Source: Gemmatimonadota bacterium (GTDB lineage: Bacteria > Gemmatimonadota > Gemmatimonadetes > Longimicrobiales > Gaopeijiaceae). Taken from it: a DNA stretch of 40,141 nt. Positions 1 through 40,141 of this stretch are shown here, piece after piece (the stretch's first letter is position 1; each line of letters starts with the position of its first letter). The position numbers were made by a program, and so were the translations under genes. The DNA lies in contig SLDT01000041.1 in assembly GCA_007125125.1 (NCBI GenBank), positions 1 to 40,141 of the forward strand. The letters are read 5' to 3'. The notes under the pieces were generated by a model. It was not told the DNA's origin and did no database searches. It saw only the letters and a list, made by a program, of their open reading frames with translations.

Positions 1-140
1 GGTTCGCGCGTCGCGGGCGGGGCCTCGGCCGTGGGCCGCCCCATCGAGGGCGGGGGGAGCTCGGGGGGTGCGGGCGTCGGCTCGGGCCCCGCGAGGGTGC
101 AGGCTGCGAGGAGCGCGAGAAGGGCGGGCGCCCCCGTCAG
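1..140 (-). CDS. Possible lipoprotein, partial, runs off the left edge
   Basis: Immediately after the tadA stop, the minus strand stays open to the window edge in a frame that reads like a lipoprotein: a hydrophobic stretch ALLALLAAC, matching a signal peptidase II lipobox (L-A-A-C), followed by a Pro/Glu-rich linker (LAGPEPTPAPPELPPP) typical of the tether behind a lipid-anchored Cys. The difficulty is the start. No ATG, GTG or TTG lies in this frame near the signal; the only candidate is a CTG at 138-140 overlapping the tadA stop codon. The true gene may start in the tadA tail at an unusual codon, or this may be chance. It could be settled with sequence left of the window. Confidence 0.25.
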   Translation of the reverse strand, partial: MTGAPALLALLAACTLAGPEPTPAPPELPPPSMGRPTAEAPPATRE

Positions 141-580
141 CGACGCCGCTCGGCCCGCCGCTCGCGGAAGAAGGCGCGCAGGAGCTCCCCGGCCGGTTCT
201 TCCAGGACTCCGCGCGTCAGCTCGGCGCGGTGGTTCAGCCTCGGGTCCTGGACGAGATTCCCGAGGCTCCCCGCCATCCCCGCCTTCGGGTCGGCTGCCG
301 CGAAGACCACGCGACGCACCCGCGCGAGCACGATCGCCCCCGCGCACTGTGCGCAGGGTTCGAGGGTCACGTAGAGGGTCGTGCCGGGGAGCCGGGGCAC
401 GCCCAGCCGGCGGGCGGCGGCCCGGAGCGTCACCACCTCGGCGTGCGCGGTCGGATCGGTCCATGTGATCGTCCGGTTGAAGCCCTCGGCCAGAATGTCC
501 CCCTCCCCGACGAGGACCGCCCCTACCGGGACCTCCCCGAGGAGCCATGCCTCTTCGGCGCGCTCGAGCGCGCGAGCCAT
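137..580 (-). CDS. tadA: tRNA-specific adenosine deaminase TadA
   Basis: TadA deaminates adenosine 34 to inosine in the anticodon of tRNA-Arg(ACG), widening codon reading. The 147-residue product has the complete cytidine/deoxycytidylate deaminase zinc site: H46-A-E48 (TAHAEV) with the proton-shuttling Glu, and C76-x-x-C79 (LEPCAQC). The N-terminal VPVGAVLV strand and the following NRTI segment also match the family. The chosen ATG gives a slightly short N-terminus; the frame is open upstream (reading GDRAW before the Met, as in longer TadA proteins), so translation may begin at an alternative codon in the gap after lexA. The gene lies 44 bases downstream of lexA on the same strand and is probably co-transcribed. 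The C-terminus is Arg-rich, consistent with tRNA binding. Confidence 0.95.
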   Translation of the reverse strand: MARALERAEEAWLLGEVPVGAVLVGEGDILAEGFNRTITWTDPTAHAEVVTLRAAARRLGVPRLPGTTLYVTLEPCAQCAGAIVLARVRRVVFAAADPKAGMAGSLGNLVQDPRLNHRAELTRGVLEEPAGELLRAFFRERRAERRR

Positions 581-624
581 CCATGCGCGATCCCCGGGGA
601 CCGGGGGGGTGAGGCGAGCGCCGC

Positions 625-1275
625 TCAGTGGGGGCGGCTGCCCCGCGGGAGGGGCGTCTCGTCGAAGCGCCGGTGCATCGCCGTGACCCGCCCCGCGATC
701 TCGAGGTCCTCGATGCGCTCGACTGCGAGGGCCGGCCCGCCGACCGCCGGGATGAGCTGGATGCTCCGTCCGTTCCGGCTGAACCGGTGCAGCTCGGGCT
801 CGCCCCCGAAGCGGATCGCCAGAAGGTCGCCATCGCGCACCCGTTCCCCCTCGACCGGCTCCACGAGGAGGAGGTCTCCCTCCTGCACCCCGGCCCCGAC
901 AGTCGCATCGGCCCCGACCCGCACGAGGTAGGACCCCGGCGGCCCGGCGATCCGGCGATCGAGGGTGAGGAAGGCCTCCGCGCCATCGGTCCGGCGCTCG
1001 GCACCCGCTCTCGGGAACCCCCCGTAGCAGGGCAGCGAGACCGCGTCGGGGTTGAGGTCGACCCCGAGGATCCGCACCCCCCGGCTTCGCGAGGGATCGC
1101 GCTCGAGGTACCCCTTGTCGGCGAGCGCCCGCAGGTGCTCGGAGACCGTCTTCGTGCTGCGGATCCCGAACTCCTCCCCGATCTCGCGGATCGAGGGCTG
1201 GTAGGTCCGGGTGCGGAGATACCGGACCATGTAGTCCAGGATCTTCTGCTCGAGATCGCTGAGGGCGGCAGGCAT
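625..1275 (-). CDS. lexA: LexA-family repressor lacking the catalytic Ser-Lys dyad
   Basis: The 216-residue protein has the LexA layout. A winged helix-turn-helix spans residues 1-70, with recognition region QPSIREIGEEFGIRSTKTVSEHL, and an S24-like C-terminal domain spans about 78-205. A possible Ala90-Gly91 bond sits where LexA normally self-cleaves. The family signature around the nucleophile (SGMSM in E. coli) reads GADAT, so the catalytic Ser is Ala124 (codon GCG at 904-906). The general-base Lys is replaced by His163 (codon CAC at 787-789). Anchors on both sides (LVRV before, G-V-x-x-GDLL after, VRDG between) keep the alignment firm. RecA-stimulated autocleavage therefore looks impossible, so the protein probably does not act as a classical SOS switch. 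It may regulate another stimulus, as do cyanobacterial LexA proteins lacking these residues. It has its own promoter upstream and tadA downstream. Confidence 0.9.
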   Translation of the reverse strand: MPAALSDLEQKILDYMVRYLRTRTYQPSIREIGEEFGIRSTKTVSEHLRALADKGYLERDPSRSRGVRILGVDLNPDAVSLPCYGGFPRAGAERRTDGAEAFLTLDRRIAGPPGSYLVRVGADATVGAGVQEGDLLLVEPVEGERVRDGDLLAIRFGGEPELHRFSRNGRSIQLIPAVGGPALAVERIEDLEIAGRVTAMHRRFDETPLPRGSRPH

Positions 1276-1344
1276 TCCGTCTCTCCGAAGGGGCTTCGCG
1301 GGAACGGGCGCCGATCGAGGCGGCCCGCTCCCGTGCGTGAGATC

Positions 1345-1374
1345 AGCTTAATCCCCGGCTCCCCGGGGTGTCAA
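1345..1374 (-). promoter_or_regulatory. lexA promoter with a palindrome in the spacer
   Basis: Reading the minus strand, a perfect -35 box TTGACA (1369-1374) is followed after 18 bases by TAAGCT (1345-1350), 70 bases before the lexA ATG. The spacer holds a perfect inverted repeat, CCCCGG and CCGGGG around a GGAG loop (1353-1368). This is well placed to be an operator, perhaps for LexA itself. Assignment as operator is inference. Confidence 0.6.
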
Positions 1375-1426
1375 GCACCATATGTTTCCCCCTTCCCTCT
1401 CCCGGAGGAAGGCACCGCAGTTCCGG

Positions 1427-2881
1427 TCAGGCTCCGTCGCGCTCCAGCCCTGCCAGCTGCTCCCTCCCCGCGCGGATTCGGGCGAGGGCGAGTTCGCGCC
1501 CCATCGCGACGAGGACCTCGAAGATTCCGGGGCTCACCGCCTCCCCGAGGAGGGCGACCCGGAGGGGGTGGATGAGCTTCCCCGCCCCGACCCCGCGCTC
1601 GGCGGCGAGGCCCCGGAGCGCCTCCTCGAGGGCATCCTCCCTCCATGGGGTCTCCTCGAAGGTGCGCTCGAGGGCCTCGAGGTGTCCGGCCGCTGCCGCG
1701 GGGTCCTTCGCCCAGTGCTTCCGGACCGCCTCGGGGTGGTAGGCGATGCGACGCTCGAGAAAGGGACGGGCCCGGTCGGCCAGGTCATCCAGGACCCGGG
1801 CGCGAGGGACCAGGATGCGGACGACCCCGGCGAGGCGCTCGCTCCCCAGCTCGCGCGCGGCGCGGGCGGCCTCCGGATACCCTTCTTCCAGTGCCGCGCG
1901 GACATGCTCGAGGAGCTGCTCGATCGGGAGCCGGGCGATGTGCTCGCCATTCATCCACTCGAGCTTGCGGGGGTCGAAGACCGCGCTCTTGCGGTGCACG
2001 CGCTCGAGGCTGAAACGCTCGACGAGCTCCTCCCGGGTGAAGATCTCCTCGTCCGTGCCGGGCGACCAGCCGAGGAGGGCAAGGAAGTTCGCCATCGCCC
2101 CGGGGAGGATCCCGAAGTGGGCGTAGTCCCCGATCGCGGTCGCCCCGTGGCGCTTGCTGAGGCGCTTCCCGTCGGGGCCGAGGATCATCGGGACGTGCGC
2201 GAAGTCGGGGACGGGGTTCCCGAGTGCCTCGTGCAGGAGAATCTGCTTCGGCGTGTTCGAGATGTGGTCGTCCCCGCGCATCACGAGGTTGATCCGCATC
2301 GCGGCATCGTCGGAGACGACGGCGAGGTTGTACGTGGGGGTGCCGTCGGTGCGCAGGAGCACGAGGTCCTCGATCGAGCCGTTCGGGAAGCGGGTCTCCC
2401 CGTGGACGCGGTCGACCCAGACGGTCTCGCCCGGGGGTACGCGGAAGCGGATCGCGAAGGGGGCGCCGGCCTCGAGGAGGCGGGCCTCCTCCTCCTCGGA
2501 GAGGGCGTCGGCCGCCTCGCGGGGGTAGGCGATGACCCTGTCCGGATCCTCCTCGCGGAGGCGGGCGAGCTCCTCGGGGCGGGTGAAGTCGCGGTAGGCC
2601 TTTCCCTCGTCGAGGAGCCGGAGGGCGTCGGCGCGGTGCCGCCCGACCCCCTCGGCCTGGTGCCAGGGGCCTTCGTCCCAGTCGAGCCCGAGCCATGCCA
2701 TCCCCTCGAGGATCGCCTCGACCATCGCGGGCGAGGAGCGCTCCCGGTCCGTGTCCTCGATCCGGAGCACGAAGGTGCCCCCTTCGCGGCGGGCGAGGAG
2801 CCAGTTGAAGAGCGCGGTGCGGGCGCCCCCGACATGGAGGTAGCCGGTGGGCGAGGGGGCGAAGCGGACGCGAAGACTCAT
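1427..2881 (-). CDS. gltX: Glutamyl-tRNA synthetase
   Basis: GltX charges tRNA-Glu with glutamate using ATP in the cytoplasm. The 484-residue protein starts at MSLRVRFAPSPTGYLHVGG, which contains the class I HIGH motif as HVGG, and carries the KMSKS loop as KRLSKRHG. These, the AP-S-PTG start and the RIEDTD segment are diagnostic. The open frame extends 35 codons further upstream, but that part does not resemble any GltX and the family start is the Met chosen here, preceded by CGGGAG as a weak ribosome site. The gene begins 34 bases after the second RND pump gene, so it may be read through from the efflux operon. lexA follows after a 151-base gap with its own promoter. Confidence 0.97.
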   Translation of the reverse strand: MSLRVRFAPSPTGYLHVGGARTALFNWLLARREGGTFVLRIEDTDRERSSPAMVEAILEGMAWLGLDWDEGPWHQAEGVGRHRADALRLLDEGKAYRDFTRPEELARLREEDPDRVIAYPREAADALSEEEEARLLEAGAPFAIRFRVPPGETVWVDRVHGETRFPNGSIEDLVLLRTDGTPTYNLAVVSDDAAMRINLVMRGDDHISNTPKQILLHEALGNPVPDFAHVPMILGPDGKRLSKRHGATAIGDYAHFGILPGAMANFLALLGWSPGTDEEIFTREELVERFSLERVHRKSAVFDPRKLEWMNGEHIARLPIEQLLEHVRAALEEGYPEAARAARELGSERLAGVVRILVPRARVLDDLADRARPFLERRIAYHPEAVRKHWAKDPAAAAGHLEALERTFEETPWREDALEEALRGLAAERGVGAGKLIHPLRVALLGEAVSPGIFEVLVAMGRELALARIRAGREQLAGLERDGA

Positions 2882-2915
2882 GGACTCCCGAGGCTGGATG
2901 GGGTGGTGCAGTGTC

Positions 2916-5900
2916 TCAGGTAGATAGGGAAGGAGCGCCCTCCTGTAAAGGTGGTGGCTGCCGTGGCTGCTCGGGCGCGCGCGCACCCTCGAGCTCCTCC
3001 TCGGTGCGCCCCATCCGTTCGAAGAGGAGGTAGAGGGCGGGTGTCGTCGTCAGCACGAAGATCGTCGAGGAGAGGAGCCCCCCGATGAGGGCGAAGGTGA
3101 GGGCGTTCCAGATCGTGGCGTCGACGGTCCGGGTGAAGAGGACGAGGGGGAGGAGCCCGAGGACGGTCGTCGCCGTCGTCATGAGGATCGGACGGATCCG
3201 CTCGAGGGTGCCGCGGATCACGGAGTCGTGGAAGGAGAGCCCGCTCTCGGCACGGACCCGGTTGATGTGGTCCACGAGGAGGATCGCGTTGTTCACGACG
3301 ATCCCTCCCATCATGATGACGCCGATCCGTGCCTCGCGGGTGAAGGCGGCCTCCGTGAAGAAGAAGATGAGAAAGACCCCGATGAGGGCCATCGGGACAG
3401 CGAGGAGCACGCAGAGGGGCTGGCGGATCGACTCGAAGAGGGCGGCGGTCACCATGAAGATGAGCCCGATCGCGATGAGGAGGACCATGGCGATCTGTTC
3501 CTCCTCCTCGGAGGAGATCCGCCACTGGGTCCGCTCCTGGATCGAGTAGCCCGGCGGAAGGACCATGGCCTCCTTGGCCTGGTCGAGGACGAGGTTCCCG
3601 AGGCGGGCGGGACCCCGGAACTCGTAGGCCACCGTTCGCTCGTACTGCTGGTTCTCGCGCCGGATCGCGGTCATGACCCGGCGCTCGTGCACGCTGATGA
3701 GGTCGGCTAGGGGGAGCTGCGTGCCCCGGCTGGTCGTCACGACGATCTCGCCCAGGGAGCGCACGTCGGCCTGTCGGAACCCGAGGAGCTTGACCTCGTA
3801 GGGCACGGACTCCCCGGAGAGCATCACTCGCCCGGTGCTCCCCGCACCACGCAGGTTGGCCTGCACGAGGTTCGCGACCTCCCGCACGGTGACATCATGG
3901 CGGTCGGCCGAGAGGCGGTCGATCGTGACGACGTACTCCGTGTCCCGGTCCCGGATGAACTGCGCAGACGCATTCGTGTCGACCTCGTGGACCCGGCTAT
4001 GGCGCGCGATCCCGCGGCCGAACGACTCCGCGATCTCCGCGAGTCGTTCGTAATTGTAGCCGAGGAAGGTGACCCGATAGGAGGGGATCGAGCCCCCCCC
4101 GGACGTCCCCCCGAAGGAGCGCCCCACCCCGACGACCGAGATGTTCGCCCCGGAGAATCCCAGGGCGAAGGCGCTGAGCTGCTCCTCGAGGATGAGGGGC
4201 TCGATCGTGAACTCGAGCTCCTCGGGGAAATCGACGCGGATCGAGGCCCGCGTGCCCTCTACGTTGGCGGTGAAGCGCTCGACGACCGCAAGACGCCCGA
4301 GCCGGTCTTCGAAGTAGCGCGAGAGCTGGTCGACCCGGTCGAGGTCCGAACCCCGCGGGAGTGAAATCGTGATGCTGATGAAGCTCCGCATCGCCGAAGC
4401 TCCGCCCCCCCAGAGTGCCTGCCGATTCACATGATTGTCGAAGAGGTGCCAGGAACCCGCGAAGCAGAGGGCCGCGACGACCACCGTGACCCACGGGGCA
4501 CGCAGGGTCATCCCGAGCAGTCCTGCATAGAACCGGATGTAGAGCGGTGGGCTCTCCAGCGCGTAGGCGGGGAGGGTGGCCCGGTCGACACCGAGACGAT
4601 CGGGGTCCGGGCCGCGGTCCGGGCCGGCGGCCTCGGCGAGGGTGGCCCCGGTCGCATCCTCCTGCTCGCGGCGCCCGAGGATTCGGGCGGTGAGCGCGGG
4701 GATGAAGGTGAAGGCCACGAAGATCGAGGCGAGAAGGGTGAGCCCCACCACGATCGCGAGAGGGAGGTAGTAGATCCGGAGCTCCCCCTGGAGGTAGACA
4801 AAGGGAACGAAGACGATCAGTGTCGTGAGGGTCGAGGCCAGGATGGGGAGTGTCACGTCGCGCGCTCCCCTTTCCGCAGCCTCGGCAGGGTCGCTCCCCT
4901 GCTCCCATTTCCGGTAGATGTTCTCGAGGACGACGATCGAGTTGTCCACGATGAGGCCGAACCCCAGCGCAAGACCCATCAGCGTCAGGAGGTTCAGGGT
5001 GAGCCCACCGAAGTAGACGAGGTTCACCGCGATGAGGATCGAGAAGGCGATCGTGGCGAAGACGATTCCGGCAGTCCGGAAGGAGCGGAGGAATCCCAGG
5101 AGCACGAGAAAAATGACGACGCCCGCGATCGCCGCCCGGTTCCTCAGGTCCGTGAGCTGCGCCCGGATCTCGTCGCTCTGGTCTCCGGTCAGGATGAGGT
5201 AGGCACCCGCGGGGTTCAGCACCTCGAGCTCCCGCACTCGCTCTTTCACCGTCTCCGAAAGCTCCACGAGGTTCGCCCCTCGTTCGGCCCGCACCTGGAA
5301 GCTTACCGCGGGTGAGCCATCGATACGGAAGTGCCGACTCGGCTCCTCGAAGGTGTCCCGGATCACCGCTACATCGTCGATGCGGATGGGCCGACGCCAG
5401 CTACCGGGGAGAATCGCCTGCCGGAGTTCCGCCGCACTCGCGGGCCGGGTCCGGATCTGGATCCCCCACTCGCGCTCGCTCTCCCGCACCGTCCCGGCCT
5501 CCCGCACGAGGTCGAGCTGGGTGATCGCCGCCTGGACCGCCTGGGGCTGAAGTCCCAGGGCGGCGATCTCGTCGGGGTCGAGTTCGATCTCGATGACCCG
5601 GGCCCGGCCTCCCTGGACGATGACCTCGCTCACCCCCTCGATCCGCAGCACCTCGGGCGCAACGACCTCGTCCAGATGTGCGCGCAGCCGCTCGAGGAGG
5701 TGTGGGCCCGTGAAGGTGTAGGAAAGCAGGGGGCGCGTCGCCTGCTGTTCGAACTCTCTCGGTACCCAGGCCTGGACCTGGATTGGGGCCACTCCCTCTG
5801 GAAGGTCCTCCTCGAGGGTTGCCATCCGGTCGGCGAGCTCCATCCGCACGAAGTCCATGTCGACACTGCGGTTGAACTCGATCGAGATGCTCGCCGACCC

Positions 5901-6152
5901 TTCGCGGGTCGTCGAGGTGATCCGCTGGACCCCCTTGATCTGCTGGATCGAGGCCTCGATCGGCGCGGTCGCGAAGGCCTCGACGGTCTCCGGCGAGGCG
6001 CCCCGCCACTGGAAGTTTACCGAGAGTCGGGGAAAGCTTGCGTCCGGGAGGAGTTCGAGGGGGATGCTCGTGAAGGCGGCCACCCCGAGAAGCCCGACCG
6101 AAACGTAGACCATGGCTACCGCTACTGGCCGCCGGATCGAGAGACGGATCAT
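2916..6152 (-). CDS. RND efflux pump inner-membrane subunit (second of two)
   Basis: This is a 1078-residue RND permease of the hydrophobe/amphiphile exporter type, which uses the proton gradient to drive substrates from the periplasm or inner membrane through a TolC channel. It has the usual start (RLSIRRPVAVAMVYVSVGLL as first helix), a large periplasmic loop, and TM4 with GFGLIVDNSIVVLENIYRK. A second helix bundle carries GGIVVNNAILLVDHINR, the second-repeat counterpart. The DN pair in TM4 replaces the DD of AcrB, which is usual in this subgroup. Its ATG overlaps the stop of the upstream RND gene by four bases (ATGA), indicating translational coupling. Two adjacent RND genes suggest a heteromeric pump as in MdtBC, though two separate homotrimers sharing one adaptor are possible. 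The substrate is unknown. Confidence 0.93.
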   Translation of the reverse strand: MIRLSIRRPVAVAMVYVSVGLLGVAAFTSIPLELLPDASFPRLSVNFQWRGASPETVEAFATAPIEASIQQIKGVQRITSTTREGSASISIEFNRSVDMDFVRMELADRMATLEEDLPEGVAPIQVQAWVPREFEQQATRPLLSYTFTGPHLLERLRAHLDEVVAPEVLRIEGVSEVIVQGGRARVIEIELDPDEIAALGLQPQAVQAAITQLDLVREAGTVRESEREWGIQIRTRPASAAELRQAILPGSWRRPIRIDDVAVIRDTFEEPSRHFRIDGSPAVSFQVRAERGANLVELSETVKERVRELEVLNPAGAYLILTGDQSDEIRAQLTDLRNRAAIAGVVIFLVLLGFLRSFRTAGIVFATIAFSILIAVNLVYFGGLTLNLLTLMGLALGFGLIVDNSIVVLENIYRKWEQGSDPAEAAERGARDVTLPILASTLTTLIVFVPFVYLQGELRIYYLPLAIVVGLTLLASIFVAFTFIPALTARILGRREQEDATGATLAEAAGPDRGPDPDRLGVDRATLPAYALESPPLYIRFYAGLLGMTLRAPWVTVVVAALCFAGSWHLFDNHVNRQALWGGGASAMRSFISITISLPRGSDLDRVDQLSRYFEDRLGRLAVVERFTANVEGTRASIRVDFPEELEFTIEPLILEEQLSAFALGFSGANISVVGVGRSFGGTSGGGSIPSYRVTFLGYNYERLAEIAESFGRGIARHSRVHEVDTNASAQFIRDRDTEYVVTIDRLSADRHDVTVREVANLVQANLRGAGSTGRVMLSGESVPYEVKLLGFRQADVRSLGEIVVTTSRGTQLPLADLISVHERRVMTAIRRENQQYERTVAYEFRGPARLGNLVLDQAKEAMVLPPGYSIQERTQWRISSEEEEQIAMVLLIAIGLIFMVTAALFESIRQPLCVLLAVPMALIGVFLIFFFTEAAFTREARIGVIMMGGIVVNNAILLVDHINRVRAESGLSFHDSVIRGTLERIRPILMTTATTVLGLLPLVLFTRTVDATIWNALTFALIGGLLSSTIFVLTTTPALYLLFERMGRTEEELEGARAPEQPRQPPPLQEGAPSLST

Positions 6153-9100
6153 GGCAGGCGCTCCTCCTGGAAGACCCCTCCCTCCGCCACCGCACCGGCA
6201 TGCGCCGGTCCACGCCGAGGGAGGGGATTCCGCTCACCCGCGAGGGCGAGGCGTGCCCCCTCGACGAGGGAGAAGAGCACAGGAACGACGAGGAGCGTGA
6301 GGAAGGTCGCGACGAGTAGCCCCCCGATCACCGCGATCGCCAGGGGTGCACGCAAATCGGCCCCCCGTCCGAATCCGAGTGCCATCGGAGTGAGTCCGAG
6401 CACGGTCGTCACCGTGGTCATCACGATCGGGCGAAGCCGGACCAGCCCCGCCTCCACGATCGCCGACCGAAGCTCGCTCCCGCGCTCCCGTGCCTGAACG
6501 ATGAAGTCGACCTTCACGATCGAGTCGTTCACCACGATCCCGATCAGGATTACGATCCCGATGAGCGACATCGTGTTCAGCCCCTCTCCCGCCAGCGCGA
6601 GAGCGAGAATCGCACCGATCAGAGCGAGGGGGACCGCGGCAAGGATCGTGAAGGGGTGCACGAAGGACTCGAACTGCGCAGCCAGGATCATGTAGACAAG
6701 GACGAGCGCCAGGGCAAAGGCGAATCCGAGGTCTCGGAACGATCGCCGCATCTCCTCGTTCTCGCCCCCGACCTCGACCCGGATCTCGGGGGGTGCGGGG
6801 GTCTGGGCGAGCGCCCCCTGGACCTCGTCGATCGCCCGATCGAGCCCTCCCGTGCGGACGTCGGCAAGGACGGCCACGACCCGACCCTGGTCCTCGCGCC
6901 GGATCTCGGCGGGCCCGACCGTCATCTCGATGTCGATGAGCTCGGTCATCGGCACCCGGTTCACCGTGAGTTCGCGAAGCGTCCCCACATCGTGCCGCAG
7001 GTCGTCCGGAAGACGCACGATCACCGGGATCCTGCGGTCGAAGGCAATGAACTGGGTCGCGATCTGTCCGCGCATCGCGTACTCGATCGCATTCGCGACG
7101 TCTCGAGGCTGGAGGCCGAAGAAGGCCACGTCTTCGGCTCGCACGTTCACGCTGTACTGCGGGAACCCCCTCTCCGACCCCACCCGGAGGTTCGTGACTC
7201 GCGCAAGCCCGGACATCCCCCCGATCAGCTGCTCCGCGTAGTCAAGGGCGAGGTCGAGGTCATGGGTCCGAAGCCGCACCGCGATGTCGGCATCCGAACC
7301 TCCGAGGAGCTGACCGAGGGCCGTCGCCTGCCCCGCCTGGAGAGCGAGGCTCGCCCCCTGGGTCACTCCCTGGAGGGGACCACGGACCCGCTCCATGACC
7401 GGGTCCGTACGCGCACCCTCCCGTACCCGGACCTGGAAGCGCGCCGTGTGGAGCCCGGAGGGGTGGTCCGACGACACGAGCTGCCTCACGTCGCGGCCAA
7501 CATGCCCGAAGACGGCGTCCACGTCGGGGTCGGCCAGGAGCACGGCCTCGACTTCCTCCGACATCACGTTCGTCCGGGAGAGCGCCGTCCCCTCGGGGAG
7601 CTCGATCCGGACCTCGAAGGCCCCCTGGTCGACCCGGGGAAGGAGGTTGCGGTCAAGTGCCCACCCTGTCCAGGCCGCCGCTGCGAAGACCAGCCCCGCG
7701 ATCGCGAGCACGGTGAACCGGCGGTCGAGCGACCACACGAGTGCGCGATGGTATCGCCCGGTGAAGCGGTCGAAGAGTCGATCGAAGGCCGCGAGCGGTC
7801 GCGAGAAAACCGCGCCCAGGACCCGGCCGATCGAGCGTCCCCAGAAGAGTGCGAGCTCCCGCCCGACTGCCCACGCCAGGCGAAGGAGCCAGAGTGGAAG
7901 GCGGAAGAGCGTCCGCAGGCCCCACCAGACCCGCCGGAAGAACCCTTTCGGAGCAGGGCCGGGAACCAGTGAACCCGGCCCCCGCGTCTCGTCCCGCTCG
8001 CCCATCCGGAAGCGCGCCGCCATCGCCGGGAGGAGGGTGAGGGCCACGAGGAGCGAGGCGAGGAGGGAGAATGCCACGGCGAGGGAGAGGTCGCGGAAGA
8101 GCTCGCCCGCGACCCCCTCCACGTAGATGATGGGGCCGAACACCGCGATCGTCGTGAGGGTCGACGCGGTGATCGCCCCGGCCACCTCGCGCGCCCCCGT
8201 CGCCGCCCCCTCGAGCGCCTCCGCCCCCCCCTCCCGGTGTCGGAAGATGTTCTCGAGCACGATGATCGAGTTGTCGACGAGCATCCCGACCCCGAGGGCG
8301 AGGCCACCCAGGCTCATGATGTTCAGCGAGACGCCGAACGCCTCCATGAGGGCGAAGGTCCCGATCACCGAGATCGGGATGGCGAGCGCCACCGCGATCG
8401 GGTAGCGGGGCTGGCGCAGGAAGAGGAAGAGGACGAGGAAGGCGAGCACTCCCCCCCAGAGGAGCGCGCTCGTCACGCTGTCGATCGAGTCCGAGATGAA
8501 CCCTGCCTGGGAGTGGGCCACATCAAGGGTGACCTCGGGGAACTCGTCGCGAAGGAGCCCAAGCACCTCGTCGACGAGACGCGCCACCTGGACGGTGTTC
8601 GCCCCCGACTCCTTGAAGACGAGGAGCCCCACCGCCTCCCGGCCGTTGTAGCGTGCGATCGCGTCGCGGTCGGCGAAGCCATCGACGACGCGCGCGACAT
8701 CCCGGACGTGCACGATCCTCGACCCGCCATCGGCCGTCGCTCGCTGGGAGACTCGGACATCCGCGATCTCGTCAACCCGGCGAAACTCAGCGAGGGTCCG
8801 CAGAGGATACCGTCGGGCACCGTCCATGATCGTCCCCCCGGCCGCCTGGTGGTTCGCCGAGGCGATCCGCTGGCTGATCTCCTGGATCGTGACCCCGAAG
8901 GAGCGCAGCCGGTCGGGATCGACCTCGACGACGATCTCCCGCTCGAGCCCTCCGCTCACCGTCGCCTGGGCCACCCCATCGAGCTGTTCGAGGCGACGTC
9001 GGAAGACGTTCTCGGCAAGCTCCTTCGTCTCCCAGAGGTCGTCTCCCGCGACCGAGACGACCATGATCGGCTCCGCCTCGGGATCAACCCGCAACACCCT

Positions 9101-9478
9101 CGGTCGCGAGGCCCCGTCGGGGAGCTGCCCCCGCACGTTGTCGAGCCGCTCCCGGGTGTTGAGCATGGCGAAGTCCATGTTCATTCCCCACCCGAAGCGG
9201 AGGGTCACCAGGCTCACCCCGTCGCGCGAAATCGAGGTGACCTTCTCGACACCGGGCACGGAGGCCACGTTCCGCTCGATCCGCTCGGTCACGAGCCGCT
9301 CCACCTCGGCGGGCGAGGTCTCCGGGTAGCTCGTGTAGATCACGAGCCGGGGATAGCTTACGTCGGGGAGCAGGTCGACCGGCAGCCGAGCAAAGGAGAT
9401 CAGCCCGAGGAGGATCACCGCGAGGAAGAGCATGCTCACGGCGACGGGGCGCCGGACCGCCAGTCGCGAGATCGACAT
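6149..9478 (-). CDS. RND efflux pump inner-membrane subunit (first of two)
   Basis: This 1109-residue RND permease is the first pump gene of the operon. The N-terminus (RLAVRRPVAVSMLFLAVILLG) is the standard first helix. The first periplasmic loop holds SYPETSPAEVERLVTERIE and SVPGVEKVTS, strongly conserved in the family. TM4 reads GVGMLVDNSIIVLENIFRH, and the matching second-half helix reads GIVILIGIVVNDSIVKVDF. Between TM6 and TM7 is an unusually long basic/aromatic cytoplasmic linker (about residues 495-570, with RRVWWGLRTLF and similar), longer than in AcrB. The ATG sits two bases after the tolC-like stop and the stop overlaps the next pump start. It is probably the partner of the downstream pump in one tripartite complex. 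Confidence 0.93.
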   Translation of the reverse strand: MSISRLAVRRPVAVSMLFLAVILLGLISFARLPVDLLPDVSYPRLVIYTSYPETSPAEVERLVTERIERNVASVPGVEKVTSISRDGVSLVTLRFGWGMNMDFAMLNTRERLDNVRGQLPDGASRPRVLRVDPEAEPIMVVSVAGDDLWETKELAENVFRRRLEQLDGVAQATVSGGLEREIVVEVDPDRLRSFGVTIQEISQRIASANHQAAGGTIMDGARRYPLRTLAEFRRVDEIADVRVSQRATADGGSRIVHVRDVARVVDGFADRDAIARYNGREAVGLLVFKESGANTVQVARLVDEVLGLLRDEFPEVTLDVAHSQAGFISDSIDSVTSALLWGGVLAFLVLFLFLRQPRYPIAVALAIPISVIGTFALMEAFGVSLNIMSLGGLALGVGMLVDNSIIVLENIFRHREGGAEALEGAATGAREVAGAITASTLTTIAVFGPIIYVEGVAGELFRDLSLAVAFSLLASLLVALTLLPAMAARFRMGERDETRGPGSLVPGPAPKGFFRRVWWGLRTLFRLPLWLLRLAWAVGRELALFWGRSIGRVLGAVFSRPLAAFDRLFDRFTGRYHRALVWSLDRRFTVLAIAGLVFAAAAWTGWALDRNLLPRVDQGAFEVRIELPEGTALSRTNVMSEEVEAVLLADPDVDAVFGHVGRDVRQLVSSDHPSGLHTARFQVRVREGARTDPVMERVRGPLQGVTQGASLALQAGQATALGQLLGGSDADIAVRLRTHDLDLALDYAEQLIGGMSGLARVTNLRVGSERGFPQYSVNVRAEDVAFFGLQPRDVANAIEYAMRGQIATQFIAFDRRIPVIVRLPDDLRHDVGTLRELTVNRVPMTELIDIEMTVGPAEIRREDQGRVVAVLADVRTGGLDRAIDEVQGALAQTPAPPEIRVEVGGENEEMRRSFRDLGFAFALALVLVYMILAAQFESFVHPFTILAAVPLALIGAILALALAGEGLNTMSLIGIVILIGIVVNDSIVKVDFIVQARERGSELRSAIVEAGLVRLRPIVMTTVTTVLGLTPMALGFGRGADLRAPLAIAVIGGLLVATFLTLLVVPVLFSLVEGARLALAGERNPLPRRGPAHAGAVAEGGVFQEERLP

Positions 9479-9480
9479 CC

Positions 9481-10887
9481 TCAGCCTCCTGCGCCTGCTT
9501 CGAGCACCCCTTCCAGGTCGAGCCCAAGCGCCTGCTCGAGCAAGATGATGGCGCGCTCGAAGGCGTAGCGGGCCGCGAGCTCCTGTCGGGCTGCCTGCGC
9601 TGCCTGCGTCGCCGCACTCTGGAGCTCGAGGTAGCCTCGCGTGCCGATCCGGTACCCCTCGACCACGTACTCGAGCTGCTCCTGGGCAAGAGCCGCCCGA
9701 TCGGCCTGAATGCCCAAGCTTCGGTGCTGGTGCAGGAGATCCGTGATCAGGATGCGGACCTCACGCTCCTGGACATTTCGTGCCTGACGGACCGACTCCT
9801 GCTGGTTCCGGAGCTGGATCCCGGCCTGGGCCTGCTGGATGTCGCGCCGGAAGTACTGCCCGAGATCCGGCAGCAGGATCGAGAGCGACATCGTCCGGTC
9901 CCAATCGCTGTCCGGATTCAGGTCGAAGAACGCATCACCCCCGCGCACGAACCCCTGGCGCGAGGTGCTCCAGTTGAAGCTGAGAGTCGGGAGCCACTGG
10001 GCCCGTACCTGGTTGACGCCACGTCGCCGCGCCTCCAGCTCCCCCTCGGCCTGCACCACCTGTGGGCTCGAAGTACGAGCGAAGTGCACGAGCGCCTCGA
10101 CATCGAGGCGGGTCGGATCGAACTCTGTGAGTTCGACCGGAACGATTTCGAACTCCCGTAGTTCCGGGTCGCCGATCGCATGCCCAAGGGCAAAACGAGC
10201 CGTCTCGAGCCCTGAACGAACTTGGTCGAATTGGCTTTCCTGCTCCGCCACATCGAGTTCGGCCTGCCGCACATCAAAGATGTCGCGCCGCCCGACTCGC
10301 CAGAGTTGACGCGCCACTTCCCGGTTCCGCCGCGCGTTCTCGAGGAGCCTCTCCTCGAGCTCGAGCCCGGTGAGGCGCTCCTGAACGTCGAGGAAGGCAC
10401 GCTTCACCTCGGACTCGAGGGCACGACGCTGTACCCCGAGCGAGAGCTCCTGCAGACGGGTCTCGTCGTCCTGGGCTCGCAGGTTCATGAAGGTCTGCGC
10501 GTTCAGCGAGAGGGAGAACCCTGCAGACTGGCTGCTCGAAGAAGTCCGTACGGTCGTGACCTCCGGATTCGGGAGGGGGTTCCCGAAGAAGTCCTCGGCC
10601 ACGGTCTGCCGTCGCCAGTTCATGTTCGTTGCGAGAAAGCGGAGCTGCGGCTGGGGCAGGACATCGAGCCAGGCCCCCCGACGACTCAGAGCGTTCACCT
10701 CGAGGGCCCGTTCCGCCTGCCGAAAGCCGGGGTTTCGCTCGAGAGCTCGGCCGAGCGCTTCTTCCAGCGTCATTCGCTCGGCCCCAGGCTCCTGCGCCGC
10801 AATGGGAAGAGGCCCTCCCCATGCCGCGAACAGTACGGACGCCAGAAGCGCGGCCCACACCCGACCCCTCGTCGCGGCTCGACTCAT
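9481..10887 (-). CDS. TolC-family outer-membrane efflux channel
   Basis: The 468-residue product has an N-terminal Sec signal (basic start, hydrophobic core AALLASVLFAAWG, Ala-rich cleavage region near PIAAQE). Two outer-membrane-efflux-protein repeats follow. The first begins MTLEEALGRALERNPGFRQAERALE, the classic TolC repeat opening; the second begins near VEALVHFARTSSPQVVQAEGELEARRRGV. Long amphipathic helices rich in Arg/Gln/Glu and beta strands such as PTLSFNWSTSRQGF fit a trimeric barrel plus periplasmic tunnel. The start codon overlaps the membrane-fusion-protein stop by four bases. It provides the exit duct for the two RND pumps encoded next. Confidence 0.9.
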   Translation of the reverse strand: MSRAATRGRVWAALLASVLFAAWGGPLPIAAQEPGAERMTLEEALGRALERNPGFRQAERALEVNALSRRGAWLDVLPQPQLRFLATNMNWRRQTVAEDFFGNPLPNPEVTTVRTSSSSQSAGFSLSLNAQTFMNLRAQDDETRLQELSLGVQRRALESEVKRAFLDVQERLTGLELEERLLENARRNREVARQLWRVGRRDIFDVRQAELDVAEQESQFDQVRSGLETARFALGHAIGDPELREFEIVPVELTEFDPTRLDVEALVHFARTSSPQVVQAEGELEARRRGVNQVRAQWLPTLSFNWSTSRQGFVRGGDAFFDLNPDSDWDRTMSLSILLPDLGQYFRRDIQQAQAGIQLRNQQESVRQARNVQEREVRILITDLLHQHRSLGIQADRAALAQEQLEYVVEGYRIGTRGYLELQSAATQAAQAARQELAARYAFERAIILLEQALGLDLEGVLEAGAGG

Positions 10888-12119
10888 CGGAAGACGATCC
10901 CACCCTCGACCGCCACGCTCTCGACGACCCGGATCTCGACATCATGCCCGATCGTCTGGTGCCCCTCGACGAGGACGAACTCACCTTCGTGGACCATCGA
11001 GGTCTCGGGGTGCTCGACGATCTCGAAGTAGTGCTCGTTCCGCTCGCCCAGGGTCACGTAGCGCCACTCCGTGATCCCATGACCCTCGTCGTTCAGGTTC
11101 CGGGCCACGAAGACGACGGGCCGACGATCCCGTTCCACGACCGCGTTCCTCGGCACCAGGGTCCTGTCGGGGAAGTCCGTTGCTTCGATGTTCACCCGCG
11201 CGAACATCCCCGGAAGGATCCTGTGACCCGGGTTGGGCATCTCGAGCGTGATCCGTGCACTTCGCCCGTCCCGGTCCACCATGGGGTTGACCGTTCGCAC
11301 GCGTGCCTCGAATTCCCCCGGGAAGGCGGTGAACCGTACCACGCCCCGCCGGCCCGCCTGAAGGAAGGGGACCATCGACTCGATCGCCTCGACATGGATC
11401 CGGATCGGATCGAGCTCGAGCAGGGTGAGCACCTCGGCTCCATTCCCCATCCAGGCGCCCTCCACGGCACGCAGGTTCGCAACTCTCCCGGCAAAGGGCG
11501 CCCGCACCCTGGTCCACTCCAGGCGCATTCGCGCCTGCTCGAGGGCGAGCTCCGCCTCGTTCAGCCCGCTCGTGACCCGGGCAATTCTCTCGCGCTCGGC
11601 GAGCACATCCCGATCGACCACCCCGCCGGGCCCGAGAACCCCGGCACGTCGAAGCGCCGCCGTGTCAGCATCGATGATCATCTGCTCCCGGTACTGGGCC
11701 TCGGCGGTGAGGAGCCGCCACTCGGCCTGCGCCACCTCCATTGACACCTCCGAGGTGTCAAGCTGGATGAGAATGTCCCCCTCCGATACGAGGTCGTTCT
11801 CCCGGACATGCACCTCCTGGACGAGGCCGGACGCCCGCGTCGCGACCTGGCTCTCCCGATTCGCGACCGCCTCGCCCGCACTCGAGAGGTGAATCCAGAG
11901 GGTGTCCCGCAGGACTGGCGCGACTTCGACCGGCTGAGCGGCAGCGAAGCGAAGCGCCGGATCGACCTCGACTCCCTCCGTATCCGGGAGATCGGGACCG
12001 GCCTGGGCCGTCGACCCGTTTCCATTGTCATCCATCAGCCGCCACACGATGCCCGCGCCAAGGATCGCGAAGATCAAAAGAAGAGTGAGCAGACTGAGCA
12101 CGCCACCGGAGAGCTTCAT
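10884..12119 (-). CDS. Membrane fusion protein (periplasmic adaptor) of the RND efflux system
   Basis: The 411-residue adaptor joins the RND pump to the TolC channel. It starts MKLSGGVLSLLTLLLIFAILGAG, a single anchoring helix, followed by a periplasmic lipoyl/barrel-sandwich half (SAGEAVANRESQVATRASGLVQEVHVREND), a helical hairpin (about residues 120-200, Glu/Ala-rich), the second lipoyl half (VRAPFAGRVANL) and beta-barrel and membrane-proximal domains. The frame is open a further 52 codons upstream, but that part is Trp/Cys/Arg-rich and looks non-coding, so the Met next to the helix was chosen. No clear ribosome site precedes it. It is first in the operon, and its stop overlaps the next gene by four bases. 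Confidence 0.9.
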   Translation of the reverse strand: MKLSGGVLSLLTLLLIFAILGAGIVWRLMDDNGNGSTAQAGPDLPDTEGVEVDPALRFAAAQPVEVAPVLRDTLWIHLSSAGEAVANRESQVATRASGLVQEVHVRENDLVSEGDILIQLDTSEVSMEVAQAEWRLLTAEAQYREQMIIDADTAALRRAGVLGPGGVVDRDVLAERERIARVTSGLNEAELALEQARMRLEWTRVRAPFAGRVANLRAVEGAWMGNGAEVLTLLELDPIRIHVEAIESMVPFLQAGRRGVVRFTAFPGEFEARVRTVNPMVDRDGRSARITLEMPNPGHRILPGMFARVNIEATDFPDRTLVPRNAVVERDRRPVVFVARNLNDEGHGITEWRYVTLGERNEHYFEIVEHPETSMVHEGEFVLVEGHQTIGHDVEIRVVESVAVEGGIVFR

Positions 12120-12295
12120 CGGAGCACCATCGCCGTGGGAGGTACGGTCGGACCCGTTGTCATCGGATCCGGTGAAGGTTGAGACACGACATCTGCAGAG
12201 AGGATCCCTCGCCTCCAAGGTCGGGACCCGAGCGGGGCACCACCATGGCAGGGAGGGCCATCGATCGATGCGCACCTCATACCGTCCACTTCGTC

Positions 12296-12324
12296 AGCTT
12301 ACGCGGATCGGGGCAATCCGTCAA
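12296..12324 (-). promoter_or_regulatory. Promoter of the efflux operon
   Basis: On the minus strand TTGACG (12319-12324) is separated by exactly 17 bases from TAAGCT (12296-12301). The same -10 box occurs upstream of lexA. The predicted start near 12289 leaves a leader of about 170 bases before the adaptor ATG, room for regulation. The rest of the 302-base divergent gap (12120-12421) holds no gene; no convincing plus-strand promoter for the cytochrome gene was found in it. Confidence 0.6.
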
Positions 12325-12421
12325 ATTGTTGCAGTTCAGGGCGTTTTCGTCGCGGCTCATGGACCCGCGGCAGGGGTACTTGTCCCATGGCTGCGTTCTT
12401 GCTCTCACACAACAGAACCCG

Positions 12422-12880
12422 ATGCGCGTTCACATCATCGTGATCACTCTGGGCACCCTTTCCTTCGCCGGCTGCGGGGCTCAGGAAGACTGGAGCCCGC
12501 TCGACGGACCCTGGGATCCCGACCATCCGGAGGCCGCCGCCGTCCTGCAACCCCCTGCGCCTGGCGATCCGATAGACCGGGAAATGGCACAGGCAGGAGA
12601 GGAGTGGTACCGCCGGCGCGGCTGTCTGGCGTGCCACACCCTCGACGGAAAGGACGTGCTGGGACCGTCCCTCGCCGGAATCACCCGACGCCGCGACTAT
12701 GACTGGTACCGCGGGATGGTCATGCGCCCCGATTCCATGCTCCGCGAAGACCCCATCGCGCAGGAACTCCTTCGGATCTACCGCGTTCCCATGCCGGACC
12801 AGGGCGTCTCCGAACTGCACACGCGCGCCATGTGGGAATTCCTCCGGGCACGCGACCAGGCCGAAGAGACCGGGCGCTGA
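12422..12880 (+). CDS. Small c-type cytochrome lipoprotein
   Basis: The 152-residue product starts MRVHIIVITLGTLSFAGC: a short signal ending in the lipobox F-A-G-C, so Cys18 is probably lipidated and the protein anchored in the envelope. One haem-attachment motif C68-L-A-C71-H72 (RGCLACHTLDG) is followed by GPSLAGI, and the likely axial ligand is Met124 in VPMPDQG near the C-terminal helix. This is the class I monohaem pattern, comparable to the cytochrome c domain fused to oxidases. The frame is open further upstream from 12179, but the lipobox fixes the start. The partner oxidase or dehydrogenase is not in the window. It is convergent with ispG, 12 bases apart. Confidence 0.85.
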   Translation: MRVHIIVITLGTLSFAGCGAQEDWSPLDGPWDPDHPEAAAVLQPPAPGDPIDREMAQAGEEWYRRRGCLACHTLDGKDVLGPSLAGITRRRDYDWYRGMVMRPDSMLREDPIAQELLRIYRVPMPDQGVSELHTRAMWEFLRARDQAEETGR

Positions 12881-12892
12881 GGTCCGTCCGTC

Positions 12893-14161
12893 TCAGTCCC
12901 CCGCCGTCCCGGCCGAAGCCCGACCGTAGCGCCGTTCGATGTAGTTCAGGAGAATCGACTTGAACTCGTCGACAAGCCCTTCGCCGCGGAGTGTGGTGAA
13001 GTGCTCGCCATCGACATAGACGGGGGCCTTCGGCTCCTCGAAGGTGCCGGGCAAGGAAATCCCCAGGTTTGCGTGCTTCGACTCCCCGGGCCCGTTCACG
13101 ACGCACCCCATGACCGCGACCTGGAGCTCCTCGACGCCCGGATAGTGCTCCCGCCACTCCGGCATCCGGTCCCGGATGTAACCCTGGATGTCCTCGGCCA
13201 TCTCCTGGAAGAAGGTCGACGTCGTGCGCCCGCAGCCCGGGCATGAGACCACCTGCGGCTCGAAGCTCCGGATCTGAAGCGACTGGAGGATCTGCTGCGC
13301 GACTCGGACCTCCTCGGCCCGGTCCCCACCGGGGCGCGGGGTGAGAGAAACCCGGATCGTGTCCCCGATTCCCTCGATCAGGAGTACGGAGAGCCCTGCC
13401 GCCGTCGAGACCACACCCTTCGTCCCCATGCCCGCCTCGGTCAGCCCGAGGTGAAGCGGGTACTCCGAAAGGGGAGCGAGCTGCCGGTAGACGGCGATCA
13501 GCTCCGGCACTTCGGAGACCTTCGCCGAGAGGAGGATCGCATCGCCCGGAAGTCCCGTCGCCTCGGCCAGCTCCGCCGAACGCATCGCACTCTCGACCAT
13601 CGCGTCGCGCAGCACCGCCTGGGCGTCCTTCGGCTCGGCCAGACGGGCGTTTCGGTCCATGAGCTCGGTCAGGAGGTCCTGGTCGAGCGACCCCCAGTTC
13701 ACCCCGATCCGCACCGGCTTCCCGTTCTCGACCGCGATCCGCACGATCTTCTGGAAGTTCTCGTCGCGGCGCTTCGTGCCGACGTTCCCCGGATTGATCC
13801 GATACTTCGCGAGAGCCCGTGCACAATCCGGGTACCGCTCGAGGAGCAGGTGCCCGTTGTAGTGGAAGTCCCCGATGATCGGGGTCGTGACACCCCGGTC
13901 ACGGAGTCGTTCGACGATTCCGGACACCGCGGCGGCGGCCGCATCGTTGTTCACCGTGACCCGCACGAGCTCGCTCCCTGCCGCCGCGAGCTCCTCGACC
14001 TGCGCCACCGTCGAGTCGATGTCCGCGGTGTCCGTGTTCGTCATGGACTGGACGACCACCGGATTCGGTCCGCCCACACCCACGTTCCCGATCCGCACCT
14101 CATGGGTCCTGCGCCGCCGCCACACGCTCACGCTCGTTGCCTTTTCTGGTCGAAGGATCAT
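12893..14161 (-). CDS. ispG: 4-hydroxy-3-methylbut-2-enyl diphosphate synthase (IspG)
   Basis: IspG (GcpE) is the [4Fe-4S] enzyme that converts MEcPP to HMBPP in the MEP isoprenoid pathway, taking electrons from ferredoxin or flavodoxin. The 422-residue protein shows the N-terminal TIM-barrel signature [19 protein letters not shown], the substrate region YRINPGNVG, and the C-terminal cluster ligands CPGC ([13 protein letters not shown]) and GCVVNGPGE, where the Cys and Glu complete the cluster. Length and order match the short bacterial form without an insertion domain. The start is the Met of [22 protein letters not shown]; a further 40 open codons upstream look non-coding. The upstream 274-base gap to the divergent lipoprotein gene shows no clear promoter. 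Confidence 0.96.
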
Positions 14162-14435
14162 GGCTCGCCAGGGCGCACGTCGCCCCGGTTCCCGCCGAAG
14201 GTCCCGCGGGCCCTCGGCCGCTCGAATGTACCCGATCCCCAGCGCCTCACCAAGGTTCCAGGAGGGCTCGGGCGCAGACAAGGGACTGGCACCCCGAGCC
14301 GATCCATCCCATCTTCACCCCGATGAGCGCCGGCGGCGATCGCCTGCGCCGGAGCTTCCGCCACCGTGCAGCCAGAGAGCGTGCCCCGGAAGGCCGGGGT
14401 CTCCTCGAACCCTTCTTCCTGACAGGACGACGATC

Positions 14436-15002
14436 ATGCGTTCAATTCGACGCTTTCGATGCTCCGTGCCCGCGACGGCTCTCCTCGTCGCCGGCCTCTT
14501 CCTGATCCCGGGGTGCGGGGACTCGCCCCCGGCCGAAGAGGCGCTCCCGACTCCCGAGCCCGCAGAGCCGGCCCCCGCCGATCCGATGGCAGGAATGACC
14601 CACGCCGAGATCGAGCTGCGCGAGGTGAACGGCTCCGGCGTGAGGGGCGAGGCAATGGCAATGCACGATGACGCGACCGTCATCGTCATGATCGAGGTCG
14701 AGGGGCTCCCCGCCGAGGGGGAGTACGCGGCGCACATCCACCAGGGCAGCTGCGAGGACGGAGGTCCGGTCGCGGTGCCCCTGAACCCTGTGCTGGGCGA
14801 GGCCGATGGCACCGGGTCGAGCACCACGACCCTCGATGCCGACGAAATCTCGGCCGACGAGCGGCAGTTCATCCAGGTGCATGGGGAGGGCGGGACCCCC
14901 ATCGCATGCGGGGACATCGAGGGACACGGCCCGAACGCGGGCCGCCCGGCGGCGGCGAGCGCCCCCGGGGCTGCGCACCCCGGCCCGACCCTGCGGGGCT
15001 GA
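14436..15002 (+). CDS. Secreted lipoprotein with a SOD/CHRD-like beta-sandwich domain
   Basis: The 188-residue product has a basic signal peptide ending LIPGC, so Cys27 is a probable lipid anchor, then a Pro/Glu/Ala linker (about 30-52). The folded part (55-165) contains EYAAHIHQGSCEDGGPV and FIQVHGEGGTPIACGDI, a pattern shared by CHRD domains and degenerate Cu/Zn superoxide dismutases. The His-x-His and two Cys spaced like the SOD disulfide are visible, but the full set of copper and zinc ligands is not, so dismutase activity is doubtful. AGGA lies eight bases before the ATG. The stop overlaps the ribosome-binding region of the next gene, suggesting coupled expression. The function is not known. 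Confidence 0.7.
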   Translation: MRSIRRFRCSVPATALLVAGLFLIPGCGDSPPAEEALPTPEPAEPAPADPMAGMTHAEIELREVNGSGVRGEAMAMHDDATVIVMIEVEGLPAEGEYAAHIHQGSCEDGGPVAVPLNPVLGEADGTGSSTTTLDADEISADERQFIQVHGEGGTPIACGDIEGHGPNAGRPAAASAPGAAHPGPTLRG

Positions 15003-15007
15003 GCCGC

Positions 15008-15715
15008 GTGCCTTCCGGCCTTCGGACGCTGCGCCCCGCCCTCCTTGCCTTCTTCCTGGTCGGACCGGGGGTCTGGTCGGGAGGAGGGCTTGCCGGGCAG
15101 GATGTCTCGCCCGGCGGCCCTTCCTCCGCGGAAGGGCTCAGGGTTGACCAGGAGTCGCGCGCGGTCTCCTTCGCCGCCACCCTCCAGGCGAACGCATTTC
15201 GGAACTCGCTCCCGCCCGACCACCAGTACCACGCCCTCGTCTCGGCCGGGGGGAGCGCGGCCCCGAAGGCGCTCTTCGTCACCGCGGTCTCGGACTCGGC
15301 ACTCGCGCGCGTCCTCCGGGAACTCGGGGCCGAGGATGGTGGAGGCGTCCCGATGGCGGCCTGGAACCTCCGGTGGCTCCCGCTCGTGCCGCAGCCGGCG
15401 CAGCTCGTGGCCGGGACGCGGGTCGAGGTGCGGGTGAGCTGGGAGGGGGCCGAGCGGAGCTACGAACTGGGCGAGCTCCTGGTCGACCCCGGGGGCCGCG
15501 GCGTCGAGATGCGCTTCGGGGGCAACGAGGAGCACTCGCACCACTGGGAGTCGGGGTGCATCCTCTGCCTCTTCTCCTGCCCAGGCGGGGTGGTCTCGAA
15601 TGGCGCCTACTCGATCCGGGACCACCAGCGCGGGGCGACGAGCTTCGAACCGGGCGATCTCCTCCCGCCCGACGGGACCCGCGTGCGCATCACCCTCGCG
15701 CTCGCACCGGGGTAG
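15008..15715 (+). CDS. Secreted YdjY-like protein of unknown function
   Basis: Starting from a GTG five bases after the preceding stop, the 235-residue product has a signal peptide (LRTLRPALLAFFLVGPGVWSG) and a mature domain resembling the uncharacterised YdjY family: YHALVSAGGSAAPKALFVTAVSDSALARVLRELGAEDGG, then strands WNLRWLPLVP and VRVSWEG. The C-terminal part has an odd pair of close Cys in GCILCLFSC next to HSHHWES, a His/Cys-rich patch that could bind metal or form disulfides. The frame is open upstream into the previous gene, but the signal peptide and the small gap support the GTG. YdjY proteins often neighbour redox genes; here the context is only the SOD/CHRD-like lipoprotein. Confidence 0.65.
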   Translation: MPSGLRTLRPALLAFFLVGPGVWSGGGLAGQDVSPGGPSSAEGLRVDQESRAVSFAATLQANAFRNSLPPDHQYHALVSAGGSAAPKALFVTAVSDSALARVLRELGAEDGGGVPMAAWNLRWLPLVPQPAQLVAGTRVEVRVSWEGAERSYELGELLVDPGGRGVEMRFGGNEEHSHHWESGCILCLFSCPGGVVSNGAYSIRDHQRGATSFEPGDLLPPDGTRVRITLALAPG

Positions 15716-15750
15716 GGACGCAGGCAGGCAGCCCCGCCCACGCGGCGACC

Positions 15751-17262
15751 TCAGGCCTCGACGATCACCCGGATGTCCGGGTCGAGCTCGGCCGGAGCCC
15801 GCACCCGCGTCAGCCAGGAGACCACGAAGAAGACCAGGAAGGACGCGATGAGGGTGAGCCCGCTGATCGTCACCCCGGCCGGCAGGCTGATCAGCCCCGC
15901 CCACGCGGCCACCTCGAGCCCAATCGTGGCAACGAGTCCGGTCCCGATCGAGGCCAGCGCCCCCGCACGCGTCGCCCCCGTCCAGTTCATCCCCACCGCG
16001 AGCGCCGGCACGAGGGTCGAGGCGAAGAGACCCCACCCGAAGATCCCGAGGAAGGCCACGAGCGTCCCGGAGAGCTGCGCCACGAGCGCCGCCACGAGGG
16101 TGATCGCCACCGTCCCGAGCCTCCCCCAGAGGAGCTCGTCGCCGAAGCGGCGCCCGAAGGCGGCCGGAATGTCATGGATGAGCGCCGCCGCCCCGACATT
16201 CATGAAGGAGTTCACCGTGCTCATGATCGCCGCCACCACCCCGCTGAAGACGAGGGCCGCCAGCAGGAGCGGGGTGTGTCCCAGGAGGAAGGCGGGCGTG
16301 GCCTGATCCCCGTGCTCGAGCGGGGCCATCGCACCGGTGCTCACAAGCCCCTTCACCGCCATCCCGACTCCGAAGAAGAGGAGCACCGTCAGGCAGAGGG
16401 CGAGCGCCGAGACCAGGGGGTACCAGCGGAACTCCCGGGGCTCGCGCAGCATGTAGAACTTGTGGAGGACGTGGGGCTGCCCGAGGACCCCCATCGAGAA
16501 GACGAAGAGAAAGGAGATCGCCGCCATCGGGGTGAGGTGCCCCCAGGAGCGGAGGAACCCGGGGTCCTCGGCGAGGATCGCGGTCGAGATCCCGGCAAGT
16601 CCCCCCTCGATCGCCGTCATCGCAAAGACGAAGACGAGGACGGAGGCGGCCGCCATGATCGCCCCCTGGAGGACGTCGGTCCAGATCGCGGCGCGGATCC
16701 CCCCTCCCACGGAGTAGGCGAGGGTCACCCCGGCCCCGATCCAGATCCCCGCCGTGAGGCCCGTGCCGAGAACCGACTCGAGGACGATCCCGAGGGCGAG
16801 CACCTGGGTCGCGAGGTAGCCGATGACCGCCAGGAGCACCGACGCACCGGCAAGCCCCTGCGCGGCGGGCGAACGGTAGCGGGCCCCGATCGCGTCGGGG
16901 AGGGTCATGACCTCGCGGACCTCGGCCAGGAGGCGGAGCCGCTTCGCGAGGACCCAGGCCCCGACCGCATTCGTGATCCCGGCCGGGAGAATGATGAAGA
17001 GCGCCCCGAGCCCGACCGTGTAGAGGAGCCCGGGCCCTCCGATGAAGGTGAAGCCGGAGAGGGTGGCCGCCACGGCCGAGAGGGAGAGCGCGAGAAGACC
17101 CACGTTCCGACCGGCCAGGAAGAAGTCCCCCGCCGTCCGGGTGCGGCGCATCGCGACCGCGCCGATCCCGAGGACCGCGACGAAGTAGAGGGCGATCGCG
17201 CCGATGATCCAGGGGTGCGCGACCTCGGGAAGGGGCGAGCCCGCCAGGAGGAGCGTACTCAC
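15751..17262 (-). CDS. Sodium:solute symporter (SSS family)
   Basis: The 503-residue membrane protein has about 13 hydrophobic helices and the SSS pattern: RTAGDFFLAGRNVGLLALSLSAVAATLSGFTFIGGPGLLY near the N-terminus (TM1-TM2, including the sodium-site region), VGGGIRAAIWTDVLQG in the middle, and MSTVNSFMNVGAAALIHDI in TM8, where small hydroxyl residues complete the Na2 site. It imports an unknown solute with sodium; acetate, proline and pantothenate carriers are the closest familiar types. The ATG overlaps the stop of the small membrane protein gene upstream by four bases, so the two are translated together. It is convergent with the YdjY-like gene. Confidence 0.92.
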   Translation of the reverse strand: MSTLLLAGSPLPEVAHPWIIGAIALYFVAVLGIGAVAMRRTRTAGDFFLAGRNVGLLALSLSAVAATLSGFTFIGGPGLLYTVGLGALFIILPAGITNAVGAWVLAKRLRLLAEVREVMTLPDAIGARYRSPAAQGLAGASVLLAVIGYLATQVLALGIVLESVLGTGLTAGIWIGAGVTLAYSVGGGIRAAIWTDVLQGAIMAAASVLVFVFAMTAIEGGLAGISTAILAEDPGFLRSWGHLTPMAAISFLFVFSMGVLGQPHVLHKFYMLREPREFRWYPLVSALALCLTVLLFFGVGMAVKGLVSTGAMAPLEHGDQATPAFLLGHTPLLLAALVFSGVVAAIMSTVNSFMNVGAAALIHDIPAAFGRRFGDELLWGRLGTVAITLVAALVAQLSGTLVAFLGIFGWGLFASTLVPALAVGMNWTGATRAGALASIGTGLVATIGLEVAAWAGLISLPAGVTISGLTLIASFLVFFVVSWLTRVRAPAELDPDIRVIVEA

Positions 17263-17756
17263 CGGTGCTCTGCCTCTCCGGGGAGTGCGCCGAAGGGGCG
17301 CTCAGGGTCCCTCCCGGCCGCCCGGTGCGCGGCCTCCCGCACCCGCTCGAGTTCGCCCTCCGCGAAGCCCGCGGCCGGAAAGGCCCAGGCATAGGCGAGA
17401 GGAACGACCAGGAGGGGAAGGAGCCCGGCCCCGTACAGGAGGAGGGCGGCCGGGAGCGGGAGCCCGCCCGGAAGGGGATCCCCCGGCGCCGGATCCGGGA
17501 GGAGGAGCCCCGCGCCCACCCCGCCGACGAGGAGCAAGAAGACGAAGGCGAGTGGGAGCAGGAGCCTTCGCGGCACGCCCCCCTTTCCCGACGCGGCACC
17601 GAGGAGCGCGACCGCGAGGAGGGCGGCGACGCTTCCCGTGAGAAGCGCCCAGGGGGCCCAGGCCGGGGCGCCCGCGGGGGCGAGGGCGGCGAGGTGGGCG
17701 ATCCCGACGAGCGTCAGGGAGGCCACCAGGAGAATGAGGCTGACAGGACGTGGCAT
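17259..17756 (-). CDS. Small membrane protein paired with the symporter
   Basis: The 165-residue product is mostly hydrophobic: helices around residues 4-30, 35-52, 62-82 and 100-125, followed by a charged cytoplasmic tail (AEGELERVREAAHRAAGRDPERPFGAL). I do not recognise the family. The four-base overlap with the symporter start argues that it works with that carrier, much as small DUF485-type or DUF997-type subunits accompany other SSS transporters, but the sequence does not show those motifs clearly. The longer open frame starting at 17921 was rejected because its extra part is Ser/Arg/Pro-rich and covers the promoter region. Confidence 0.75.
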   Translation of the reverse strand: MPRPVSLILLVASLTLVGIAHLAALAPAGAPAWAPWALLTGSVAALLAVALLGAASGKGGVPRRLLLPLAFVFLLLVGGVGAGLLLPDPAPGDPLPGGLPLPAALLLYGAGLLPLLVVPLAYAWAFPAAGFAEGELERVREAAHRAAGRDPERPFGALPGEAEHR

Positions 17757-17779
17757 CGGCGTTCGGCGATCCGGGGTGG

Positions 17780-17811
17780 GGCTTGCGCTCCTGCTGCGGG
17801 GACGCAAGGCT
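17780..17811. promoter_or_regulatory. Possible overlapping divergent promoters
   Basis: Between the symporter operon and the dehydrogenase gene lies an inverted repeat, CTTGCG and CGCAAG, 15 bases apart. Plus strand: TTGCGC (17783-17788), 17 bases, AAGGCT. Minus strand: TTGCGT (17802-17807), 16 bases, CAAGCC. Each -35 overlaps the other's -10, so the two directions would exclude each other. The boxes match only weakly. Confidence 0.25.
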
Positions 17812-17860
17812 AACCCCGTCGACCCCCGACTTCCACCCCTGGGTGGTTGTGGAGGGGAGC

Positions 17861-19321
17861 ATGCCTTCTTCCCGAATGCGCACGGAGACGGAACGGATGA
17901 GCGAGACTGCGAGCCAGCCACCCTTCTTCAAGCAGGTGAACCGCTACTTCGACCGGGCGGCGGCGCACCTCGATCTGCCGCCCGGGCTCCTGGGCCAGAT
18001 CAAGACCTGCAACTCGGTCTACCATGTGAGCTTCCCCGTGAAGCGGGACGACGGGACGATCGATGTCGTGCACGGATGGCGGGCGCACCACTCCCAGCAC
18101 CGGCTTCCGGTGAAGGGGGGGTTCCGCCTGACGATGCATGCCTCCGAAGACGAGGTGACCGCGCTCGCCGCCCTGATGACGTACAAGTGCGCCCTCGTGA
18201 ACGTGCCCTACGGGGGGGCGAAGGGGGCGATCCGGATCGAGAAGTCCGACTACTCCGAGGCGGAGCTCGAGCGGATCATCCGGCGCTACACCTTCGAGCT
18301 GATGCAGAAGAACTGCATCGGCCCGGGGCTCGACGTGCCCGGCCCCGACATGGGGGTGGGGGCGAAGGAGATCGCATGGATGCTCGACACCTACACGGCG
18401 ATCGCGCGAGCCGAGATCAACGCCGAGGCCTGCGTGACGGGAAAGCCGATCGAGCTCGGCGGGGTGCGGGGGCGCGTCGAGGCGACGGGGCGCGGGGTGT
18501 TCTTCGGGGTGCGCGAGACCGTCAACGATGCCGAGACGATGAAGGAGCTCGGGCTTTCGACCGGGCTCGATGGGAAGGCTGTCGTGGTCCAGGGGCTCGG
18601 GAACGTGGGGTACTACGCCTCGACCTTCATGGCCGAGGAGGGTGCGCGGATCGTCGGGATCATCGAGCGGGAGGGGGCGATCTTCGACCCGGCCGGGCTC
18701 GACGTGGCCGAGGTGCGGGCGCACCGCGAGGCGGGAGGGTCGATCCTCGAGCTCGAGGCCGAGACGAAGCTCGAGCCCTCGCGGGCGATCGAGGGGCTCG
18801 AGTGGCCGTGCGACATCCTGGTTCCCGCCGCGATCGAGAATGTGATCCGGGCCGAGAACGCGGCGCGGATCCAGGCGAAGATCATCGCGGAGGGGGCGAA
18901 CGGGCCCACCACCGCCGACGCGGCGAATGTCCTGAACGAGCGGGGAATCCTGCAGCTTCCGGACATGTACCTGAACGCCGGTGGCGTGACGGTCTCCTAC
19001 TTCGAGTGGGTGAAGAACCTCTCGCACGTGCGCTTCGGCCGGATGCAGCGGCGCTTCGAGGCTTCGCAGAGCCGGGGCCTGATGGACGCGGTCGAAGGGC
19101 TCGTCGGCCAGACCTTTCCCCGGGGGACCTACGAGGACATCGCCGTCGGCGCCTCCGAGGAGGATCTCGTGAACTCGGGGCTCGAGGAGACGATGGTGAT
19201 CGCGCTCCAGGAGATGAACGAGCTCGCACGGAGGGAGGGAGTGGACCTGCGCACCGCCGCCTTCATGAACGCGATCGGAAAGGTCGCCGTGGCCTACTCG
19301 GAGCGCGGGATCTTCCCCTGA
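17861..19321 (+). CDS. Glu/Leu/Phe/Val-type dehydrogenase, probably glutamate dehydrogenase
   Basis: The 486-residue enzyme oxidatively deaminates an amino acid with NAD(P). It has the substrate-binding lysines in PVKGGFRLTMH and in YGGAKGAIRI, the catalytic-Asp region GPGLDVPGPDMG, and the Rossmann motif VVQGLGNVGYYAS. The C-terminal ILVPAAIENVI and AEGANGPTTADA segments are typical of glutamate dehydrogenases, which makes glutamate the likeliest substrate. The start chosen at 17861 has a strong GGAGG five bases ahead; internal Mets at 17876 and 17897 have poorer sites. It is divergent from the symporter pair, and a GC-rich hairpin follows the stop. The length is slightly above the roughly 420-450 residues usual for the class, owing to N- and C-terminal additions. 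Confidence 0.93.
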   Translation: MPSSRMRTETERMSETASQPPFFKQVNRYFDRAAAHLDLPPGLLGQIKTCNSVYHVSFPVKRDDGTIDVVHGWRAHHSQHRLPVKGGFRLTMHASEDEVTALAALMTYKCALVNVPYGGAKGAIRIEKSDYSEAELERIIRRYTFELMQKNCIGPGLDVPGPDMGVGAKEIAWMLDTYTAIARAEINAEACVTGKPIELGGVRGRVEATGRGVFFGVRETVNDAETMKELGLSTGLDGKAVVVQGLGNVGYYASTFMAEEGARIVGIIEREGAIFDPAGLDVAEVRAHREAGGSILELEAETKLEPSRAIEGLEWPCDILVPAAIENVIRAENAARIQAKIIAEGANGPTTADAANVLNERGILQLPDMYLNAGGVTVSYFEWVKNLSHVRFGRMQRRFEASQSRGLMDAVEGLVGQTFPRGTYEDIAVGASEEDLVNSGLEETMVIALQEMNELARREGVDLRTAAFMNAIGKVAVAYSERGIFP

Positions 19322-19331
19322 GGAAGGGGGG

Positions 19332-19352
19332 CGGGGGCGTTCACCGCCCCCG
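19332..19352 (+). terminator. Hairpin after the dehydrogenase gene
   Basis: CGGGGGCG and CGCCCCCG form a perfect 8-bp stem around TTCAC, ten bases after the stop codon. There is no T run, so if it ends transcription it does so without the usual U tract. Confidence 0.45.
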
Positions 19353-19394
19353 GGGGCGCCCGCTGCCTCCGGTTCGGGTTCCCGGGGCAGGGCA

Positions 19395-19779
19395 ATCGGT
19401 GAGGGGGTGCCCCGGACACTCGCGCTGCTGGGGCCACTGCCGGCGAGGGCATGGCTTCCCCCTGCTTTCCCAGAGGCTCGGTCCTGCGAACCCCCTCAGA
19501 GGGTGTTTACATACTACGAATGGGTCCCGCGCAGGGGTCTTGCGGTCCTGGTCAAGGCGGAGTGCCGACAGCGATGCCGTAGCATCGGTAAGGCGCTCCA
19601 ACGCGGATCCGGGGCCGCAACCCCCCTTCGCCCTTCGGGTTGGGGCGGAACGGGGCCGCCTCGGTCGTTGGTTCGCCTCGACGTAGCCACGGCTATGTCT
19701 TCGACGAACCGCCTACGATTCGGCCCCGTTGCGCTCCCAACGGGACCCATTCGTAGTATGTAAACACCCTCTCACCGAT
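19395..19779. repeat. Structured repeat, copy A (interrupted by a MITE-like element)
   Basis: With the inserted element (19499-19771) and one TCA copy removed, 109 bases remain, bounded by a perfect 14-bp inverted repeat, ATCGGTGAGGGGGT (19395-19408) and its complement split across 19490-19498 and 19775-19779. The core shares a 22-base identical block (19414-19435) and later blocks (GAGGGC, TTCCCAGA, GCTCGGTCCTG) with copy B at 20394-20499 in opposite orientation. Inner complementary pairs CTGGG/CCCAG and GGAC/GTCC recur in both copies. It could be a small mobile palindrome or an RNA-structure element. Confidence 0.7.
19499..19771. mobile_element. 273-bp MITE-like element with 31-bp terminal inverted repeats
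   Basis: The ends (19499-19529 and 19741-19771) are perfect inverted repeats of 31 bases beginning GAGGGTGTTTAC. Both sides are flanked by TCA (19496-19498 and 19772-19774), a 3-bp target duplication of the kind made by some IS5-family transposases. Ends starting GAGGGTGTTT also fit that family (from memory, not searched). No transposase is encoded. The interior is full of nested palindromes: CGATGC/GCATCG (19572-19587), AACGGGGCCG/CGGCCCCGTT (19649-19658, 19721-19730), GGTTCG/CGAACC, and GACGTAGCC/GGCTATGTC with one G-U pair. It would have to be moved by a full-length relative elsewhere in the genome. Confidence 0.75.
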
Positions 19780-19861
19780 CGCCGTTCACGGGGATCGGAT
19801 TCGGCGGACCGTGCGATAGTGCCGTCGGGGTTCGTGTGCCGCCTCGACCACCGAGCGACCT

Positions 19862-20034
19862 CAAGTCTTCACCGCGCGCAGGATTTCGGGAGCGTGAAGA
19901 CTTGTACCCCGTATTCCGACACGAATCCTTCACCGTCATCTCCGTCTCGGACGAGCGTGAAGACTTGTGGTCGCTTTCCGACCTCAACCCTTCACGACCA
20001 TCTTCGTGCTGCCTTCGCTGAAGGGTTGGGGTCG
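19862..20034. repeat. Array of three ~62-bp hairpin units
   Basis: Three units in tandem each have a left arm ending CTTCAC and a right arm starting with GAAG after 21-24 bases. Unit 1: CAAGTCTTCAC (19862-19872) with GTGAAGACTTG (19894-19904), 11 of 11 paired. Unit 2: AATCCTTCAC (19924-19933) with GTGAAGACTTG (19957-19967), inner six paired. Unit 3: a 16-bp stem, 19979-19994 with 20019-20034, one G-U. Left arms end 61 and 62 bases apart. The change from AGT/ACT in unit 1 to ACC/GGT in unit 3 keeps pairing. Confidence 0.75.
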
Positions 20035-20074
20035 CGCGGGCCGCGCATCACGCGCTGCGCTCAAGGCGCTGCGC

Positions 20075-20203
20075 GAACCAGGCGGGCCGTGCATCCCGCC
20101 CTGGTTCCGAGCTCGGACGATGTGCATGACTCGCGAAAGAGAGCGTATTCCGCGGAATATGAGATCGGTCGTACTCCGTGACGAGGGCTCTGGCGCCGAG
20201 CCC
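20075..20203. other. Cluster of separate palindromes, no gene
   Basis: Within 130 bases lie three inverted repeats: GAACCAGGCGGG with CCCGCCCTGGTTC (20075-20086, 20095-20107, one bulge), the perfect 14-base palindrome TATTCCGCGGAATA (20146-20159), and GGGCTC with GAGCCC around TGGCGCC (20185-20203). No start plus ribosome site or protein-like composition is seen. The bases between here and 20257 show nothing I can name. Confidence 0.6.
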
Positions 20204-20256
20204 ATCGTAACTGTAGGGACCAGCAGAGGCCGGCGGAACAACGTCCTGGAGGTGGG

Positions 20257-20399
20257 CCGGTTGCATGGGAGACGCTCGGCCGGTTGCACGGGAGCCGGCC
20301 AGTCCGGTTGTACGGGAGACGCCCGGATCGGTTGAACGCGCGGCGCCCGCTCCGGTTGAACGCGCGGCGCCCCCGCGGGTTGCACGGGAGCGTCCATGG
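20257..20399. repeat. Six-unit 24-bp tandem repeat
   Basis: The block GGTTG recurs at 20259, 20282, 20306, 20330, 20354 and 20378: spacings 23, 24, 24, 24 and 24. A unit reads approximately CCGGTTGNACGGGAGNCGCCCG. Units 4 and 5 are the most alike (CGGTTGAACGCGCGGCGCCC). The array abuts copy B of the structured repeat. With a period divisible by three, the minus strand can read an octapeptide such as RAPRVQPE repeatedly, but no start signal supports a protein. Confidence 0.8.
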
Positions 20400-20499
20400 G
20401 GGGGGTGTACAGGACCGAGCTTCTGGGAACGGCGGAGGCAGCCAAGCCCTCGGCGGCGGCGGCCCCAGCAGCGCGAGTGTCCAGGACACTCCCCCATGG
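20394..20499. repeat. Structured repeat, copy B
   Basis: Inverted relative to copy A and roughly 80% alike by eye over the core. It is bounded by CCATGGGGG and CCCCCATGG instead of copy A's ends, so the outer stem has a different sequence but is still complementary. It directly follows the 24-bp tandem array. It contains the 14-base palindrome AGTGTCCAGGACACT-like segment near 20476-20490. Not protein-coding as far as I can see. Confidence 0.65.
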
Positions 20500-20591
20500 A
20501 TGCTGCCCGGCCATGCCCCCTGCTGGAGACAGCCAGGGAGCAGGGAAATCCCTCGAGGGGGAGGAGCGGGCGCCCGGGGAGTGTCGACGGA

Positions 20592-20624
20592 GGGGGTGGG
20601 ATGAGCTCCGCTGATCCCACCCCC
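20592..20624 (-). terminator. Hairpin downstream of tRNA-Ser, built from tRNA 3'-end sequence
   Basis: GGGGGTGGGAT (20592-20602) and ATCCCACCCCC (20614-20624) form an 11-bp perfect stem with an 11-base loop, about 29 bases past the tRNA 3' end. The left arm with three more bases (20589-20602) is a direct copy of the tRNA 3' end (20654-20667). It may end tRNA transcription or be a relic of integration. No T run follows. Confidence 0.5.
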
Positions 20625-20652
20625 GCAGCGTTCGCGGGCGTCGGAAGCTTAC

Positions 20653-20735
20653 CGGAGGGGGTGGGATTCGAACCCACAAGCCCTTTCGGGCGCCGGTTTT
20701 CAAGACCGGTGCAATAGCCGTTCTGCCACCCCTCC
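20653..20735 (-). tRNA. tRNA-Ser (anticodon UGA)
   Basis: Reading the minus strand from 20735, the acceptor arm GGAGGGG pairs with CCCCTCC. The anticodon arm CCGGT-CTTGAAA-ACCGG gives anticodon UGA. A long variable arm (GCCC-GAAA-GGGC) marks a class II tRNA, and the T arm is GTGGG-TTCGAAT-CCCAC. The discriminator base is G, as in serine tRNAs. The CCA end is not encoded. The tRNA reads UCA-type codons. The repeat-rich gene-free stretch begins directly beyond its 3' end. Confidence 0.97.
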
Positions 20736-20784
20736 AGGGGCGCGGGAGCGAGGTGCGCCATGCACCCCGCCCCCGCGAGGGAAA

Positions 20785-20812
20785 AGCTGACCGAATCCGG
20801 GCAGACGAACAA
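20785..20812 (-). promoter_or_regulatory. Candidate promoter of tRNA-Ser
   Basis: Minus strand TTGTTC (20807-20812), 16 bases, TCAGCT (20785-20790), about 50 bases before the tRNA 5' end. The -10 box resembles the AAGCT-type boxes of other promoters here. The match is weak. Confidence 0.3.
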
Positions 20813-20845
20813 GGGGTAGCCAAGCCAGCCCGACCCCGGACGATC

Positions 20846-20886
20846 GGCATGCCCCCGGCGTGGACGACACACCCCGGCGGCATGCC
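20846..20886 (-). terminator. Hairpin after the zinc protease gene
   Basis: GGCATGCCCCCGG (20846-20858) and CCGGCGGCATGCC (20874-20886) pair at 12 of 13 positions around a 15-base loop, 14 bases past the protease stop on the minus strand. It separates that gene from the tRNA. No T run. Confidence 0.5.
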
Positions 20887-20899
20887 AGCAAACCGCCTG

Positions 20900-23452
20900 C
20901 TACCTCATCGCCCGGTCGATCCGAATCAGGGCATCCTCGAGGTGGATCCGTGTCATCCGGTCGGCCACCCCGGCGTCGAGCGCCCCCTCCACCTCGGCCC
21001 GCAGGAGCCGGAGCTGGTCGCGGACCAGGGGTCGGATGTCGGACTGCCCGATGTGGAGGGCCGCATTCAGCGGCGGATCGTTGTTGGAGCTCACCCGAAG
21101 GTTCCCGCTCCCCGGGGGCGACCAGCTGTTCGAGGTCGCCTCGTGGAGCAGATAGTGCGCCTGGTCGAGGTAGGCCCGCTGCATGTTGCGGCGGTACGTG
21201 TCGATCGCCGAGCCATTTCGGACCTCCCGCCAGATCATCTCGCGCGCATCGTCGAGCATCTCGGCCGGCCGGTAGGTCTCGTCGCCGAGGAAGGCCTCGT
21301 GCTCGATCATCCGGGCCAGCCGCGCATGGTTCAGGAATCGCTGCACGGCCAGCTCCTGGTACGCCCGGATACGCTCTACCGCCCCCGCATGCTCGAGGCG
21401 CCGCAGCATGTCGATGTCGAGGGCCCAGTGCGGGGTCTGGAGCACATGCTCGTCGATGAAGCGCATCGCGCCGAGCTGGTACTCCCGCTCGATCGGGGTA
21501 TACACCCACCCTTCCTGGCCGAAGCGCTTGTGGTGCGTCCAGGAGCCGCCCACTGCGGCGGCCGCATGCTCCGCGTATCGGTTCCACTGGGTCAGGTTCT
21601 GGAGGTAGTGCGTCTCGAGCTCGTAGTAGTCGTCCCCGGGCCGGAGCACCCACTCCATCAGGCTCTCCGTCGCCGTGCGAAGGTTGCGCATCCCGTACTC
21701 GGCCGCCCGCACCGGGTCATCCGAGATCCCCTCCGTCATCCGGTAGGGGTCCCATTCCACATCCATCCCGAACTGCGCCGTCGCCGACTGGTACCAGGGC
21801 TCGTCAGCCCGCTCCACGATCCACTGGTTCAGCGTCTCGAACTCGTCTTCCGGAGTCTCGGCTCCGGGGATCGGCCGGTATCCCCACATCACCGCGAAGC
21901 GATCCCAGATCCCGACCCGCCGCTCCGGCGGCACGCCATCGCCCGGCTGCGCGATGTAGTTGTAGCGGGTGCGCCCGACCGACGATGCCGAGTGCCCCCG
22001 CCGCTCCACGAAGTCCGGATTCCTGAGCGAGTCGACCGGGAAGACGAAGTTCGCCCGCTGGTTGTGCGGCAGCCCCACCGCGTGTGCCATCTCGTGCGAG
22101 ACCACGTAGCGCAGCGCCTCCCCCATGTCCTCCTCGGAGAGCTCGTTCGTCTGGAAATCGGGGTTCGCCGTCGCCACCTGCGAGACGAGCCACCACCGCA
22201 GCCGCTCCATCAGCCCGTGGTACATGTTGATGTGCCCCCGGATCACCTCGCCCGAGCGCGGGTCGACCACATCCCCTCCCGCATTCGCCGAGCGCACCAT
22301 CGTCGGCACGTAGCGGATCACCGAGTAGCGCGCATCGAGGAGCGAGAACTCCGGGTCCTCCTCCTCGGTCGGAGCCCTCCGCACCTGCACCGCATTCAGG
22401 AACCCCGCCTCCTCGAAGGCCTCCTGCCACTCGAGCACCCCCGCCTCGAAGTAGGGGATCCACTCCGGCGGCGTCGCCGGATCGATGTACCAGACGATGG
22501 GCTCGACCGGCTCCACGAGCTCGCCCCGCGCGAAAGCCTCCGGGTCGGAGGGCTCGAGGCGGTAGCGCCGCAGGTAGCGCTCCGGCCGCACCCCCTGGAA
22601 GTCCCGGGAGTAGTCCGTGCGCCCGATCGTGATGTAGGTCACCCGCTCGTCCGCGATCCGCGGCATCATCGGCTCCTCGGGGAGCACGATCATCGAGTGG
22701 TTCACCTCGAAGCTCATCGCCCCGCCCCGGGCATTCGAGGGGGGCTGGGCCGCCGAGTACGTCCGCACCATCCGGATCTCGATGTTCGTCGGGAAGCTCT
22801 TCGCGAACTCGAGCCAGCTCCGGTTCCGGTCATAGCTCCGAATCCCCCGCTGCCCGCGCTGCCCCTGCGGGAAGGAGAAGATCGGATGATCACCCATGTA
22901 CAGATCCGTCACGTCGATCACCGAGGTCCCGTTCCCCCGCGCCTCGAGCGAGAAGGCCGCCAGCACGGGCGGGAAGTTCTGGTTGTCGACCGCCATCCGG
23001 AGGTTCGAACCCTCCTCGGCCGTTTCCGAGTGCGTCACCCCCCGCAGGAGAATCCGTCCCCGGTGCTCCTCCCAGCGCACCACGATGTTCCCCGTCATCA
23101 TCGCCCCAACATCGGCCAGCCCCTGCTGGGTCCGATGGTAGCGGCTCATGATGATCATGTCGCGCCCCAGTAGCGTGTCCGGAACCTCGTAGAGGATCCG
23201 GTCCCCGACCAGGTGCACGTCGAAGAGCCCAGCGCGCGACTCGGCCCCCGCCAGCACCTCGGCACGGGTCCGCTCCTGCGCCTCGAGCGCTCCCGTCAGC
23301 CCCATTCCGAGGAGCAGGGCCAGCACCAGGGCCAGCACCCCTCCTCGCACGGGAAGAAGGCCGGCCGGGCCATCAACCCCCGCGCGCCCCGGGCACGCGT
23401 CGTCGCTCCGGGCCATTCTATGGTTCAGATCGTTCATCTCGCTCCTCTGCAT
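20900..23452 (-). CDS. Secreted zinc-dependent metalloprotease (DUF5117/DUF5118 type)
   Basis: This 850-residue extracytoplasmic protease carries the zinc-binding and catalytic motif H453-E-M-A-H457-A-V-G-L-P-H463-N in a typical VVSHEMAHAVGLPHN setting, with third ligand His463 in metzincin-like spacing. It belongs to the large Bacteroidota/Gemmatimonadota-type proteases with DUF5117 and DUF5118 parts before the catalytic region, seen here as the N-terminal strands (LFDVHLVGDRILYEVPDTLLGRDMIIMSRYHR). A signal peptide lies at about residues 36-58 after a long charged N-terminus. The start at MQRSEMNDLN has AGGAG seven bases ahead; a longer open frame reaching 25921 is a shadow of the divergent gene. 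It probably degrades peptides in the periplasm or outside. It is divergent from the M14 carboxypeptidase gene. Confidence 0.93.
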   Translation of the reverse strand: MQRSEMNDLNHRMARSDDACPGRAGVDGPAGLLPVRGGVLALVLALLLGMGLTGALEAQERTRAEVLAGAESRAGLFDVHLVGDRILYEVPDTLLGRDMIIMSRYHRTQQGLADVGAMMTGNIVVRWEEHRGRILLRGVTHSETAEEGSNLRMAVDNQNFPPVLAAFSLEARGNGTSVIDVTDLYMGDHPIFSFPQGQRGQRGIRSYDRNRSWLEFAKSFPTNIEIRMVRTYSAAQPPSNARGGAMSFEVNHSMIVLPEEPMMPRIADERVTYITIGRTDYSRDFQGVRPERYLRRYRLEPSDPEAFARGELVEPVEPIVWYIDPATPPEWIPYFEAGVLEWQEAFEEAGFLNAVQVRRAPTEEEDPEFSLLDARYSVIRYVPTMVRSANAGGDVVDPRSGEVIRGHINMYHGLMERLRWWLVSQVATANPDFQTNELSEEDMGEALRYVVSHEMAHAVGLPHNQRANFVFPVDSLRNPDFVERRGHSASSVGRTRYNYIAQPGDGVPPERRVGIWDRFAVMWGYRPIPGAETPEDEFETLNQWIVERADEPWYQSATAQFGMDVEWDPYRMTEGISDDPVRAAEYGMRNLRTATESLMEWVLRPGDDYYELETHYLQNLTQWNRYAEHAAAAVGGSWTHHKRFGQEGWVYTPIEREYQLGAMRFIDEHVLQTPHWALDIDMLRRLEHAGAVERIRAYQELAVQRFLNHARLARMIEHEAFLGDETYRPAEMLDDAREMIWREVRNGSAIDTYRRNMQRAYLDQAHYLLHEATSNSWSPPGSGNLRVSSNNDPPLNAALHIGQSDIRPLVRDQLRLLRAEVEGALDAGVADRMTRIHLEDALIRIDRAMR

Positions 23453-23489
23453 CGGACTCTCCTGCGGTGGACGTGTGTCGGACCCCGGG

Positions 23490-23518
23490 AGCTTGCGACT
23501 TCGGGGCGCCCCGTGCAA
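23490..23518 (-). promoter_or_regulatory. Promoter of the zinc protease gene
   Basis: Minus strand TTGCAC (23513-23518), 17 bases, CAAGCT (23490-23495), the same AAGCT-type -10 as lexA and the efflux operon. A leader of roughly 30 bases carries the AGGAG ribosome site. It stands back to back with the carboxypeptidase promoter, their -35 boxes 20 bases apart. Confidence 0.5.
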
Positions 23519-23538
23519 GGGTCGGGGCTCCCGCCAGG

Positions 23539-23567
23539 TTGCCGGGGGCCGCACGGAGCGGTACGAT
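23539..23567 (+). promoter_or_regulatory. Promoter of the M14 carboxypeptidase gene
   Basis: Plus strand TTGCCG (23539-23544), exactly 17 bases, TACGAT (23562-23567), predicting a start near 23574 and a leader of about 35 bases with no Shine-Dalgarno before the GTG. Confidence 0.5.
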
Positions 23568-23608
23568 CGTCGAGAATCCAGCCCCTTCCCTGCCCCGGCC
23601 CCATCGCC

Positions 23609-25564
23609 GTGAACCGATCCCGACCGACATCTCTGGCCGCCACCGTAACCCTCCTCCTCCTTGTCGGGATCTCCGGGTGCACCGAGGCCGACCGCGCGAC
23701 CGGCCCCGACACGCACCTCCCCACCACCGACCCGCCCACGACCGGCTTCGAGGCACGCGGGGGCGAGGGATGGACGACCCACGAGGAGGAGCTCGACTTT
23801 CTCGCCGCCCTCGAGGCGGGCTCGTCCCGGGTCCGGCTTACCCAGCTCGACAGCTCCGTCGAAGGACGCCCGATCCACCTCGCCCGCGTCGGGATCCCGA
23901 CCCCGCCCTCCGATGCGCAGATCGCCCTGGGTCGCTCCCTCCTGGTGATCGGGGTGCAGCACGGAAACGAGCCCGCCGGCCGGGAGATGGCGCTCCAGCT
24001 CCTGCGCGACCTCGCCTGGACCGACGACCCCACCCTCGTCGACTACCTCCGCGACGTCACCCTCCTCGTCATCCCCTCGGCGAACCCCGACGGGCGCGAG
24101 GCGAACAGCCGCACGAACGCGCACGGGGTCGACACGAACCGCGACCACCTCCGCCTCGTCACGCAGGAGGCCCGCGCAATGGCACGGGTCCTCCGCGACT
24201 TCACCCCCGAGATCGTCGTCGATGCCCACGAGCGCCCGGGCGGGACGAGTCCCGAGATGGAGCTCCTCTGGCCCCGGAACCTGAACGTCCATGGCCCCGT
24301 GCGCGACCTCTCCCGCGAGATGGTCGAGGACTTCCTCTTCCCCGACCTCGAGGCCGCGGGGTGGAGCACCGGCCTCTTCGGGCCGAACCCGGGGGCCCCG
24401 GGCGACGAGAACGAGCACATCCTGCGCAACGCGGCCGGCCTCCGGCACAGCCTCGCGCTCCTCACCGAGACCGCCGGGCAGCGCCCCCCCGCCGAGCGCG
24501 TCGAGGCACAGATGGAGACGATGCGGTCGGTGATCCGCTTCCACCGGGAGCGCGCGGACGCGATCCGGGAGGCGGTCACGACCGCGCCCGTGGCGAAGGC
24601 CCTCGCGGGTGCAGGGCGCTCGGAACCCTTCTTCCTGCGGGGGGCCGACAACGACCCGCCCGCACCCGCCCAGCGCCTCGACCCGCCCCCCTGCGGCTAC
24701 CTCCTGCACGTCGACGCCGCCGGGCTCCTGGCGCGCCAGCTCGAGTGGCTCCCCCTGCGCAGCGAGACCGCGGGTGCCGAGGGCCGCTTCATCCCGATGG
24801 ATCAGCCCCTCATGACGGTCGTGCCCCTCCTGGCCGACGCCCGCGCCCGGGGCCCCGTTGTCGAGGCCCTCCCCCTGACCTCGGCGGCGGCCTGCGCCGA
24901 TCCCGGATCGGTCGAGCCCCCCGAGCCCCCGCCCTGGACCGGCCCCGCGCAGCATGTCGCCGACTTCGGGGCGACCGCGACCGACGGCAGCCCCGAGGGG
25001 TGGTCGATGCACTGGCGCGAAAGCGATTGGCGGGCAGAAGGCCCCCCGCCCTTCGTCCGGCACCGGGTCGGCTCGACGAGCGGCCGGCGCGCCCTCGCGT
25101 GGGACCTTCCCGGCGAGGAGGGAATCATCCATGGCGAGGTCGAAGTCTTCGCGGTCGTGCGCGTCCAGGAACCGATGGCCGAGACCCGCTTCCAGCTCGC
25201 CCTCCACCTCTCGGGAGAGGCTGGGTCCGAGAACGCCTTCTACCTCGATGCCCGCGCCGACGGGACGGTGCGGCTGAACCGGTACCAGGGGGGCACCTTC
25301 GGGACCCTCGCGAGCGCGCCCCTCCCCTTTGCCCTCGACGCCGGGGCCTGGTACGCCGTTGTCCTGCGCTACCGGGACCACCTCCTCTCGGGGAAGATCT
25401 GGCCCGAGGGCGAGTCCGAGCCGGAGGGGTGGCAGGTCGAGGCGGTCAGCACACTCTTCGGGAGCGGGCGGGTGGGGCTCGCGCACTTCAGCCCGGGGGC
25501 GGTGAACGACTGGGGCTGGGTCTCCGTGGGCACCGGGGGCGAGGCGGCCCCGCGGAGGCCCTGA
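23609..25564 (+). CDS. M14-family zinc carboxypeptidase lipoprotein with a C-terminal lectin-like domain
   Basis: The 651-residue lipoprotein (signal ending VGISGC, Cys24 anchored) has an M14 carboxypeptidase domain at about 55-300. Zinc ligands are H118-x-x-E121 in VQHGNEPAG and His207 in VDAHERPGG. The substrate-side segments PSANPDGRE and GVDTNRDH are present, and the catalytic Glu287 lies in LLTETAG. A central region (300-470) is unassigned. The end (about 475-645) is a beta-sandwich resembling LamG/jelly-roll carbohydrate- or surface-binding domains (NAFYLDARADGTVRLNRYQGG, WYAVVLRYRDHLLSGKIW). The GTG start was chosen because it begins the signal peptide; the frame is open upstream but reads non-coding there. 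It probably trims C-terminal residues from peptides released by the neighbouring protease (inference). Confidence 0.9.
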   Translation: MNRSRPTSLAATVTLLLLVGISGCTEADRATGPDTHLPTTDPPTTGFEARGGEGWTTHEEELDFLAALEAGSSRVRLTQLDSSVEGRPIHLARVGIPTPPSDAQIALGRSLLVIGVQHGNEPAGREMALQLLRDLAWTDDPTLVDYLRDVTLLVIPSANPDGREANSRTNAHGVDTNRDHLRLVTQEARAMARVLRDFTPEIVVDAHERPGGTSPEMELLWPRNLNVHGPVRDLSREMVEDFLFPDLEAAGWSTGLFGPNPGAPGDENEHILRNAAGLRHSLALLTETAGQRPPAERVEAQMETMRSVIRFHRERADAIREAVTTAPVAKALAGAGRSEPFFLRGADNDPPAPAQRLDPPPCGYLLHVDAAGLLARQLEWLPLRSETAGAEGRFIPMDQPLMTVVPLLADARARGPVVEALPLTSAAACADPGSVEPPEPPPWTGPAQHVADFGATATDGSPEGWSMHWRESDWRAEGPPPFVRHRVGSTSGRRALAWDLPGEEGIIHGEVEVFAVVRVQEPMAETRFQLALHLSGEAGSENAFYLDARADGTVRLNRYQGGTFGTLASAPLPFALDAGAWYAVVLRYRDHLLSGKIWPEGESEPEGWQVEAVSTLFGSGRVGLAHFSPGAVNDWGWVSVGTGGEAAPRRP

Positions 25565-25565
25565 C

Positions 25566-25594
25566 TTGCCCCGCGGGCGCCCGCGCCCTATCTC
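25566..25594 (+). promoter_or_regulatory. Promoter predicting a leaderless mRNA for the propeller lipoprotein
   Basis: TTGCCC (25566-25571), 17 bases, TATCTC (25589-25594), then six bases and ATG. Transcription would begin at or next to the start codon. The GGAAGG touching the ATG has no spacing to serve as a ribosome site. The same geometry occurs at 38216-38251. Confidence 0.5.
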
Positions 25595-25600
25595 GGAAGG

Positions 25601-26782
25601 ATGACGCTCCCGCGCCCCACCCTCGCCCTCGCCGGCCTCCTGCCCCTCTTCCTCCTCGCCTGCGCGGGCGAGGCTGACCCGCCGGTTCCGGCCGGGGAAC
25701 TCCCGATCCGCGAGGCCGAGGTCGTGACCCGGCTGGGCGAGATCGACGGGGAGCTCGTCTTCGGCACCGCGGTGCAGGTCCGGGTCGGGCCCGACGGACT
25801 CCTCTACACCACCGAGTCCGAGTCCCCCGCGATCCGCGTCCTCACCCCCGAGGGCGAGCCGGTGCGCACGATCGGCCGGGCCGGGGAGGGTCCGGGCGAG
25901 TTCCGCTTCCGGCCGGCGCACCTCGCCTGGCGGGGCGACTCCCTCGGGGTCCTCGACGGGGAGCGGCTGAACTGGTTCGATGCCGAGGGTGCCTTCCTCG
26001 GGATGGAGCGCCTGCCGATGGTCGAGGCGGGCGAGGGGCGGAGCGTGCGTCCGCAGCTCATCCTACCCGCAGGCGGCTTCGTGGGCTCGACCCCCTCGAC
26101 GCAGGGGATCGCGACGAGCGGGAACCCGCGGGTGGCGCGGGTCCGGGTCCCGGCCACGGCCGAGCGCCTGGACACCCTCCTCGTGCGGGACATCAGCCGC
26201 GCGAGCCGCCGGCTGAGCACGGGCGGGGTCTCGCCCCAGCCCTTCCACGATCCGCCGGTCGCCGAGGTCGACCCGGTGGCCGAGGAGCTCCTGACGGCGG
26301 AGTGGGAGGGGGAGCCCCGGTCCGTCGTGCGGGTGCGGCGGGTGAGCTTCGAGGGGGACACCCTCGCGCGGGGGGAGCTCGGAGTGCGTCCGATCCCCCT
26401 CACGGACGCGATGGTCGACGAGGTGCTCGTCGGCTTCGAGGAGGCCTTCCAGCGGGGCCGGGGGCTATCCCCCTCCGATGCGCGCGCCCTCGCCCGCGAG
26501 GACCTCTACCGGCCCGCGCACCTCCCTCCCCCGCTCACGATCCTTCCCGGCGCGGATGGAAGCGTCTGGCTCCGGCTGCGCGCCCCGTCGCTCCTCCCCG
26601 GGGCGGAAGGCTTCGACCCCACCCCCGTCTGGGTCGCCTTCGACCGCGAGCTCCGGCCCCGCGGGGTGGCGGTCATGCCGGTGGGGTTCTTCCTCCATGC
26701 GCCCGACGCCTCGGGCGGGTGGGGGATGCTCAGGGACGAGCTGGGGGTGAACTACGTGGTCCGGGTCGAGGTGGCATGGTGA
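25601..26782 (+). CDS. Lipoprotein, likely six-bladed beta-propeller
   Basis: The 393-residue product starts MTLPRPTLALAGLLPLFLLAC, a signal with lipobox L-L-A-C (Cys21). The body shows repeated propeller blades: VQVRVGPDGLLYTTESESPAIRVLTPEGEPVRTIGRAGEGPGEF is a clear blade pair of the NHL/6-bladed type found in many such lipoproteins of this bacterial group, followed by LAWRGDSLGVLDGERLNWFDAEGAF. Later blades are more diverged. No enzyme motif is seen; such proteins may bind ligands or scaffold at the cell surface. The last 53 bases overlap the convergent glycosyltransferase gene. The upstream promoter predicts a leaderless message. Confidence 0.85.
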   Translation: MTLPRPTLALAGLLPLFLLACAGEADPPVPAGELPIREAEVVTRLGEIDGELVFGTAVQVRVGPDGLLYTTESESPAIRVLTPEGEPVRTIGRAGEGPGEFRFRPAHLAWRGDSLGVLDGERLNWFDAEGAFLGMERLPMVEAGEGRSVRPQLILPAGGFVGSTPSTQGIATSGNPRVARVRVPATAERLDTLLVRDISRASRRLSTGGVSPQPFHDPPVAEVDPVAEELLTAEWEGEPRSVVRVRRVSFEGDTLARGELGVRPIPLTDAMVDEVLVGFEEAFQRGRGLSPSDARALAREDLYRPAHLPPPLTILPGADGSVWLRLRAPSLLPGAEGFDPTPVWVAFDRELRPRGVAVMPVGFFLHAPDASGGWGMLRDELGVNYVVRVEVAW

Positions 26783-27527
26783 GGGGGTTGCCGAAGTGCT
26801 CGAGGAGGGCCTCGATCTGGGCGTCGTTCCCGACCTCCTCGCGCTTGTTCGTGCGCCAGAGCGAGTCCTCGCGGGCGCCCTCCCATGTGATCAGGCGCGG
26901 GTTGTCGCCGACGCGACGCACCTCCGTGCCGGAGAGGCGGGCCATCCAGTACCACCAGAGGTCGTCGGCGGTGGGGGCGAGCGCCATCGCCAGGTCCCGG
27001 TCCACCACCCGACGGTCGAGGCTTCCGGGCGGAAAGAGCACACCGGCCCCGCTCGTCGGGAAGAGCCGCGGGTCGGGACCACGCATCTCGGTCTTAGGGC
27101 GCCACTTCCGATAGGGGCGAAGGACTCCCTCGCGCGTGTCGGTCACGAGGTGGGCGCGCCAGCACAGGAGGCTTGCGGGGGTGCCCCGCGATGCGTCGAG
27201 GAGGGTGCCGAGCCAGTCCGGCCGGTAGTAGATGTCGTCGTCGGCGGTGACGTGCCACGCCTCGGGCTCCTGCTCGAGCGCGGGGACGAGCTTCTTGTAG
27301 GAGCGGAGGTCCCTGGAGACGGTGCGGATTCGCAGCCCTTCGTCCCGCTCGAGCACTCGGACCGGTTCCGGGAGCAGGGCGAGGTCGGGGGCGTGGAGCC
27401 AGAGGGTGACCCGGTCGGGTGCGGTGTCCTGGAGGAGGAGGGAGCGGAGTGTCGGCGCGAGGAGCCCGAAGCGTGGTGGGTGCGAGGTGAGGTTGAGGTG
27501 GACCTCACCGGGGATCCGATGGGGCAT
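26730..27527 (-). CDS. Glycosyltransferase-like protein (GT-A type)
   Basis: The 265-residue product opens with HLNLTSHPPRFGLLAPTLRSLLLQ, similar to GT-A enzymes that begin with a strand and a helix, and has the metal/nucleotide motif D96-D-D98 in WHVTADDDIYYRPDWL, equivalent to the DxD of this fold. Later WWYWMARLSGTEV could form the acceptor pocket. No transmembrane helix is evident. The start at MPHRIPG has GGAGG six bases ahead; the frame is open 40 codons further (to 27647), giving a basic N-terminus that might also be real. Donor and acceptor sugars are unknown and no other glycan genes are adjacent. It overlaps the convergent lipoprotein gene by 53 bases. Confidence 0.75.
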   Translation of the reverse strand: MPHRIPGEVHLNLTSHPPRFGLLAPTLRSLLLQDTAPDRVTLWLHAPDLALLPEPVRVLERDEGLRIRTVSRDLRSYKKLVPALEQEPEAWHVTADDDIYYRPDWLGTLLDASRGTPASLLCWRAHLVTDTREGVLRPYRKWRPKTEMRGPDPRLFPTSGAGVLFPPGSLDRRVVDRDLAMALAPTADDLWWYWMARLSGTEVRRVGDNPRLITWEGAREDSLWRTNKREEVGNDAQIEALLEHFGNPLTMPPRPGPRSSPPARP

Positions 27528-27653
27528 TGCTCGCCTCCGGCCACGCTCCCGCCAGGCTCGTGCGAGCACCCCGGGCGCCCTTCGCCGGAGACGGCTACCC
27601 GCGAGCGACTTCCACTTCCGGAGAGCGAGCGAGCGGAGCGGGCCCACCCCCGC

Positions 27654-28391
27654 TCACCCCTCGGGGTCGGCGCCGGGAACGATCGCCTCGCCCTCTTCCC
27701 ACAGGATCGTGGTCCGGAGGATCCGGTCGAGCTCGGGGAACTCCTCGGCGAGGTAGGCCTCGCCCTCGGACTGGATCCGCCCCTGCTGCGGCCCCCGGCC
27801 TCGGGGGGCGCCCTCGCCGTACTCCCCGTAGAGGCGCTCCACGGTGTCCATCCCCCCGGTGACGATCCCGAAGGGGGCGAACCCCTGGCTGTCGAGGCGG
27901 GTGTTGTCGCCGTAGTTGATGAAGAGCTGGGTCGTCCGGGTGTCGGGCCCGCCCGTCGCGAAGGTGATGTAGCCCCGCTCGTTCGGCCGGGTGACCGGGT
28001 CGTCGGTGAGGCGGGCCCCCCGCCAGGCGGCCGAGACCTCCGGGTCGGCGTGGATCCCGAACTGGGCCATGAAGCCGTGGATCACGCGGAAGAACCGCGC
28101 TCCGTCATAGTAGCCCGCCCCCACGAGGTTGTAGAAGCGGTGCGCCCCGAGGGGCGCCCACTCCCGCGTGACCTCGACGACGAAATCCCCCGCGGTCGTC
28201 TCGAAGAGCACCTTGAAGCGCTCCGGCACCGGACGGTTCACCTCCGGGTGCTCCGGATCCATGATCGGGAGGAGGGGTGGCTCGGCCGCGCCGCGCAGGC
28301 CGGGCCCGAGGGCGCACCCGCCCAGGGCCAGGAGGGAGCAGGCCAGAACGAGGGAACGAAGGGACCGGGGTACGGAAGAGGTACGTCGCAT
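27654..28391 (-). CDS. Peptidyl-prolyl isomerase (cyclophilin) lipoprotein
   Basis: This 245-residue lipoprotein (signal ending LLALGGC, Cys26) carries a cyclophilin domain that speeds cis-trans proline isomerisation during folding of envelope proteins. The fold markers are FETTAGDFVVEVTREWAPLGAHRFYNLV, then the active-site segment FFRVIHGFMAQFGI with the catalytic Arg, and TTQLFINYGDNTRLDSQGFAPFG, where the usual Trp is absent as in many bacterial cyclophilins. The mature protein faces the periplasm. Upstream is a -10-like TAATAA six bases from the ATG. It lies downstream of the tiny membrane protein gene on the same strand but probably has its own promoter. Confidence 0.92.
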   Translation of the reverse strand: MRRTSSVPRSLRSLVLACSLLALGGCALGPGLRGAAEPPLLPIMDPEHPEVNRPVPERFKVLFETTAGDFVVEVTREWAPLGAHRFYNLVGAGYYDGARFFRVIHGFMAQFGIHADPEVSAAWRGARLTDDPVTRPNERGYITFATGGPDTRTTQLFINYGDNTRLDSQGFAPFGIVTGGMDTVERLYGEYGEGAPRGRGPQQGRIQSEGEAYLAEEFPELDRILRTTILWEEGEAIVPGADPEG

Positions 28392-28397
28392 CCCGAA

Positions 28398-28439
28398 TTA
28401 TTACCGCAGGGCGGGGCCTCGCGCCACCCCTGCAGGGGT
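28398..28439 (-). promoter_or_regulatory. Possible leaderless promoter and palindrome upstream of the cyclophilin gene
   Basis: Minus strand TAATAA (28398-28403) sits six bases before the ATG, as in the two leaderless-type promoters in the window, but no clear -35 is present. Instead a perfect 14-base palindrome ACCCCTGCAGGGGT (28426-28439) occupies the -35 area, a possible activator or repressor site. Confidence 0.3.
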
Positions 28440-28445
28440 AGTGGT

Positions 28446-28685
28446 CTACTCCTCGGGCGTCTCGCGGAGCCGAATCCCCGCCGCGCCCCACAGGAGAAGA
28501 CCGAGAGCGGCGGCCGCAAAGCCACCCCAGACGCTTCCCGACACGAGGGTGCCCGCGAGGAAGGCCGCCACGGCAATCACGGCGCCACTCAGCCCCGCGG
28601 GTCTCGGGCGCTTGAGGCGTACGGTGTCGAGTCGGTCGTCGGGCCGCTCCAGTTCGAAGCGACGGCGGGGGTCTCGTCGAATCAT
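28446..28685 (-). CDS. Small two-helix membrane protein
   Basis: The 79-residue product has an Arg-rich N-terminus (MIRRDPRRRFELERPDDRL), two hydrophobic helices (about 33-50 and 51-70, LSGAVIAVAAFLAGTLV and WGGFAAAALGLLLWGAAGI) joined by a short SGSV turn, and a charged tail ETPEE. I do not recognise a family. The longer open frame starting at 29072 is rejected, since it crosses the promoter region of the divergent transporter operon. Coding status is supported by the helix pattern and amphipathic charge distribution only. It may be co-transcribed with the cyclophilin gene. Confidence 0.65.
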   Translation of the reverse strand: MIRRDPRRRFELERPDDRLDTVRLKRPRPAGLSGAVIAVAAFLAGTLVSGSVWGGFAAAALGLLLWGAAGIRLRETPEE

Positions 28686-28835
28686 CGTCTCGGGGAATCG
28701 GGCCGGTCGGGCGGGGTCGCACCCCGCAGGCTTCCTTTTTTTCCTACCCCGGAGGGGGCCCGCAGGTGCGGGGCGCGACGGGCTCCGCTGCCCGGTCGCA
28801 GCGGCCGCGCCGGCCAAACGGGCGTCGCTTCTGCC

Positions 28836-28864
28836 TTGCTGAGCGTGGCCTCCCCCGGTAGTGT
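28836..28864 (+). promoter_or_regulatory. Candidate promoter of the peptide transporter operon
   Basis: TTGCTG (28836-28841), 17 bases, TAGTGT (28859-28864), giving a leader of about 65 bases that ends with AGGAG eight bases before the GTG start. The rest of the 251-base gap 28686-28936 shows a T7 run after a short GGGGT/ACCCC hairpin (near 28719-28736) of unclear role. Confidence 0.4.
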
Positions 28865-28936
28865 AGGGGCTACGGTGGTCGCGGCGGGCGCCCGGCCACC
28901 CTTCCCCCCGAACTGCGCGCAAGAGGAGTGAAGTAC

Positions 28937-30457
28937 GTGAAGAAGGTTCTCGTGGCGCTGGCCCTGCTCGGTGCGATCGTCTTCCTGCTGACCCGCGGGC
29001 CGATCGACGTGGACGACGACCGCACCCGCCTCCGGATCGGCTCGACGGCCGAGGTGTCGAGCCTCGACCCACGCGTAGCGACCGACGGGGCCTCCTTCGA
29101 GCGGATCTACACGATGATCGAGCCGCTCATCACGTATGACACCTCCCTCGAACTCCAGCCCCGCCTGGCGACGGCGTGGGAGCGGGCAGAAGACGGGATG
29201 AGCCTGACCTTCGAGCTCCGCGAGGGGGTGCAGTTCCACCATGGGCGACCCTTCACCTCGGAGGATGTCCGCTACACCTTCGAGTGGATCCTCGACCCCG
29301 AGAACCGGGCACAGAACCGCCCCCTCTACACGAACATCGAGACGATCGAGACGCCGGACGACCACACGGTGATCTTCCGGCTGAACGCGCCGAACGCCTT
29401 CCTGGTCAACAACCTGGCGCGGATGCCCATCGTCCCCGCAGACCGGGGCGAGGACGATGACTTCGGCCGGAACCCGGTCGGGACGGGACCCTTCGAGTTC
29501 GTCTCGCTCCGACGGGATGACCGGATGGTCGTGCGGGCCTTCGAGGACTACTGGGGGGGGCGGAGCAACATCGACGAGCTCGTCTTCCGTGCGATCCCGG
29601 AAGACGGGGCTCGGCTCCTCGCCTTCGAAGCGGGAGAGCTCGACCTCTTCCAGCGCGACGTGGTCTACCGGGAAATCGCCCGTCTCGACGAGGACGACCG
29701 CTACGTCTTCGAGCAGACGATGGGAACGGGCTACCTCTACGTCGCCTTCAACGTCGACGTGGAGCCCCTCGGGGATCCGCGGGTGCGGCGCGCACTGGCG
29801 CACCTCGTCGACCGGGAGGGCTTCGTGGACCGGGTCCTCGAGGGGGTCGGGACGCCCGGCATCTCCATGATCACCCCCGGCACCCGCTGGCACAACGCGG
29901 AGGTCGAGCGTTTTCCCTACGATCCGGCGCGGGCGCGCGAACTCCTGGCCGAAGCCGGGGTCGAGGACGGGATCCGGCTTCGGCTCCACACGAACGAGAA
30001 CCCGGCGCGGGTCCAGCTCGCCGAGGTGCTGCAGGCATCCATCGCGCAGGCGGGGGTGAACCTGGACATCCGCATCGAGGAGTTCGGCGCCTACCTCGAC
30101 CGGATCCAGGCGACGGACGACTACGACATCATCATCGGGGGATGGCTCGGACAGCTCGACCCCGACCGCGCGATGTACCGGCAGTTCCACCGCGATGGCA
30201 GCGCGAACTACATGAACTACCGCAATGACCGGGTCTCGGAACTCCTCGACCGCGGCCGCTCCCTCGATCCCGAGAGTGACGAGGCGCTGCGCACCTACTT
30301 CGAGGCGCAGGAGATCATCGTGCGGGAGGCGCCGATGGCCTTCGTGAACTACAACCTCGAGGTGGGCGTGCGCCATCCGCAGGTGGAAGGGTGGCGGGTG
30401 CACCCCTACTCCGCGGCAACCTACCAGGACCTGCACCGGGCTCGCATCGCGCGCTGA
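28937..30457 (+). CDS. Peptide/oligopeptide ABC transporter substrate-binding protein
   Basis: The 506-residue protein is a family 5 extracellular solute-binding protein (DppA/OppA type) that captures peptides or similar solutes for the permeases encoded next. Signatures are STAEVSSLDPRVATDGASFERIYTMIEPLI, LRPGV-like segments such as FELREGVQFHHGRPFTSEDVRYTFEWILDPEN, and GTGPFEFVSLRRDD. The N-terminus MKKVLVALALLGAIVFLLT is a hydrophobic anchor or signal without a lipobox, so it is probably membrane-tethered. GTG at 28937 is preferred over GTG at 28928 because AGGAG lies eight bases ahead of it and overlaps the other. The permease gene begins ten bases after the stop. Confidence 0.93.
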   Translation: MKKVLVALALLGAIVFLLTRGPIDVDDDRTRLRIGSTAEVSSLDPRVATDGASFERIYTMIEPLITYDTSLELQPRLATAWERAEDGMSLTFELREGVQFHHGRPFTSEDVRYTFEWILDPENRAQNRPLYTNIETIETPDDHTVIFRLNAPNAFLVNNLARMPIVPADRGEDDDFGRNPVGTGPFEFVSLRRDDRMVVRAFEDYWGGRSNIDELVFRAIPEDGARLLAFEAGELDLFQRDVVYREIARLDEDDRYVFEQTMGTGYLYVAFNVDVEPLGDPRVRRALAHLVDREGFVDRVLEGVGTPGISMITPGTRWHNAEVERFPYDPARARELLAEAGVEDGIRLRLHTNENPARVQLAEVLQASIAQAGVNLDIRIEEFGAYLDRIQATDDYDIIIGGWLGQLDPDRAMYRQFHRDGSANYMNYRNDRVSELLDRGRSLDPESDEALRTYFEAQEIIVREAPMAFVNYNLEVGVRHPQVEGWRVHPYSAATYQDLHRARIAR

Positions 30458-30466
30458 GTCGAGCGG

Positions 30467-31450
30467 ATGCTCGCTTTCACCCTCCGCCGACTGGCCTCGG
30501 TCGTCCCCGTCCTCTTCGGGGTCTCGATCCTGGTCTTCCTCATGGTGCACCTCACCCCGGGGGACCCGGTGCGGCTCCTTCTCGGCGAGGATGCCGAACC
30601 CGCCGACGTGGAGCGGCTGCGGGCGGCGTACGGCTTCGACCGACCCCTCCCGGTCCAGTACCTTCTCTGGCTGCAGCGGGCGCTCACCGGCGACTTCGGG
30701 ATCTCGATCCGGCACCAGGAGCCGGTCCTCACCCTGATCGCGGGGCACATCGGCGCGACGGTCGAGCTCGCGGTGGCCTCGCTCGTCGTGGCGGTCCTCC
30801 TCGGCATCCCTCTCGGGGTGCTCGCGGCGGTCCGGCGCAATGGCCCCGTCGACCTGGCCTGCCTGGTGATCGCCCTCGTCGGGGTCTCGATGCCGAACTT
30901 CTGGCTCGGGATGGTCCTCCTCGCCTACCTCGCGGTCGAGATCGACCTCCTCCCCATCGCGGGGCGCGGCCCGCCGCTCCTCGACGCCCTCGGGGAGCTC
31001 CTCCGGACCGGACGCCCGGGCGCGCTCCTCGATGCGGTGCGCTTCCTCCTGCTCCCAGCAGTTGCCCTGGGGACCGCAGTCATGGCGGTCGTCATGCGCC
31101 TCACCCGGTCGAACCTCGTGGAGGCGCTCGGCGAGGACTACATACGCACCGCCCGCGCGAAGGGTGTTTCGGAATGGAACGTCGTCTACCGACACGCGCT
31201 CCGGAACTCGCTCCTCGCCGTCGTCACCGTCGTGGGGCTCAGCTTCGGCGCCCTCCTCGGGGGCGCGGTCGTGACCGAGACCGTCTTCTCCTGGCCCGGG
31301 CTCGGCCGGCTCCTCGTCGACGCGATCCGCCAGCGCAACTTCCCCGTCGTGCAGGCCGGGGTCCTCCTCGTCGCCTTCCTCTTCGTGCTCGTGAACCTCC
31401 TCGTCGACCTGAGCTACGCCTGGCTCGACCCCCGGATCCGCTATGACTGA
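30467..31450 (+). CDS. Peptide ABC transporter permease, DppB/OppB type
   Basis: The 327-residue inner-membrane permease starts FTLRRLASVVPVLFGVSILVFLMVHLTPGDPVRLLLG, the standard DppB opening with the GDP motif, and has six helices. The EAA loop that contacts the ATPase is present as EDYIRTARAKGVSEWNVVYRHALRNSL, followed by PGLGRLLVDAI. It forms half of the membrane channel for the peptide importer. The stop overlaps the start of the DppC-type gene by eight bases, indicating tight coupling. Confidence 0.95.
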   Translation: MLAFTLRRLASVVPVLFGVSILVFLMVHLTPGDPVRLLLGEDAEPADVERLRAAYGFDRPLPVQYLLWLQRALTGDFGISIRHQEPVLTLIAGHIGATVELAVASLVVAVLLGIPLGVLAAVRRNGPVDLACLVIALVGVSMPNFWLGMVLLAYLAVEIDLLPIAGRGPPLLDALGELLRTGRPGALLDAVRFLLLPAVALGTAVMAVVMRLTRSNLVEALGEDYIRTARAKGVSEWNVVYRHALRNSLLAVVTVVGLSFGALLGGAVVTETVFSWPGLGRLLVDAIRQRNFPVVQAGVLLVAFLFVLVNLLVDLSYAWLDPRIRYD

Positions 31451-32411
31451 GTCGGCCGGACTCGACGACCTGGTCGCGGACCGCCGCCCCACCGGGCCCG
31501 GTACCGGGGAGGAAGGCACCCCGGAGCCCGGCTCCCGTCCGGGGCGGCTCAGCCTGCGGCGGGCCCTCCGCAGCCCGCAGCTCGTCGGGGGAACCGTGAT
31601 CCTGGCCGGGGTCATCGCGGTGGCGATCCTCGCCCCCTGGCTCTCCCCGGCCGACCCGCTGGAGCAGAACCTGCAGAACCGGCTCCTCGACCCCCAGGGG
31701 CTCGGCGGACTCGGGGGCGAGGCGGGCCGGGCCTACATCCTCGGGGCCGACGAGCTCGGGCGCGACCTCCTGAGCCGGATCCTCCACGGCACGCGCCTCT
31801 CCCTCCTCGTGGGGGTCGTGGCGACCGGGCTCGCCCTCCTCGTGGGGGGCGTCTGCGGCGCGGTCGCGGGTTACGTCGGGGGGTGGATCGACAGCGTCGT
31901 GATGCGGGTCATGGACGTGCTCCTCGCGATGCCCGGGGTGCTCCTTGCGATCGCGATCGTGGCCGCGCTCGGCCCGAGCCTCACGAATGCGGTGATCGCG
32001 ATCGCCGTCGTGCGCGTTCCCGTCATGGCCCGGGTCATCCGGGGCGACGTCCTCGCGGCCCGCGAACTCCAGTACGTCGAGGCGGCGCGCGCCCTCGGGA
32101 TCCCCGGCCCACGGATCCTCTTTCGGCACATCCTCCCGAACGCCTGGGTCCCTACGATGGTCGTCGCCACCCTCGGGATGGGCACCGCGATCGTGACCGA
32201 GGCCGCGCTCAGCTTCCTCGGCCTCGGCGCCCAGCCCCCGGACATCAGCTGGGGCCGGATGCTGAGTGTCGGCCTCGGCGTGCTGCGGACCGACCCGCAC
32301 GTGACCCTCTACCCGGGCCTCGCGATCTTCATCGTGGTCCTGGCTTTCAACCTGATCGGCGACGGGCTGCGCGATGTCCTCGACGTGAAGAGCGTCGAGC
32401 AGCGCGGTTAG
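31443..32411 (+). CDS. Peptide ABC transporter permease, DppC/OppC type
   Basis: The 322-residue partner permease has a long N-terminal tail (about 45 residues, Gly/Pro-rich) before the first helix, then the conserved HPLGTDELGRDLLSR-like segment here as ILGADELGRDLLSRILHGTRLSLLVGV. The EAA loop reads LQYVEAARALGIPGPRILFRHILPNAWVP. It completes the channel with the DppB-type subunit. No ATPase gene follows: the next gene is a sodium symporter, so the ATP-binding subunits must come from elsewhere in the genome. Confidence 0.95.
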   Translation: MTESAGLDDLVADRRPTGPGTGEEGTPEPGSRPGRLSLRRALRSPQLVGGTVILAGVIAVAILAPWLSPADPLEQNLQNRLLDPQGLGGLGGEAGRAYILGADELGRDLLSRILHGTRLSLLVGVVATGLALLVGGVCGAVAGYVGGWIDSVVMRVMDVLLAMPGVLLAIAIVAALGPSLTNAVIAIAVVRVPVMARVIRGDVLAARELQYVEAARALGIPGPRILFRHILPNAWVPTMVVATLGMGTAIVTEAALSFLGLGAQPPDISWGRMLSVGLGVLRTDPHVTLYPGLAIFIVVLAFNLIGDGLRDVLDVKSVEQRG

Positions 32412-32442
32412 CCTCCCGCTCGAGCCACAACCCCTCGCGCGG

Positions 32443-33987
32443 ATGCTCTCGAATCCCTACCTCGCGGCGATCCTCCTCTACCTCCTGGCCCTCGTCGGGG
32501 TCGGGGTCTGGAAGGCACGCTCCGTGCACGATTCCGCCGACTTCATGGTGGCGGGTCGCAATCTCCACTGGTTCGTCCTCGTCGGCACCCTCCTCGCGAC
32601 CTGGATCGGGAACGGCTCCCTCTTCGGCGGCGCGGGGCTCGGCTACCGAAACGGCCTCGCGGGAATGTGGTCGAGCGCGGGCGCCTGGCTCGGGATCGTC
32701 CTCATCTGGTTCATCGCCCGCCGCATCCGGAACTTCGGCCAGGTCACCGTCCCCGACATCTTCGAGGCCCGCTACGGGACCGTGGCCGGGATCCTCGCCA
32801 CCCTCATCACCGTCATCGCCTACCTCACGATCGTTTCCTACCAGTTCCGGGGCGGCGGCCGTATCCTCTCGATCGTCACGGAAGGCCAGATCCCCGTCGA
32901 GACCGGGATCATCATCACCGCCCTCTTCGCCGTGACCTACACCGTGCTCGCGGGGATGATCTCGGTCGTCTACACCGACGTGGTCAACGGCATCCTCATG
33001 ATCGGTGGAATCGCCCTCGCGCTCGCCTTCTCGGTCGCCGCGGTCGGGGGCGTCCCCGAGATCCTCGCCCACGCACAGGACACGGGAAAGACCCTCCCCT
33101 TCGGGAACTGGGCGATGGAGCGCTCCACGGTCGACTCGGCCGCGATCATCGCGATCTCCTTCTTTGTCCCGACGCTGCTGCTCCTGATGGGCGACGCGAA
33201 CATGTACCAGCGCATCTTCTCGGCCCGAACCGCGGGGACCGCGAGGAAGGCGGTCTTCATCTGGGTCTTCGGCGTCGCCTTCCTCGAGGTCGCGATCTAC
33301 CTCCTGGGGCTCACCGGGGCGGTCGCGGCCGGGCAGGGGCTCATCCCGCAGCTCTTCACCGGGGGCTTCGCCGACACCCCGGAGAACCTGTCGGAGAACG
33401 TGATCCCGACCCTCGCCGTCGAGCTCCTTCCCCTCTGGATCGGGATGCTCCTCGTAGCCACGATGATGGCGATCGTCGTCTCGACCGCCGACTCCTTCCT
33501 CCTCGTCCCCGCCACGAATCTGACGCGCGACGTGTACCAGCGCTTCATCGCCCCCGACGCCCCCGAGCGGCGCGTCGTCTTCGTGAGCCGGATCCTCGTG
33601 CTCCTCCTCGGGCTCGTCGCCTTTCTCCTGGTCGGGCGCTTCCCGACGATCCTCGCCGCCGCCTTCACCGCCTACCTCGTCTACGGCGCCGGGATCACCC
33701 CTGCCCTCCTCGCCGCCTTCCTCTGGAAGCGCGCCACGAAGGAGGGCGCCATCGCCTCGATCATCCTTGGCGCCGCCGTCACCCTCACCTGGACCTTCGT
33801 TCTCCCCTCCTTCGAGGGCTTCGCGCACTGGCATCCCTTCGCGCAGGAGGTCACCTATCCGGCCGTGCTTGCCTCGACCGGCGCGCTCGTGCTTGTCAGC
33901 CTCCTGACCCCGCCTCCGCCGCGCGAGGCATGGGCTCCCTTCTTCCGGGACAGCCCGTCCGATCAGGCAGAAGGGGTTCCGGGCTGA
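32443..33987 (+). CDS. Sodium:solute symporter (SSS family)
   Basis: The 514-residue membrane carrier shows the SSS signature: [45 protein letters not shown] at the first helices, [20 protein letters not shown] in the middle, and [27 protein letters not shown] in the TM8 sodium-site region. The substrate is unknown. It lies 31 bases after the permease stop and may be part of the same operon, which would pair sodium-coupled uptake with the peptide importer. Its 3' end overlaps the convergent LON-domain gene by 25 bases. It is a second SSS protein in this window, only distantly like the first. Confidence 0.92.
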
Positions 33988-34604
33988 CCCTCGTCGCCGG
34001 GAAGGTCTCGCACGAGGAGCTCGCTCAACAGCCGGTCGAGGCGGTCGAGGCGCAGCGTCTCCATGGGAAGTTCGAGCAGGGCCTGCTGCCACCCCGGGTC
34101 GATTCGGATCCGACCGGCGATGTGGAAGGAGACCTCCTGCGAGGGATCAGCCTCTCGGAGGGTGTCGACTTCGCCAGCCTCCTCCTCACTGAGCCGCTCG
34201 ACAACCGAGGAGAAGAGGGCGAGCGAGCTTTGCCGGCGTCGGATCAGGGCCTCCTCGTCGGAGGGGGTGTCGTCGTGGAAACCTTCCACCAGCGCTTCGA
34301 AGTAGGAGGTGTCCGACTCGATGCCGTCCTCGATGCGAAAGCGCTCGACCCCGCTCACGAGGATGAGGGACCGGCCATCGGGAAGGATCTGGAACTCCGA
34401 GATCTCCGCAACCGTTCCGACCCGTCCGGGCTCGGTACCGAACGCACCAAGGCGCTCGGGGTCGTGGTAGATGAGTCCGAACCGTCGGTCGTACTCGAGC
34501 GCCCTGGCCACCATCTGGCGATACCGTGGCTCGAAGATGTGCAAGGGCATCGAGGTGCCGGGGAAGAGCACGACGGGCAGGGGAAAGAGTGCGATTCGTC
34601 TCAT
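33963..34604 (-). CDS. LON substrate-binding-domain protein
   Basis: The 213-residue product matches the N-terminal (LON) domain of Lon protease without the ATPase and protease parts: [41 protein letters not shown] at the start and [31 protein letters not shown] in the middle. Such stand-alone proteins are widespread; the domain binds proteins, but the role is not settled. It lies 62 bases after the purH stop and may be the last gene of the purine operon. It overlaps the convergent symporter gene by 25 bases. Confidence 0.9.
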
Positions 34605-34666
34605 GTGCCCTTACACCCCACCCGGGTGTCGAGGGGTCCGGACGTACGCCGCCGCACCCTCGCGAG

Positions 34667-36277
34667 TCAGTGGCGGAAGAGGCGGCGCCCGGTGAAGACC
34701 ATCGCGATGTCGTGCTCGTCGGCGGCGGCGATGACCTCCTCGTCGCGGACGGAACCGCCGGGCTGGATGATCGCCCGGACGCCCGCGGCGGCGGCGGCAT
34801 CGACCCCGTCCCGGAAGGGGAAGAAGGCGTCGGAGGCAAGGACGCTCCCCGCAAGGGAGTGCCCGGCATCTGCGGCCTTCTGCACGGCGAGGCGGGAGCT
34901 GTCGACGCGCGACATCTGTCCGGCGCCGATCCCGAGCGTGGCCCCGCCCCCCGCGAGGACGATCGCATTCGACTTGACGGAGAAGACGGCGGCCCAGGCA
35001 AAGGCGAGGTCGTCGCGCTCGGCCTCCGAGGGCGCGCGGCGGGTCACGACCTGCCAGTCGGGGTCATTTTGTCCGTAGCGGGGGGGGCGGGGAGGGGTCT
35101 GCACGAGGAGCCCGCCCTCGATCGTGCGCAGCAGGCGGGGCTCGGCGTGGTCGCCGGCCCCGGCGGGCCCGCTCTCGAGGGCGCGCAGGTTCGGCTTCGC
35201 GGCGAGGAGCTCGAGGGCGGCCTCCTCGAAGCCGGGCGCGACGACGCATTCCACGAAGAGCTCGGTGATGGCCCGGGCTGCGGCCTCGTCGAGGGGCCGG
35301 TTGAGGGCGATGACCGAGCCGAAGGCGCTCACGGGGTCGGAGGCGAGGGCCCGGCCGAAGGCCTCCTCGAGGGTGTCGCCGACCGCGACGCCGCAGGGGG
35401 TCGTGTGCTTCACGATGGCCGCGGCGGGACGGGGCCCGCCAACGAAGGGCGAGAGGGCCAGGAGCGCCCCGTCGACGTCGAGGAGGTTGTTGTAGGAGAG
35501 GGCCTTCCCCTGGTGCTGGACGAGGGCGGCGACGCCTCGCGGGGGCTCCTCGGCCGGGGTGTAGAGGGCGGCGGCCTGGTCGGGGTTCTCCCCGTAGCGG
35601 AGCCGGTCGCGAAGGACCCAGGGGCCGGTGAGAAGGGCCGGGAGGGGATCGCCCCCGTCGCTGTCGGCCGCGAGCCAGGAAGCGACGGCGGCATCGTAGC
35701 CGGAGACGTGCGCGAAGACCCGCGCGGCGAGCTCGCGGCGGAGCGTCGCGTCAGGCGCGGCGGCGCGCGGGGTGCCTTCCTCCCGGTCGAGGGCATCGAG
35801 GACGCGCGGGTAGTCGGCGGGATCGACGACGACCCAGAGGTGCGCGTGGTTCTTGGCGGCGGCCCGGAGCATCGTCGGGCCCCCGATGTCGACCTGCTCC
35901 ATGGCCTCGGAGACGCCTACCCCACCCCGCGCAACGGTCTCACGGAAGGGATAGAGGTTGACGGCGACGACGTCGATCGTGTGGTAGCCGTGATCGGCGA
36001 GGGCCTCGAGGTCGGCGGGAACGTCTCGGCGCGCCAGGAGGGGTCCGTGGATGGCGGGGTGAAGCGTCTTGACCCGCCCGTCCATGATCTCGGGATGGCC
36101 CGTGATGTCGGCGACCTCGGTGACGGGGATCCCGGCCTCGCGGAGGGTGCGGGCGGTGCCCCCGGTCGAGATGATCCGGAAGCCGCGCTCATCGAGGGCA
36201 CGGGCGAAGTCCTCGATCCCGGTCTTGTCGGACACGGAGAGGAGGGCGCGGCGCGAGGGGTGGGTCGGGGCGGTCAT
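34667..36277 (-). CDS. purH: Bifunctional AICAR transformylase/IMP cyclohydrolase (PurH)
   Basis: PurH performs the last two steps of IMP synthesis: formyl transfer to AICAR from 10-formyl-THF, then ring closure. The 536-residue protein has the N-terminal cyclohydrolase domain ([56 protein letters not shown]) and the transformylase domain with [13 protein letters not shown] and the catalytic KHTTPCG segment ([19 protein letters not shown]). Its ATG overlaps the purN stop by four bases. Both formyl-transferring steps of purine synthesis are therefore adjacent. Confidence 0.97.
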
Positions 36278-36996
36278 TCGTGCTCGGCTTCGGGGGCGAA
36301 GAAGTAGCCCGGATCGGGCGCGGGGTCCGGTGCGAGGGTGAACCAGGGGCCTTCGGGCGGTGGGGTTCGGCCGGGGGCGCGGTCCGACTCGGGGTCGGCG
36401 GCGTTCGCGGCGGCGATCCGCGCGGCCAGATGGTCGACGGCGGCGGGAAAGATCCGGTGCTCGACGGCGAGGACCCGCCCGGCCAGGGTGGCGGGGGTGT
36501 CGCCCGCGATGACGGGGACGGGCCACTGGGCGAGGATCGGGCCCCGGTCGTAGCGCTCGTCGACGAAGTGCACGGTGGCCCCGGTGATGCGCACCCCGGA
36601 CGCGAGCACGGCCCGGTGAACATGCTGGCCGAACATGCCCTTCCCCCCGAAGGCGGGGAGGAGGGCGGGGTGAACGTTCAGGATGCGGCCCCGGTAGGCG
36701 GCGACGACCCCGGACGGGACGAGCCGGAGGTAGCCGGCCAGGAGGACGAGGTCCGCTCCGACCTCCCGGAGCGAGGCGCGGGTCTCGGCGGCGAGCTGGT
36801 CGGGGTCGCGCCCGGTGACGGGGATGACCGCGGTGGGGATCCCGGCCGCTCGCGCACGCTCGAGGACAGGTGCGTCCGGGCGGTCGCTCACGAGGAGCGC
36901 CACTCGCCACCCGGCGGGGGCGCTGCGGCTGTGCTCGACGAGTCGCTGGAAGTTGGAGCCAGAGCCGGAGGCGAAGACGGCCGCGGCGAGGCTCAA
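36274..36996 (-). CDS. purN: Phosphoribosylglycinamide formyltransferase (PurN)
   Basis: PurN transfers a formyl group from 10-formyl-THF to GAR, the third step of purine synthesis. The 240-residue protein has the phosphate-binding start FASGSGSNFQRL and the catalytic triad equivalents N107, H109 (ILNVHPALLPAFGGKGMFG) and D150 in VHFVDERYDRGPI. It is longer than the usual ~200-215 residues because of a Pro/Ala-rich tail of about 40 residues after the catalytic domain. The gene overlaps its neighbours by four bases on both sides (MBL-fold gene before, purH after). Confidence 0.96.
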   Translation of the reverse strand: MSLAAAVFASGSGSNFQRLVEHSRSAPAGWRVALLVSDRPDAPVLERARAAGIPTAVIPVTGRDPDQLAAETRASLREVGADLVLLAGYLRLVPSGVVAAYRGRILNVHPALLPAFGGKGMFGQHVHRAVLASGVRITGATVHFVDERYDRGPILAQWPVPVIAGDTPATLAGRVLAVEHRIFPAAVDHLAARIAAANAADPESDRAPGRTPPPEGPWFTLAPDPAPDPGYFFAPEAEHE

Positions 36997-37670
36997 GCGC
37001 GCATCCCCGGGGCCTGGCCCATGAGGAAGGGATTGCCGCGACGCTCCCGGCCCACCGTGGTCTCGGGGCCGTGCCCAGTGAGGAGCCGGGTATCGTCCGG
37101 GAGGGTCAGCACCTCGTTTCGAATCGAGTCGAGGAGCTGCGGCATGCTCCCTCCGGGCAGATCGGTGCGTCCGATCGACCCCTGGAAGACGACGTCTCCC
37201 ACGAGGGCGAGGCCGTCTTCCTCGTGGTGGAAGAGGACGTGCCCGGGGGCGTGTCCAGGGACGAAGCGCACCTCGAGTTCCGTCTCGCCCACGGGGAGGG
37301 GGGTGCCGGGGACGATCTCCCGATCGATCGGTGGAAGGGGGCCGGCGAGGCGCATCCCGAAGGCGGCGGCCTGGTCGGCGGCGCGCTCGTAGAGGGGGAG
37401 GTCGGCCGGATGGAGATGGATCGGGAGGGGGCCTAGCTCGGCCAGGAGCCGGGGAAGCCCCTCGACATGGTCGAGGTGGGCGTGCGTGAGGTAGACGGCG
37501 TCGAGCTGGATCGACTCGGCGCTCGCGACGCGGAGGAGCTCGGTGACGGCGGCGCCGGGATCGACGATCACGCCCCGGTCGCTCCGGGTGCAGCGCACGA
37601 GGTAGCTGTTCTCGGCGAACGCACCTCCGGTGAAGCTCCGGACCTCGAGACGGGGATCGCTCGGGGTCAT
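36993..37670 (-). CDS. Metallo-beta-lactamase-fold hydrolase (glyoxalase II-like)
   Basis: The 225-residue enzyme has the two-metal site: H63-x-H65-x-D67-H68 (LTHAHLDH), H140 (VPGHAPGH), bridging D159 (LVGDVVF) and H200 (TGHGPETT). This arrangement matches glyoxalase II and related thioester hydrolases (YcbL type). The substrate cannot be told from sequence. It stands between the iscA-like gene (13 bases upstream) and purN (overlap of four bases), so it is expressed with purine synthesis, though the reason is unclear. Confidence 0.93.
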   Translation of the reverse strand: MTPSDPRLEVRSFTGGAFAENSYLVRCTRSDRGVIVDPGAAVTELLRVASAESIQLDAVYLTHAHLDHVEGLPRLLAELGPLPIHLHPADLPLYERAADQAAAFGMRLAGPLPPIDREIVPGTPLPVGETELEVRFVPGHAPGHVLFHHEEDGLALVGDVVFQGSIGRTDLPGGSMPQLLDSIRNEVLTLPDDTRLLTGHGPETTVGRERRGNPFLMGQAPGMRA

Positions 37671-37683
37671 GCGGCCCCCCGGG

Positions 37684-38016
37684 TCAGATGGTGAAGGAAC
37701 TGCCGCACCCGCAGCCGCCGGCGGCCACGGGGTTCTTGAAGGTGAAGCCCGACCCCATCATCGTGGTGACGTAGTCGATTTCCACCCCCTCGAGGTACTG
37801 CGCGCTGAAGGGATCGATAAACACGCGGATCCCCTCCATCAGGTCGAAGATTTCGTCGTCGTCCTCAGGGGTGTCCTCGATGTTGAGTCCGTACTGGAAG
37901 CCGGAACAGCCGCCGGGAAGGACCGCGACGCGCAGTCCGGCGTCCGTGTCGGCGCCATGCTCGGCCATGAAGCCGCGCACCTTCTCGGCGGCGGTCTCGG
38001 AAAGATTGATTTGCAT
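37684..38016 (-). CDS. A-type Fe-S carrier (IscA/ErpA/HesB family)
   Basis: The 110-residue protein carries or delivers [Fe-S] clusters. It has the three conserved cysteines: Cys37 in GGCSGFQYGL and Cys102/Cys104 in GGCGCGSSFTI at the C-terminus. The body (INLSETAAEKVRGFM, FIDPFSAQYLEGVEIDYVTTMMGSGFTFKNP) is diagnostic. ErpA-like activity is plausible and would suit the nearby IspG [4Fe-4S] enzyme. The open frame extends far upstream but this start is the family one, with GGGAG in front. It is the first gene of the operon leading to the hydrolase, purN, purH and possibly the LON gene. Confidence 0.95.
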   Translation of the reverse strand: MQINLSETAAEKVRGFMAEHGADTDAGLRVAVLPGGCSGFQYGLNIEDTPEDDDEIFDLMEGIRVFIDPFSAQYLEGVEIDYVTTMMGSGFTFKNPVAAGGCGCGSSFTI

Positions 38017-38105
38017 GTTCGTGTCACTCCCGCCCGCGTCGACCGCGGGCCCACTTCGGAAGGTGTTCGTTCGTGGTGCCGGGAACCCCGTCCCGGCCCA
38101 GGTCA

Positions 38106-38135
38106 AAGGTACCCCAACCCGTCCGGAAGGGTCAA
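38106..38135 (-). promoter_or_regulatory. Promoter of the iscA-purine operon
   Basis: Minus strand TTGACC (38130-38135), 18 bases, TACCTT (38106-38111), with a leader of about 85 bases and GGGAG ahead of the ATG. It lies back to back with the metzincin gene promoter. Confidence 0.5.
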
Positions 38136-38215
38136 CTCCGGAGCGCTCCGAATCCGGTCCATGCGGCCGTACCCGGGAGGCGCGTCGGGAGCCAGTGGGC
38201 GCGGCGCGAAAGCCC

Positions 38216-38244
38216 TTGCCCTGCGACCAGCCCCGGGGTAATCT
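38216..38244 (+). promoter_or_regulatory. Promoter predicting a leaderless mRNA for the metzincin lipoprotein
   Basis: TTGCCC (38216-38221), 17 bases, TAATCT (38239-38244), six bases, ATG at 38251. No Shine-Dalgarno is present. The -35 box and both spacings are identical to those at 25566-25601. Confidence 0.5.
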
Positions 38245-38250
38245 GCCATC

Positions 38251-40141
38251 ATGAAGAATCTTGCCCCCTTGCGCTCGCGCCTCGGCCTCGCACCCTTCGT
38301 TGCCCTTGCCCTCATGGCCTCCGGCTGCAGCGAGGGCGAACCCCTTCTCTTCTCCCCGGCCGACGAGCTCCGCGTCGAATGGAACGACGGGGTGGCGCCT
38401 CGAGTGGGGGAGCTCATCGGCGCCACGATCGAGTTCCGTGTCGTGGACCAGCGCGGCAACCCGGTGCCTTCCGTTCCGGTGGAGTTCTCGCTCGCCGAGG
38501 GTGGGGGCTCGCTCGGGTCGGCGCGCAAGGTCGCCGACGGAGAGGGACGAATCCAGCTCCGCTCCTGGCGCATGGGAGAGGCGGCGGGCCCGAACCGGCT
38601 GCGCGCCGCAGCGCCAGGCCTCGCACCGGTCGAGCTCGAGGTGGTGGCGACCCCCGGGAACCCGAACCGTCTCGAGGTCGCGGGCGAACTCCCGGCGGCG
38701 CCCGTCGTGGCGGTCCCGGTCGAGAACTTCCCTCCCCTCCTCGTCCTTGACCGTTTCGGGAATCCCGTGCCGGGGGCCACCGTCCGCTTCACTCCCTCCC
38801 ATGGAGGCTCCGTGGCCGCGCAGGAGGTCACGAGCGACGAGGAGGGACTCGCCCGGCAGCCCCTCTGGACCCCGGGGACAGTGGCGGGAGCGCAGTTCGT
38901 CCGGGCGACGCTCCCGAACGTGACCTCCCTCCAGATCGACATCGAGGCGGTGGCCGGGCCCGCGGTCTCGGTCGAGCGCATCGCCCCGGACGCGCAGCGG
39001 GTCGAGGCGGGGCTGATCCCGATCGAGGCGCCGGGGATGCGGATCCTCGACGCCTTCGGCAACGGAGTGCCGGGGGTGCCGGTCGCGTTCCGGATTCTCG
39101 CCGGGGGGGGCTCGCTCGAGGACTTCGATGCCGTCTCCGATGCGGAGGGCCGGGCGCGCGCGAACCGCTGGCGGACCGGAAGTACCCCGGGACCGAACCG
39201 GATCTCGGTCGAGGTCGAGGGCTTTGCCGCGGAGACCTTCGAGGTCGAAGCGGTCCCCGTCGGCTCGGAGCCCGAGGGGCGCTACTTCCGGATCCGGGCC
39301 GTGCACGTGAACCAGAGCACGCAGGACCTCGAGGGGTCGGTCCCTCTCCTGGGCGCCCGCCCCGGGCTCCTGCGCGTCTTCGTCGAGAGCTCGGAGGAAG
39401 GCTCCCCGGCACCCCCCATCGAGGTCGTCCTCAGTCGACAGGGGGGCGAGGTGCTTCGCGAACGGCTCGAGATCCAGCGGGCGAGCAGCCCCCCCCTTTC
39501 GATTCCCTCCTCGGCGGGTGGTCCCTCCTGGGATCTTGCCCTCCCGGCCGACATCCTGGATGACGGACTCGAGGTCGAGGTCATCGTCGACCCGGACGAG
39601 GAGATCGGGGTCTTCACCCGGCGCTGGCACCGGTTCCCGGAGGCCGGGGGATCGGAGCCGCTCCACTTCACGACCCCCCAGCCCTTCCGGGCGCGCTTCG
39701 TGCCCCTGCGGGATTCCGGATCGGGGGCCCAGGGCAACATCACCTTCGGGAACCTCGACCAGTTCATGGAAAGCACTCGACGGATGCTCCCGATCGGGGT
39801 CGACTCCGTGCATCTCGGGGCTCCCTTCACGACCGACCTCGTGGGCGAGGACGGTCGCGTGCGATCCCGCCTGGCCCAGATGCGCCAGTGGTGGCTGAAC
39901 TCGCAGTTCCGCGACCACTACTTCCACGGGATCTATTCGGCGAGCCTCCCCCGCAGCTTCTCGGGGATCGCCTACCGCCCCTCGAACCCGGCAAATCCGG
40001 CACCGATCGCAATGACGGTCGATGCCCTCCCCGGGGCCTCGAACACGGTGGCGCACGAATTCGGGCACAACCTGGGCATCCGGCACGCGCCCTGTGGAAA
40101 CCCCGCCGGGGTCGACGACTTCTACCCCTACGCGAACGCCA
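38251..40141 (+). CDS. Secreted metzincin peptidase with Ig-like repeats, 3' end outside the window
   Basis: At least 630 residues are encoded; no stop appears before the window ends. A signal with lipobox M-A-S-G-C (Cys26) anchors it. Three bacterial Ig-like (Big-1 type) repeats follow at about 50-133, 138-235 and 238-335, each with VPVEF- or ATVRF-like strands and an FGN-x-VPG turn. A linker/beta region leads to the catalytic domain, with H602-E-F-G-H606-N-L-G-I-R-H612 matching the metzincin HExxHxxGxxH zinc motif. The Met-turn would lie outside the window. The start is fixed by the signal peptide and by the promoter geometry. It is probably an extracellular protease held off the surface by the Ig repeats. 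Confidence 0.88.
   Translation, partial: MKNLAPLRSRLGLAPFVALALMASGCSEGEPLLFSPADELRVEWNDGVAPRVGELIGATIEFRVVDQRGNPVPSVPVEFSLAEGGGSLGSARKVADGEGRIQLRSWRMGEAAGPNRLRAAAPGLAPVELEVVATPGNPNRLEVAGELPAAPVVAVPVENFPPLLVLDRFGNPVPGATVRFTPSHGGSVAAQEVTSDEEGLARQPLWTPGTVAGAQFVRATLPNVTSLQIDIEAVAGPAVSVERIAPDAQRVEAGLIPIEAPGMRILDAFGNGVPGVPVAFRILAGGGSLEDFDAVSDAEGRARANRWRTGSTPGPNRISVEVEGFAAETFEVEAVPVGSEPEGRYFRIRAVHVNQSTQDLEGSVPLLGARPGLLRVFVESSEEGSPAPPIEVVLSRQGGEVLRERLEIQRASSPPLSIPSSAGGPSWDLALPADILDDGLEVEVIVDPDEEIGVFTRRWHRFPEAGGSEPLHFTTPQPFRARFVPLRDSGSGAQGNITFGNLDQFMESTRRMLPIGVDSVHLGAPFTTDLVGEDGRVRSRLAQMRQWWLNSQFRDHYFHGIYSASLPRSFSGIAYRPSNPANPAPIAMTVDALPGASNTVAHEFGHNLGIRHAPCGNPAGVDDFYPYANA

Follow-up and report, generated by a model that had tools for sequence, protein, structure and literature searches.

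LexA is the textbook self-destroying repressor. The LexA of Synechocystis sp. PCC 6803 (sll1626), according to excerpts of three papers (PMC3091678, PMC7567884, PMC4759255), lacks both the Ala-Gly site and the catalytic Ser, is suggested not to run the SOS response, represses non-SOS genes and is possibly controlled by phosphorylation. A LexA without the catalytic Ser is, on those excerpts, already known from Synechocystis. Leptospira interrogans Copenhageni has a second LexA, also named LexA2, which an excerpt of its description (PMC3789691) reports to be of low identity, to have a different operator, to keep Ser and Lys and to lie in a prophage-like region; both Leptospira repressors were depleted after UV. 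IrvR of Streptococcus mutans is LexA-like and outside RecA control, and, as excerpted (PMC7101444), it self-cleaves and requires the dyad. Nothing on a LexA2-type LexA in Gemmatimonadetes, Gemmatimonadota or Longimicrobi was found in the open-licence PMC literature.

The gene described here, lexA2, lies in a stretch of 40,141 nucleotides (the window) from a gemmatimonadote draft genome of 274 contigs. Its features, and its neighbours, are given below; f1 is the family of the window's genome and f3 an intact sister family.

625–1275, minus strand: lexA2, 216 aa, LexA-family regulator lacking the Ser-Lys dyad (ORF list, Pfam, NCBIfam, alignment)
1063–1266, minus strand: winged-helix DNA-binding domain (PF01726), residues 4–71, near-invariant within f1
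664–1050, minus strand: S24/LexA-type C-terminal domain (PF00717 and structure matches), residues 76–204, fold retained, catalytic residues gone
904–906, minus strand: Ala124, where E. coli LexA has its nucleophile, Ser119 (alignment)
787–789, minus strand: His163, where E. coli LexA has its general base, Lys156 (alignment)
1003–1008, minus strand: Ala90-Gly91, resembling a cleavage site by chance alone, one column off and unconserved (alignment)
1027–1029, minus strand: Cys83, in 46 of 46 f1 sequences and 1 of 11 of f3 (residue counts)
628–630, minus strand: C-terminal His216, the final residue being His in 45 of 46 f1 sequences (residue counts)
1427–2881, minus strand: gltX, conserved upstream neighbour
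137–580, minus strand: tadA-like deaminase gene, conserved downstream neighbour, gap of 44 bases

The window LexA2 is likewise a LexA without Ser and Ala-Gly, and it most likely works like the Synechocystis protein in the sense of being non-cleaving. Unlike that protein, LexA2 is an additional paralogue in a genome that has an intact LexA, and its Lys is gone too; moreover, the loss recurs across the class, and f1 has fixed Cys83 and the C-terminal His. While the Leptospira LexA2 is placed by its excerpt in a prophage-like region, LexA2 of Gemmatimonadetes is vertically inherited. IrvR shares with LexA2 that it is a LexA-like regulator but, on the excerpt, still self-cleaves and needs the dyad. 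The genome's own canonical LexA (L002, G000:C269) has the same domain order and belongs to the same family of proteins, but it is 26% identical to LexA2, has Ser, Lys and Ala-Gly in place and has its own TTCGG-N6-TTCGG boxes. This answered a question raised by the initial annotation, namely whether the genome contains another LexA that is intact. Finally, intact LexA2 orthologues (f3 and part of the family f5) occupy the same position behind gltX and have the same type of DNA-binding domain, but retain Ser, Lys and mostly Ala-Gly.

Domains, locus and distribution of LexA2

The window protein matched Pfam LexA_DNA_bind (PF01726, E 1.4e-19) and Peptidase_S24 (PF00717, E 3.5e-8) and narrowly passed the NCBIfam model TIGR00498 for lexA (116.9 bits, cut-off 110.95); its relative L153 scored under that cut-off (105.6 bits). 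Together with the alignment to E. coli LexA, these matches bore out the initial reading of the gene as a LexA-family member with Ala124 and His163 at the positions of the catalytic Ser and Lys. The same reading had taken Ala90-Gly91 for a remaining cleavage site, which did not hold: the dipeptide is unique to this sequence and lies one column off the scissile bond, where the aligned columns are Arg-Ala. These columns contained Ala-Gly or Cys-Gly in 0 of 46 f1 sequences versus 11 of 11 in f3.

An AlphaFold model built from 28 f1 sequences had a mean pLDDT of 82 and a pTM of 0.62. Its best Foldseek match was LexA 3k2z (E 3.1e-13). With VIA-align, 189 residues of the model were aligned to the LexA–DNA complex 3jsp (Z 13.1, rmsd 6.1), and the comparison with the LexA C-terminal domain 8b0v was better than that of the whole chain (Z 11.8, rmsd 3.5). 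The high rmsd against 3jsp probably reflects domain placement in the model. Based on the Pfam, AlphaFold and structure matches, LexA2 has the fold and domain order of LexA, and only the chemistry is missing.

In f1, f2, f3 and f9, tadA followed lexA2 wherever the contig extended far enough, confirming the neighbour named at first, with gltX on the other side. The latter preceded lexA2 on the same strand in most loci read; in a minority the gltX match was absent or approximately 2 kb off. In f5, gltX was ahead of lexA2, and tadA was looked for behind it and not found. The conserved gltX-lexA2-tadA order implies one locus and vertical inheritance: lexA2 is a vertically inherited positional orthologue of the class Gemmatimonadetes and not a mobile gene. 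Upstream of gltX, the window contains a four-gene RND-type efflux cluster (2916–12275), in which two genes encode AcrB-like pumps of 1078 and 1109 aa and the other two an HlyD-type adaptor and an outer-membrane efflux protein.

Matches to LexA2 of the window type were found in 175 of 298 genomes of the phylum (E 1e-20). Counted from match rows, 67 of the 73 f1 genomes keep lexA2, and among these 67 rows a stop within the matched stretch occurred only in G299. The match was absent in the other six f1 genomes, so that the gene is either dispensable in places or missing from assemblies. The best named matches were Gemmatimonadetes MAGs, some labelled Longimicrobiales and many from CSSed bins, a label which we take to mean soda-lake sediment; 80 named loci overlapped genomes of the phylum set and were excluded from the counts.

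The canonical LexA (query, the G000:C269 protein) was matched in 287 of the 298 genomes (E 1e-35), and both catalytic residues were present in all 22 copies read. It was not found at E 1e-35 in G002, G026 and G266, three f1 genomes with lexA2. The G026 assembly consists of 2 contigs; LexA2 may be its sole LexA, or a canonical copy may lie outside the assembly. Additionally, an f1 genome without a lexA2 match encoded a third, clearly different LexA type with intact Ser and Lys (L070, G031:C137), and an f2 genome carried, beside its dyad-less lexA2, an additional LexA-like gene that has both Ser and Lys (L033, G046:C143).

Loss of the dyad across the class

The alignment and tree comprised 139 rows, of which 133 were LexA2 and six were canonical LexA used as the outgroup, and trait columns were excluded. 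Identical proteins, the 16 other canonical copies beyond the outgroup, L033 (start not placeable), L070, L222 (truncated) and L241/L242 (repeats of L153/L155) were left out of the tree; the dyad counts are without the matches of f7 and f11 and without some of those of f5 and f1. Ser and Lys were both present in all 11 f3 sequences and in 27 of 64 from f5, where 33 had neither and four had Ser only. No f1 sequence had both (neither in 45 of 46, Ser only in one), and all four f9 sequences had neither. The eight f2 sequences, none with both, were divided among neither (three), Ser only (three) and Lys only (two).

If irreversible, loss of the dyad must have occurred 12 times on the tree. With branches below 80, 90 and 95 SH-aLRT collapsed, 10, 7 and 7 losses remained, respectively, the tree being the product of a short search with SH-aLRT support alone and 55 of its 136 inner branches being weak. 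Regain of the dyad would escape this method but is considered unlikely. In genus g80, intact, Ser-only and dyad-less members occurred together, so some of the losses are recent. On this alignment and tree, dyad loss is family-wide in f1 and repeated across the class Gemmatimonadetes.

The residues replacing the dyad varied. In f1, Glu (17) and Asp (16) predominated at the Ser position, followed by Ala and Arg (4 each) and five residues seen a single time; at the Lys position His (16) and Tyr (15) predominated, ahead of Phe (8), Arg (2) and again five residues seen a single time. The closest relatives of the window protein (genus g53, L153–L155, approximately 62% identical) had Glu and Tyr at these positions.

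Median dN/dS values of the DNA-binding and C-terminal domains were 0.040 and 0.196 in dyad-less f1 pairs, 0.085 and 0.165 in dyad-less f5 pairs, and 0.064 and 0.109 in intact pairs (13, 11 and 13 pairs, respectively, all hand-picked and with dS saturated in some). Constraint on the C-terminal domain is weaker in f1 than in the intact copies, yet the domain is far from neutral. The versions that lost the dyad are under continued purifying selection and are not decaying.

The lexA2 promoter and the probable SOS box

The following elements were located upstream of lexA2 in the window.

1345–1374, minus strand: conserved sigma70-type promoter, with TTGACA at 1369–1374, a spacer of 18 bases and TAAGCT at 1345–1350
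1353–1368, no strand assigned: GC palindrome CCCCGG-N4-CCGGGG in the promoter spacer, unconserved and at chance frequency
1374–1390, minus strand: weak candidate operator GGGAAACATATGGTGCT, with three mismatches to an element upstream of lexA2 in related genera

The initial annotation had proposed that lexA2 has its own promoter, and conservation of TTGACA and the −10 backs this. TTGAC with a −10-like hexamer at 16–18 bases was found in 74 of 102 distinct lexA2 upstreams, and among the 59 f1 promoters whose spacer is 18 bases long, conservation covered the −35, the −10 and their flanks but not the middle of the spacer. The GC palindrome, put forward at the same time as the first binding site to map, does exist. 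As an operator it was rejected: the window held five matches with at most one mismatch versus 3.01 expected, the spacer was unconserved in relatives and the palindrome was absent from the lexA2 promoters of the closest ones. In three measured loci of the dyad-less f5 genera g70 and g72 (L186, L187, L189), the gltX match ended 12–32 bases before lexA2, and the gene's own promoter seems to have been lost there.

In genera g18 and g22, lexA2 is preceded by a loose inverted repeat, GGGAAACAWACGRTTCC, and an element of this type could be an autoregulatory site. A search with GGGAAACAWACGRTTCC gave 11 sites in six genomes versus 0 with the reversed pattern, and a relaxed pattern gave 127 versus 18 (summed over 15 genomes), against a reversed control that is biased in holding words rare in GC-rich genes. 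The genome-wide matches formed no coherent regulon, several sites read in context lay within open frames, and the two exact g53 sites did not align with each other. Given the open-frame sites, the non-aligning g53 sites and the biased control, no lexA2 regulon is claimed. Repeated half-sites were also sought in four sets of lexA2 upstreams, and none clearly exceeded the shuffled controls. GAAA-N3..6-TTTC near the −35 occurred in 20 of 59 promoters, a count made uninformative by a shuffle expectation (0.04) that was far too low, the conserved CTTTC having been broken by shuffling. In the four genomes searched, the promoter pattern of lexA2 did not recur.

The direct repeat TTCGG-N6-TTCGG, with an 11-base period, was present in all 45 distinct canonical lexA upstreams (versus 0.03 in shuffles), more than once in 42 of them, and in 0 of 136 lexA2 upstreams. 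The window's genome had 18 such sites versus three with the reversed pattern, including the following.

G000:C269:13461–13502: box of the canonical lexA
C169:8137–8170: double site before a gene with an IMS polymerase domain
C80:10465: site before a PHP/DNA polymerase III alpha gene

The latter two genes presumably resemble ImuB and DnaE2 of other SOS regulons. The genome also encodes recA, with a one-mismatch copy of the box upstream. The repeat is a probable SOS box of these Gemmatimonadota; nothing on the SOS box of Gemmatimonadota was found in the open-licence PMC literature. Because the boxes lie at canonical lexA and SOS-like genes and at none of the 136 lexA2 upstreams, canonical LexA is most likely what switches SOS, with LexA2 outside it. 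Two DUF222 genes of the window's genome (PF02720; L280:1–1344 and L278:1737–2753) also stand behind TTCGG-N6-TTCGG boxes.

LexA2 as a putative non-cleaving regulator

From its sequence, lexA2 very probably encodes a non-cleaving LexA paralogue, that is, a dimeric winged-helix DNA-binding regulator in which both the operator-reading part and the C-terminal fold of LexA type were kept and the autoprotease and scissile bond were lost. The residue changes make it a well-grounded prediction that LexA2 is not switched by RecA-stimulated self-cleavage. LexA2 would contact its own operators through the conserved winged helix, as a dimer joined by the C-terminal domain, and would act as a repressor that is not removed via RecA upon DNA damage. 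Its activity would be set otherwise: by a steady level, by a ligand or redox change at Cys83, by modification or by regulated proteolysis. The family-wide and repeated loss, the constrained DNA-binding domain and the newly fixed Cys83 and C-terminal His were missed in the initial annotation.

A sequencing or assembly error at 787–789 and 904–906, a concern voiced at the outset, can be rejected; the contig does come from a draft genome in 274 contigs, but the dyad was missing from all 46 f1 sequences, with varied residues in its place, and from the nearest relatives. Action in trans is possible in principle for LexA-type domains, and LexA2 might still be cleaved by the intact LexA or through an unusual nucleophile. 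We consider this very unlikely, as the scissile bond is gone as well throughout f1, and the Ser and Lys positions are mostly Glu or Asp and His, Tyr or Phe. The repeated loss of dyad and cleavage site, and the approximately fourfold nonsynonymous differences of the f1 C-terminal domain relative to the DNA-binding domain, would also fit a decaying pseudogene, the relic of a redundant second LexA; such decay is highly improbable given dN/dS values well below 1 in both domains, the conserved promoter and the retention of lexA2 in 67 of 73 f1 genomes with a single interrupted match. A role in damping SOS, by sharing operators or heterodimerising with canonical LexA, is favoured by the shared fold and the presence of both genes in one genome. 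It is nevertheless unlikely: the recognition helices differ (STKTVSEHL versus SLATVHEHV), and no lexA2 upstream contains the canonical box.

How a non-cleaving LexA2 might be controlled in f1 is hinted at by two traits. Cys83 was present in 46 of 46 f1, 1 of 11 f3, 2 of 64 f5 and 4 of 8 f2 sequences, is located on the strand ahead of the old cleavage loop, and 22 of the 46 f1 proteins have a single Cys. A terminal His was found in 45 of 46 f1, 2 of 11 f3 and 4 of 64 f5 sequences, and T at −3 in 38 of 46 f1 proteins, on a tail (residues 211–216) that is otherwise variable in f1 and predicted to be disordered (pLDDT under 50). Since both CAC and CAT encode the terminal His in f1 and the stops TGA, TAG and TAA are all used, the constraint on the tail acts on the protein. 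By these counts, Cys83 and the terminal His are derived traits fixed in f1, and they suggest that LexA2 of this family gained a new control.

Tentatively, the f1 autoprotease may have been replaced by another switch, built on Cys83 (sensing redox state or metal), on the T-x-H tail (as a metal ligand or a tag recognised by a protease) or on both, a possibility to which the near-fixation of these residues in f1, their rarity in intact f3 and in f5 and the protein-level constraint on the tail lend some weight. Against it, other dyad-less lineages (f9 and most of f5) lack both traits, and no structure puts Cys83 close to the tail. Confined to one family, the traits cannot be correlated with cleavage loss over independent events. 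It is more speculative that a class-wide LexA paralogue repeatedly shed its autoprotease and, in f1, was rebuilt with Cys83 and the T-x-H tail from a suicide repressor into a reversible regulator responding to redox, metal or proteolysis.

LexA2 as a non-cleaving paralogue probably does a different regulatory job from LexA. The repeated loss at one locus, with the DNA-binding part near-frozen, provides natural replicates for asking what an uncuttable LexA does, and positional orthologues with the dyad (f3, part of f5) and without it (f1, f9, part of f5) lend themselves to direct comparison in vitro.

Follow-up and report, generated by a model that had tools for sequence, protein, structure and literature searches.

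Two palindromic structures lie one within the other at positions 19395-19779 of the DNA analysed here (the window, 40,141 nucleotides from a Gemmatimonadota bacterium). Did a mobile element land in an older repeat, and if so, what moved it and where does its interior come from? The original prediction, made from the letters of the window, proposed that a 273-bp MITE-like element had recently inserted into a smaller palindromic element. We followed it up by comparison with the other copies in the same genome and with related genomes.

The 273-bp element interrupts an older repeat

Two copies of TCA (19496-19498 and 19772-19774, forward strand) bracket a 273-bp insert (19499-19771, forward strand), with junctions that read ...CCCCCTCA|GAGGGTGTTTACATACTACGAATGGGTCCCG...CGGGACCCATTCGTAGTATGTAAACACCCTC|TCACCGATC... 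in the window. A repeat search returned the arms 19498-19529 and 19741-19772, complementary at 32 of 32 positions, which correspond to a 31-bp terminal inverted repeat (TIR; left, 19499-19529, forward strand; right, 19741-19771, minus strand) plus one base of the TCA. Excision of the insert together with one TCA leaves a perfect 14-bp pair, ATCGGTGAGGGGGT...ACCCCCTCACCGAT. The predicted perfect ends, 3-bp duplication and restored inverted repeat can thus all be read directly in the sequence. The interrupted repeat has its left part at 19391-19498 (forward strand; 14-bp arm at 19395-19408, last bases TCA) and its right part at 19772-19790 (forward strand), which starts with the second TCA and completes the 14-bp arm.

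Eight paralogs of this host repeat in the same genome (C30, C86, C69, C214, C265, C191, C87 and C125), about 90-95% identical to the window copy, carry a single TCA and an uninterrupted junction. Since such empty sites exist, the nested insertion is demonstrated and not merely deduced from symmetry. The insertion stands confirmed and is of an ordinary kind. The two folded repeats do lie together in the window, as they would if they formed one composite element moving as a unit, but this is practically out of the question: beside the eight uninterrupted host copies, a dozen other loci have the ends of the 273-bp element without the host repeat, so that a search of the genome gives two separate sets of places, and no copy was found that unites the 14-bp arms and the 31-bp ends. 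The composite unit was rejected on the empty sites.

No Pfam domain was detected in the three open reading frames overlapping the insert, and there is no transposase gene. The RNA fold of the insert reaches -189.5 kcal/mol (z = -13.5), in agreement with the highly folded, transposase-free interior that had been described.

The host repeat and its neighbourhood

The smaller palindromic element of the original prediction has the expected 14-bp arms but belongs to a longer repeat, whose homology begins near 19371 and reaches at least 19830. With a model of this repeat (R2), one of the 298 sampled genomes was positive, namely its own. Across 17 copies, the core is invariant and the outer stems vary with compensation (nine two-sided pairs). 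A second, uninterrupted copy lies on the minus strand at 20382-20509 (R2, 118.6 bits); pairs on opposite strands are also present in L021 and L026. The host repeat is followed by a module of GTGAAGACTTG/CTTCAC hairpins with a period of about 62 bp (19838-20177); it is present at about eight further places in the genome, in many cases 25-200 bp downstream of this host repeat. A tandem array (20255-20390; period 24, 5.7 copies, consensus GGCCGGTTGCACGGGAGACGCCC) adjoins the second host-repeat copy, and a tRNA gene (20653-20735, minus strand) lies near this cluster. At the gathering score, Rfam 15 detected only the tRNA in the whole window; near the element it gave only weak chance hits.

A TNA-target family with ends seen in one genome of the order

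A search of the genome with the TIR pattern, allowing up to three mismatches, gave 15 matches at 13 loci, compared to none with the reversed control. TNA stands directly before all 15 ends. The assembly is incomplete (274 contigs, many breaking at repeats) and both ends are assembled in only two copies, that of the window and that of C271, which has TGA on both sides; this second duplication of 3 bp is what had been anticipated for other copies. Solo or truncated ends occur in C232, C246, C190, C223, C240 and C264. The TIRs of all these copies are almost identical to each other, which fits the recent movement proposed from the perfect ends.

The GAGGGTGTTTAC TIR was found in none of the other searched genomes of the order (154 in that search, its own alone positive). 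The full-length IS with GAGGGTGTTTAC ends that the original prediction suggested looking for was found neither in the assembly nor in the sampled genomes of the order. MITEs that lack a surviving autonomous partner are common. Likewise, the assembly yielded no IS5- or IS1031-type transposase associated with these ends. Its PF01609 matches (an IS1182 copy, a truncated frame and an IS701 frame) were discarded as candidates, as none carries these ends, and the sole match to NF033580 was the IS1182 copy, below cut-off. There were no matches to the element among plasmid and phage records, and no earlier description of it was found in the openly accessible literature.

Members of the IS1031 group of IS5 insert at TNA and duplicate 3 bp (PMC12016507). 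This target rule holds for 15 of 15 ends, and the two copies with both ends show both duplications. The CTAG/YTAR duplication of IS1182 elements is found in the YTAR-family relatives described below, but the window copy has TCA instead. From these targets, we infer that the window copy was mobilised by an IS5-type transposase of the IS1031 kind.

The folded core is found within other ends

The interior of the element is common to elements with other ends. Its conserved folded core occupies 19526-19744 (forward strand), and element positions 28 to 246 recur in the same genome at 95-96% identity inside AAGGCTGTTGAAGAAGTACAGCGGCC ends, mostly flanked by YTAR duplications. A BLAST search matched the core or part of it in 28 of 98 genomes, and the copies examined in relatives have other ends. 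Around the core we saw seven or more types of end, among them AAGGGTGTTGCGAAAA, AAGGGTGATCGGAAA, GGGAGCCTCTGCGCACG, AGGAGCCTATCCGAG and AGCAGGTCGCTGAAGG. The exact core motif occurs in 64 stretches of named records, all from Gemmatimonadota. A model of one of its arms (R1, arm H2) was positive in 32 of 298 sampled Gemmatimonadota genomes, 24 of them from the same family and the rest from the same class. Between copies, end replacement is symmetric, with a shared CCCG/CGGG as boundary; copies also differ by small hairpin modules, exchanged or added.

These comparisons suggest a core that is older than the GAGGGTGTTTAC ends and a recent change of jacket upon it. What is new here is a folded, conserved core with ends that vary from copy to copy and have apparently been exchanged between transposase systems. 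The label 'MITE-like' suits the TIRs, the duplication and the missing transposase; the interior is moreover a conserved structure, more than the merely folded one foreseen.

The other jackets have counterparts among known ISs. In related genomes, ISs of the IS1182/IS5 type are flanked by YTAR duplications, CTAG among them, and their ends include AAGGCTGTTGAAGAAGTCGC (L168), AAGGCTGTTGAAAAAAGG (L169), CAGGTCGCTGAAAAAG (L170) and GAAGGTGACCGGAAAG (L162). For all four transposases the best match is the IS1182 model, whose cut-off is passed by L162; L168, L169 and L170 pass only that of IS5_4. With their similar ends and YTAR/CTAG duplications, these ISs show that the common jackets resemble known IS-type ends. 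By contrast, the jacket of the window copy was seen only in its own lineage. The IS1182 copy of the own genome has a CTAG duplication and GATCGGAAAGGGG ends. On contig C94 of this genome (L079:1286-3234) lies a complete IS of the IS1182 family, flanked on either side by CTAG and carrying a transposase frame of 574 aa.

The fold is a covarying three-way junction

The full element is predicted to fold as a three-way junction, with an outer stem that coincides with the TIR and two arms, H1 (19527-19633) and H2 (19637-19743). In an alignment of 19 copies, 94.3% of cells pair. Two-sided changes affect 53 of 88 pairs, amounting to 246 doubly changed cells, against about 41 one-sided changes. Controls with slid partners gave 18-42 doubly changed cells, a comparison that favours the structure somewhat because structure and count come from one and the same alignment; none of 500 shuffles reached the observed values. 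The outer stem covaries too. Loops and internal loops are among the most conserved columns, and the loop motifs TCGTTGG, CTCGACGTAGC, GGCTATG and CCGCCT are conserved between genera.

The minus strand of the element also folds strongly as DNA. Counts of G-U versus A-C at variable wobble cells revealed no clear strand bias, and DNA-level and RNA-level readings therefore both remain.

H2 is the best-conserved arm (forward strand; R1, 125 bits; 35-copy alignment). The same model finds H1 on the minus strand, scoring about 46-57 bits in seven copies, that of the window among them (49 bits, E 2.7e-9; L059 1529-1635); the appropriate baseline is the reverse strand of H2 itself, at 20-43 bits. TCGTTGG...CCGCCT is common to both arms in inverted orientation. 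Direct pairwise comparison of H1 and H2 is weak in several copies and the model search is clearer; together they suggest that H1 and H2 are homologous in inverted orientation. Such an arrangement with common motifs places similar motifs on both strands of the element.

Insertions at stop codons

In the TNA family, 7-8 of 13 loci have a long reading frame whose stop codon, TGA or TAA, coincides exactly with the target (C232, C246, C223 and C264 are examples); in the YTAR family, 15 of 38 loci are on a stop codon. In L069 (1385-1665), one CTAG target serves as the end of the frames on either side, and the duplication restores it for both. Stop codons make up 8% of the available non-coding TNA sites, in a rough count that overestimates intergenic space; an enrichment is thus likely in direction and uncertain in size. 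Survival offers a simple explanation, the duplication restoring the stop codon that was interrupted. A target rule combined with target duplication can in this way hide an insertion from the encoded protein.

Origin of the element and role of its core

Taken together, the data make it very probable that a MITE was mobilised in trans into the TNA target of an older palindromic repeat, and that an old core had been re-jacketed with GAGGGTGTTTAC ends. A transposase acting in trans would have inserted 19499-19771 at a TCA of the pre-existing repeat, with duplication of 3 bp. The ends, the duplication, the empty sites and the dispersed copies document the event itself; the IS1031 kind of the enzyme is our deduction. 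The interior would be of older date: a strongly folded module, its two arms inverted, that travels mostly inside IS1182/IS5-like, YTAR-duplicating ends, in its own genome and elsewhere in the class. In its own lineage, both ends would have been swapped at the symmetric CCCG/CGGG point, from which a new family of MITEs bearing GAGGGTGTTTAC ends would have arisen. This replacement is reconstructed from copies that display its outcome only.

Why the core persists can be answered only tentatively. The role that we prefer is that of a strand-symmetric hairpin module tolerated, and perhaps useful, at the 3' ends of genes, where TNA and YTAR targets would often be the stop codon, restored by the duplication. 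Put more fully, the core may be a functional folded module (an RNA 3'-end element or a DNA structure) under selection across a class of Gemmatimonadota, persisting by exchange of its ends, riding different transposases and often settling on stop codons; we hold this as a possibility of modest weight.

Equally tentative is selection on transposition only, in which a DNA hairpin or cruciform would pair any ends and raise mobility for any transposase that recognises them. The outer stem, formed by the TIR, covaries too, the minus strand has its strong DNA fold, the arms are apparent inverted homologues, so that the strands look alike, and there is no G-U bias, all of which agree with a role in the DNA; the loop motifs, however, are kept between genera beyond the needs of simple folding. 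It is rather unlikely that the core is under no selection at all, the family being old junk that one set of IS ends after another has spread, with a covariation produced by palindrome correction through template switching. The large excess of two-sided over one-sided changes, unlike that of many RNA families, is what such correction would give, yet it cannot maintain the sequences of loops and internal loops, which are conserved across genera.

Comparison with known systems

Among bacterial MITEs, the window element resembles those that the IS1031 group of the IS5 family mobilises in trans; these are likewise short and transposase-free, with perfect TIRs starting with GAG and a 3-bp TNA duplication. 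It differs from them in that no matching IS was found, and in that its interior does not derive from a known IS by deletion but is a conserved fold common to elements with other ends. The MITEs with IS1182/IS5-type ends and YTAR/CTAG duplications have the same core, and their ends and duplications resemble those of the IS1182/IS5-type ISs of the phylum; the window copy differs from them in its TNA targets and its unrelated ends. Enterobacterial palindromes of the ERIC/RUP/NEMIS type are likewise folded intergenic repeats, often near the 3' ends of genes; compared to them, the window element is larger, forms a three-way junction with two inverted arms and shows clear end exchange between copies. 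MITEs usually count as copies of one IS with an internal deletion, and it is by their ends that they are defined. Here the interior persists and the ends are exchangeable, which makes it testable whether a folded core can give a mobile element fitness independent of its transposase.
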